This document shows, piece after piece, positions 1 through 42,072 of a DNA stretch of 42,072 nucleotides. The DNA lies in contig JAJXZF010000018.1 in NCBI GenBank assembly GCA_021780225.1, forward strand, positions 1 to 42,072, in the 5' to 3' direction. Under the pieces are notes generated by a model. It saw nothing but the letters and a program-made list of their open reading frames with translations. It was not told where the DNA came from and ran no database searches. The first letter of the stretch is position 1. Each line of letters opens with the position of its first letter. Made by a program: the position numbers and the translations under genes. The DNA comes from Deltaproteobacteria bacterium. GTDB taxonomy: Bacteria > Desulfobacterota > Binatia > Binatales > Binataceae.

Positions 1-89
1 TACTGCCGCTGCTCGTCCGTCATCCCGCAGGCCGATACCATCCCCAGGATGGCCACCCACATCAGGTACGTCCCTATTCTTCTTCGCAC
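1..89 (-). CDS. N-terminus of a small lipoprotein (partial)
   Basis: Read on the minus strand, a GTG at 89 opens a frame that stays open to the window edge. The first 29 residues have a lipoprotein signal: a basic start (VRRR), a hydrophobic stretch and a lipobox ending in VSAC, with the Cys at residue 21. A strong Shine-Dalgarno (GGGGGAGGAAT) lies a few bases before the GTG, which fixes the start. The product would be exported and lipid-anchored, consistent with the Lnt acyltransferase encoded later in the window. Function cannot be assigned because the body of the gene lies outside the window. Confidence 0.6.
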   Translation of the reverse strand, partial: MRRRIGTYLMWVAILGMVSACGMTDEQRQ

Positions 90-460
90 CTTATTCCTCC
101 CCCTGTTCGTCGATATCGACGGTTGCGGAGACAGGCGGCGGCGATAGCCGGGGAAGCTATAGCCGACGCAAGCCAAGTGTCTGCCGGTTAAACTGGTCCA
201 TCGCTCCGTGCGAAGCCGCTTTGTTCGGCTTTCGCCAGCAAAGGTCGCAATGTACCCTCACGGTCGGCAATATACTGATTCGGGCATATCGATTCAATGC
301 AGAACAATAGCTAAACATGCGGAAATCTGCTTTGCCTTGCTAAGGTTTTTGCCTGATCGAATCGCCCTCCGATATGTGATCGTCCCGCCGGACTAGGCGC
401 GGGCGGCCGATCTATGCGATTCTGCCGGCCGCGTACCGGATAGCCTCCCGCGAGTCGACG
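90..460. other. Divergent intergenic region
   Basis: This 371-bp spacer separates the leftward lipoprotein gene from the rightward CoA-transferase gene, so it should carry both promoters. A 62-codon open frame at 208-396 has no Shine-Dalgarno and no recognisable protein content. I see no convincing -35/-10 pair, RNA gene or terminator. Confidence 0.4.
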
Positions 461-1741
461 ATGACCCAGGAACTTGACAGCAAAAATCCTGATTTTTCAG
501 ACATTATCCGCCCGGGCGACCATATCATTTGGAGTCAGGGATCGGGCGAGCCACAAACACTAATTGAGGCTTTTATCGCCCAACGGCGCCAATTCGCCCG
601 CACGACCGCCTTTGTCGGCGGAATCGCCTACACGAGCACGCTCAAGCCCGAGCATGCCGACGCGGTCGATTTCATCGGCTACGGCGCGATCGGGAATCTG
701 CGCGCGCTCGCGCGCAGCGGCGCCTTGCGAACCATCCCGCTCCATCTATCCCAACTGGTTCCTTATATCGAGGCCGGCACGATTCCGTGCGACGTCGTGA
801 TGCTGCAGGTCAGCGCGCCGAACGAACGCGGCGAATACAGCTATTCTCTGACCAACGATTATCAACAAGCGGCGATCGCGCGGGCGCGCGTGGTGATCGC
901 GGAAGTCAATGAGCTGGCGCCGTGGACCGTTTGCGACGCATATCTGACCGCGGATCAAATCGATTACGCCGTGCCGGTCGCGCGGCCGCCGGTGATGCTC
1001 GAGGCGCGGCCGATCGGCGAAGCGGAACGGGCGATCGCGCGCCATGTCGGGCGCTATATCGAGGATGGAACGACGATTCAGATCGGCATCGGCGCGATTC
1101 CCGACGCCGTAATGGCCGGAATCGGCGATCGCCGCAATTTGGGTATCCATTCGGGCTTGATCAGCGACCGCGTCGCCGACCTGATCGAAAGCGGCGCGAT
1201 GACCAATGCGCGCAAACCGATCGATACCGGCATCGCGGTCTCCTGTTCGCTGCTGGGAACCGCTCGCGTCTATCGCTTCGGCCACGAAAATCCCGCCATC
1301 AAGCTGTTCACCATGATGCATACGCATCGGGCCGAAGTGCTTTCCAAACTCGACAAGATCGTCGCGATTAACTCGGCGGTCGAAGCCGATCTGACCGGAC
1401 AGATCAACGCGGAGGTCGCGAACGGCGCGTATGTTGGCGCGATCGGCGGCCAGGGCGACTTCGTGCGCGGCTCCCAGATGGCGGCGCGGGGGCGGTCGAT
1501 AATCGCGATGCCGGCGACGGCGCGCGACGGCGCGGTCACGCGCGTCTGCTCCCGGCTGAGCGGGCCGGTCACGACCGCGCGCGGCGACGCCGACGTGATC
1601 GTGACGGAACATGGCGCGGCGGAATTGCGCGGCCAGCCGATCGAGGAGCGGATCCGCCGGATGATCGCGATCGCGGCTCCGCAGTTCCGCGACGCGCTCG
1701 AACGCGAGGCCCGCGAAATCACCCAGCGCGGCGGATGGTAG
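461..1741 (+). CDS. Acetyl-CoA hydrolase/transferase family protein (4-hydroxybutyrate CoA-transferase-like)
   Basis: A 426-residue protein of the family I CoA-transferase fold (acetyl-CoA hydrolase/4-hydroxybutyrate CoA-transferase group), which normally moves CoA between carboxylates through a glutamyl-CoA intermediate. Visible family marks are GIGAIPDAV at 208-216 (oxyanion/CoA loop), INSAVEADLTGQ at about 303-314, GGQGDFVRG at 329-337 and IAMPATA at 348-354. Length is normal. The odd point is the stretch HSGLISD at 230-236: in characterised members the catalytic Glu sits in an HTE-type motif at this spot, and here residue 232 is Gly. The protein may therefore be a hydrolase variant, a non-catalytic homologue, or use another residue. 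It leads a plus-strand cassette with an NTF2-like protein and a diiron protein. Family assignment is firm; the substrate is unknown. Confidence 0.85.
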   Translation: MTQELDSKNPDFSDIIRPGDHIIWSQGSGEPQTLIEAFIAQRRQFARTTAFVGGIAYTSTLKPEHADAVDFIGYGAIGNLRALARSGALRTIPLHLSQLVPYIEAGTIPCDVVMLQVSAPNERGEYSYSLTNDYQQAAIARARVVIAEVNELAPWTVCDAYLTADQIDYAVPVARPPVMLEARPIGEAERAIARHVGRYIEDGTTIQIGIGAIPDAVMAGIGDRRNLGIHSGLISDRVADLIESGAMTNARKPIDTGIAVSCSLLGTARVYRFGHENPAIKLFTMMHTHRAEVLSKLDKIVAINSAVEADLTGQINAEVANGAYVGAIGGQGDFVRGSQMAARGRSIIAMPATARDGAVTRVCSRLSGPVTTARGDADVIVTEHGAAELRGQPIEERIRRMIAIAAPQFRDALEREAREITQRGGW

Positions 1742-1787
1742 GCATCGCGCGGAAAATCCCGCAATAGACAGTCCGAGGAACGCTTCA

Positions 1788-2255
1788 ATGGCTGAGCAGG
1801 AAAAAATCGTGCGCGAGGTCGAGGCTTTTTATCGAAACTATATCGACGGCTTCAATCGCGAGGATATCGACATCTTCATGCAGTCGTTCGATTTGCCTTT
1901 CATCGTGATATCCGGCGAGCACGGCGCGACGGTGTGCTCGAACGAAGCCGAACAGCAGAGCTTTTACACGCGGATGATGGGGGCGATTCAGGAGCAGGGA
2001 TGGGCGAAGTCGGGCGTCGATCAGTTGCGCGTATGGCCGCTGGCCGATCGGTTGGCGATCTTGATGGCGGACGTGACCCGCTACCGCCGCGACGGCTCGG
2101 TGATTGCCCGGCTGCGAGCTTTCTATAACGTCCGCAACGACGGTAAAAACTGGAAAATCGTTTCGTTGAGCGAAGCGCGCACGCCATTTACGGGGCCGGG
2201 CGGCCTGCCGCGTCCCGCAGCCCGCCAAGATTCCTTTGACATTAGCGCGACGTAG
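1788..2255 (+). CDS. NTF2-like (SnoaL/DUF4440-type) protein
   Basis: A 155-residue single-domain protein. The N-terminal helix with FYRNYIDGFNREDIDIF is the typical opening of NTF2-like/SnoaL folds. It is followed by strands containing ADVTRYRRDGSVIAR and by WKIVSLSE, the usual closing strand. Such cone-shaped domains act as small isomerases, hydrolases or ligand-binding subunits, and their sequence rarely reveals which. The gene starts 46 bp after the CoA-transferase gene and 72 bp before the diiron gene, on the same strand, so all three are probably co-transcribed. ATG at 1788 is preceded by GAGGAACGCTTCA, a good ribosome-binding site. The C-terminal 20 residues look disordered. Confidence 0.7.
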   Translation: MAEQEKIVREVEAFYRNYIDGFNREDIDIFMQSFDLPFIVISGEHGATVCSNEAEQQSFYTRMMGAIQEQGWAKSGVDQLRVWPLADRLAILMADVTRYRRDGSVIARLRAFYNVRNDGKNWKIVSLSEARTPFTGPGGLPRPAARQDSFDISAT

Positions 2256-2327
2256 GATCATTATTAGAAAATCAAATCAGCGGTTGACGGCGGGGATGCA
2301 CGTCGCCGCTTGCCGGAGGTTCGAGAC

Positions 2328-3449
2328 ATGCCAACGGTTCAAATCAAAGACGAGGCGCGCATCGGGACGGAGGCCAAGATCAAACTTGAACCCTCGGCGT
2401 ATCTCGACAAACTTTTCAAAACCGGCACGCCCGACCTCGCTTGGATGAATCAGCACGGCGAATGGGGCATGCGCGCCAAGCCCGGCAATCTTGGACTGCG
2501 CCTGAAAGATATCGAGATTGGCAGCTACGGAGCGATCCCGAAACATGGCGGCGACCATCGCTCGATGGCGCCGCGCGGCTCGTTCCTGCCCAACGATCTG
2601 CCTTCGCTCGGCTTCTCGCTCAACGAAAAAGCCGAAGTCTGGGCGGACAACGCGATGGAGCTATATGAAGAGGCGGTGGCGCGCCAGTGGAGCTCCGCCC
2701 GCGATATCCCGTGGGACGAACTGAAACCGCTGCCCGACGACCTCGAACGGTCGATGTGCCAGCTTTGCACCTTCCTGACGGAAGTCGAATTTATCGCCGC
2801 CGACGCCCCAACCCGCTGGATGAGCAAAATCAATCAGGATTTTCTCGAGGTCAAGCTCTTTTTGGCGACGCAGGCGATGGACGAGGCGCGCCATACCGAC
2901 GTTTTTCGCAAGCGCGCGCTGGCGAACGGCGGCGGTCTTGGCAAAGCCAGCCGGCTCAGCGAATTGAGCCTGAAACGGATTTTCGATTCGCCGAGCTTCT
3001 CGGTGCAAACCGCCCGCCTGCATCTGCTGGGCGAAGGTTTCGTGCTGACGATGTTCCGGCAAGGCGAATTCATCGCGCCCAGCCGGGTCGATCAGGAAAT
3101 TTTCCGGCGCTGCATGCAGGACGAATCGCGCCATGTCGGTTACGGCACGATGCATCTGCGGGCGCAATTGAAGGAACGGCCCGATCTGGCCGAGGAAATC
3201 CACGAGCAGCTTGACGACGCCGAATCCATCCTGCTTCAGCTTTTCAGCGTGCCTGAATCGGTCGAGCCGATGGCGATTCTGCTCGGCGGCGGCATCAAGA
3301 ACTTCGACAAGGGCATGGAGTTGCAGAGCAATCTTTGGCGGCGCATCGTCAACGAATATCTGCAACGATGCGATTCCGCGGGGCTGGACCGTCGCCCGCG
3401 ATGCATCCTTCCGACCGATTTCAGCAAATTGATTAGCGCGGCCGCCTGA
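2328..3449 (+). CDS. Ferritin-like diiron oxidase/oxygenase (R2-like fold)
   Basis: A 373-residue protein with a carboxylate-bridged diiron site. Candidate ligands are Glu152 (or Glu154) in TEVEF, Glu186/His189 in DEARH, Glu236 in LLGEGF and Glu266/His269 in DESRH. Two ExxH motifs on separate helices are typical of the ribonucleotide-reductase-R2/ferritin-like superfamily, which includes N-oxygenases, aldehyde-deformylating and ligand-binding oxidases. No Tyr-radical signature or R1 partner is nearby, so a ribonucleotide reductase role is unlikely. I chose ATG 2328 because GGAGGT lies seven bases upstream; a TTG at 2310 lies upstream of that site. It overlaps the next gene by one base (TGATG), which implies translational coupling. 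The substrate may be an acyl or carboxylate compound handled with the upstream CoA-transferase homologue, which is inference. Confidence 0.75.
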   Translation: MPTVQIKDEARIGTEAKIKLEPSAYLDKLFKTGTPDLAWMNQHGEWGMRAKPGNLGLRLKDIEIGSYGAIPKHGGDHRSMAPRGSFLPNDLPSLGFSLNEKAEVWADNAMELYEEAVARQWSSARDIPWDELKPLPDDLERSMCQLCTFLTEVEFIAADAPTRWMSKINQDFLEVKLFLATQAMDEARHTDVFRKRALANGGGLGKASRLSELSLKRIFDSPSFSVQTARLHLLGEGFVLTMFRQGEFIAPSRVDQEIFRRCMQDESRHVGYGTMHLRAQLKERPDLAEEIHEQLDDAESILLQLFSVPESVEPMAILLGGGIKNFDKGMELQSNLWRRIVNEYLQRCDSAGLDRRPRCILPTDFSKLISAAA

Positions 3450-3880
3450 TGACGAGCTTTCCCGCGCCTGAATGGTTTCTCACCCTCGGCCGGCTGATGG
3501 CGGCCGAGGGTGAAATTTTCCGCCGCCTCGGATACGCGGAAGTCCGTTTCGTCGTGCGCGTGCTCGACGATAGCGGCAAAGTCGAATCGGCCACCGCGGT
3601 CGAAATCGACGGCTATGCGGTGACCAATGCGTTCGCCCTCGACGGCAAGCCGTTCGACGCGGACTTCGCGATTTGCGCGCCACGCGCCGTTTGGACGGCG
3701 ATGCTCGAAGAAATCGCGCGCGAAGGACGGCCGACGCTGCGTCATACCCTGAGTTCGCTGGCGCTGGTGGGCGAGAGTCTCTGGCTCGAGTCCGACGATC
3801 AGCTCCGCGAGGACAAATTTTATCGCTACAATCAGACGCTGCAGGAATTGTTCAATCTGTCGGCGCGCCTGCCGCACTAA
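3449..3880 (+). CDS. Small SCP2-like protein
   Basis: A 143-residue soluble protein whose start codon overlaps the stop of the diiron gene. The pattern of strands around residues 25-75, a conserved-looking VWTAMLEEIAREG helix and a C-terminal region with LALVGESLWLESDD resemble the sterol carrier protein 2 (SCP2)-like fold, which binds lipids or acyl-CoA. I recognise the architecture rather than a specific family, so the assignment is tentative. If correct, it would act as the hydrophobic-substrate carrier for the diiron enzyme encoded just before it. No signal peptide or membrane segment is visible. The gene converges on prfB with about 110 bp between them and no clear terminator. Confidence 0.5.
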   Translation: MTSFPAPEWFLTLGRLMAAEGEIFRRLGYAEVRFVVRVLDDSGKVESATAVEIDGYAVTNAFALDGKPFDADFAICAPRAVWTAMLEEIAREGRPTLRHTLSSLALVGESLWLESDDQLREDKFYRYNQTLQELFNLSARLPH

Positions 3881-3989
3881 GCGGCTCCTTTCCGCGCGCC
3901 GCCGCGAAGAACGGCCGCCTGATTATCACGCGCCAACCGTCGAGCGCGCCCGCGCGCTCTAACCTTGCGGCGAGAGGCGGCGGCTGGCT

Positions 3990-5118
3990 TTACGCCGGCG
4001 CCGCCTCCGCGCCCGATTTCCGCACGCCCATCAGGTAGGCTTCGATAAACGGATCGATATCGCCGTCGAGCACGGCGGCGGTATTGCCGATTTCTACTCC
4101 CGTGCGATGGTCCTTGACGAGCTGATAGGGATGCAGCACGTAGGAGCGAATCTGGCTGCCCCACGCGATCTCTTTCTTATCTTTGCTGAATTTTTCCAAT
4201 TCTTCGCGGCGCTTGCGTTCTTCGAGTTCGAACAGGCGCGCACGCAGAATCTTCATCGCCATCGCGCGGTTCTTATGCTGCGAGCGCTCGTTCTGGCAGG
4301 TGACGACGATGCCGGTCGGCAGATGGGTGAAGCGCACGGCGGAATCGGTTTTATTGACGTGCTGACCGCCGGCGCCGCTGGCCCGATACGTATCGATTTT
4401 CAGGTCGGCGGGGTTGATGATCACTTCGACCTTGTCGTCGATTGCGGGAAAAACGAAGACCGAGGCGAACGACGTATGGCGGCGCGCGTTGGCGTCGAAG
4501 GGCGAAATGCGGACCAGCCGATGGATGCCCGCCTCAGCCTTGAGATAGCCGTAAGCGTACTCGCCCTCGACGGTGAAGGTCGCGTTCTTGATGCCGCCGC
4601 CGTCGCCGGGCTGAAGGTCGGCCAACTCGGCCTTGAAGCCGCGCCGCTCAGCCCATCTCAGGTACAAGCGGAGCAGCATTTCGGCCCAATCTTGCGCTTC
4701 GGTGCCGCCGGCGCCCGGATGGATCGAGACGATCGCGCCCAGCCGGTCGTACTCGCCGCCGAGCATCACCTGCAATTCCTGACGTTCGATTTCCGCGCGC
4801 GCTGCTTCGAGCGCGACGCCGGTTTCACGGGCGGCGTCAGAGTTTTCGTCGCCCTCCTCTTCGGCCATCCCGAGATAGACGCGGGCGTCTTCAAGTACGC
4901 GGACCAGCCGTTCGACGCCGTCGGTCTGCGCCCTGATGCGGTCCTGTTCCTTGAGGACGGCCTGCGCGGTCTCCTGGTTGTCCCAGAAGCCGGGGCGCGT
5001 GGATTGTTCGCTTAGCTCCTGCTGACGAGCGATCAGTTTGGGGACGTCAAAGACGCCTCCGCAACGCGTCCGTTCGCGTTTCGAAGTCCGTCAATTGCTG
5101 GCGCATATCGCTGAGCAT
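3990..5118 (-). CDS. prfB: Peptide chain release factor 2, expressed by programmed +1 frameshift
   Basis: RF2 reads UGA and UAA stop codons and releases the finished peptide from the ribosome. The body in one frame carries the RF2-specific SPF tripeptide (RISPFDANARRH) and the universal GGQ motif (ASGAGGQHVNKTDS). The gene is split by an in-frame TGA at 5049-5047 inside CTTTGAC; slipping one base joins the N-terminal frame to DVPKLIARQQELSEQS and onward. Start choice: ATG 5118 gives 375 residues with 23 codons before the slip, close to the E. coli layout, and has AGGAAG 11 bases upstream. ATG 5187 is also open in frame (398 residues) but lacks a ribosome-binding site, and ATG 5106 is a third option. 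An acidic stretch (EEEGDENSD) marks the helical N-domain. The gene lies 115 bp or more downstream of lnt on the same strand. Confidence 0.92.
5046..5061 (-). promoter_or_regulatory. RF2 autoregulatory +1 frameshift site
   Basis: On the minus strand the sequence is CGGAGGCGTCTTTGAC. An internal Shine-Dalgarno (GGAGG) lies three bases before the slippery CTT codon, which is followed by TGA C. This is the same design as the E. coli prfB site: when RF2 is scarce the ribosome pauses at the poorly terminated UGA-C and slips +1, making more RF2. Confidence 0.92.
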
Positions 5119-5233
5119 CGTCTGAATCGCTTCCTGTCGGGCCTTGCCGCCGAATAAAATTTGGGCGCGATCGATCGCGCCAATCATTTATTCTGACATA
5201 AACCGAGCGCTGCCGTAATCCCGCCGCCGGCGG

Positions 5234-6856
5234 CTACGACCTGCTGCGTCCGTTCATGGCGTGAGCCGGCCGATCTTCATGAGCGGCTGGTTCAGCCCGG
5301 CCCGGACGGCGGCGCCATGCGATCGCCAGTCCGAGCAGCGTGAGCGCGAAGCAGATTTCGGCGAAGACGTCGCCGACTTCCGCATAGATCGTCCGTTCCG
5401 CGCGCCATCCGACCCGCTCGATTTCCGTGCCGCGCTTGAACAACGGAGTGCGCGCCGTGATCTGTCCAGTCGGCTCGATAACCGCGCTGATTCCGGTATT
5501 GGCGACGCGCACCATCGGCAGTTTGGTTTCGATCGACCGCATCGCCGCCATCGCGAGCAATTGATACGGCGCCGAGCTGCGGCCATACCAGGCGTCGTTG
5601 GTGATATTCACGAGAATGTTCGCGCCCAGCCGGGCCTCGCCGCGGGCAAGCGCGGGAAAGATGCTTTCGTAACAGATGAGCACGCCGAGCTTCGCACCCT
5701 TCAGATCGAACAAAGTCTGACGCCGGCCCGGAAACATGTCGCCGAAGCCGCTGACGATGCGGTTGACGATGCCCCCGAGCAGGCTCCGCAACGGCACGTA
5801 TTCGCCGAACGGAACAAGCTGGATCTTGTCGTACCAGTCGAGCACCTGCCCCTTGTCCGACACCAGGTAGGCGCGGTTGTAAAAGCCGACGCGGCCCTCT
5901 TCGACGCCGAGCGCGGGCGCGCCGAAAAGAATCGGCTTGCCGGTATTCGCCGCCAGTTGCAGGAGCCGCGCGCGATAACCGGCGTCGCTCGCGAACGCCG
6001 CGGGATAGCGATCCTCGGGCTGGAAAAAAAATGCGGCCGCCGCTTCCGGCCATACCGCGACATCAGCGCCGAGCCGCGCCGCTTCTTCAGTCTGGGTCAC
6101 GTAAACGTTGAAGCTGGTTTCAAGAAAGTTCGGATCCCATTTGACGGATTGCGGGATATCGCCCTGCACCATCGCGAACTTGATCGATCCGTCGTGAGGC
6201 GAACGCGACAGTTGATCGAGTCTGACCGAGCCGAAGATCCATGCGGCCGCGATCAGCGCGCTGAGCGTCGCAAGCGCGATTCCTTGAACCCGCGAACGCT
6301 CGCGCTGAAAGACGACGACGTAGATCACGACGTTGAAAAACGCGATCAGCGCGGAAACGCCATAGACTCCCGTGATTTCCGCGAATTGAACCAGCGCGAG
6401 ATTGCGATAGGCCGCATAACCCAGCAGATTCCATGGAAAGCCGATCGGGAAGTAGGTTCGCACCCATTCGAGCGCGGTCCACGCGAGCGGAAAAGTCGCG
6501 ACGATCGAGACGTCCGCGCGGACGGTGACGAAGGACGCCGCCCATACCGCGGCTCCCGCATAGATCGCGACCACCGCGGCCAGCAACAGCATCGGCAGCA
6601 CGGCGAGTTCGATCCGCACGCCGGCGAAAGTATGCAGCGTGATGGTTATCCAGTAGAGGCCGATCACGTTGCAGGCGAACCCTTGCAGCCATCCCAACGC
6701 GAAGGTTTCGCGGGGCGAGGCGCCGTCGATCGCCGAGAGCAGCGGCACGAGCGCCACCCACGCCATCAGGTTGAAATCGAAACGGGGGAACGCGAGGGCC
6801 AGTACGATCCCGCTCAGGACGGCCAGCGCGGCCCGCATCCGAAGACTGTGAGGCAT
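5234..6856 (-). CDS. lnt: Apolipoprotein N-acyltransferase
   Basis: Lnt adds the third acyl chain to the N-terminal Cys of lipoproteins in the inner membrane. The 540-residue product has several N-terminal membrane segments (residues 8-210) followed by a periplasmic nitrilase-like domain. The catalytic triad is intact: Glu271 in WPEAA, Lys344 in YDKIQLVPFGEY and Cys395 in LICYESIF. I chose ATG 6856 because it lies two bases after the stop of the upstream gene; an upstream in-frame codon at 6904 would overlap that gene by 46 bases. A final hydrophobic segment (about 507-521) and a basic tail close the protein. It belongs to the minus-strand run phoH-ybeY-unknown-lnt. Confidence 0.93.
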   Translation of the reverse strand: MPHSLRMRAALAVLSGIVLALAFPRFDFNLMAWVALVPLLSAIDGASPRETFALGWLQGFACNVIGLYWITITLHTFAGVRIELAVLPMLLLAAVVAIYAGAAVWAASFVTVRADVSIVATFPLAWTALEWVRTYFPIGFPWNLLGYAAYRNLALVQFAEITGVYGVSALIAFFNVVIYVVVFQRERSRVQGIALATLSALIAAAWIFGSVRLDQLSRSPHDGSIKFAMVQGDIPQSVKWDPNFLETSFNVYVTQTEEAARLGADVAVWPEAAAAFFFQPEDRYPAAFASDAGYRARLLQLAANTGKPILFGAPALGVEEGRVGFYNRAYLVSDKGQVLDWYDKIQLVPFGEYVPLRSLLGGIVNRIVSGFGDMFPGRRQTLFDLKGAKLGVLICYESIFPALARGEARLGANILVNITNDAWYGRSSAPYQLLAMAAMRSIETKLPMVRVANTGISAVIEPTGQITARTPLFKRGTEIERVGWRAERTIYAEVGDVFAEICFALTLLGLAIAWRRRPGRAEPAAHEDRPAHAMNGRSRS

Positions 6857-6858
6857 AA

Positions 6859-7425
6859 TCAGGCCGAACCGATCATTTCCGCAACCGGCATCACGCCGGC
6901 GCAAGGCGGGCGTCCGTCGAAAGCGTCATAGATTTCGTCGGCGTCGCGCCAGGTGGCGACCAACGCGACGGTCGCCGCCGGTTCCAGCGGCAAGTCGCCG
7001 AGGACGCGCCATTCGCGCTCGAAGCTCCAATCGACCGGCGGATCGCCCGCGAGATCGAACGTGACGACGCGCCACCATTCGGCTGGCTCCAGCGACCGTT
7101 CGGCTTCGTTCCATGGCATATATATCGCGGGCCGCGCGCCCATCCGGAAAGCATAGCGTTTCTCAACGGCGACGCCGAAGGGTTCATACCGGCGGCGGTT
7201 GACGCGCGCGAGGATCTGGCGCAACTCAGCGGCCGGCGCGGCGCAAAGGCATACGACGGGCCGGCCGCCGCGCACCATCCGGGTTGAACCGCGGATAACG
7301 CCCGCACGGAGAATCGCAATCAGGTTGTCGATCGCGCGCGCTTCCCCCGCCGCGCGGGTGAAATGAGCGATCGCCGGCCACATGCCGCCCGGCGGCGGCG
7401 ACGCTTCGCCGCGGCGCGCGCTCAT
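6859..7425 (-). CDS. Uncharacterised protein in the ybeY-lnt operon
   Basis: I do not recognise this 188-residue protein with confidence. It has an early FTRAAGEARAIDNLIAILRAG stretch, resembling the opening of DarT/ADP-ribosyltransferase-like or AbiGi-like proteins in which a residue near 'I-x-N-L-x-x-I-L-x-x-G' begins the fold. A strand PVVCLCAAP and the segment GARPAIYMP follow. These marks occur in uncharacterised bacterial proteins related to phage-resistance factors, but no catalytic set can be named. The start codon overlaps the ybeY stop (ATGA), and the stop is two bases from the lnt start, so it is tightly built into the operon. In many proteobacteria this slot is held by corC (ybeX); this protein shows no CBS domains and is not CorC. 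Confidence 0.6.
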   Translation of the reverse strand: MSARRGEASPPPGGMWPAIAHFTRAAGEARAIDNLIAILRAGVIRGSTRMVRGGRPVVCLCAAPAAELRQILARVNRRRYEPFGVAVEKRYAFRMGARPAIYMPWNEAERSLEPAEWWRVVTFDLAGDPPVDWSFEREWRVLGDLPLEPAATVALVATWRDADEIYDAFDGRPPCAGVMPVAEMIGSA

Positions 7426-8003
7426 CGCGTTTTCGCTCCGGCGCGTTTACGCGCCTGCGGCTGCGGACCGCGCGCACGCCGAGGCTGTGGCATCGCGGCC
7501 GGCGACCATCCGGATTTCGCGCGCGAACCAGTTTTCCTCGTGCGTCCGCCGGCCAATCGCGTCGCCATTTCATGTTCAAGGGCGAACATCCGGCGCGCAT
7601 CGGCTTCGGATCCTTCGTGGTCGTAGCCGAGCAGATGAAGCATGCCGTGGATTAGCAGCGTGCGCAGCCGCGCGCCGGTCTCGACGTTCAGCTCGCGCGC
7701 CTGGCGGGCGGCGGTTTCGATCGAAATCACAATATCGCCGAGCGGTACCGGCGCAATCGCGCCGCGCCCGGCTTCAACAAGGACGGATTCCGGCCCGAAT
7801 TGCGGGAATGAGAGCACATCGGTCGCGCGATCCTTGCCGCGAAAGTCGCGATTGAGGCGGCGGATCGCGCGGTCGGTCACGAAACTCAACGAAAGTTCTG
7901 CCCGCGCCACGCCCAACGCGCGCATCAGCGCTTCGGCGTCGGACGCGATTGCTTCGAGATGCGGCCGGGCGCGGATCGTGCGGCAGCCGATTTCCACCGC
8001 CAC
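7422..8003 (-). CDS. ybeY: Endoribonuclease YbeY (rRNA maturation factor)
   Basis: YbeY is a metal-dependent endoribonuclease involved in 16S rRNA 3'-end maturation and ribosome quality control. The zinc-binding HGMLHLLGYDH motif is intact, and the family stretches FRGKDRATDVLSFP and LGDIVIS are present. A Lys/Arg-rich tail of about 40 residues after the catalytic domain is an extension, possibly RNA-binding. The start is uncertain. The longest frame begins at GTG 8036, inside a MITE. If the element is removed, GTG 8003 falls two bases after the phoH stop, which looks like the ancestral coupled start, and I use that one (193 residues). The 3' end overlaps the next gene by four bases. Confidence 0.88.
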   Translation of the reverse strand: MAVEIGCRTIRARPHLEAIASDAEALMRALGVARAELSLSFVTDRAIRRLNRDFRGKDRATDVLSFPQFGPESVLVEAGRGAIAPVPLGDIVISIETAARQARELNVETGARLRTLLIHGMLHLLGYDHEGSEADARRMFALEHEMATRLAGGRTRKTGSRAKSGWSPAAMPQPRRARGPQPQARKRAGAKTR

Positions 8004-8006
8004 GGC

Positions 8007-8212
8007 TAGTGTGACGTCCCGCAAATAAGTTTGCACTCCACGTCTATCTTGCGCTCGGCGTGGATGCCCGGATCAAGTCCGGGCATGACCAACTCTGTTC
8101 GTCATTGCCGGGCCCAGACCCGGCAATCCATCGCTTGTCGCCCCGCGGTGGGCGACCTGCGCGCCGAGCTGATAAGTCATCAGGTGGAAGCTATTTGCGG
8201 GACACCACACTA
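8007..8212. mobile_element. MITE copy A (IS630/mariner-like), between phoH and ybeY
   Basis: A 206-bp non-coding element bounded by TA within CTAG at both ends. The ends are inverted repeats: left TGTGACGTCCCGCAAATAA and right, reversed, TGTGGTGTCCCGCAAATA. Inside are two strong hairpins, ATGCCCGGA/TCCGGGCAT and ATTGCCGGG/CCCGGCAAT. It matches copies at 10201 and 25914 but has an extra 18 bp near its left end. The CTAG target with TA duplication is typical of IS630-type elements, so it is presumably moved by a transposase elsewhere. Its right end coincides with the TAG stop of phoH. Confidence 0.8.
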
Positions 8213-9289
8213 GTTGGTGGCTGATTTTGCGGCGACGCCGGCGTTTTCGAACGCGCCGCCGCTGCTGAACGATTCGTAGGCCGCGATCACCGTCTGAACC
8301 AGGCGATGACGCACGACGTCGCGCTCGTTGAAATGGACAAAACTGATTCCCGGCGTGTCGGCGAGCACGGTGCGAGCCTCTTTCAGGCCGGAGAGCTTGC
8401 CGCTCGGCAGATCGATTTGGGTGACGTCGCCGGTGATCACCGCCTTGGAACCGTAGCCGAGCCGCGTCAGGAACATCTTCATCTGTTCGGAAGTGGTGTT
8501 CTGCGCCTCGTCCAGGATGATGAAGGAATCGTTAAGCGTGCGGCCGCGCATAAAGGCGAGCGGCGCGACTTCGATCGTGCCCCGCTCGAGCATCCGGCGC
8601 GCCCGGTCGAAATCGACCATGTCATGCAGGGCGTCGTAGAGCGGCCTCAGGTACGGATTGACCTTTTCGGCCAAATCGCCGGGCAGAAAACCGAGCTTCT
8701 CGCCGGCTTCGACCGCGGGCCGGCACAGGACCATCCGCGTCACCTGATTTTTCATCAGCGCCGCCAGCGCCATCGCCATCGCGAGATAGGTCTTGCCCGT
8801 GCCGGCGGGACCGATGCCGAAGACGATATCGTGCCTGCGGATCGCCTCGACGTAGGCTTTCTGGTTCAGGCTTTTGGGCGAAATGATCCGCTTGTGGGCG
8901 GAGATATAGACCTGATCGAGGAAGATGTCCTTAAGTTCGGCGTCGCGATCGGCGCGCAGAATCCGAATCGAGTATTCGACGTCGCCCGAATAGATCGGGT
9001 AGCCGCGCTTGAGCAGGTCGTAAAGCTCGCCGAGCAGCTTGCCCGCCAACGCCTGTTCCTCGTGAGCGCCCGAAATTTTGAGGGCGCTGCCGTTGACGCC
9101 GATCCGGACGCCGAGCGCCTGCTCGATCGTGCGGATATGGCCGTCCTGCTGGCCGAGCAACTCGGAAAACAGGCGCGGATCGTCGAAATGGAGTTCGAGA
9201 GAATCTTCGTTCGATGCGGGAGAAATCGTTCGGTACGTCCTCTGACGGCGCTGGATTTCGTCAGCGTTCAAATTCGCGCCGTCCGCCAT
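8210..9289 (-). CDS. phoH: PhoH-like ATPase
   Basis: A 359-residue PhoH-family P-loop protein (YbeZ group), usually linked to YbeY in RNA metabolism. An N-terminal nucleic-acid-binding region (about 40-130, including GVRIGVNGSALKISG) precedes the ATPase core with Walker A GPAGTGKT at 160-167 and Walker B FIILDEAQN at 256-264. The conserved CRPAVEAGEKLGFLPGD and ITGDVTQIDLP stretches confirm the family. Its TAG stop is the end of MITE copy A, which now separates it from ybeY. ATG 9289 is preceded by AAGGTA and by a near-consensus promoter so close that the transcript would have almost no leader. Confidence 0.93.
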   Translation of the reverse strand: MADGANLNADEIQRRQRTYRTISPASNEDSLELHFDDPRLFSELLGQQDGHIRTIEQALGVRIGVNGSALKISGAHEEQALAGKLLGELYDLLKRGYPIYSGDVEYSIRILRADRDAELKDIFLDQVYISAHKRIISPKSLNQKAYVEAIRRHDIVFGIGPAGTGKTYLAMAMALAALMKNQVTRMVLCRPAVEAGEKLGFLPGDLAEKVNPYLRPLYDALHDMVDFDRARRMLERGTIEVAPLAFMRGRTLNDSFIILDEAQNTTSEQMKMFLTRLGYGSKAVITGDVTQIDLPSGKLSGLKEARTVLADTPGISFVHFNERDVVRHRLVQTVIAAYESFSSGGAFENAGVAAKSATN

Positions 9290-9300
9290 TACCTTGCACT

Positions 9301-9329
9301 ATAATAACGGGTTTGCGCGATCATGTTAA
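9301..9329 (-). promoter_or_regulatory. Sigma70-type promoter of phoH
   Basis: On the minus strand TTAACA (9329-9324) is followed by exactly 17 bases and TATTAT (9306-9301). Each hexamer matches the housekeeping consensus at five of six positions. Transcription would start near 9294, about five bases before the phoH ATG. Confidence 0.6.
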
Positions 9330-9371
9330 ACGCAAATCGGCGCAACCAGACGCTGAATCTCGCGGCAGGGA

Positions 9372-10094
9372 TCACGCGCGTCCGTAGACCGGCACCACCG
9401 TGCCGGAGGTCGCGAGATTCTGATCCGAGCACAAGAATGCGAGCGTGCGCGCGATCTCTTCCGGTTTGACCCAGTTTTCGTGCTTCGCCTTGGGCATCGC
9501 TTTGCGATTCGCTTCGGTATCGATCGTACTGGGCGCAATCGCGTTGACGAGAATATTGTCGCCGAGCACCTCCTCAGCCAGCGAAGCGGTGAAGGTTTTG
9601 ATTGCGCCCTTGGCGACCGCATAGGCCGCGAATTCGCCGGCTCCGGTCAGGCCGGTGCGCGAGCTGACCGACACGATCCGGCCGTACTTGTGCTTCTGCA
9701 TGATCGGCACGACGGCGCGGCAGCACAGAAAAGTCGGCTTGAGGTTCAGGTCGAACATCGCCTGCCATTCGGCGAGAGTGGTTTCCGCAACCGTCTTGAA
9801 GCCCCAGAAACCGCCGACCAGGTTGATAAGAATATCGACGCGGCCGAATTTCGCGGCGGCGTCTTCGACAAACTTCGCCACCTGAGCTTCGTCGCCAAGG
9901 TCGATTTTGCCGAGCAGGATATTCGCGGCCGGATGGCGCGCCGCGACCTGTTGGTTAAACAGCGGAACTTCCGCGTCGACGATATAGGGAACGGCAACCT
10001 TGCCGCCATTAGCCAGGAAATGATCGGCGACAGCACGGCCAAGCGCACCCGTGCCGCCGGTAATAATCGCGATTCGGTCTTTAAGCAGTTCCAT
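9372..10094 (-). CDS. SDR-family oxidoreductase
   Basis: A 240-residue classical short-chain dehydrogenase/reductase using NAD(P). The cofactor loop is TGGTGALG (12-19). The usual NNAG is replaced by NLVGG, and the active-site set is Ser145, Tyr158 and Lys162 (YAVAK). The closing VVPVYGR is the usual dimer-interface end. I chose ATG 10094 because GGAGG ends eight bases upstream; a GTG at 10100 directly abuts that site. The gene is alone on its strand, with MITE copy B upstream of it. The substrate is unknown. Confidence 0.85.
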   Translation of the reverse strand: MELLKDRIAIITGGTGALGRAVADHFLANGGKVAVPYIVDAEVPLFNQQVAARHPAANILLGKIDLGDEAQVAKFVEDAAAKFGRVDILINLVGGFWGFKTVAETTLAEWQAMFDLNLKPTFLCCRAVVPIMQKHKYGRIVSVSSRTGLTGAGEFAAYAVAKGAIKTFTASLAEEVLGDNILVNAIAPSTIDTEANRKAMPKAKHENWVKPEEIARTLAFLCSDQNLATSGTVVPVYGRA

Positions 10095-10200
10095 CCGCAC
10101 GTCCTCCAGTCCTGCGGCGCGAGACTTCGCGCACGGTCTCGGCCGTCGGATGGAACTTACAACGCCACCCGCCGCCGGCGCCAGCGATCAGGGGGTGCGC

Positions 10201-10388
10201 TAATGTGGCGTCTCCTGAATAAGTTTGCGCTCCGCGTGGATGCCCGGATCAAGTCCGGGCATGACCAACTCTGTTCGTCATTGCCGGGCCCAGACCCGGC
10301 AATCCATCCCTGGTCGCCCACCGCGGGGCGACCTGCGTGCCGAGCTGATCAGGCATCATGTGGAAATGATTTGCGGGACACCACACTA
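10201..10388. mobile_element. MITE copy B (188 bp)
   Basis: Bounded by TA on both sides, this element is nearly collinear with copy A and, in reverse, with copy C. The right end (TTTGCGGGACACCACAC) is the same inverted terminus as in copy A; the left end is diverged (TGTGGCGTCTCCTGAATAA). The two internal hairpins are conserved. Its right edge supplies or preserves the TAG stop (10388-10386) of the cytochrome c gene. Any apparent reading frame inside it is fortuitous, because the same frame appears wherever the repeat occurs. Confidence 0.8.
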
Positions 10389-10802
10389 ATGCCGCACGGC
10401 GACTGAATCGAGATACGCGGTCAAATCGCCGATATGCGGCGCAAGCCACGGCAGCGGACGCATCAGATGGGTCCCACGCTGAGGATGGTAGCCGGCGGGA
10501 TAGGCGGCGTGCATCACGCGCTCCTCGATCAATGCGCGCGGCGAACCGGCAATCGCGGGCCCGATCGCGCCGGGCAAATTCGGATTGCGATTGTGGCAGG
10601 AGGCGCAATTGGTGCGATAAACGACCTCGCCGCGCTGGACGGCCGAGAGCGTGCGCGGCGGACCGCATCCGAGGATGGCCGCGGCCATCGTAAAGCCCGC
10701 GATCGCGCCCATCAGGGAAACGGCGAGCGCGGCTCGGAGCCGGGCCGGCGCGAGCAGGCGCGCCCGCCAACCTCGCGCTTCCGACAGAATTGTTGCGGGC
10801 AC
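10386..10802 (-). CDS. Cytochrome c-type lipoprotein
   Basis: A 138-residue exported monohaem cytochrome c. Residues 22-46 form a hydrophobic signal ending in ILGC, a plausible lipobox with Cys46. The haem motif CASCH lies at 66-70, and a Met in HLMRPLP is a candidate distal ligand. It would act as a small electron carrier in the periplasm. No obvious redox partner is adjacent; sodB lies upstream, separated by a hairpin. Its stop codon coincides with the end of MITE copy B. Confidence 0.75.
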   Translation of the reverse strand: MPATILSEARGWRARLLAPARLRAALAVSLMGAIAGFTMAAAILGCGPPRTLSAVQRGEVVYRTNCASCHNRNPNLPGAIGPAIAGSPRALIEERVMHAAYPAGYHPQRGTHLMRPLPWLAPHIGDLTAYLDSVAVRH

Positions 10803-10845
10803 GTGAAAAACAGGGGGGGCGGCGATGCGGACCAGCGTGAAGAAG

Positions 10846-10883
10846 CGGCGGGACGTGCGCCCATTCCAGCGCCCGTCCCGCCG
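10846..10883 (-). terminator. Hairpin terminator after sodB
   Basis: CGGCGGGACG (10846-10855) pairs perfectly with CGTCCCGCCG (10874-10883), extended by GCGC on each arm. It begins eight bases after the sodB stop codon. On the sodB strand it is followed by CTTCTT, a weak U-rich tract, so it is a probable intrinsic terminator. Confidence 0.5.
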
Positions 10884-10890
10884 TTGCGCT

Positions 10891-11472
10891 TTACTTCAGG
10901 TTGGCGGCGGCGAAATCCCAGTTGACGATATTCCAGAACGCCTCGACGTATTTGGCGCGCGCGTTGCGGTAGTCGATATAGTACGCGTGCTCCCAGACGT
11001 CGCAGGTGACGAGCGGGGTATGGCCGTGCAGGATCGGGCTGTCGGCGTCATGCGTGCCGGCCACGTCGAGCGCGCCGTCCGCTTTCTTCACCAGCCAGGC
11101 CCATCCGGAACCGAAATGAGTGACGGCGGTGTCGGTGAATTTCTTCTTGAACGCGTCGAAATCGCCGAAGGCCTTCTTGAGTCCGTCGGCGAGCGCTCCC
11201 GTCGGATGGCCGCCGCCATTGGGTTTGAGCGACTTCCAGTAGAAGCTGTGGTTGTAATGCTGCGCCGCGTTGTTGAAGAGGCCGCCCGGACCGGCGCCCT
11301 TCATGATCTCTTCGACCGATTTGTTCTCGTTCGGCGTGCCCTTGGTCAGGTTGTTGAGGTTGGTGACGTAAGTCGCGTGATGCTTGCCGTGATGAAACTC
11401 GAGCGTCTCCCTGGAGATATGCGGAGCGAGCGCGTCGAGGGCATAAGGCAGAGCGGGAAGTTCAAAAGCCAT
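10891..11472 (-). CDS. sodB: Superoxide dismutase, iron type
   Basis: This enzyme converts superoxide to oxygen and hydrogen peroxide. The 193-residue protein has the metal ligands His27, His75 (NHSFYW), Asp158 and His162 (DVWEH). Gln71 in AAQHYNH marks the iron-type active site; manganese enzymes place the equivalent Gln elsewhere. No signal peptide is visible, so it is cytoplasmic. A strong AAGGAAGG lies nine bases before the ATG. It lies upstream of the cytochrome c gene but is separated by a hairpin, so it is probably transcribed alone. Confidence 0.95.
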   Translation of the reverse strand: MAFELPALPYALDALAPHISRETLEFHHGKHHATYVTNLNNLTKGTPNENKSVEEIMKGAGPGGLFNNAAQHYNHSFYWKSLKPNGGGHPTGALADGLKKAFGDFDAFKKKFTDTAVTHFGSGWAWLVKKADGALDVAGTHDADSPILHGHTPLVTCDVWEHAYYIDYRNARAKYVEAFWNIVNWDFAAANLK

Positions 11473-11674
11473 GGCGCATTACCTTCCTTGATTTGGATGC
11501 GGTTGCGCGACGCCGCGCATCAGGACCGAGGAAAAAAGATTAATTCGATCCGAGGCGATCGATCGCCGCGAAGCTGCACGGATTTCCGTGCGGATCGTCG
11601 AAAGTCTAACGCCCGCCAGCGGGCCGGCGCAAGCTCGGACTCGGCGGTCGAGGAGGCCGCAGGACCGACCTTCG

Positions 11675-13117
11675 CTAGCCGCGCGAGGCCGCCGATCCGA
11701 CTACGGCGGCGGCGCCGGCCGCAGCCGCTGCGACGCGGCTGTGAAACCGTCCGTAAAAGAAATAAACGACCATCCCGATAGCCATCCAAACGAAGAAGCG
11801 AATCCAGGTCACGGTCGGGAGGCTCAAGACGAGATATCCGCACGAGATCACGCCCAGAATCGGAACGAGCGGAACCATCGGCGTGCGAAATGGCCGGGGG
11901 CGCGCGGGATCGATCCGGCGCAGAATCCACAAACCGAGGCATACGAGAACGAAGGCGAAGAGCGTGCCAATATTCGCCAGCTCCGCGATTTCTTGAATCG
12001 GCAGCAACGCGGCGGTCAGGCCGACCACGATTCCGGTCAAAGTGGTCGGCCAGTATGGCGTCCGGAAGCGCGGATGAATCCGGCTGAAGACGGGCGGCAG
12101 CAGCCCGTCGCGCGAGATGGCGAAGAAAATCCGCGATTGACCAAGCAAAAGCACCAGCAGCACAGACGTCAATCCGGCCACGGCGCCGACCGATACGATC
12201 CCGGCGACGAAATTAAGGCCCCGCAGCACGAAGGCGGAGGCGAGCGGCGCCCTGAGATCGATCGAAAGCGCCGGAACCATCCCGGTGAGCACGGCGGCGA
12301 CGGCGAGATAAAGCGCGGTGCAGATGAATAACGACGCAAGTATTCCGATCGGCAAATCCCGATTCGGATCGACCACCTCCTCGGCCGCGGTCGAAACCGC
12401 GTCGAAGCCGATATAGGCGAAAAAGATCACCGCCGCGCCGCGCATCATGCCGCTCCATCCGAACGGCAGGAACGGCGACCAATTCGCCGGGCGGATGTAA
12501 AAGACGCCGACCAGGATCACCACCGCGATCGCGAACAGCTTGACGACCACAATCGCCGAATTGACGCGGGCGCTTTCGGAGATGCCAACGAACAGAACCA
12601 CGGAAATCAGCAGAACGATCAGCAACGCCGGCAGGTCCATTTGCATCAATGATCCCGCCGCCGGAGCATGCGTCAGCGCGTACGGCAAATGGATGCCCAT
12701 CCCGTCAAGAATAACCGCCAGATATCCCGACCATCCGACGGCCACCGCCGCCGCGCCAACCGCATATTCGAGCACCAGATCCCAGCCGATAATCCAGCCG
12801 ATCAGCTCGCCCATCGTGGCGTAAGAGTATGAATAGGCGCTGCCGGCGATCGGAATCATCGCGGCGAACTCGGCGTAGCAGAGCGCGGCCATCGCGCAGG
12901 CGAATCCGGCGACGACGAAAGACAGCGTCACGGCCGGACCGGCGAATTTGGCGGCGGCCACGCCGGTCAGCACGAAGATGCCGGCGCCGACGATCGCGCC
13001 CACGCCGAGCAAAGTCAGGTCGAGCGCCCGGAGCGCGCGCTTGAGCCCGCCGGCATGAGTCGCAGCCTCCTCAAGCAGCATCTCCGCCGGTTTGCGTCTA
13101 AAGAGCTGATCCCTCAT
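11675..13117 (-). CDS. APC-superfamily amino acid permease (cationic amino acid transporter type)
   Basis: A 480-residue inner-membrane transporter with at least twelve hydrophobic segments. The first transmembrane segment carries the family signature GVGAIVGAGIFVLTG (about 37-51), where the unwound G-x-G-I-F binds the amino group of the substrate. The stretch YAEFAAMIPIAGSAYSYSY is typical of the YfnA/CAT (cationic amino acid transporter) group. It most likely imports amino acids by proton symport; specificity cannot be read. The gene runs divergently from the mlaC-like gene, with a roughly 200-bp shared upstream region. Confidence 0.85.
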   Translation of the reverse strand: MRDQLFRRKPAEMLLEEAATHAGGLKRALRALDLTLLGVGAIVGAGIFVLTGVAAAKFAGPAVTLSFVVAGFACAMAALCYAEFAAMIPIAGSAYSYSYATMGELIGWIIGWDLVLEYAVGAAAVAVGWSGYLAVILDGMGIHLPYALTHAPAAGSLMQMDLPALLIVLLISVVLFVGISESARVNSAIVVVKLFAIAVVILVGVFYIRPANWSPFLPFGWSGMMRGAAVIFFAYIGFDAVSTAAEEVVDPNRDLPIGILASLFICTALYLAVAAVLTGMVPALSIDLRAPLASAFVLRGLNFVAGIVSVGAVAGLTSVLLVLLLGQSRIFFAISRDGLLPPVFSRIHPRFRTPYWPTTLTGIVVGLTAALLPIQEIAELANIGTLFAFVLVCLGLWILRRIDPARPRPFRTPMVPLVPILGVISCGYLVLSLPTVTWIRFFVWMAIGMVVYFFYGRFHSRVAAAAAGAAAVVGSAASRG

Positions 13118-13321
13118 CCCCCGATTCGCCTTTCCGCCTGCGGATTCGAATCGCGGTTCGACGGTGACAAACCCGGACTCGCCGCGCCGTTCCGCGAACG
13201 AGAGACGGAATATGCCGCGGGCGCGCCAGAGTCAATCGATTCCGGCGAATATGTCAGGCATCGCGCGACTCCCGCGCCGGGATGTCGTAAAATTCCCGGT
13301 GAGGGGAGTCAGCAAGGGGTA

Positions 13322-14029
13322 ATGCAAGTCTTCATGAAACAGGCAGATGGATTACACTGCGGGCGGGACCATATCGCGCGGGAGCGGCGCCGCTCCCATT
13401 TGGCAATTCTTACCATCAGCACGCTCGTCGTCGCGATTGCGATTTCCGCCCCGATGCTCGCCAGAGCGGCATCCGCCGCGCAGACCGGTCCGATAAACGC
13501 CACGCATGCGCTGCTTGATCGCGCGGTCGAGATTTTGCGCGATCACAGCCTTTCGCTGAATACCAAACGGGAAGAGTTAAAACAGATGGCGGCGGCGAAT
13601 TTCGATTTCAGCGAGATGTCGCGCGCCACGATCCAGGAGCATTGGCCGGCGCTCACGCCGGAACAGCGCGAAGCTTTCACGCAACTCTTCACCCGCTTTA
13701 TTGAAGACTCCTACCTCAACCAAATCCAGGGTTACGCCGGGCAAAACATTAATGTTTTGCGGCAGGATTTGGAGGGCGACCACGCCGACGTTTACAGCAC
13801 CATCACCGGCCCCGGCGAGGATCCGATCGACCTCGAATTGCGCTTCAAGCGCGAGGCCGGCGGCTGGAAGATTTACGACGTCGCGGTCGACGACGTGAGC
13901 ATCACTGAAAATTATCGGGCGCAATTCGACCGCGTAATTCGCGAAAAGGGTTTCAACACCCTGATGACCGACTTGCGGGCCAAGCAGCGGCGCCTCGACG
14001 CGTCGCTCGGCGAAACCTCGAAAGATTAG
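13322..14029 (+). CDS. MlaC/Ttg2D-family phospholipid-binding protein
   Basis: A 235-residue exported protein with a basic N-terminus, a hydrophobic signal (about residues 28-50) and an Ala-x-Ala type cleavage region. The mature part has the MlaC pattern: helices with LKQMAAANFDFSEMSRATI, the segment LTPEQREAFTQLFTRFIEDSY, and later strands LRFKREAGGWKIYDVAVDDVS. MlaC carries phospholipids between the outer-membrane MlaA complex and the inner-membrane MlaFEDB transporter. No other mla gene is in this window, so it is either an orphan or works with distant partners. ATG 13322 follows AAGGGG closely; an in-frame ATG at 13334 is an alternative. Confidence 0.8.
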   Translation: MQVFMKQADGLHCGRDHIARERRRSHLAILTISTLVVAIAISAPMLARAASAAQTGPINATHALLDRAVEILRDHSLSLNTKREELKQMAAANFDFSEMSRATIQEHWPALTPEQREAFTQLFTRFIEDSYLNQIQGYAGQNINVLRQDLEGDHADVYSTITGPGEDPIDLELRFKREAGGWKIYDVAVDDVSITENYRAQFDRVIREKGFNTLMTDLRAKQRRLDASLGETSKD

Positions 14030-14051
14030 CGCCGCCCAGCCGCTGGCGGAA

Positions 14052-14834
14052 TCACCAGGCTACATAGCCGCCATCGATCGCCAGTACCGTGCCGGTCACG
14101 TAGGCCGACGCGGGACTCGCGAGATAGATTACGGCGCCGCGAATCTCCTCCGGATGGCCCAGCCGGCCGAGCGGCGTCGCCCGTTCCATCCGTTCGCGAT
14201 TCTGCGACTTCGCCATCCCGGCCTCGGTCGCCTCGGTGGGAATCCATCCGGGCGCGATCGCATTGACCAGAATTCCGTATTGCGCCCATTCGACCGCAAG
14301 CTGTCGCGTCAGATTGACCAAGCCCGCCTTGGTCGCGACATACGCCGAGAGCCGGTAGATCGAACTGGCGACCGTGCCGTAAATCGAACTCATGTTGATG
14401 ACGCGGCCGGGACGGCCCTTTTCGATCAGGCCGCGAGCGAAGCGCTGCGCGAGCATCATCGGCGCGGAAAGATTGGTCGCGAGCGCGCCGTCCCAGATTT
14501 CGCGCGAGAGCGATTCCGCACGGCCGGTCGGAGAAATGCCCGCGTTGTTGACCAGAATATCGGGCAGGCCCAGCCGGGAGTTGGTCTCCGCGATCAGGCG
14601 ATCGAGGTCGGCGTCCGCCGTGATATCGCACTGCACGCCGATCGCGCGCACGCCGTATTCGCGCGCCAGTTGGTCGGCCAAAGGACCCAGCCGGTCGCCC
14701 CGGCGCGCGGCCAGCGCGACATCGGCGCCGGCAATCGCAAGCGCGCGGGCGCACTCGACTCCCAATCCCGACGAGGCGCCGGTGACGATTCCAATCCGTC
14801 CGCGCAGCGAAAACAATTCATCAAGAGAGTTCAT
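14052..14834 (-). CDS. SDR-family oxidoreductase
   Basis: A 260-residue classical short-chain dehydrogenase. Cofactor loop TGASSGLG is at 18-25, NNAG at 96-99, and the catalytic Ser150, Tyr165 and Lys169 (YVATK) are present. It ends with the usual GTVLAIDGGY. Arg44 and Arg45 after the second strand suggest NADPH preference. It lies 30 bp downstream of the threonine aldolase gene on the same strand and may be co-transcribed. A specific substrate cannot be named. Confidence 0.85.
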   Translation of the reverse strand: MNSLDELFSLRGRIGIVTGASSGLGVECARALAIAGADVALAARRGDRLGPLADQLAREYGVRAIGVQCDITADADLDRLIAETNSRLGLPDILVNNAGISPTGRAESLSREIWDGALATNLSAPMMLAQRFARGLIEKGRPGRVINMSSIYGTVASSIYRLSAYVATKAGLVNLTRQLAVEWAQYGILVNAIAPGWIPTEATEAGMAKSQNRERMERATPLGRLGHPEEIRGAVIYLASPASAYVTGTVLAIDGGYVAW

Positions 14835-14864
14835 ATTGGTTTCGATTCTGCCAGAGCGGTTGAC

Positions 14865-15911
14865 TCAACTGGCGAAAGCCTCAGCGGCCGCTTCGGCCGC
14901 CGCGGCAACCGCGCGATCGATATCGGCCCGCTCGATTCCGTGATGCGTCACGGCGCGGAACGCCGCCGCCCCGCGCGCTCCGATCAGCACGCCACGCTCT
15001 TTCAGCGCCGCCGCGAACTTCGCCGCTTCCTCCGCGCCGCCATCAACGTCGAACACGACCATGTTGGTGCGGCGCTTCACCGGCCGCACGTTGATTCCGG
15101 CGATCAGGCCAAGCCCCTCGGCCAGCGCGCGGGCGTTGCGATGGTCATCCGCAAGCCGATCGACCATTGTTTCAAGCGCGACGATTCCCGCAGCCGCGAT
15201 TATTCCCGCCTGCCGCATCCCGCCGCCCAGCATCTTGCGCATCCGATGCGCCCGGGCGACAAACTCGCGCGCGCCGCAAATCAGCGATCCGACCGGACAC
15301 CCGAGGCCCTTCGACAGGCAGAACGATACGGTATCGAAATGCGCTGCAATATCGCGCGCGCTCGATTCGAGCGCGCGCGCGGCGTTGAAGATGCGGGCGC
15401 CGTCCAGATGCGCCGGCAGGCGGTGGGAGTGCGCCAATTCGGCCGCAGCCGCAAGATGCGACGTTTCGACTGCGGCGCCGGCGCACAGATTATGCGTGTT
15501 TTCGAGCGCGACCAATCCGGACGGCGCGAAATGCGCGTCGGGCGGACGTTCCAGCTCTTCACGCAGTTGATCGAGATCGAGTTCGCCGCCCGGCAGATTC
15601 CGAATCGGCGTCATCACCACGCCGCCCAGCGCCGCGGCGCCGCCGGCTTCGTAAACGTAGGTGTGCGCCTGATCGCCGAGGAACGCCTTCGCGCCGCGCC
15701 CGCAATGCGCGAGCATCGCGGCCAGATTGGCCATCGTGCCGCTCGGCACGAACAGCGCGGCCTCCTTGCCGGCGACGTCGGCTGCCATCCGTTGCAGCCG
15801 GTTGACGGTCGGGTCTTCGCCGTAAACGTCGTCGCCGACTTCCGCGCGCGCCATCGCTTCACGCATCGCGGGGGTCGGCAGCGTCACGGTATCGCTGCGC
15901 AAATCGATCAC
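14865..15911 (-). CDS. ltaE: Low-specificity L-threonine aldolase
   Basis: A 348-residue PLP enzyme of fold type I that splits L-threonine or allo-threonine to glycine and acetaldehyde. It opens with the family signature [18 protein letters not shown]. It has GEDPTVNRL near residue 31, the cofactor-binding His83, [10 protein letters not shown] near 169, and the Schiff-base Lys201 in [13 protein letters not shown] 15911 is used: it follows the stop of the CbbQ-type ATPase gene by nine bases, with GAGGT just before it, indicating coupled translation. Confidence 0.9.
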
Positions 15912-15920
15912 GCGAGACCT

Positions 15921-16796
15921 CTACTCGGGCATGATCGCCTTGACGATTTCGTCGATCGCGCGCTTGCTGTCGGCTTCGTCGGTCAGCGACCAGGTGACGG
16001 CGACGGTGGCGGCGCGCCGCGGCGAAATATTCTGGCGAATCAGCTCGCCGGCGTAGATCAGCAGGCGCGTCGACACGCCCTCTTCCAATCCCGACGCCTT
16101 CAGATGGCGCACCTTTTCGCCGAGCACGGCGAGTTGATGGGCCATGTCGCGATCGACGCCGGCCTCGTGCGCGATAATCTCAACTTCCTTCTCGGCCGGC
16201 GGATAGTCGAACTCGATCGTGACGAAGCGCTGGCGGGTGGAATGTTTGAGGTTCTTCTGGATGCTCTGGTAGCCGGGATTGTAGGAAATCACCAGCAGAA
16301 AACCGTCGTGCGCCTCGATCGTTTCGCCGCGTTTTTCGATCGGGAGGAGCCGGCGATGGTCGGACAGCGGATGGATCAGGACGGTGGTGTCCTTGCGCGC
16401 TTCGACGATTTCGTCGAGATAGCAGAGCGCGCCGCGGCGGACCGCCTGCGTCAGCGGCCCATCGACCCATACCGTTTCGTCCGCCTGAATCAGAAAACGG
16501 CCGACCAGATCGCTGCCGGTCAGGTCTTCGTGACAGGCGACGGTGATCAATTCGTTGGGGCCGTTATCGAGCATGGCGAGTTGATGCGCCATGTGCTCGA
16601 CGAAGCGGGTCTTGCCGCATCCAGTCGGGCCTTTGAGCAGGACGGGGAGGCGGGCCTTGTAGGCGGCGGTGAAAATATCGACTTCATCGGCGATCGGGAG
16701 ATAGTATGGTGTGGCGCCGGGGTCGAGATGACGCACCTCGGGGCCTTCATGGCTGCCCTGGGTTCGGGTATCGAATTTTTTCAGTTCAATCGCCAT
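15921..16796 (-). CDS. MoxR/CbbQ/NorQ-type AAA+ ATPase
   Basis: A 291-residue AAA+ protein. Walker A is GPTGCGKT (56-63), followed by the family-typical [15 protein letters not shown], a Walker B in ALCYLDEI, and [21 protein letters not shown] as the sensor region. This pattern is that of the CbbQ/NirQ/NorQ subgroup, whose members activate metalloenzymes such as Rubisco or NO reductase together with a VWA-domain partner (CbbO/NorD). No VWA protein or client enzyme is encoded nearby, so its client is unknown. AAGGTGAG before ATG 16796 supports the start. Confidence 0.85.
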
Positions 16797-16861
16797 CGCT
16801 CACCTTTATCGCACGGTGGTCGGGATTTCGCCCGGATTGTAGGAAACGTCGCGTCCCGGGT

Positions 16862-18331
16862 TCAAGTTGCGCTCCGCTTGGCGGTGACAACTGAACCCTT
16901 TTTCGTATCTTTGACGAGGTATCCCATTGCATCAAGTTGGTTGCGCAGCTCGTCAGATCGCGCAAAATCTTTTCGTTCGCGCGCTTCTTCGCGCTCTTTC
17001 ACGAGACGGCTAATCTCCGGCGGCTCGAGTCCGGTGCTCGATTCGAAAAGCTTCTTCTTCAGATCGAGGCCCAACACGTCATCAAAGTTTTGCAACGTAT
17101 TCCAAATTCTTTGATCGCGAAGGCGGTACGCCTGCGCCACCATCTCAAGGACCGTCGCCAACGCCTGCGGGGTATTCAAGTCGTTGTTGAGCGCCTCGCA
17201 AAAGCGTTCGGCATACTCGGCTGTCCAATCGGCGTCTTGTTCGCTGCTTAAGGCGGTTTCGTTCAAATTTCTTGCGAACTCATTCAAGTAATCGATGTTC
17301 TTCTCGGCGGCGCGGACCGAATCGATACTGAACGCCAGCTCGGATCGATATTTCGCCCCGAGGCACAGCACTCGAAAGGCCAGCGGATTGATTCCGGCCG
17401 CGATCAGATCGTCGAGCACCGGGAAGCGGCCGGCGCTCTTCGAAATCTTGGCGCCTTCCATCCCGACCAGAAACGCGTTGTGCACGAAGTAGCGCGCGAA
17501 CGGATGGCCGGTCGCGCTTTCGGATTGCGCGATCTCGTTCTCGTGATGCACCGGAATATGGTCGAGGCCGCCCGAATGGAGATCCAGCGTCTCGCCCAGA
17601 TACTTCATCGACATCGCCGAGCATTCGATATGCCACCCAGGATAGCCGCGTCCCCACGGCGAATCCCATTGCATCAGGTGATGCGGCTGATTGAGCACCC
17701 ACAGCGCGAAATCGTGCGGACTCTTTTTGTCCGGCGAATGTTCCAGCCGCTGGCCGGCGTGCTGCTCGGCGAGACTCTGCCGCGCGAGCCGCCCCGCGCC
17801 ACCCGGACCGCGCCACTTTTCGACGTCGAAATAGACGCCCGACGGCGTGACGTAGCCGTAGCCGTTCGCGACGATGCGCCCGATCACTGCGATCATCGCG
17901 TCGATATTGTCGGTGGCGCGGCAGAGCGCGCTTTGCGGCGGCGCCGGATGGTCGCCGGCGGGCGCGGCGGGCGGCAGTTCGATATTCAGCGACGCGCAAT
18001 CGCGCTTGAACTGCGCGATGTAGAAATCCGCGACTTCGCGCGGCGATTTGCCCTGCGCGCGGGCGGTTTTCTCGATCTTGTCCTCACCCGCGTCGGCGTC
18101 CGAGGTCATGTGGCCGACGTCGGTGATATTCATCACGTGGCGCACGTCGTAGCCGTTGAAGCGCAGCGCGCGCCGCAGCGTATCGACAAAAACGTATGCG
18201 CGCATGTTCCCCAGATGCTGCGGCAGATAGACGGTCGGCCCGCAGGAGTAAAACGTCACGATTCCCGGCCGCAACGGGACGAATTCTTCGACCGCGCGAT
18301 GGAGCGAGTTGTAAATCTGGAACGGCTTCAC
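16862..18331 (-). CDS. cysS: Cysteinyl-tRNA synthetase
   Basis: A 489-residue class I aminoacyl-tRNA synthetase that charges tRNA-Cys. The HIGH-type motif is HLGN (39-42) and the KMSKS-type loop is KISKS (295-299). The zinc site that recognises cysteine is formed by Cys30, Cys237 (HIECSAMS) and His262/His263 (HHENE). The C-terminal domain has the usual DFARSDELRNQLDAMGY anticodon-binding helix. Start is GTG 18331. The protein has full normal length. Upstream on the same strand are a DCC protein and a LeuA-type regulatory domain. Confidence 0.95.
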   Translation of the reverse strand: MKPFQIYNSLHRAVEEFVPLRPGIVTFYSCGPTVYLPQHLGNMRAYVFVDTLRRALRFNGYDVRHVMNITDVGHMTSDADAGEDKIEKTARAQGKSPREVADFYIAQFKRDCASLNIELPPAAPAGDHPAPPQSALCRATDNIDAMIAVIGRIVANGYGYVTPSGVYFDVEKWRGPGGAGRLARQSLAEQHAGQRLEHSPDKKSPHDFALWVLNQPHHLMQWDSPWGRGYPGWHIECSAMSMKYLGETLDLHSGGLDHIPVHHENEIAQSESATGHPFARYFVHNAFLVGMEGAKISKSAGRFPVLDDLIAAGINPLAFRVLCLGAKYRSELAFSIDSVRAAEKNIDYLNEFARNLNETALSSEQDADWTAEYAERFCEALNNDLNTPQALATVLEMVAQAYRLRDQRIWNTLQNFDDVLGLDLKKKLFESSTGLEPPEISRLVKEREEARERKDFARSDELRNQLDAMGYLVKDTKKGSVVTAKRSAT

Positions 18332-18400
18332 AATTACGTCAGATTAAATTAGCCCGCCGCGCTGTTCGGCCACAAGGCGTATCCCGGCCGGGACACGTTA

Positions 18401-18835
18401 TCAGGAACAAGCTCTGCTTGGCCGGGGCTGTTCGCTCGGTTCGTCGCGATTGCGCGCCGCCGCGATTCGTTTGTATTGGCGATCGGCAAGCCATGAAAAG
18501 CCGGGCAGATACCACAGATATGCGAGCCATCCGCGGACTCCGTGCTGCTGGCGCAGCACTTCATTGACGGCGCGCGCGCCGCGCCATACGCATCCGGCGG
18601 CGTCGACGACGTGCAGTTCTTCGAGCAGCGCCGGCATCGTCAAATTCGGAAATCCGGCGCGGATATCCGCGTCGTTGAAGTCGAGCAAATCGATATTCCC
18701 GGAATTGTCGAAGAGCCGGACGGCTTCCGCGCTCATGCGGCAAAGTTCGCATCCGCCGTCATACAGCACCGCGATCCGGCCCGGACGCGCGCGTCCGGAA
18801 TGGCCGGCCGGAACGGAACTGGACGGCGCATCCAT
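18401..18835 (-). CDS. DCC-family thiol-disulfide oxidoreductase-like protein (DUF393)
   Basis: A 144-residue protein with the defining DGxCxxC motif near the N-terminus (YDGGCELC), a thioredoxin-like redox site. Further on are a GARAVNEVLR helix and an aromatic WYLPGF segment, all typical of the DCC (DUF393) family. Members are thought to reduce disulfides, but no member's substrate is certain. The gene begins seven bases after the stop of the LeuA-domain gene, with AGGG in the overlap serving as ribosome-binding site. Confidence 0.8.
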   Translation of the reverse strand: MDAPSSSVPAGHSGRARPGRIAVLYDGGCELCRMSAEAVRLFDNSGNIDLLDFNDADIRAGFPNLTMPALLEELHVVDAAGCVWRGARAVNEVLRQQHGVRGWLAYLWYLPGFSWLADRQYKRIAAARNRDEPSEQPRPSRACS

Positions 18836-18842
18836 CCGCGCC

Positions 18843-19355
18843 CTAGCGCTGACCGTACTTGGGATTTCGCGCCATCTCGCGCTGGCGCAGGCTCTCGCGC
18901 CAGATCCGCCACTCGTAACCTTCGACCAGCGACTTCCATCCCGCCTCGATCGTGTTGCCCGAACGGGCGAGCGTCGTCCACGAAAGCCGGCCGTCGGTGA
19001 ACTTATTGACGGTGATTACGTCGGCCTCGGTCGATTCGCCGGTGGCGTGGGCGTATGTCTCGGTGACGCGGACATCGCTCAGATAGGGGAAATATTTGAG
19101 CAGCGCCTTGCGCAACGCATTGTCGAGCGCGTGCACCACGCCAACGCCGCGCGCGGCTTCGGTCTCCTCAACCCCGTCGATTCTGATCACTAAAGTCGCG
19201 TCGCAAACCATCCTTCCTTCGAAGTAGTCGTCGATTACCCGCCGCCGGATAATCTGGAACGGCGCAACGTAGTCGGGCGAGGTTTTCAGTTCGGCCAACT
19301 CGCGGGAGGCCTGCGGCGCCTCTTGTTCTTCAAAAATCGATTCGCTCTCGGACAC
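18843..19355 (-). CDS. Stand-alone LeuA/CimA-type allosteric (dimerisation) domain
   Basis: A 170-residue protein that corresponds only to the C-terminal regulatory domain of isopropylmalate or citramalate synthases. Recognisable stretches are GVGVVHALDNALRKALLKYFP, a V-x-E-T-Y strand and SGNTIEAGWKSLVEGYEWRIW, which in the full enzymes form the leucine- or isoleucine-sensing domain. The catalytic TIM barrel is absent, and no upstream sequence encodes it. It may sense a branched-chain amino acid for another protein or form mixed complexes with a synthase encoded elsewhere. Start is GTG 19355, preceded by AAGGA. It is followed by the DCC gene in the same operon. Confidence 0.75.
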   Translation of the reverse strand: MSESESIFEEQEAPQASRELAELKTSPDYVAPFQIIRRRVIDDYFEGRMVCDATLVIRIDGVEETEAARGVGVVHALDNALRKALLKYFPYLSDVRVTETYAHATGESTEADVITVNKFTDGRLSWTTLARSGNTIEAGWKSLVEGYEWRIWRESLRQREMARNPKYGQR

Positions 19356-19449
19356 CGCCTAATCCTTCGATTAAATTATCTTTTGGTTACAGAACTGCAT
19401 CAAGCGAAATTATGGCTGCACAGAACGCCAGAACAGTTTTTCCACAGCG

Positions 19450-20196
19450 TCACATCGCCAGCCCGCCGTCAATTTGAATCACGGCGCCGGTGATATAGGA
19501 AGCCGCATCGCTGAGCAGAAATGCCGCCGTCGGCGACACGTCCGCGACGTTGCCGAATCGTCCCAATGGAATCATCTCCAGCGCCGCCTTGCGATTCGCC
19601 TCGGGCAGCGCCGCCGTCATGTCGGTCTCGATAAATCCCAGCGCCAGAGCGTTCACGCGCACGCCCATCCGGCCCAATTCCTTCGCCATCGCCTTGGTCA
19701 TCCCGACCAGGCCCGCCTTCGATGCGGAATAATTTACCTGCCCGGCCATGCCGGTCAGTCCGCTGATCGAGGTGACGTTGAGGATTACGCCGCGCTTCGC
19801 TTTCATCATCATAAACGCCGCGGCGCGCGCGAAATTGAACGCGCCCGTCAAATTGACGCGCAGCACTTCGCTCCAGTCTTCTTCGGTCATCATCACGAGC
19901 AGCCGGTCACGGGTCAGACCGGCGTTGTTGACGAGTCCGTCGATCGCGCCAAACTCTTTTTTGACCGCGTTGACCATCTCGCGCGCGGCCTTGAGGTCGC
20001 CGACGTCGGCCTTGAACGCCATCGCCTTCACGCCGCAGGCCGACAACTCTTCCTTGAGCTCCGCCGCCTGCGCGTCGCTGCGCGCATAGTTGAACGCGAC
20101 GTTGGCGCCACAATGCGCGGCTTCAAGTGCGATCGCGCGGCCAATTCCGCGCGTCGCCCCGGTAACGATTATCCCTTTGCCCGCGAGATCGCTCAC
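19450..20196 (-). CDS. fabG: 3-oxoacyl-[acyl-carrier-protein] reductase
   Basis: FabG reduces 3-oxoacyl-ACP with NADPH in fatty acid synthesis. The 248-residue protein has TGATRGIG (12-19), NNAG (90-93) and the catalytic Ser143, Tyr156 and Lys160 in NYSASK. It also carries the FabG-typical LTRDRLLVMM and GFIETDMTAALP. GTG 20196 is chosen because it gives the family length and follows CAGG; the frame is open much further upstream but that part is antisense to the Fe-S carrier gene. Outside an acyl-carrier gene cluster it could equally serve PHA precursor supply (PhaB-like). Confidence 0.85.
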   Translation of the reverse strand: MSDLAGKGIIVTGATRGIGRAIALEAAHCGANVAFNYARSDAQAAELKEELSACGVKAMAFKADVGDLKAAREMVNAVKKEFGAIDGLVNNAGLTRDRLLVMMTEEDWSEVLRVNLTGAFNFARAAAFMMMKAKRGVILNVTSISGLTGMAGQVNYSASKAGLVGMTKAMAKELGRMGVRVNALALGFIETDMTAALPEANRKAALEMIPLGRFGNVADVSPTAAFLLSDAASYITGAVIQIDGGLAM

Positions 20197-20347
20197 TTGC
20201 CTGATAAATTCCAACTCTTGCGGCGCATGCCGGCCAGCGCCGGACGCGACCGGCCGACGGGCCGGACGCCTGCCGCGCGTTCGCGACCGCCCGATGCGAT
20301 CGTTCCGATTTTCACCTTGATGCCGTTGGCGCCGGCGCGCCTGCCAC

Positions 20348-20734
20348 TCAAACGCTGAATGACGAGCCGCATCCGCAGGTGCGGTTGGCGCGCGGATTGT
20401 CGAAGCGGAACCCCGCGTTATGCAATCCTTCAACAAAATCCAACGTGACGCCCGCGATATACGGCAATGAAACGTCATCGACGAACACATTGACGCCATC
20501 GATTACCGTAATCCGGTCGCCTTCCTTGGCCTCGTCGAAACTCAACGAATATTGAAATCCCGAGCATCCGCCGCCGACCACCGAAATGCGCAGTCCCGAT
20601 TCCGGTCCAAGGCCCTCTTTGACGAGCATGTGGCGCACCGTCTCGAGCGCTTTAGGCGTAAGTCTCACCTCCGGCGCGTCAACGATATTCGAGTCGCCGG
20701 CCGTTTCATGCTGCTGATGGAGTTCGTCTGCCAT
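20348..20734 (-). CDS. erpA: Fe-S cluster carrier of the ErpA/IscA (HesB) family
   Basis: A 128-residue A-type carrier that hands Fe-S clusters to target enzymes. The three cluster-binding cysteines are present: one in GGGCSGFQY and two in CGCGSSF at the C-terminus. RLTPKALETVRHML and FVDDVSLPYIAGVTLDF are family features. ATG 20734 is chosen because GGAGG lies five bases upstream. An acidic/Gln-rich N-terminal tail of about 20 residues is an extension. The exact subtype (ErpA, IscA, SufA) cannot be fixed. It is divergent from queG, whose product is itself an Fe-S enzyme. Confidence 0.85.
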   Translation of the reverse strand: MADELHQQHETAGDSNIVDAPEVRLTPKALETVRHMLVKEGLGPESGLRISVVGGGCSGFQYSLSFDEAKEGDRITVIDGVNVFVDDVSLPYIAGVTLDFVEGLHNAGFRFDNPRANRTCGCGSSFSV

Positions 20735-20915
20735 CGAATCCTCCGAAGCATCGGACGCCAAATTCCGGCGCCCTGATAACCCAATCTTAACTCATCGGCA
20801 ACCGCAACGCATCCCGCCCGCTTTCAGACTATGGACTATCGTTTTTGACCGTCTGTCGCCCCGAGACGCTTCGCGAACATCACGCGTGCTATCCTTGGCC
20901 AGACCTGCGGAAACA

Positions 20916-22037
20916 ATGACGCCGCTCGCACGCCATCTCGAATCGATCGCTTCGGAACGCGGTTTTATTCTAACCGGCTTCGCGTCGTTGCACCGGCTCG
21001 ACGAGCGCGCCGGCTTTTTCTCCCGATGGCTCGCAGGGGGCCGGTCCGCCGAGATGGGTTGGCTCGCGAAAGCGCCCGAAAAACGCCTCGATCCGCGGCT
21101 GATCGATCCGCGCCTGCGGTCGATTATCATGCTGGCGTGGCCGTACACGCCGCCGCGGATTCCTGACATCGATTGGCGCGCCGAGCTGCGCGGCCGGATT
21201 GCAGCGTATGCGCTCGGTCCGGACTATCACGATACCGTCAAGGCCCGCGCGGGCGCCGTCGCCGCAGCTCTCGCCGTGGCCCGGCCCGGCTCGGTGACGC
21301 GCGTTTACGTTGACACCGGCCCGGTCTTCGAACGGGAATGGGCGGCGGCGGCGCGGCTCGGATGGTTCGGGCGCAACACCAACCTGCTCAATCGCCATCA
21401 CGGTTCGTATTTCTTCCTGGCCGAAATCCTGACCGATGCCGAATTCGACGCGCCCGCTGAACCTTATCGCGAGCATTGCGGCACGTGCCGCCGATGCCTC
21501 GATCTGTGCCCGACCGGGGCGCTTGCCGACGGCTATCTGCTCGAACCGCGCCTCTGCATCTCATACCTGACGATCGAGCATCGCGGACCGATTCCGCGCG
21601 CGATGCGTCCCCAACTCGGCGCGTGGATCTTTGGGTGCGATGTCTGCCAGGAGGTTTGTCCGTGGAATTCCGACGCCGCCGCGGCCGCTCCCGTCAACGA
21701 CGCGTTGGCGCCGTCGCTGGCCGATTTGCTCGCGCTCGACGACGACGCTTTCCGGCGCCGCTTCGCCAAATCCGCGATGCGCCGCGCGAAACGGCGTGGA
21801 CTCTTGCGCAACGCCGCGATCGCGCTCGGTAACAGCGGCAATCCCGCCGCGATCGCGCCGCTCGCCGCCGCGCTCGCGTCCGAGCCGGAAGCCCTGGTGC
21901 GGGCGCACGCCGCCTGGGCGCTGGGCCGTTTCGCCGCGTCCGACGATGCGCGCGCGGCGCTGGAACGCGCGCTCATGCGCGAGCCGGACGCGGATGCGCG
22001 CGCGGAAATTTCGCTGGCGCTCGATCAAACGCCTTGA
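20916..22037 (+). CDS. queG: Epoxyqueuosine reductase
   Basis: QueG performs the last step of queuosine formation in tRNA, reducing epoxyqueuosine with a cobalamin and two [4Fe-4S] clusters. In the 373-residue protein, Asp133 in VDTGP is the candidate proton donor, and GWFGRNTNLL is the cobalamin-binding area. Clusters are bound by Cys188/191/194 with Cys248 and Cys241/244 with Cys198. The C-terminal part (about 265-373) is Ala-rich with two HEAT-like helix pairs, as in known QueG. ATG 20916 gives the normal N-terminus; GTG 20886 is in frame but less likely. Confidence 0.92.
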   Translation: MTPLARHLESIASERGFILTGFASLHRLDERAGFFSRWLAGGRSAEMGWLAKAPEKRLDPRLIDPRLRSIIMLAWPYTPPRIPDIDWRAELRGRIAAYALGPDYHDTVKARAGAVAAALAVARPGSVTRVYVDTGPVFEREWAAAARLGWFGRNTNLLNRHHGSYFFLAEILTDAEFDAPAEPYREHCGTCRRCLDLCPTGALADGYLLEPRLCISYLTIEHRGPIPRAMRPQLGAWIFGCDVCQEVCPWNSDAAAAAPVNDALAPSLADLLALDDDAFRRRFAKSAMRRAKRRGLLRNAAIALGNSGNPAAIAPLAAALASEPEALVRAHAAWALGRFAASDDARAALERALMREPDADARAEISLALDQTP

Positions 22038-22079
22038 GCCGCGTCCTCGATTTGGAATAACACTGGAGTAGTACATCCG

Positions 22080-22913
22080 ATGGCCGCTTCCACCGATCCC
22101 CGGCGCGATTTCACTTCGATCACTGCGCGCGAGCCGATTCCGCTGGCGCGCGGCGCGCTGCTGATCGCGAGCGAGGAATATCCCGCGCTGGATATTGAGC
22201 ATTACCTCGATCGAATCGCGGCACTGGCGCGCGAGGCCGAACCCCTCGTCCGCGGCGGCGACAATACGGTCGAGCAGGTGCAGTTGCTGTCGGAATTCCT
22301 GTTCGTGCAGAAGGGTTTCGAGGGCAACCGCGACGCCTTCGGCGATTCGCGCAATTCGTTCCTCAATGAGGTCCTCGATCGCCGCCTCGGCATCCCGATC
22401 ACGCTCTCGGTGATCTATCTCGAAGTCGGCCGCCGGCTGGGACTCAATCTGCACGGCGTTTCGTTTCCCGCGCATTTCCTGGTCAAAGCGGTTGACGATC
22501 GCGGCGAATTGATTATCGATCCGTTCAACGGCGGCGCGATTATCGGGCTCGACGAAATCCGCGCCCGCCTGGCCCAAATCTACGGCCAGCCCGTCGAAGT
22601 GCATCCCGCGATGCTCAAGGCGGTCGGTGCGCGCCTGATCCTCGCCCGGATGCTTCGCAACCTGAAGGGCATTTACGCCAGCGGCGCCGATTGGCCGCGC
22701 ACGCTCGCCGCGCTCGATCGCATTCTGATTCTCGATCCGCGCGCGCACGACGAAATCCTGGAGCGCGCCGCGCTCTACGAACGGATGGAATGTTTTAGCG
22801 CGGCGCTGGGCGACTTTCAGAGTTTTCTTTCGATCGCCCCCGATCATCCCAACGCCGACGGCGCGCGCGAATCGGTGGTGCGCCTGATGCCGCTGGTGGC
22901 GCGCATCAATTGA
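22080..22913 (+). CDS. SirB1-family protein (transglutaminase-like with TPR tail)
   Basis: A 277-residue cytoplasmic protein. The central region has the SirB1 signature (LSEFLFVQKGFEGNRDAF, then LDRRLGIPITLSVIYLEV, then GVSFPAHFLVK), which is a transglutaminase-like fold. The residue expected as catalytic Cys in true transglutaminases is not evident. The C-terminus (about 205-277) has tetratricopeptide-like helices. The biochemical role of the family is unknown. It starts 42 bp after queG and 46 bp before lutB on the same strand, so it may be co-transcribed with them. Confidence 0.8.
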   Translation: MAASTDPRRDFTSITAREPIPLARGALLIASEEYPALDIEHYLDRIAALAREAEPLVRGGDNTVEQVQLLSEFLFVQKGFEGNRDAFGDSRNSFLNEVLDRRLGIPITLSVIYLEVGRRLGLNLHGVSFPAHFLVKAVDDRGELIIDPFNGGAIIGLDEIRARLAQIYGQPVEVHPAMLKAVGARLILARMLRNLKGIYASGADWPRTLAALDRILILDPRAHDEILERAALYERMECFSAALGDFQSFLSIAPDHPNADGARESVVRLMPLVARIN

Positions 22914-22959
22914 GCCGCACGCGCGCGTTCGGCGCGGCGGGGCTTTCGGAGATTCAATC

Positions 22960-24444
22960 GTGAGCGCTGGTCCATCCTCATCCGGCTTTCTCGAAGCGAG
23001 CCGCCGCGGCGTCGCCGACGCCGATTTGCGCCGGAAGCTCGAAAACGCCACCGGTCGCCATCTCGAGCACGTCGCCGCCAGCCACGCCGAATTTCCCGCC
23101 TTCGATTCCGAACGCGACGCGGCGCGGCGCATCAAGGAAGACGCGATCGGCCGGCTCGACGAATTGCTGGTCGAGCTGAAAAATAATCTCGAAGCCAACG
23201 GCGCGGCCGTGTTTGTCGCCGCCGACGCCGGCGAAGCGCGCGACTATATCGTGAAGGTCGTCCAACGCGCCGAGGCCAAACGGGTGGTCAAAGGCAAATC
23301 GATGACCACCGAGGAAATCGAGCTTAATCCCGCGCTCGAACGCGCCGGCGCCGAAGTGGTCGAAACCGATCTCGGCGAGTATATCGTCCAGCTTCGCGGC
23401 GAGCGCCCGTCGCACATCATCACGCCCGCCATCCATCTGTCGAAAGAGGATATCGGCCGGCTCTTCGCCGACAAGCTCGGCATCCCATATACCGCCGAGC
23501 CGGAAACGCTGACCGACGCGGCCCGCAAGCGGCTGCGCGAAATTTTTCTCAGCGCCGACGTCGGTGTAACCGGCGTCAACTTCGCGATCGCTGAAACCGG
23601 CACGCTCGCGCTCATCGAAAACGAGGGCAACGGCCGCCTTTCCAGCACGCTGCCCGATACTTTCATCGCCGTGATGGGCATCGAGAAGGTCATCCCGAAA
23701 CTCTCCGACCTGTCCCATTTCCTCGAAATTCTCGCGCGCACCGGCACCGGCCAGAAGCTCACCACCTACGTCAACTTCATCAGCGGACCGCGCGGCCAAA
23801 AAGACGCCGACGGCCCGCGCGCGATGCACGTGGTGATCCTCGACAACGGCCGCAGCGCGATGCTGGCCGATCCGGTTCTGCGCGAAGCGCTTTATTGTCT
23901 GCGATGCGGCGCGTGCCTCAACGTCTGCCCGGTCTATCGGCGCATCGGCGGCCACGCCTACAATTCGACTTATCCGGGTCCGATCGGCTCGATCGTCAGC
24001 CCCAATCTGTTCGGCTCCGCCGCGGCTGAATTGCCGTTCGCCTCGACGCTGTGCGGCGCCTGCCGCGATATCTGTCCCGTGCGCATCGATATTCCGCGCA
24101 TCCTGTTGCATCTGCGATGGCGCGAAGGCGCGAAGCAGCCGCCGGCCAGATGGCCCAAAGAAACCGTCAAGGTCCGGGAGAGTGTGGTCCGCTTCGCCCG
24201 GATGGCGCGGTTTCCGCGCACGCTGCGCCTGCTGACGCGGCTCGCCGCCGTCGTCCTGCGTCCGTTTTCGCGCGACGGCTATCTGCGGCGGATGCCGGGC
24301 GTCGCCGGGAATTGGACCAAGTGGGGCCGGGATTTTCCCGCCCTCCGCGCGCGCCGCAAAACCCGCAAGGGCGCCAAGCCCGCCCCGCGCATCGCCGACG
24401 CTAATCGCGACGGCGCGGCGGCGCCAAGCGGCCAGTCCCAATGA
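22960..24444 (+). CDS. lutB: Lactate utilisation protein B (LUD domain, Fe-S)
   Basis: LutB is the large Fe-S subunit of the LutABC L-lactate dehydrogenase complex. The 494-residue protein has an N-terminal LUD domain (residues about 70-300, with VNFAIAETGTLALIENEGN) and a ferredoxin-like part with Cys313/316/319/323 and Cys365/368/372 for two [4Fe-4S] clusters. A basic tail of about 110 residues follows. GTG 22960 is preceded by GGAGAT at good distance. The stop overlaps lutC by four bases (ATGA). Confidence 0.92.
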   Translation: MSAGPSSSGFLEASRRGVADADLRRKLENATGRHLEHVAASHAEFPAFDSERDAARRIKEDAIGRLDELLVELKNNLEANGAAVFVAADAGEARDYIVKVVQRAEAKRVVKGKSMTTEEIELNPALERAGAEVVETDLGEYIVQLRGERPSHIITPAIHLSKEDIGRLFADKLGIPYTAEPETLTDAARKRLREIFLSADVGVTGVNFAIAETGTLALIENEGNGRLSSTLPDTFIAVMGIEKVIPKLSDLSHFLEILARTGTGQKLTTYVNFISGPRGQKDADGPRAMHVVILDNGRSAMLADPVLREALYCLRCGACLNVCPVYRRIGGHAYNSTYPGPIGSIVSPNLFGSAAAELPFASTLCGACRDICPVRIDIPRILLHLRWREGAKQPPARWPKETVKVRESVVRFARMARFPRTLRLLTRLAAVVLRPFSRDGYLRRMPGVAGNWTKWGRDFPALRARRKTRKGAKPAPRIADANRDGAAAPSGQSQ

Positions 24445-25133
24445 GCGCGTTTCACAAACTTATCGCGCGCGTCCGCACGGCGCTCGAAAGTCCGGTCGAA
24501 TCCGCGCGGCCGCATCAGGCGGCCGCCGATACGGCGTCGCCGCACGCCGCGGCCGCCCGCCGGGCGGAATTGGCGAGCGCGTTTGCGCGTGAATTCGGAG
24601 CCGTGCGCGGTGAGTTTCTCGGCATTCACGCGCCGGAAAAAATTCCCGCGAAAGCCGTCGAACTGGCGCGAACGTTGAAAGCGCGCGTGATCGCCGTCGG
24701 CGCCGGAGTAACGCTCGATTTCGATCCGGTTCGCCACGCGCTCGAATCCGCACGCTTGACCGTCGTGCCAATGGATACCAAAAAATCGGAGGACGCTCCG
24801 CCGCTGCGCGATCGCATCGCGCAGGCGGATTTGAGCGTCGTCGAGGCTGATGCCGCAATCGCCTCGACCGGCACGTTCGCCGTGGTCGGAACGCCCGCAA
24901 GCCCGGCGTCCTTGACCCTGACGCCCGCGGCGAACCTGATTATCTTTCGCGCGGATCGCCTGCATGCCGATTTGGCCACCGCGATCGCTGCGCTCGGTCC
25001 GGAGCCATTTGTGAAAAACCGCGTCGCGATGATCACCGGACCGAGCCGCACCGCCGATATCGAAAAGATGATCGTGCTGGGCGTGCACGGCCCGCGCCGC
25101 CTGTTCGCAATCGCGGCTTGGCCCGGCCAATAA
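24441..25133 (+). CDS. lutC: Lactate utilisation protein C (LUD domain)
   Basis: A 230-residue LUD-domain protein, the small subunit of the LutABC complex. The family features are VVEADAAIASTGTFAV and ITGPSRTADIEKMIVLGVHGP near the C-terminus. It overlaps lutB by ATGA and precedes lutA by 19 bp, so the three subunits are made together. No signal peptide is present; the complex works on the cytoplasmic side. Confidence 0.9.
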   Translation: MSAFHKLIARVRTALESPVESARPHQAAADTASPHAAAARRAELASAFAREFGAVRGEFLGIHAPEKIPAKAVELARTLKARVIAVGAGVTLDFDPVRHALESARLTVVPMDTKKSEDAPPLRDRIAQADLSVVEADAAIASTGTFAVVGTPASPASLTLTPAANLIIFRADRLHADLATAIAALGPEPFVKNRVAMITGPSRTADIEKMIVLGVHGPRRLFAIAAWPGQ

Positions 25134-25152
25134 CTATCGCGCGTCCACCACG

Positions 25153-25875
25153 ATGACCGAAGTAAGATTATTCGCGACCTGCCTCGCCGAGGAATTTTTC
25201 CCGTCGGTAATCGACGCGGCGAAGACCGTGCTGGAGCGGCTCAAGCTCAAAGTGCGCCCGATCCGCTCGTCATTCTGTTGCGCCCAGGCGCCGTTCAACG
25301 AGGGGCTGCGCGAACCGGCCCTCGCCCTCGCGCGGAAATTCCTGCGCGCGTGCGAACCGGGCACGCCGATCGTGATTCCGTCCGGCTCGTGTTCGAGCAT
25401 GGTCAAAATTTTCTATAGCGACCTGCTGGCCGGAGAGCCGCAATTGGCGCAACGCGCGGCCGCGCTGCGTCCGTGGATCTACGAGTTTTCGCAATTCCTC
25501 GTCGACGTGATGAAGGTCAAATATGTCGGCGCGCGTTTCGACCGCACCGTCGCCTACCATCCCGCCTGCCATCTGACGCGCGAATTGCGCGTGGTCGATC
25601 AGCCGCGCGCCCTGCTCGCCGCGGTCGAGGGAATCCGCGTGGTCGATTTTCGCAATCCCGAGGAATGTTGCGGATTCGGCGGCGCGTTTTCGGTCAAACT
25701 GCCGCACATCTCGGCCGCGATGGCCGAAGACAAGATTCTCAGAATTCAGGCCAGCGGCGCGAGCGCGATCGTGGCCAACGATTGCGGCTGCCTGATGCAA
25801 CTGGGCGGCGCGCTCCATCGCCGCGGCATCCCGATCGAAACCTGGCATCTCGCGGAAGTCCTCGCCGCCCGCTAG
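25153..25875 (+). CDS. lutA: Lactate utilisation protein A (CCG-domain Fe-S oxidoreductase)
   Basis: A 240-residue protein with two cysteine-rich CCG-type domains, as in LutA and the GlpC/HdrB family, which bind non-cubane or [4Fe-4S] clusters. Visible motifs are SGSCSSMV near 76, HPACHLTRE near 137 and ECCGFGGAFSVK near 173, plus NDCGC near 211. With lutB and lutC it oxidises L-lactate to pyruvate. The gene is last here (order B-C-A), unlike the A-B-C order of Bacillus. Its TAG stop lies within a CTAG that starts a MITE terminal repeat, so the C-terminus ends exactly at the insertion point. Confidence 0.9.
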   Translation: MTEVRLFATCLAEEFFPSVIDAAKTVLERLKLKVRPIRSSFCCAQAPFNEGLREPALALARKFLRACEPGTPIVIPSGSCSSMVKIFYSDLLAGEPQLAQRAAALRPWIYEFSQFLVDVMKVKYVGARFDRTVAYHPACHLTRELRVVDQPRALLAAVEGIRVVDFRNPEECCGFGGAFSVKLPHISAAMAEDKILRIQASGASAIVANDCGCLMQLGGALHRRGIPIETWHLAEVLAAR

Positions 25876-25912
25876 CGTCGTGTCCCGCAAGTATCGATAA
25901 CAGCGCCAGCCC
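25872..25912. repeat. Solo MITE end next to copy C
   Basis: CTAG followed by CGTCGTGTCCCGCAAGTATC matches the MITE terminal repeat, then runs into 20 bp of unrelated sequence before the full copy C begins at the next CTAG. It looks like the remnant of an earlier element into which, or beside which, copy C landed. The lutA stop codon lies in its CTAG. Confidence 0.6.
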
Positions 25913-25913
25913 C

Positions 25914-26101
25914 TAGTGCGATGTCCCGCAAATAACTTCCATCTGACGCCTGATCAGCTCGGCACGCAGGCCGCCCACCGCGGGGCGACAAGGGATGGAT
26001 TGCCGGGTCTGGGCCCGGCAATGACGAACAGAGCTTGTCATGCCCGGACTTGATCCGGGCATCCACGCGGAGCGCAAACTTACTTAGAGGACGCCATTCT
26101 A
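25914..26101. mobile_element. MITE copy C (188 bp, inverted relative to A and B)
   Basis: Bounded by TA within CTAG on both sides and, like copy B, exactly 188 bp long. Its left end (TGCGATGTCCCGCAAATAA) matches the inverted right ends of copies A and B. Its right end, read in reverse, continues into AAGTTTGCGCTCCGCGTGG exactly as the left end of copy B does. The two internal hairpins are conserved. It carries no gene. Confidence 0.8.
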
Positions 26102-26105
26102 GATT

Positions 26106-26221
26106 GTCATTATGAGCCGAGCCCTCGGAGCGAAGAATCTCTAATTTTCGTGCGATTTTTTGCGGAAGCCGGGATTCCCTTCGCCAAGCTCAGGGCAGGC
26201 TTTCGCTGCGCTCAGAATGAC
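26106..26221. repeat. 116-bp repeat with GTCATTMTGAG inverted ends
   Basis: GTCATTATGAG (26106-26116) is mirrored by CTCAGAATGAC (26211-26221). Similar AGAATGA/TCATTCT arms recur near 31794-31820. Such 'GTCATTCTGAG' palindromic repeats are common between genes in environmental bacteria; this one sits beside MITE copy C, downstream of both lutA and phaC. No coding content. Confidence 0.5.
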
Positions 26222-26235
26222 GTTTAAGTCGTTAT

Positions 26236-26370
26236 TCATAGTTGTGAGACATGACACTCGATCGCGCCGGCCATCTCTTTGAGCTGCTTTTCGACCGCCG
26301 TCAAACGGATTTCCAGTTCCTTCGCCAACCGGCCGGTCATCGGCGTCTCGCGCGACTCATTCGCCCTCAC
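26236..26370 (-). CDS. Small coiled-coil protein overlapping phaC
   Basis: A 44-residue frame whose GTG start overlaps the phaC stop as GTGA, with GGGGA a few bases before it, so it would be translated by ribosomes leaving phaC. Residues 13-36 form a heptad-like amphipathic helix rich in Leu, Glu and Lys (RLAKELEIRLTAVEKQLKEM). It has no resemblance to known phasins that I can name. Because PHA synthases of other classes need a helical partner (PhaE, PhaR), a helper role is conceivable, but this is speculation. It could also be chance read-through sequence. Confidence 0.4.
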   Translation of the reverse strand: MRANESRETPMTGRLAKELEIRLTAVEKQLKEMAGAIECHVSQL

Positions 26371-28085
26371 GCTCGTCCCCGCACGTAGCTGCCGGGCGCC
26401 GGTTCGATCGGCTTGAAGCGTCCGCCGCCAAGCTCGGTCGGCGCCGCCCGTTTCGCGCCGGATCTCTGTTCGATCCAATCCAACCAGTTGTCCCACCATG
26501 TGCCCTTGTGTTCGGTCGCGCCCTGCATCCATCGATCGGGATCGTCGCCGAGGCGGGGGTTGGTGAAATACTTCATTTTGAAATTGCCGGGCGGGCAGAC
26601 CAGACTCTGCACGTGGCCGCTGGCGCTGAGTACGAATTCGGTATGACCGCCAAACAGCCGGGCCGCGCGATGGCACGCGCGCCAGGCGCAAATATGATCG
26701 GTCATTCCCGCCAGGACATACATATCGCCGGTGAAACGGCTCAAATCGATCGGCGTATCGAGAATTTTCGCCGCGCCCGGCTCGACCAGCGGATTGCGGA
26801 GCAGAATTTCAAGGAAACCCGCGTGCAGACGCGCCGGCAAATTCGTCGAATCGGAGTTCCAATAAAGAATGTCGAACGCCGCCGGATCCTTGCCCATCAG
26901 GTAGTTGTTTACCCAGTAGTGCCAGACGAGATCGTTCGGCCGCAGCCACGCGAACGTCCGCTGCAGCGTGGCGGCGTCGAGGACTCCTTTGGCGCGCGAC
27001 GCCTCGACCGCGGCGCGAACCGTCTCCTCGTTGGCGAACATCCCCGTCATCGACGGCTCCGACGAATCGAGCATCGTCACGATTAACGTCGCGGCGTTGA
27101 CCCGCCGGTCGCCGTGCGCCGCCAGATGGCCGAGCATCAGCGAAGAGGTGATGCCGCCGGCGCATACCGCCGTCAGATTCACGTCGGGATTGCCGGCGAC
27201 GTCGGCCGCTATGGCGACCGCCTCCTCGCACGCGGATACATAGTCGTCGAGACCGAGGTCGCGATCCTGCGGGCCGGGATTGCGCCAACTCATGATGAAG
27301 AACTGCAGGCCGCGCGCCACCGCGTATTCGGCAAAGCTCCGCTTCGGCGCCAGATCCATCACGTAGTACTTGTTGATTTGCGGAGGAACCAGCACAATCG
27401 GCCGCTCATATACTTGCGGCGATACGGGCCGGTACTGAATCAGTTCAAAGAGCTTGCCGCGATGAACCACCGCGCCGGGCGTCGCCGCGATCGTGCGTCC
27501 GACCTCGAACGGACGCTTGTCCACCTGCGCCGGCATCCCGTTGTTCGTGAAAAGATCGACGATAAAATTCCGCGCCCCGTTCAGCAGACTCGTGCCGGCG
27601 GTATCGAAGGCGCGTTTCAGCGCGGCGGGGTTTCCCCACAGCAGATTCGTGGGCGCCAGCGCCTCTGTCATCAGGCTTACGGCGAAGCGTTCCTGCGCCG
27701 GCGTCTTCCAGTCCTTGCCGTCGGATTCCGCGGCCAGCCCGACCAGATCGTGCATCGCGGCGCGCCACGCCAGATAGGTCTGCATCAGGCGGCGATAAAC
27801 CGGATTCTCGGCGAAAGCGGAATCGCTGAACCGCCGATCGCCGGCTTCGGGTTCGATTTCCGACGCGCCCGCCGCGATCCGCATCAGCTCGAACGTCAGT
27901 TCCGAAAAGCGGCTGGAAAACTTCTCAGGATGGGCCGCAAGGTTGACCAGAAACTGGCCAAGCGTGCGCAGGGTGTCGCGAGGACTCAAGGCGACGAATG
28001 GATTCGCCCCCAAGATCGCGTCAACCGCCGGCGCCGCCTCTTCCGGATGGGCCAGATCGATTTCGTGCTTGATCGCAACTGCCAT
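26367..28085 (-). CDS. phaC: Polyhydroxyalkanoate synthase
   Basis: PhaC polymerises 3-hydroxyacyl-CoA into storage polyester. The 572-residue protein has an N-terminal domain, then an alpha/beta-hydrolase catalytic domain with nucleophile Cys308 in VCAGG. The catalytic Asp is in AGMTDHICAW and the His in SASGHVQS. The lipase-like box is A-V-C-A-G, so the usual first Gly of G-x-C-x-G is Ala. The C-A-G-G form resembles class II (medium-chain) synthases. ATG 28085 is preceded by AGGAG. No phaA/phaB is adjacent; fabG in this window could supply reductase activity. A tiny gene overlaps its 3' end. Confidence 0.9.
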   Translation of the reverse strand: MAVAIKHEIDLAHPEEAAPAVDAILGANPFVALSPRDTLRTLGQFLVNLAAHPEKFSSRFSELTFELMRIAAGASEIEPEAGDRRFSDSAFAENPVYRRLMQTYLAWRAAMHDLVGLAAESDGKDWKTPAQERFAVSLMTEALAPTNLLWGNPAALKRAFDTAGTSLLNGARNFIVDLFTNNGMPAQVDKRPFEVGRTIAATPGAVVHRGKLFELIQYRPVSPQVYERPIVLVPPQINKYYVMDLAPKRSFAEYAVARGLQFFIMSWRNPGPQDRDLGLDDYVSACEEAVAIAADVAGNPDVNLTAVCAGGITSSLMLGHLAAHGDRRVNAATLIVTMLDSSEPSMTGMFANEETVRAAVEASRAKGVLDAATLQRTFAWLRPNDLVWHYWVNNYLMGKDPAAFDILYWNSDSTNLPARLHAGFLEILLRNPLVEPGAAKILDTPIDLSRFTGDMYVLAGMTDHICAWRACHRAARLFGGHTEFVLSASGHVQSLVCPPGNFKMKYFTNPRLGDDPDRWMQGATEHKGTWWDNWLDWIEQRSGAKRAAPTELGGGRFKPIEPAPGSYVRGRA

Positions 28086-28293
28086 CGCAATGCTCCTTGC
28101 GTAGGGACGCGACGCCCTGCCATCGCTAGCAGAGTTATAAACAAGCTACAACAATTTTTATTGATCTCGCTGAATCCGGACATTCATGGCAGTCAATGTC
28201 CCACCTTTGGCCAGATTAGCCCGGAAAGCCGCAATAAGCGGTTCAGACGCGCGCGGAAATCAATAAGATTTATCAGCGAGACAGGAGACCCAA

Positions 28294-28362
28294 ATGCGTC
28301 CGGCGCATTTTCGATCGCCGGCTGCGCGCGCCAAACCGATCGCATCGCTCATTCCGCGATAG
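28294..28362 (+). CDS. Possible 22-residue small protein
   Basis: In the 283-bp region between phaC and the kinase gene (28086-28368), a short frame starts at ATG 28294 seven bases after a good AGGAG and ends at TAG 28360. The product would be basic (Arg-rich), with no recognisable motif. The decamer AGTCAATGTC occurs twice, near 28191 and at 28361, flanking this part. The strong ribosome-binding site is the only support; it may be fortuitous. Nothing else recognisable lies in this region. Confidence 0.25.
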   Translation: MRPAHFRSPAARAKPIASLIPR

Positions 28363-28368
28363 TCAATG

Positions 28369-29385
28369 TCACTCCAACAATTCCCGGCCGCGCGCAAACA
28401 ACCGCGCCGCGGAAAGGCCGATATCCTCCCACGTCGGATCGATTCGCTTGCCCCTACGATGCAGCATCAGGTTGAACGCCGTGATCGCGCCGAACCGATA
28501 TCCCGCAAACGCGCGAAACCATCGCACGTCCGCGTCGGTGACCTCGAACGAGACCATCCCGCGATACATCCCGGCCAGCTTCTCCGGCGACGGAATATGC
28601 GCCGGCACCAGCGATTTGTCCACCCAGCTTTCGGGATCGGAAAACAGGCAAAGCCATCCCAAATCGATCAGAACCGCACCGATTTGCGCCAGTTCCCAAT
28701 CGATTACGGCGCGGACCGCGCCGTCGCGAATCAGCATGTTCGACCACTGCATATCGCCGTGCACGCATCCCAGACGCGGCGCGCGCGGCTCGGCGGCGAG
28801 CAGGCGTTCGCGCAGTTCCGCCGAACCGACGGTGGTCGCCGGATCGAGCGTCGGCCGGTCGAGCAGCGCGTGACAGCGCTCGATCTCCTGCTGCAAGGCG
28901 ATCGGCTCGCCCCATACCGCGCGGCGCGGCTCCCATGGCACGGAATGCAAGGCTGCGTGCGTGCGGATCGCGGCGCGAGCGGCGGTCCGTTGCTCGTCCG
29001 GGCTGTATTCGCGTTCGCCGAGCGCAAGTTTGTCGCCCGCGACGAAGCCCACGACAAACCATGGCCGGCCGAATTCCTCGACGCCCTCGCCGATCCATTT
29101 AACCGGCGGCGTCGGCACGGCCGTCCCTTCGAGCGATTTCATGATGCGCGCTTGGCGGGCGACGTCAGCCGTTCCGACCGGCCGCACGCCGGCTGGAGCA
29201 AGTCGAATCACCAGATGCTCGCGCGTGACGGCGCCGCCGGCGCTATGCGAGGTCAGTTGGAATCCGTAGCTCTGCCCGGCGTGTCCCGGCAGGACCGTCA
29301 GTCCGTCAAATGCGGCGGCGGGATCGCCAGTGCGCGCCCGCAGCATCGCGAGCAGTTGCGTGTCAAATTCGGTATCAGCTTCCAT
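28369..29385 (-). CDS. Aminoglycoside-phosphotransferase-like kinase (phosphotransferase family)
   Basis: A 338-residue protein of the APH/choline-kinase fold. The catalytic loop HGDMQWSNML gives the catalytic Asp and metal-binding Asn, and IDWELA gives the second metal Asp. The N-lobe has a Gly-rich strand (PGHAGQSYGFQL) and VIRLAP with a nearby basic residue. In environmental genomes such proteins often sit with acyl-CoA dehydrogenases, as in the N-terminal half of ACAD10/11, which phosphorylates hydroxyacyl-CoA. Here there is no dehydrogenase neighbour. ATG 29385 with AGGG upstream is used; the frame is open further upstream but without a ribosome-binding site. Confidence 0.8.
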   Translation of the reverse strand: MEADTEFDTQLLAMLRARTGDPAAAFDGLTVLPGHAGQSYGFQLTSHSAGGAVTREHLVIRLAPAGVRPVGTADVARQARIMKSLEGTAVPTPPVKWIGEGVEEFGRPWFVVGFVAGDKLALGEREYSPDEQRTAARAAIRTHAALHSVPWEPRRAVWGEPIALQQEIERCHALLDRPTLDPATTVGSAELRERLLAAEPRAPRLGCVHGDMQWSNMLIRDGAVRAVIDWELAQIGAVLIDLGWLCLFSDPESWVDKSLVPAHIPSPEKLAGMYRGMVSFEVTDADVRWFRAFAGYRFGAITAFNLMLHRRGKRIDPTWEDIGLSAARLFARGRELLE

Positions 29386-29483
29386 TCGTGGCCCTGCCAA
29401 CAATGGCCCATCCGCGCCCAGCCGGACACGGACGGGCATGGGAGTCAGCCGTCCACGAGCATACGCATCCGCGCGCCGATCCG

Positions 29484-30134
29484 CTAACCGCGCATCTTGA
29501 GCTGAGCGGACGCCGGATGCAGGCTTGCTTGCGCGCTCGGCCGCGCTCCAACCCGCTTGAACCATGCGGTGACGTTGGCGAGCGACGGATCGATCGTTTG
29601 GCCGACGCCGGCCGCGAAGTCGGTGCAGCAATAAAGGATGATATCGGCAATCGTGAAACGGTTGGGCACGATAAAATCGCGTCCCGCCATCAGACCGTCG
29701 AGCCATTTCAGCCGCGCCTGCGCGATCCGCTTGAGGCCCGGCCCCGCCTCCGGCTCGCACGGCACACGGTTCTTGAACAGGTCGAGGCCTTCCGTGAAAC
29801 GGAAGCCGTTGTACATGTTCTCGGTGATATTCTGCTCGACGCGCCGCACCCATTGGCGGGTTTCCGCGCGCTCCTCGGCCGTGGCGCCGATTAGCGCCGG
29901 CGCCGGATGCTTTTCTTCAAGATATTCCCAAATCACGACGGTCTCGCCGATACACTTGCCGTTGTCGAGTTCGAGCGCCGGCAACTGCCCGCCCGGATTG
30001 CGCTCCAGATAGGGCGCCTGACGGTTTTCGCCCTTCAGCAGCTCAACCGTCTTGGTTGGAATCGTGATGCTTTTTTCGGCAAGAAACATGCGCATCGCTC
30101 GCGGATTCGGTCCGAACGAATCGTAGAGTTGCAT
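29484..30134 (-). CDS. Glutathione S-transferase family protein
   Basis: A 216-residue two-domain GST. The N-terminal thioredoxin-like domain has NPRAMRMFLAEK (substrate-side helix), NPGGQLPALELDNG with the cis-Pro, and GETVVIWEYLEE with the Glu-Thr/Ser glutathione contact. The C-terminal helical domain carries FTIADIILYCC (N-capping box). It would conjugate or reduce electrophiles in the cytoplasm. No partner is adjacent; the next gene is divergent. Confidence 0.88.
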   Translation of the reverse strand: MQLYDSFGPNPRAMRMFLAEKSITIPTKTVELLKGENRQAPYLERNPGGQLPALELDNGKCIGETVVIWEYLEEKHPAPALIGATAEERAETRQWVRRVEQNITENMYNGFRFTEGLDLFKNRVPCEPEAGPGLKRIAQARLKWLDGLMAGRDFIVPNRFTIADIILYCCTDFAAGVGQTIDPSLANVTAWFKRVGARPSAQASLHPASAQLKMRG

Positions 30135-30404
30135 ATCCGGCTTCCCTTGTGTTTTGGCTGATTTAGCCGACGCGCCTAACCCGCCGGCTCGCCCCGAAAT
30201 CGGCGGAAATATAGCCTATCATCCGCCGACGATGAAACCTCTTGGACAGCCGTATCTGGCGGGCATGGACGATTTTCAATAGGCTTGACCGGATGACCAT
30301 CAATTGCGGGATTGACCCGGCCCGGCGCGAAATCGCCGGCGTGGCCGCCCTGCAAATCCGTATGGAGGAAAAGCGGCGGCCGAACCGTCCGTGACGTTCC
30401 GAAC

Positions 30405-31724
30405 GTGAAATTCTGTCCTCAATGTGGCGCCGGTTGGCTAAAAGGCGCTCGTTTCTGCGTCGAATGCGGTGAAAATCTCGCCAACTATGGCGCGGCCGGC
30501 CCGGCGGCGCCCGCGACCGTCCCGGCCAGTCCCGCGGCGCCGCTTGGCGCCCCGAACGATCCATCAGCGGCGCCGATCGCGACGCCGGCCGCACCCGCCG
30601 CGCCCATCGCTTCGGCCGACTCGGCAGCGGCCAATTCGATCATGCCGTTCGCCGCGATCTTCGTCGCGATCCTCGCGGTCGGCACGCTCGTGGCGATTCT
30701 GATCATGCGCCAACTCCCGGCCCGCGAACGCCTGCTCGCCAGCGCGCCGCAGGCCGCGCCCGCCGCGGCGGGCGTCACGTCGGTCAACGGCGAGCAGTTC
30801 CCGCCCGGCCATCCGAAGATCGAACTGCCCAAGGAAGCCCTCGATTTTATCGCCGGCCTTCAGAAGAAGGCCAACGCGAATCCGAAGAATATCGCGCTCT
30901 GGGACCAGCTTGGCGACGTCTTGCTGCGCGCCGCGACGATCGATCCCTCCTACTATCCCCGCGCCGCCGCCGCTTACGGCCGCGTCCTCAAGGCCGATCC
31001 GGAAAATCTGGGAGCGCTGCGCGGAACCGGCAATATCGACTTCGACCAGCGCAAATTCGACCAGGCGATCGCCGCCTACGAAAATTATCTGAGCCGCAAG
31101 CCCGACGATCCCGACGTTCGCACCGACTTGGGCACGATGTATCTTTCGACCGGCAACGCCGACCAGGCGGTGATTCAGTATCGGAAGGTTCTGGCGCAGC
31201 ATCCGCAGTTCTTCGAGGCCTGGTTCAACCTCGGCGTCGCGTACGGGCAGATGAACCGGCTCGACGACGCGAAGCAGGCGTTCGGCGCGGCGATCAAGCT
31301 CGCGCCGGATCAGGACGCGCGCAACCGCGTGAACCAGATGGTCGCGTCGCTCAATGCGTCCGGCGCGGGCGGCGCATCGGCGCCGGCCGTGGACCTCGCG
31401 AGCGGCGGCTCGAACGAAGAGCCGCGGACGGCATCATCCGGAACGCCGGCGACCTTTCAGGGCGCGATGGAACAGATGCTGCGCAATCTGCCGATCGCCG
31501 GTCCCAAGGTGCAGACGGTGCAATGGCCGTCGGCGACCGACGCGCGCGTGATGATGGACAATTTCCCGATGGATCAGATGCCGCCGTTCGCCGCGCACAA
31601 GTTTCTTGAGGATTTGAAGGCGGGTATCGAGCAGGTGAAATCGGCGCACAAGATCTCGTCGCCGGTGCAGGTGAATATCTGCGACGCCGCGAGCGGCCGC
31701 GTCATGCAAACCGTGACTGAGTAA
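30405..31724 (+). CDS. Zinc-ribbon, membrane-anchored TPR protein
   Basis: A 439-residue protein with three parts. A zinc ribbon at the N-terminus has Cys4/Cys7/Cys18/Cys21. A Pro/Ala-rich linker leads to one transmembrane segment (about residues 82-102). The outer domain has about four tetratricopeptide repeats (roughly 155-310, e.g. ALRGTGNIDFDQRKFDQAI and AWFNLGVAYGQMNRLDDAKQAF). The last 100 residues form an unrecognised alpha/beta-like domain. GTG 30405 is chosen because it starts exactly at the ribbon; its ribosome-binding site is weak. A ten-codon frame (30362-30394) with GGAGGAAAAG lies just upstream and could be a leader. It probably scaffolds protein assemblies on the periplasmic side. 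Confidence 0.75.
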   Translation: MKFCPQCGAGWLKGARFCVECGENLANYGAAGPAAPATVPASPAAPLGAPNDPSAAPIATPAAPAAPIASADSAAANSIMPFAAIFVAILAVGTLVAILIMRQLPARERLLASAPQAAPAAAGVTSVNGEQFPPGHPKIELPKEALDFIAGLQKKANANPKNIALWDQLGDVLLRAATIDPSYYPRAAAAYGRVLKADPENLGALRGTGNIDFDQRKFDQAIAAYENYLSRKPDDPDVRTDLGTMYLSTGNADQAVIQYRKVLAQHPQFFEAWFNLGVAYGQMNRLDDAKQAFGAAIKLAPDQDARNRVNQMVASLNASGAGGASAPAVDLASGGSNEEPRTASSGTPATFQGAMEQMLRNLPIAGPKVQTVQWPSATDARVMMDNFPMDQMPPFAAHKFLEDLKAGIEQVKSAHKISSPVQVNICDAASGRVMQTVTE

Positions 31725-32197
31725 TCGCACTATCCCTCGCGCGCCAACTCTCGATGCGCGGTGTTCGCCGCTACCGTCCGCCAACGCTTTATATCATTCT
31801 TCGGCTACGCCTCAGAATGACAGTTGGAGCCGTGCGCGCCGACGGGCCGAACGCCGAATTGGGCCTGCGCCGATTAGTCATTCATGCGCGTGACTGGCGG
31901 GCGGTTCGCTTGATCCGACCGTGTACCGCATAACACCGGAACGTCATTCGCGGGCTTGACCCGCGAATCCATGCCTTCGCGGCGCTCCGAATGATGCGGG
32001 GCAGAGTCGTCGGGATCGGGCTGGGCAACACGACGCTGCCTCTGCTGCTGCGCGCGATCATCCTCTTGGCGCACGTAACTCCGACGATCGTTCACGGCGT
32101 CATCGCGCTCCGTTTAGCGGTTTCAATTAGGCGCCGATCGGCGCCCAACTAACGATCGCAGCCGTAGCCCGATTCGTTATTCGGTTTCATCGGGCGC
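31725..32197. other. Intergenic region with palindromic repeats
   Basis: No gene is visible in this 473-bp stretch. It holds a hairpin with TCATTCT/AGAATGA arms (31794-31820), a perfect 9-bp-arm hairpin ATTCGCGGG-CTTGA-CCCGCGAAT (31946-31968) of the kind found in dispersed genomic repeats, and a perfect 16-bp palindrome GGCGCCGATCGGCGCC (32130-32145). A 73-codon frame (31874-32095) overlaps the repeat and is probably not real. Confidence 0.5.
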
Positions 32198-33049
32198 TCA
32201 CCCAGATTTGCTCGGTCTACGTTCCATCGCCTCGCGCAACGCTTCGAATTTCTCCAGCCTTTCTCTAACGGGTCCGTCGCCTCCGAGGCTTCCGAAATTC
32301 GACTTTAATTGTTTGACCAGTAAAATTTCCTCGGCTAACTCGCATAGAACCTTTGAATTACTAATGGCTTCGCTCAAAGCCTCCGTCCTATCACGTACAA
32401 TTTCTATTTGGCCCATAATATTATAGGCCTTCTCAATAATAGTAGAATATCCTCTAAACCTTATCAGTTCATCTTCCGAGCATCCAAATTTTTCCGCAAG
32501 GAGTGGGAGAAGCGCTATTCGTTCGCGAAGATCGCCGGGGCTGATTAATCTTCTGACTGGATCTAACAACTCTACAAGTTGTTCTAGCTTTGTCCTGTGT
32601 TCATCGAATTCTTGTCGCTCTTGTTCTGTCCGATTTCTAACGTGAGCCATGCTCTCGAAAGCGGTGCGCAACGAATTAACGGCCGAGCCCAGGCTATCAA
32701 TATCCGGTAAGTCTTCCGTGAACGATTTGCTGTTAGTTAAAGCTTCCCACAGCCTGTCGAGCGCTGCCCTCGCCTTTCCAACGTCTTTCCAGTCTTCAAT
32801 GACAAATAATTCGAAGGAAGTGTAAATTTGCTCTAATGTCGGTTGCACGTACGCGAGAATACGGTATCGCTCGTAGTTTTTTTCGATATCTGTCCAAATC
32901 GCTTCGATTATATGTGCCTGTCCATAGTTTGAGATCCTTGACCGGTAATCCTCAATCATTGGGCGAAGATTAAGTATCTCGCAGCTGAGTCCCCGGAAGG
33001 CTCCAGCCAAATTGCTAATTTCCTGATCCGCCAAAGCGTCTATTCTCAT
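32198..33049 (-). CDS. Uncharacterised coiled-coil protein, AT-rich gene
   Basis: I do not recognise this 283-residue protein. It is almost entirely predicted helix, with heptad-like stretches (about 140-165 and 215-275) and many charged residues. It has no signal peptide, membrane segment or catalytic motif. The gene is clearly lower in GC than its neighbours and uses codons such as TTA, ATA and AGA-type more often, which suggests acquisition from another source. The start is well supported: GGAGGT nine bases before ATG 33049, and on the same strand a TATGAT -10-like element further upstream. It lies between the chromosomal backbone and the tRNA-Arg remnant, so it may belong to an older layer of insertions. 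Confidence 0.65.
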   Translation of the reverse strand: MRIDALADQEISNLAGAFRGLSCEILNLRPMIEDYRSRISNYGQAHIIEAIWTDIEKNYERYRILAYVQPTLEQIYTSFELFVIEDWKDVGKARAALDRLWEALTNSKSFTEDLPDIDSLGSAVNSLRTAFESMAHVRNRTEQERQEFDEHRTKLEQLVELLDPVRRLISPGDLRERIALLPLLAEKFGCSEDELIRFRGYSTIIEKAYNIMGQIEIVRDRTEALSEAISNSKVLCELAEEILLVKQLKSNFGSLGGDGPVRERLEKFEALREAMERRPSKSG

Positions 33050-33370
33050 AGATTACTTACCTCCACGATCACGGACAGTTACGACGAGGACGCGCCTAAT
33101 CTTAATTAAGTATCATAATTCTTTAAAGCTGTTAATACCAAGCCGCAATTGTCTACAATTGTTTGAAGGTTACTGCGCAAAATTGCGGATGGGTGCTGAG
33201 AAAGGACAAAGCGGCGTCATTTCTGACGTTCGTTCTCCGCGGGATTTCGATGTGGCGTTATCGCGTGGTGCAGGCCGCGCGATGTTGGAGTGTTTCCCGT
33301 GTGCCTGTAGCGTGGCGGGCTGAAGGGTGGTTTCGTTTCAGAGAAAATTATGGATAATCTTCCGGCGCGG

Positions 33371-33410
33371 GCGCCCGTAGCTCAACTGGACAGAGCATCG
33401 GACTTCGGAT
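33371..33410 (+). pseudogene. 5' half of tRNA-Arg(TCG), truncated after the anticodon loop
   Basis: The sequence GCGCCCGTAGCTCAACTGGA followed by CAGAGCATCGGACTTCGGAT is the 5' half of a bacterial tRNA-Arg: acceptor arm GCGCCCG, box-A-like TAGCTCAACTGGACAGAGCA (D arm), anticodon stem ATCGGA and loop with TCG. After position 410 the expected 3' strand, T arm and GGGCGC acceptor complement do not appear. Anticodon loops and 3' halves of tRNA genes are standard integration sites, so this is most likely an island junction. GATAAT at 33353-33358 may be its original -10 element. Confidence 0.7.
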
Positions 33411-33701
33411 ACGACCCAGCCGCTTCACGCATCGAGACGCTCCGAGCCTAGAGGCGACAGAAAACCCTTGTGCCGCAAGGGTTTCGCGCATTCCCAGAGA
33501 GTCCGCCGACTCTCGTCGAGTCTCTCGAAATCGACTCGACTCCGGTAAGAAATGCCCAACTTATGCCCAACTCGTTTTGGGCTTTTATCCGATTGAGCAT
33601 CGGACCTGATCCGATGTTCGAGCTCGGCTTCGTGCCCAACCAAAAAAGCGAGATGTGAACTCGGACTTTGAAAAGAAACAACTCATGCGGAGGTGACGCA
33701 A
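33411..33701. other. Att-like region at the island edge
   Basis: The 652-bp gene-free interval 33050-33701 contains the tRNA remnant and, to its right, features expected of an integration junction. These are a perfect hairpin AACCCTTG-TGCCG-CAAGGGTT (33463-33483), the direct repeat ATGCCCAAC at 33552 and 33563 with a third TGCCCAAC at about 33632, and a second GAGCATCGGAC at 33595 repeating the tRNA anticodon-stem sequence at 33393. The short repeats resemble arm-type binding sites of tyrosine integrases. No integrase gene is present. Left of the tRNA (33050-33370) I see only AT-rich promoter-like sequence. Confidence 0.45.
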
Positions 33702-34022
33702 ATGCCTGACTATGCAGCTCGAATCGCAACCCTCAAAACCGAGCAGGCGAAGCTTGCTCAACGTCAATCGGACCTCTCCGGACAGCGGCGCAACGAAATC
33801 GGGCGGCTGGCCGAGAAGCTCGGCGCACTTGAAGCCGAAGACGACGTGCTGGCCGGCCTGTTCCTCGAACTCAAATCCGCGATGGAGAGCGACAGCCCAC
33901 GTCTCAAGCAATGGCGAGACGCGGGCGCCAGGTTTCGTTCTCCTCGGGCTGGACGGCCAAAGCGGTACTCCGCGGATGCTTCGGCGCACGCGAACGGCGC
34001 TGCTTCGCACGGAGGCATGTAG
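33702..34022 (+). CDS. traC: TraC-like conjugal DNA-processing protein
   Basis: A 106-residue, mostly helical protein with a coiled-coil N-terminus (residues 5-45) and a basic, Ala/Gly-rich tail. Its position directly before traD, traG and traA, and its general shape, match TraC of Ti-type (MobQ) transfer systems, which helps the relaxase at the origin of transfer. GGAGGT seven bases before ATG 33702 fixes the start; this is one of the strongest ribosome-binding sites in the island. Assignment rests more on context than on sequence. Confidence 0.6.
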   Translation: MPDYAARIATLKTEQAKLAQRQSDLSGQRRNEIGRLAEKLGALEAEDDVLAGLFLELKSAMESDSPRLKQWRDAGARFRSPRAGRPKRYSADASAHANGAASHGGM

Positions 34023-34029
34023 AGCGCGT

Positions 34030-34233
34030 ATGAGCCACGAAGAACGCAAGCTGGACACTCGCCGCAAGATCGCCATGGGCGGTCTCGTTATCAAAGCCAG
34101 GCTCGACCGCGAGGAGCCCTCGGTCCTGCTCGGCATGCTGATGTCGGCTGCCCGCGTCCTGTCGAGCCCTAACGCCGACGATTACCGGAAGCGCTGGCGC
34201 GAACGCGGCGACGCCGGCTTCAGAGGAGGGTGA
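34030..34233 (+). CDS. traD: TraD-family conjugal transfer protein
   Basis: A 67-residue protein opening with RKLDTRRKIAMGGLVIKA, the recognisable core of the TraD family of Ti and rhizobial plasmids ('R-K-x-x-x-G-G-L-V-x-K-A'), an accessory of the Dtr complex. ATG 34030 lies seven bases after traC, with GGAGG about 13 bases upstream. It is followed three bases later by traG. It is distinct from the coupling protein called TraD in F plasmids. Confidence 0.8.
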   Translation: MSHEERKLDTRRKIAMGGLVIKARLDREEPSVLLGMLMSAARVLSSPNADDYRKRWRERGDAGFRGG

Positions 34234-34236
34234 GTC

Positions 34237-36219
34237 ATGCAGCATCATCTCATTCTGATTCTCGGCTTCTTCCTGGCCGCACTGTCGGCGCTCCTGTTCG
34301 TCAGACAGCTTCGGGAGCACTGGGGCCGCTGGGCCATTCTGATCGACGTCTGGTTCGACCTGATGGTGCTGGCCCGATTGTGCGCGAACGCCTACGTGAT
34401 CCGACTCGCGGACGGCACAGCGTCTCCGTATTGGCGCGCCCTGATTGCCCGCTCGTCCGTGACCGTAGAGGCCGCAGCGCCAGCGCTCTTGCTTCTCGCT
34501 GCGATCGCCCTGCTCGAAGCCGGCATCGTCAGCCGGACGACCATCTTCATCGCCGCAGGCGCGACCTTCGGTTCGGGCCTATTGACCGCGTGGCAAGCGG
34601 TCGCGCCGCTCTTGCCCTACTATCCGCGCTACCCGATCTCGACCCTGATGGCCGCGATCGACCCATACGCTCAGGCCGGTTTCTTCGTTGCCTTCTTCGC
34701 CGCAATCCTCGCGGTTAAGAAAGCGCGCCAGGCTCCGGCAACGCGGCCTCAATGGCAGCGATCACCGTCGAGCCTCCATGGCAACAGCGACTGGATGCCG
34801 ATAAGTGTCGCGCAGCGCATCTTCCAGAAAGGCGGGATTGTCGTCGGCGAAGCCTACCGCCCAGATCGCGATCGCAGGCAGGCCGGCAAGGCGCCGCTTC
34901 TCCGTTACGACGGCAACGCCGGTTCCGGCCACTGCCTCGTCTTCGCCGGATCGGGCGGTTACAAAACCACCGGCGTCGGGATTCCGTCCGCCCTGGAATG
35001 GACCGACGCGCTTGTCTACCTCGACCCGTCAGCAGAGGTCTTTTCGACGGTTCGGGCTGCGCGCGAAGACATGGGCCATCAGGTGATTTCCCTGAACCCG
35101 GAGGACGGGGAAAGCGGCTTCAACGTTCTCGACTGGATCGACATCTCGACCGACCGAAGCCTGATGGACATCCAGGCCGTGGTCGCGTGGCTGGCCGGCG
35201 AGCAGCTGGGCGAGCGCTGGGAAGACTACTTCAAGCACGCGGCCCGAGCGCTCATTGGCTGCCTGCTCGCCGACATCCTTTTCTCGCCAGACCTGGCGCC
35301 CGAGGAAAAGACGCTTGCCCTTTTGCGAAGGCGCGTCGCGCAACCGATTCCGGGGCTTCGGCAGTTCCTGACCGACATCTACGACAAGGGTGAAGCGTAC
35401 GGCTTCGGCTTCCCGGCCCAGCTCGCCGGCAACCTCAAGGACATCACCGAGAAGCAGTTCTCCGGTCTCTATGGCGAGGCCGGCAACATAACGGCGTGGC
35501 TGGCGGTGCCCTCATTGGCGCGCCTGGTCTGCGGGTCGTCGTTCGAGACTCAGGACCTGCTGTCGGGCGACCTCGACGTGTTCATCAACGTTCCGCTCAA
35601 GGTCCTGCATAGCAGTCCGCAAGTGTGCCGAGTGATCGTCGGCGCGCTACTGAATGCCGCTTACGAGGCCCGCGGAAAGATGAACGGGCGGGTTCTGTTC
35701 CTGCTCGATGAGGTCGCGCGGCTCGGCTACATGAGCATCCTCGAGACCGCGCGTGACGCCGGCCGGAAGTACGGAATCAACTTGCTCCTGATGTACCAAT
35801 CGCTCGGTCAGATCACCGCTACATGGGGTGTCCAGGGCCGACAGGCGTGGTTCGATTCATCGTACCTGAAGATGTTCGCCTGCCTTCACGACGTGAACGC
35901 GGCCGAGTTCCTGTCGAAGGCCTGCGGCGACTTCACGGCAGTGTCAGAGGGCTACACCTACGGTTCCGGCACGTCCTCCGGAGCCAGCACGGCCAGGAGC
36001 CGCAGCACACACGAGAGCACCAGCGAGCAGCAGCTCGCGCGCCGTCTGATCAAGCCCGAAGAGATCCTCCAGAACCTTCGTTACGACGAGCAGATCGTCC
36101 TGATTTCCAATCGGCGTCCGTTGCGCTGTGGCCGTGCCATATACTTCCGTCGGGCCGAGATGGTGACCCGCACCGAAACCAACGGATTCCAGCAGTTCAG
36201 CCAAAGAGTGGCGAGGTAG
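34237..36219 (+). CDS. traG: TraG/VirD4-family coupling protein
   Basis: A 660-residue inner-membrane ATPase that links the relaxosome to a type IV secretion channel. Four hydrophobic segments lie in residues 1-160. The motor domain has a Ti-TraG-style Walker A, AGSGGYKTTG (237-246), in which the usual GKT is YKTT, and Walker B in VLFLLDEVARLG. Family stretches LIYLDPSAEVF-like (LVYLDPSAEVF), FNVLDWID and PEEILQNLRYDEQIVLI are present. GGAGGG just before ATG 34237 lies inside the traD end. The matching mating-pair formation genes are not in this window. Confidence 0.92.
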   Translation: MQHHLILILGFFLAALSALLFVRQLREHWGRWAILIDVWFDLMVLARLCANAYVIRLADGTASPYWRALIARSSVTVEAAAPALLLLAAIALLEAGIVSRTTIFIAAGATFGSGLLTAWQAVAPLLPYYPRYPISTLMAAIDPYAQAGFFVAFFAAILAVKKARQAPATRPQWQRSPSSLHGNSDWMPISVAQRIFQKGGIVVGEAYRPDRDRRQAGKAPLLRYDGNAGSGHCLVFAGSGGYKTTGVGIPSALEWTDALVYLDPSAEVFSTVRAAREDMGHQVISLNPEDGESGFNVLDWIDISTDRSLMDIQAVVAWLAGEQLGERWEDYFKHAARALIGCLLADILFSPDLAPEEKTLALLRRRVAQPIPGLRQFLTDIYDKGEAYGFGFPAQLAGNLKDITEKQFSGLYGEAGNITAWLAVPSLARLVCGSSFETQDLLSGDLDVFINVPLKVLHSSPQVCRVIVGALLNAAYEARGKMNGRVLFLLDEVARLGYMSILETARDAGRKYGINLLLMYQSLGQITATWGVQGRQAWFDSSYLKMFACLHDVNAAEFLSKACGDFTAVSEGYTYGSGTSSGASTARSRSTHESTSEQQLARRLIKPEEILQNLRYDEQIVLISNRRPLRCGRAIYFRRAEMVTRTETNGFQQFSQRVAR

Positions 36220-36254
36220 GAGCGAATGTCCGGAGCGGCAGGGGCGGAGAAAAG

Positions 36255-36300
36255 TCACGAGCGTTAGCGAGGGCGCACTTATATGTCGCAAGCGACATCG
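36255..36300. other. Candidate origin of transfer (oriT)
   Basis: Between traG and traA, GAGGGCGCACTTATATGTCG resembles the nick region of Ti-plasmid/MobQ origins, whose core is GGGCGCAATTATACGTCG. The core GGGCGCACTTATA is at 36271-36283 and is followed by a perfect inverted repeat ATGTCGC-AA-GCGACAT (36283-36298), where Ti-type origins also have a CGTCGC/GCGACG-type dyad. Its place immediately upstream of the relaxase gene is as expected. The comparison to Ti oriT is from memory. Confidence 0.55.
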
Positions 36301-36340
36301 TGCTGAGAGACAGAAAACAACAGGCCGGATTGAGACGACG

Positions 36341-38899
36341 ATGGCCATCTACCACTTCACAGCGAAAGTGATCAGCCGGAGCCACGGCCGGAGCGCAGTG
36401 GCGGCGGCGGCCTACCGCTCCGGCTCGAAACTCCACGACTCCCGGCAGGACCTGAACTTCGACTACACGCGGAAGTCGGAGGTGGTATTCTCGGAAATCC
36501 TATTGCCGGAAGGCGCGCCGACCTGGATGGCAAATCGCGAGGCGCTCTGGAATGCCGTTGAGGCCGGCGAGAAACGCAAAGACTCTCAGCTTTCGCGCGA
36601 TACTGAGTTCGCGCTGCCGCAGGAGCTTAGCCGCGATCAGGCAATCGCGCTCGCTCGCGACTTTGTCCGAAGCGAGTTCGTTGCTCGCGGGATGGTCGCC
36701 GACTTGAACCTCCACTGGGAGCCCGGCAATCCGCATGTTCACCTTATGCTGACCATGCGTGAGGTAACGGCGAACGGCTTCGGGCGTAAGGTTACCGAAT
36801 GGAACAAGGTCGCCCTGCTCCGCGAATGGCGCGAACGCTGGGCCGACCTCGCCAACGAACATCTGCTCCGCGCCGGTCACGACGCCCACATCGATCACCG
36901 CAGCTACAAGGAACAGGGCATCGATCTGGAGCCGACCAGCCATCTCGGCAAAGCGGTCGAGGAGATGGAGGCGCGCGGCGCTTACGCCGAGCGCGCGCGC
37001 CAGCTTGAGCAGGTCCGCGAGAGGAACGCGAGACGAATCGAGCGCCGGCCCGAAATCGTGTTTGAGAACCTGACCCGTCAACAGTCCACGTTCCGGTACA
37101 CCAACATGGCCCGCGAAGTTTTCCGTTACATCGACGAGGGCGAGCGCTTCCAGAAGCTGATGACACGCCTCGAAGGCTCTCGTGAGCTTGTGATGCTCAC
37201 GCCGAACGTGATGCGCGGTGGCGAGGTCGTCGAGGCGGCTCACTACACGACGCGCACCATGTTGGCGATCGAAGCGCGCATGGCTGATACGGCTAACGAA
37301 ATGGCGCAAACCCAGAGTCATCCAGTGGGCGGTTCGAGCGTTGAAGCAGTCCTGAGGAAACACAGCCATTTGAGCGAAGAGCAGAGGGAGGCCGTAAGGT
37401 CGATGACGAGTGCGAGACAGATTGAGCCGCTGGCCGGCTCTGCCGGCGCGGGAAAGTCGAAGGCCATTGAAGCCGCGCGCGAGGCTTGGGAAGCCGCCGG
37501 TTATCGCGTAGTGGGTGCGGCACTTTCGGGAATCGCGGCCGAGAATCTGAACCGTGAGAGCGGAGTTGAAAGCCGTACAATTGCCTCATGGGAGCACTCA
37601 TGGCAGCAAGACCGTGAGCGGCTCGACCGGCGAAGCATCCTAGTCATCGATGAGGCCGGAATGGTCGGCAGTCGACAACTTGAACGCGTGTTGTCCGAGG
37701 CAGAGCGCCAGGGCGCCAAGGTGGTGCTCGTCGGCGATGCTGAGCAGCTTCAACCGATTGAAGCCGGAGCGGCCTTCCGCGCCATCGCCGAGCGCGTCGG
37801 GTATCAGGAACTGACCGCCATCCGCCGGCAGCGCGAGCAATGGCAGCGCGAAGCGAGCCGCGACTTCGCGCGTGGCCAACCCTCTCCCGCGCTGGATCGA
37901 TACGAAGCACATGGCGCCATTCGATTCTCGCCGACCAGGGACGACGCGAAGCAGCGGCTGATTGAACATTGGGCAAGGCACCTCGCCGCCGAGCCTGATG
38001 GAAGCGCATTGATCCTCGCGCACACTCGCACCGATGTCCGCGACCTGAACCAGCGCGCGCGACAGGTGCTCAAGGAGCGCGGCCAGCTCGGCGCAGAGGT
38101 TTCGGTCACGGTCACACGCGAGGTGGGCCAGGCGGACGGTACTGTTGTCATGGAGCGTTCAGAACGAATCCTTGCGCCGGGCGACCGCGTGATGTTCCTA
38201 AAGAACAACCGCGATCTCGGAGTGAAGAACGGGTCGCTCGGCACGGTCACCGAGATTACCGCCGACGCAATCGCGGTCCGACTCGATGGCAAGGAAAGGA
38301 AAGAAGTCGAGTTGCGCTTCGCCGATTACTCCGCGCTCGACTACGGGTACGCGGCGACCGTGCACAAGGCGCAGGGCGCCACAGTGGAGCGAGCCTTCGT
38401 GCTGGCAACGCCGGGGATGGACCGCCATCTCGCCTACGTCGCGATGACGCGCCATCGCGAGCAGGCAGAGATCTATGCCAGTTGCGAAGACTTCAACGAC
38501 TTCGAGGCGCTGAGGGATCGGTTGTCACGTGAACGAATGAAGGACACGACCCTAGACTACGCCGACCGCCGCGGCCTCCATGTCGGTGAGGCCGAGGGTC
38601 GCGCTTCTGGAGCCGCTGTGGATCGCGACCCGATCGCGCGTTTCAAAACGGCCCAGCAAGAGTTTATCCGCGTCGCCGGGCGAGCCGATCTTGAGCCTGA
38701 AGCTAAGGCTCGTGCGGCTGAGTTGCGTGCGGAGATGAGCAGCGCCGCCTCGGAGATTGCCACGAATGCTGAGAAGCTGCGGGAGGCCGAGCGCGCCGGC
38801 ATCGGCGGTCAAGTTCGGGATTTGGTCCACCGCGCCAAACGAGAGCGGAGCCTGGGCAAGGGCCAAGAACTGGGGAAAGACGAGGGACTGGAAATGTAA
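36341..38899 (+). CDS. traA: TraA-type relaxase-helicase (MobQ family)
   Basis: An 852-residue bifunctional protein that nicks oriT and unwinds the transferred strand. The relaxase domain (1-210) has AAAAYRSG with the candidate nicking Tyr25, His125 and the metal-binding HVH at 132-134. The helicase domain has Walker A GSAGAGKS (366-373), the DEAG motif in LVIDEAGMVGS, and the RecD-like TVHKAQG near the end. The C-terminus is a charged coiled coil. It is shorter than the about 1100-residue Ti TraA, chiefly lacking the extended C-terminal region. Start ATG 36341 follows an untranslated stretch containing the candidate oriT. Confidence 0.92.
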   Translation: MAIYHFTAKVISRSHGRSAVAAAAYRSGSKLHDSRQDLNFDYTRKSEVVFSEILLPEGAPTWMANREALWNAVEAGEKRKDSQLSRDTEFALPQELSRDQAIALARDFVRSEFVARGMVADLNLHWEPGNPHVHLMLTMREVTANGFGRKVTEWNKVALLREWRERWADLANEHLLRAGHDAHIDHRSYKEQGIDLEPTSHLGKAVEEMEARGAYAERARQLEQVRERNARRIERRPEIVFENLTRQQSTFRYTNMAREVFRYIDEGERFQKLMTRLEGSRELVMLTPNVMRGGEVVEAAHYTTRTMLAIEARMADTANEMAQTQSHPVGGSSVEAVLRKHSHLSEEQREAVRSMTSARQIEPLAGSAGAGKSKAIEAAREAWEAAGYRVVGAALSGIAAENLNRESGVESRTIASWEHSWQQDRERLDRRSILVIDEAGMVGSRQLERVLSEAERQGAKVVLVGDAEQLQPIEAGAAFRAIAERVGYQELTAIRRQREQWQREASRDFARGQPSPALDRYEAHGAIRFSPTRDDAKQRLIEHWARHLAAEPDGSALILAHTRTDVRDLNQRARQVLKERGQLGAEVSVTVTREVGQADGTVVMERSERILAPGDRVMFLKNNRDLGVKNGSLGTVTEITADAIAVRLDGKERKEVELRFADYSALDYGYAATVHKAQGATVERAFVLATPGMDRHLAYVAMTRHREQAEIYASCEDFNDFEALRDRLSRERMKDTTLDYADRRGLHVGEAEGRASGAAVDRDPIARFKTAQQEFIRVAGRADLEPEAKARAAELRAEMSSAASEIATNAEKLREAERAGIGGQVRDLVHRAKRERSLGKGQELGKDEGLEM

Positions 38900-38920
38900 G
38901 CAACCCGGAAGGGCTGGCAA

Positions 38921-38959
38921 TATTTACAGAATTCGCTATATTCACAGACGCAGTGAATA
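38921..38959 (+). promoter_or_regulatory. Operator-like repeats over the start of the AbiE-like module
   Basis: TATTCAC (38939-38945) and GTGAATA (38953-38959) form a perfect inverted repeat with seven bases between, and the right arm includes the GTG start codon. A related direct copy, TATTTACAGA (38921-38930), repeats the left arm TATTCACAGA. TATATT at 38937-38942 could be a -10 element. AbiEi-type antitoxins bind inverted repeats upstream of their own operon, so this is a likely autoregulatory site. Confidence 0.5.
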
Positions 38960-40011
38960 ACGCCGAACAGGTGAAGATCGAAGGTCCTTTCGAGGCTCAG
39001 ACGCTCCGTATCCTGCGCGAGACTCCCGGAATAACCGCTATCCGCCGGGAGCCCAAGCAAGCGAAGAATCACCGGCCTGACGCTATCATTCGATTCGCGG
39101 GGACGCGAGCGACCGTCGCTGCCGAGATAAAACGGCGCGTCAACGCCGCGACAGCTTGGCAGCTCGTCCACAAGGCAGCAGAACATCCCGGCGTCCCCCT
39201 GCTCGTTATAGCCGGTGAGACAACTGCGGAGGCTCGACAGATCCTCCAGAACCACGGTCTAGCCCTCGTCGACGGACTTCGGAATGCCCACATTGCACTG
39301 CCAGGACTCTATTTTCATATCGAAGGGAATCGTCCGCCGCCCCGATTGAAAACCGATGGACCACCGACCCGGCTCAGCGGCAAGGCAGCCGTCGCAGTTC
39401 AGGCCCTCCTCCTTCACACGAACCGTGCATGGCAAGTCCACGATCTTGCCAAGGAGGCGCGGATATCGCCAGCGCTCGCGCACCGTATACTAGCTCGGTT
39501 GGAGGCGGAAGGAATCGTTGCGACCGAAGGTAGCGGGCCAAATCGCGTCCGGCGTGTGAAGAATCCGGCCGCCTTGCTTGACCTGTACGCTGAAGAGAAT
39601 GCGGCGGCGCCGATTCGCACGCCGGTCTACTCCTTAGCCCAGACGCCGCAAGAACTTATCAAAGGATTGGCAACGAATCTCGAACGAGCCGAGATCGAGT
39701 ATGCGGTCACAGGTGCGGCGGCGGCGAGCTTGGTTGCGCCGTTTATCACGGCGATTCCGATCACAGAAGTATGGGTCACTACGAAGAAGGCGCGTGAGGA
39801 ATTGTGCGCCGGCGCTCAGGCCAAGCCCGTAACCGAGGGGGCCAACCTTGTCTTCCTGCAGACGAAGGGGGATACACCGCTTGTTCTCCGCGAGAGGACA
39901 AAGGAGCTTTGGCTCGTCAATCGGTTCCAACTTTACACGGACTTGCGCCGTGATCCCCGTCGCGGCCGGGAACAGGCCGACCATCTTCGCCGGGAGGTCA
40001 TCGGATTTTGA
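38953..40011 (+). CDS. AbiEi-like regulator/antitoxin with N-terminal PD-(D/E)xK-like domain
   Basis: A 352-residue protein. Residues 1-120 look like a restriction-endonuclease-like fold: RPDAII with Asp43 is followed by VAAEIKRR with Glu58 and Lys60 (D-x14-E-x-K), and later ALVDGLRNAHIALPGLYFHI. Residues about 125-185 form a winged helix (VHDLAKEARISPALAHRILARLEAEGIV). The C-terminal part (200-352) is like the AbiEi antitoxin region that faces the nucleotidyltransferase partner. The next gene overlaps by four bases (TTGA). Together they fit a type IV AbiE toxin-antitoxin pair, with this as the antitoxin/repressor. Whether the nuclease-like domain is active is unknown. Confidence 0.65.
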   Translation: MNNAEQVKIEGPFEAQTLRILRETPGITAIRREPKQAKNHRPDAIIRFAGTRATVAAEIKRRVNAATAWQLVHKAAEHPGVPLLVIAGETTAEARQILQNHGLALVDGLRNAHIALPGLYFHIEGNRPPPRLKTDGPPTRLSGKAAVAVQALLLHTNRAWQVHDLAKEARISPALAHRILARLEAEGIVATEGSGPNRVRRVKNPAALLDLYAEENAAAPIRTPVYSLAQTPQELIKGLATNLERAEIEYAVTGAAAASLVAPFITAIPITEVWVTTKKAREELCAGAQAKPVTEGANLVFLQTKGDTPLVLRERTKELWLVNRFQLYTDLRRDPRRGREQADHLRREVIGF

Positions 40012-40865
40012 ATCACCGGGCGCATCGCACCGACTACAATGAACAGGCTACCGCGCGCTGTGAACGCGCTCTTGTGACCCTCTTGGGCGACCTCGGTCCG
40101 TGGCGGGAACGCATTTATCTGGCTGGCGGCCTGGCGCCGCGTTATCTGGTTGGGCAACTGCCCGAAGGAGCGCAGGCGCATGTTGGAACGACCGATGTTG
40201 ACCTGATCGTTGGACTGGCCTTGGGCGATGAGACGTCGGAAACCTATCGGACTCTACAAAACAACCTTGAGAAAAGTGGCTTCGTTCAGAACGGCCCTAG
40301 CTTCAGATGGACCCGCGATGTCGAGGGCGTCTCTGTAGCGGTCGAATTCCTTTGCGAGAGCGATTCGGTTGCGCCCGGTCGTATATTTCGTCCGAAAGAA
40401 TTCACGGGATCGAAGTTTGGGGCGTTCAACGTTCGTGGGGCCCATCTCGCTCGTGAGGACTTCATCGAACGCGAAATTGAAGCCGAGCGCCTCGATGAAG
40501 GAGGCCGATCCCGGATCACTGTCCGAGTGGCGAACGTTCTCCCTTACACCGTCCTGAAGATCTTTGCCTTTCAAGATCGGCACGAGAACAAAGATGCCTA
40601 CGACCTCGGGTTCACTCTCTTCAACTACCAGGGCGGCCCCATCGCGGCAGGAAAAGCCGCGTCGGAGAGTCCCGTGCGAGCGCATCCTCAAGTCGAAGCA
40701 GCTCTTCGGCTTCTCGAAGAGCGGTTTCGAGATATCGCCCAGGATGGCCCCAACGCATATGCCTCTTTTCTCGCTGATCCCGACGATGAAGAAGCGAGGG
40801 CACGGCTACGTCAGGAGGCCGTCGCTATCGTCCGCAATTTCCTGCAGAGCTTTCAGGAGAACTAG
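40008..40865 (+). CDS. AbiEii-like nucleotidyltransferase (putative toxin)
   Basis: A 285-residue protein of the DNA polymerase beta-like nucleotidyltransferase superfamily. The N-terminal GG (YLAGGLAPRYL) is followed by TTDVDLIVGL, giving the DxD metal pair, and by VAVEFL with the third acidic residue. The middle part PYTVLKIFAFQDRHENKDAYDLGF resembles the AbiEii/MNT fold, where conserved Lys and Asp residues position the nucleotide. AbiEii-type toxins add nucleotides to tRNA or other targets and block growth during phage infection. TTG 40008 overlaps the upstream stop, with GGGAGG about 11 bases before it, so translation is coupled. Confidence 0.7.
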   Translation: MNHRAHRTDYNEQATARCERALVTLLGDLGPWRERIYLAGGLAPRYLVGQLPEGAQAHVGTTDVDLIVGLALGDETSETYRTLQNNLEKSGFVQNGPSFRWTRDVEGVSVAVEFLCESDSVAPGRIFRPKEFTGSKFGAFNVRGAHLAREDFIEREIEAERLDEGGRSRITVRVANVLPYTVLKIFAFQDRHENKDAYDLGFTLFNYQGGPIAAGKAASESPVRAHPQVEAALRLLEERFRDIAQDGPNAYASFLADPDDEEARARLRQEAVAIVRNFLQSFQEN

Positions 40866-41183
40866 CACCCACCCGATGGCCAATTAAACGCGCGGCCACA
40901 CGTACGGACCGAATTGATTGATTCTGACGCCGTCCTGCTCCAACGCGAATGAGAGCAGCCGCACTACGTGCCCAGTTGTCTTGGTGCCCAACGCCAAGGC
41001 TGGCGCTCCGTCGTTCTCGGAGCCGAGGCACCGCTAAAGATAAGAACCAAAACGGACTCAATTCTCGCGTATGTGCGATGGTGCTATTTTGTTCATCCGC
41101 GGTCTGGTACGAGAGTTACGAGAATTCTGAACGTCCATTCGCCGCAAGGAGTCGCAGAGGAATACTGAGTTGGGGGATTGAGA
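40866..41183. other. Intergenic region before the ASCH gene
   Basis: In this 318-bp stretch no frame has a ribosome-binding site or recognisable protein. It holds a short tandem, ACGAGAGTTACGAGA (41109-41123), about 60 bp before the ASCH start, which could be a regulator site. Nothing else stands out. Confidence 0.35.
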
Positions 41184-41573
41184 GTGTCGCGATCCAACGA
41201 ATTACGTGCCATATCGGTGCGCCAACCTTGGGCGCACGCCATTCTTCATCTCGGCAAGGATGTCGAGAACAGGCCTATGCGCACCCACTTCCGTGGGCGA
41301 ACCCTTATCCAAGCCGCACTCAGGGTCGAACGTGATGAGGCGCTGAGTTTCAAGCTTGATCCTGACGACCTGCCGACCGGGGTCATCGTCGGCTCTGTTG
41401 AAATTGTCGATTGTGTTCGGAACTCGAAGAGCCGGTGGGCCGATCGTGGGCAATGGCACTGGCTTCTCAAAAACCCGCGCGTCCTGAAAAAACCAATTCC
41501 ACTAAAGGGGAAGCTAGGCTTCATTCGCGTCCCCGATCGGCTGTTGAAGAATGCACGATTCCGCGCGCCCTGA
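41184..41573 (+). CDS. ASCH-domain protein
   Basis: A 129-residue single ASCH domain, a PUA-like fold that binds RNA or modified nucleotides. The signature ISVRQPWAHAILHLGKDVENR at residues 9-29 is typical, as are GVIVGSVEIVDCV and WHWLLKNPRVL. GTG 41184 is preceded by GGGGG at proper distance. Bacterial ASCH proteins may act as ribonucleases, deaminating hydrolases or RNA-binding regulators, and they occur in defence and mobile regions. Here it sits between an AbiE-like pair and a broken restriction-type gene. Confidence 0.8.
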   Translation: MSRSNELRAISVRQPWAHAILHLGKDVENRPMRTHFRGRTLIQAALRVERDEALSFKLDPDDLPTGVIVGSVEIVDCVRNSKSRWADRGQWHWLLKNPRVLKKPIPLKGKLGFIRVPDRLLKNARFRAP

Positions 41574-41681
41574 TTGACCGGTGTTTTGGCAAAAGTCCCA
41601 TAGCGGTGGCAAGTTCAAGAGATACTTTAATGTGCGTCGCGATCATCAGCTTGCGATGCTAGAGTGCGGCCCAGCCTGAAC

Positions 41682-41948
41682 ATGGCAGCGCATCCACTCG
41701 AAGCCTACCTGCGCCAACTGCGCGACATCCGCCGCTCGGGGTCCGCCGTTCCAGAAACTTCGTACTACCCGGCGCTCGCAACACTACTCGACGCGGTTGG
41801 CGCGACACTCAAGCCCAAGGTCCACTGCATCGTGAATCCAAGCCACGGCGCCGGAATTCCCGATATCGGGCTCTTCACGCCAGAGCAGTTTCAGAAAACC
41901 TCAGCCGCTGAACCGTTGCCGGGCACAAAACCGTCGCGCGGGGTCATA
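41682..41948 (+). pseudogene. N-terminal fragment of a restriction-modification-like (N6-methylase) protein, cut by an IS
   Basis: About 89 residues (EAYLRQLRDIRRSGSAVPET, then SYYPALATLLDAVGATLKP and HGAGIPDIGLFTPEQF) match the N-terminal region of large N-6 DNA methylase/restriction proteins, as I recall the family. In these, GAG-x-PD leads to RGVIEVK, a PD-(D/E)xK nuclease site. Here the frame is lost immediately after RGVI, exactly where EVK is expected, and sequence of an insertion element begins. The catalytic lysine and everything downstream are missing in the window. GTG 41664 is an in-frame alternative start; neither has a good ribosome-binding site. Confidence 0.6.
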
Positions 41949-42072
41949 GCAGGCTGTTGATAAACGCCTGAATTTCGTTTCGGTATAGTTCGTCGAAATG
42001 AGTAATCCAGTCGGCGGAGGAACGGGCGCATGCGCGGCGAGGAGCGGCGGCAGCGGGCGATGCTGATGATTA
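41949..42072 (+). mobile_element. Left end of an insertion sequence (partial)
   Basis: At about 41949 the restriction-type gene breaks into AGCAGGCTGTTGATAAACGC, which looks like an IS terminal inverted repeat, followed by a short leader and the start of a transposase frame at 42030. The exact boundary may be off by a few bases because the right end and the target duplication lie outside the window. Confidence 0.55.
42030..42072 (+). CDS. Transposase N-terminus (partial)
   Basis: ATG 42030 with AGGAACGG upstream opens a frame that runs to the edge, encoding MRGEERRQRAMLMI. The 'M-R-G-x-x-x-R-Q-x-x-M-L' opening is familiar from DDE transposases of the IS5/IS1182-like group, in which it precedes a conserved 'D-H-P-L-R' region. 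Only 14 residues are visible, so the family is provisional. Confidence 0.5.
   Translation, partial: MRGEERRQRAMLMI

Follow-up and report, generated by a model that had tools for sequence, protein, structure and literature searches.

What remains of a tRNA gene that stops just past its anticodon loop, at the very edge of a conjugative-type island? The question was raised by the window studied here, a 42,072-nt stretch that makes up the whole of contig C6 in the genome of a Deltaproteobacteria bacterium (G000; 3.80 Mb, 118 contigs, completeness given as 96.86). The orphan 5' half of tRNA-Arg(TCG), a displaced fragment at an attachment site, lies at 33371-33410 on the plus strand. It comprises positions 1-40 of the tRNA and is identical at 40 of 40 bases to the gene at C67:62742-62818 of the same genome; the first mismatch is position 41, and the gene is cut one base beyond the anticodon loop. 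The original prediction of half a tRNA-Arg(TCG) gene with a well-formed 5' part was thus borne out to the base. At up to three mismatches the 40-mer occurs once in the window, with 0 expected from 100 shuffles. ARAGORN and Rfam (at gathering scores) called no tRNA in the window, and the folding of 33371-33500 was nothing unusual (z -1.47; 17 of 200 shuffles equally good). The 3' half is missing to the right of the stump, as had been noticed earlier: a search allowing up to three mismatches found no copy in the window of the first 20 nt of the 3' part, counted from position 32.

It had been suggested that the genome be searched for an intact tRNA-Arg(TCG), and such a gene is present. The copy at C67:62742-62818, on the minus strand, is uninterrupted and is the sole intact copy found in the genome, which rules out that tRNA-Arg(TCG) is lost or dead. 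Among the matches listed for G000, one was this full copy, one was the 5' fragment and none was a 3' fragment. Those of the weaker matches that were read with ARAGORN turned out to be other tRNAs, tRNA-Arg(ACG) on C34 and tRNA-His on C47.

The intact gene is bordered by the gene of P0001, a 431-aa tyrosine integrase; the integrase gene points at the tRNA and stops 45 bp short of its first base. P0001 contains a Phage_integrase domain (PF00589, 6.2e-23) and an Arm-DNA-bind_2 domain (8.5e-13) in a frame open over all 431 aa. Residues R243, R350, H373 and Y383, which we take to be the catalytic residues, are invariant in six aligned sequences. The catalytic domain, the conserved residues and the intact frame identify P0001 as a tyrosine integrase of the phage integrase family, and it is presumably the enzyme that carried out the integration. 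Beyond the integrase, toward the contig end, C67 encodes an AAA ATPase, a protein with a weak HSDR_N match, a BrnA-type antitoxin and ArdC.

The conjugative-type island predicted to the right of the stump is indeed there. Its left end up to traD (33411-33711, plus strand), an outer attachment arm, is devoid of the tRNA 3' half and carries a repeated TGCCCAAC motif. It is followed on the plus strand by a TraD-like conjugal transfer protein (33712-34233; Pfam TraD 3.7e-17, over the cut-off, with the NCBIfam TraD model below its own), the VirD4-like coupling protein TraG (34237-36219; Pfam T4SS-DNA_transf 5.3e-90, NCBIfam NF010394 over cut-off, and 486 bits against TIGR02767 TraG-Ti, under its cut-off of 686) and TraA, a Ti-type relaxase/helicase of the MobA/MobL, MobQ kind (36341-38899; NCBIfam TIGR02768, 947.7 bits, cut-off 590). 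TraA and TraG provide the relaxase and the coupling protein by which an integrative and conjugative element is recognized. Three more open reading frames, all unassigned, occupy 38953-41335 on the plus strand, namely 38953-40011, which has a weak winged-helix match, 40008-40865 and 40949-41335. No secretion or mating-pair genes were found on the assembled parts of the island, the middle of which is unassembled. The sole VirB4/TrbE match of the genome is on C53, beside a different coupling protein. We considered this C53 secretion cluster as the missing middle of the island, a placement that is unsupported since the cluster has its own coupling protein. It belongs to a second, separate conjugation cluster at about C53:45,830-61,090 (L207-L208), with a DUF3363 protein, a coupling protein, a VirB11-like T2SSE protein, VirB3 and VirB4/TrbE, followed by ORF6N, SEC-C and TIR-domain genes.

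Where did the crossover take place? Identity of the 5' half ends at tRNA position 40, and the probable crossover interval is ACTTCGGAT (33402-33410, plus strand), the 7-nt anticodon loop plus its closing pair. In two relatives, G003 and G009, islands of the usual handedness sit at the same tRNA gene, and the first base of their 3' fragments is tRNA position 32. Between these 3' fragments and the present 5' fragment, which ends at 40, the overlap is limited to positions 32-40, which is ACTTCGGAT. The anticodon stem-loop has been described as a core site with a 7-bp overlap (PMC8371274), and the ACTTCGGAT interval fits that description. The G003 and G009 islands share both the tRNA gene and the anticodon-loop crossover with the element described here; they differ from it in carrying the 3' half of the gene, not the 5' half, and the 5' side stays where it was. 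The G003 integrase has an Arm-DNA-bind_3 domain in place of Arm-DNA-bind_2, and the G009 integrase is about 24% identical to P0001. The G003 island (C19:840-19,864, L046) is an ordinary 3'-half island with DUF499, DUF1156 and helicase/NOV_C proteins (Pfam), a set that we presume, from its general appearance, to resemble a defence cluster.

We conclude that in all likelihood an integrative element of Ti-type tra genes entered tRNA-Arg(TCG) through a tyrosine integrase acting at the anticodon loop and brought the 5' half of the gene with it. In such an event the integrase would recombine attP with the anticodon loop of tRNA-Arg(TCG). The 5' half of the element and the 3' half of the host would then make a complete tRNA on the integrase side, at C67:62742-62818, and the host 5' half, together with the host promoter, would be displaced to the tra side at 33371-33410. 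An element that brings in the 5' half rebuilds the tRNA at its opposite end, and this junction should then show just what is seen, a 5' half on its own. The original prediction presupposed the usual handedness, in which the element holds the 3' half, and read the junction as abnormal, with a dead gene, a lost restoring segment or a chimera; that reading is unsupported. Nor was the displaced 3' half that it proposed to seek at the other island end found, the handedness being the reverse.

The same event would change the promoter of the gene. Since the tRNA is completed on the integrase side, the restored copy has element DNA in place of its promoter; this DNA, with an integrase gene reading toward the tRNA, would replace the original promoter, and transcription of the restored tRNA would start in element DNA. 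Read-through from the integrase gene would be a likely source. A simple promoter scan called no sigma-70-like promoter upstream of the restored tRNA on C67, a result that says little because it missed the host promoter region as well. That region, now ahead of the orphan half at 33325-33367 (plus strand), shares 81% identity across 43 bp with the DNA that precedes the G003 tRNA and contains, by eye, a -10-like box, GGATAAT; the scan of 33100-33760 left this box uncalled and reported other sites only. From the stump the host promoter faces traD, the start of which is 302 bp further on. One weak terminator-like hairpin followed by TTTTA lies between the orphan half and traD (33565-33582, plus strand; 1 found against 0.8 expected in shuffles), and it overlaps a candidate arm site.

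If a host promoter was parted from its tRNA, relatives should help to tell which upstream sequence belongs to the host. We compared the last 50 bp before the tRNA in 28 pairs with 1000 shuffles each, and these sequences split largely into two groups. For the sequence upstream of the stump, 0, 0 and 0 of 1000 shuffles were as good as the match with G001, G003 and G004, respectively, and inside this group the counts were 0 for G001-G003, 1 for G003-G004 and 8 for G001-G004. In the other group the counts were 0 both for C67 with G006 and for G006 with G005, and the G002 sequence was related more weakly (18 with C67, 20 with G006 and 6 with G005); C67 with G005 gave 132 of 1000, which is not significant. 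Across the groups, the stump sequence gave 592 with C67, 165 with G006, 973 with G002 and 339 with G005, and one cross-group pair, G001 with C67, was low at 9 of 1000. On the other side of the gene, the proteins encoded 3' of the intact tRNA on C67 recur downstream of the tRNA in G001, G003, G004, G005, G006 and G022; they do not lie downstream of the tRNA in G002, where another flank is found. In G001 some 1.4 kb of additional DNA (C380, about 10,680-12,110; L044), perhaps a remnant of another insertion, separates tRNA-Arg(TCG) from this conserved flank.

In G004 the host-type promoter, an intact tRNA and the C67-type downstream flank are contiguous, representing the unoccupied site. G003 has host-type promoter, tRNA and host flank in the same order with its ordinary 3'-half island between. 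In G000 these two flanks are parted, with the host-type promoter adjoining the stump and the host downstream flank adjoining the intact tRNA; site-specific integration of an element that carries the 5' half accounts for both positions.

The left part of the window is more complex. Taking it simply as the left flank of the tRNA failed: only in two patches, 31,999-32,119 and 33,325-33,367, does it resemble what precedes the tRNA in relatives. Beyond the promoter, the left flank matches G001 alone, over 121 bp at 73% (31,999-32,119) and at about the matching distance from the tRNA; the G004 contig further upstream (1.9 kb) has no match to the window. In G004, window sequence up to about 31,725 leads directly into that of C67:40972 onward, and in G002, G005 and G020 this block gives way to C67 sequence beginning at about 42,540-42,960. 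The block extends to 31,818 in G003 and to 31,706 in G007, and the compared sequence beyond it has no match to C67; G012 is arranged differently. In G000 the block, to about 31,725, instead adjoins the upstream side of the tRNA. An inversion or similar event between 31726-31999 and about C67:40,972 probably moved it there; the two breakpoint regions, when compared, gave chance-level matches only. The segment 31750-33370 has 51% G+C, against 63% in the part to its left and 61% in the island, and holds an open reading frame (32198-33049) with a weak sensor-domain match below the curated cut-off. Elsewhere, G005 (C53, L049) and G022 (C20, L051), which belong to two different genera, have the same 2,500 bp ahead of tRNA-Arg(TCG) at 100% identity, and this shared stretch is likely due to binning contamination. 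G022 also has a second tRNA-Arg(TCG)-like gene.

Do the island in the window and the integrase on C67 form one element? No contig joins the two ends. C67 stops in unique sequence, unlike C6, which stops in a multi-copy repeat (41947-42072) with at least 12 further near-identical copies, the 12 listed being on other contigs; at least 6 of these begin with the first base of their contig, among the 40 candidates scored out of 67. The repeat is probably an insertion sequence, and the assembly gap on the C6 side is explained by it. A link between the ends comes from a 25-bp direct repeat with two TGCCCAAC units 11 bp apart (33550-33574, plus strand), which is 100% identical to the repeat at the integrase end. 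The units lie 106 and 95 bp before the tRNA at the integrase end and 143 and 154 bp after the stump at the window end. TGCCCAAC occurs 7 times in the window against 0.86 expected, 3 of them at 33553-33640, including an additional unit at 33633-33640, and 3 times on the C67 end against 0.20 expected, 2 of them within the 25-bp repeat. Related integrases at tRNA-Ser and tRNA-Gly show, by eye, other motifs at the same 11-bp spacing between integrase and tRNA. By analogy with these, the TGCCCAAC repeats are read as putative arm-type sites of the integrase. A suggestive tie between the C67 end and the window island, and no stronger than that, comes from contig C8 of G007. It starts with a 94-aa ArdC fragment, 82% identical to the ArdC of C67, at 1.6 kb from relatives of the window genes for TraG (in pieces) and TraA.

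These observations lead us to treat the C6 and C67 pieces as one element. Two elements using the same tRNA, for example in tandem with the middle lost, would also account for contigs that stay unjoined and for the multi-copy repeat at the end of C6. We regard that arrangement as improbable, given that the genome yielded one 5' fragment and one intact tRNA-Arg(TCG), that both ends have the 25-bp repeat in common, and that the ArdC fragment lies near TraG and TraA in G007; the handedness is the same whether one element or two are assumed. An assembly in 118 contigs might also have joined unrelated sequences through the 40-bp repeat common to C6 and C67. Pairing the four flanks in the only alternative way, however, gives host promoter, tRNA and host flank on one side and a closed element junction on the other, which is the excised state. 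A misjoin in the 40-bp repeat would thus do no more than present one state of this element, integrated or excised, in place of the other. The left end of the island also has the same 25-bp repeat as the integrase end, as expected of an attachment end, and a chimera is accordingly very improbable.

Two further explanations do without integration, and we give each of them almost no weight. The window taken alone displays half a gene only, which a deletion or a partial duplication could leave behind without site-specific recombination; the break is nevertheless at the anticodon loop, a known site of tyrosine integrases, the integrase abuts the 5' end of the intact copy, and host promoter and host flank are apart as integration predicts. 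The truncated form would suit a split or intron-bearing tRNA too, with the 3' half placed downstream. Such an intron-like 3' half, named at the outset as an arrangement that would overturn the idea of a broken gene, was looked for in the window at up to three mismatches and is absent. None is listed as a fragment elsewhere, and the genome contains an uninterrupted tRNA-Arg(TCG).

How common is an element of this handedness? Integrases like P0001 are rare among the genomes searched. With G000 included, they were present in 6 of 41 genomes of the order (E <=1e-60), 3 of 148 genomes of the class (1e-80) and 1 of 395 genomes drawn from the phylum (1e-60). A scan of named genomes with P0001 alone as the query confirmed no relative, whereas the alignment-based scan did confirm relatives. 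Plasmid and phage collections gave only integrases below 60% identity to P0001 (130 of 130 and 1150 of 1150 records, respectively). We also searched the 148 genomes of the class for fragments of tRNA-Arg(TCG), with up to 6 candidates scored per genome and matches to E of about 2e-14. Among the matches listed there were six 3' fragments (G003, G009, G047, G134, G138 and G143) and one 5' fragment, the one at 33371-33410. The 3' fragment of G047 starts right at the edge of a contig and may reflect no more than a break in the assembly; G034 has an additional, weaker 3' fragment.

Handedness was counted at 79 loci with relatives of the integrase (the best 79 of 210 confirmed), taking a tRNA within 700 bp of the 3' end of the integrase gene as adjacent. 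There were 29 loci with an adjacent tRNA and 50 without. The nearest tRNA was met at its 3' end in 28 of the 29 and at its 5' end in one, L114, which by position is the G006 contig, a relative of the element here. At L131 a second tRNA lies 665 bp off in the other direction, and at L120 a distant relative of the integrase (31%) sits at tRNA-Arg(TCG) with the usual handedness.

The handedness of an element that carries the 5' half is thus known but uncommon, and the mechanism is ordinary. In Islander, 3,760 of 3,919 islands have a 3' fragment and 159 a 5' fragment (PMC4383910). The Islander class is defined by a fragment and a tRNA on one replicon, in the same orientation and 2-200 kb apart, with the island between them. 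In G000 we found an intact tRNA (C67:62742-62818), a terminal fragment of the same tRNA (33371-33410) and, for the integrase within the interval, P0001 adjoining the intact tRNA on the island side. The 5'-fragment islands are like the element here in having the tRNA restored at one end, a displaced 5' fragment at the other and an integrase aboard, and anticodon-centred sites are listed there as one subsite, as here; the element here differs in that its ends are on two contigs, and the likeness is to the class total only (PMC4383910). Restored bacterial tRNA genes are, with very few exceptions, expressed from their original promoter, according to a review (PMC8371274). The situation of pTN3-like archaeal elements, which rely on the 5' half and on the promoter of the integrase, is seldom met in bacteria (PMC8371274). 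In these elements of Thermococcales an uninterrupted tRNA is restored, as here, and is stated to be expressed from the integrase promoter (PMC8371274); they are archaeal, whereas the element here combines a bacterial integrase bearing Arm-DNA-bind_2 with Ti-type tra genes. From Ti-type conjugation systems (TIGR02768, NF010394) it has the traD, traG and traA families, and it differs from them in that the tra genes lie in a tRNA-bounded island and mating-pair genes were not found on its assembled parts. In ICEKp1, integration displaces the tRNA terminator and the tRNA promoter drives int (PMC13023037). In both cases integration alters what lies ahead of the host tRNA promoter; in ICEKp1 it reads into int (PMC13023037), and here it faces traD, which it may or may not drive.

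Relatives also preserve what look like later stages of such an event. The arrangement recurs in G006, where 57 aa from the end of an integrase (88% identical) remain before the contig stops. In G002, pieces of a related integrase in several frames precede the tRNA, a decayed arrangement; no displaced 5' fragment of G002 was among the genome matches listed or in C4:1-120,000. G005 has element-like sequence upstream of tRNA-Arg(TCG), with no integrase and no displaced 5' fragment found. The upstream sequences of G002 and G005 look like promoter replacements that outlived the element; conversely, an element may have captured such a host promoter. A broader scenario, which we offer tentatively and consider rather doubtful, is that one integrase group, elsewhere a carrier of the 3' half, reversed its handedness in this lineage by taking the near-palindromic anticodon stem-loop inverted. 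It would have repeatedly replaced the host tRNA promoter (element-type upstream sequence is found in G000, G006, G002 and G005, 4 of 7 genomes of the genus), with swaps that outlasted the element and an evicted promoter facing, and maybe driving, the tra genes.

What looks like a broken gene is thus explained as a normal outcome of integration in the rarer handedness, and an isolated 5' tRNA half bordering an island should not on its own be taken as evidence of misassembly. Elements of opposite handedness at one tRNA gene, in close relatives and with the same anticodon-loop crossover, form a compact natural comparison. With the unoccupied site, the occupied site and decayed remnants all represented, the change of integrase handedness and the fate of a tRNA gene whose promoter has been replaced become testable.
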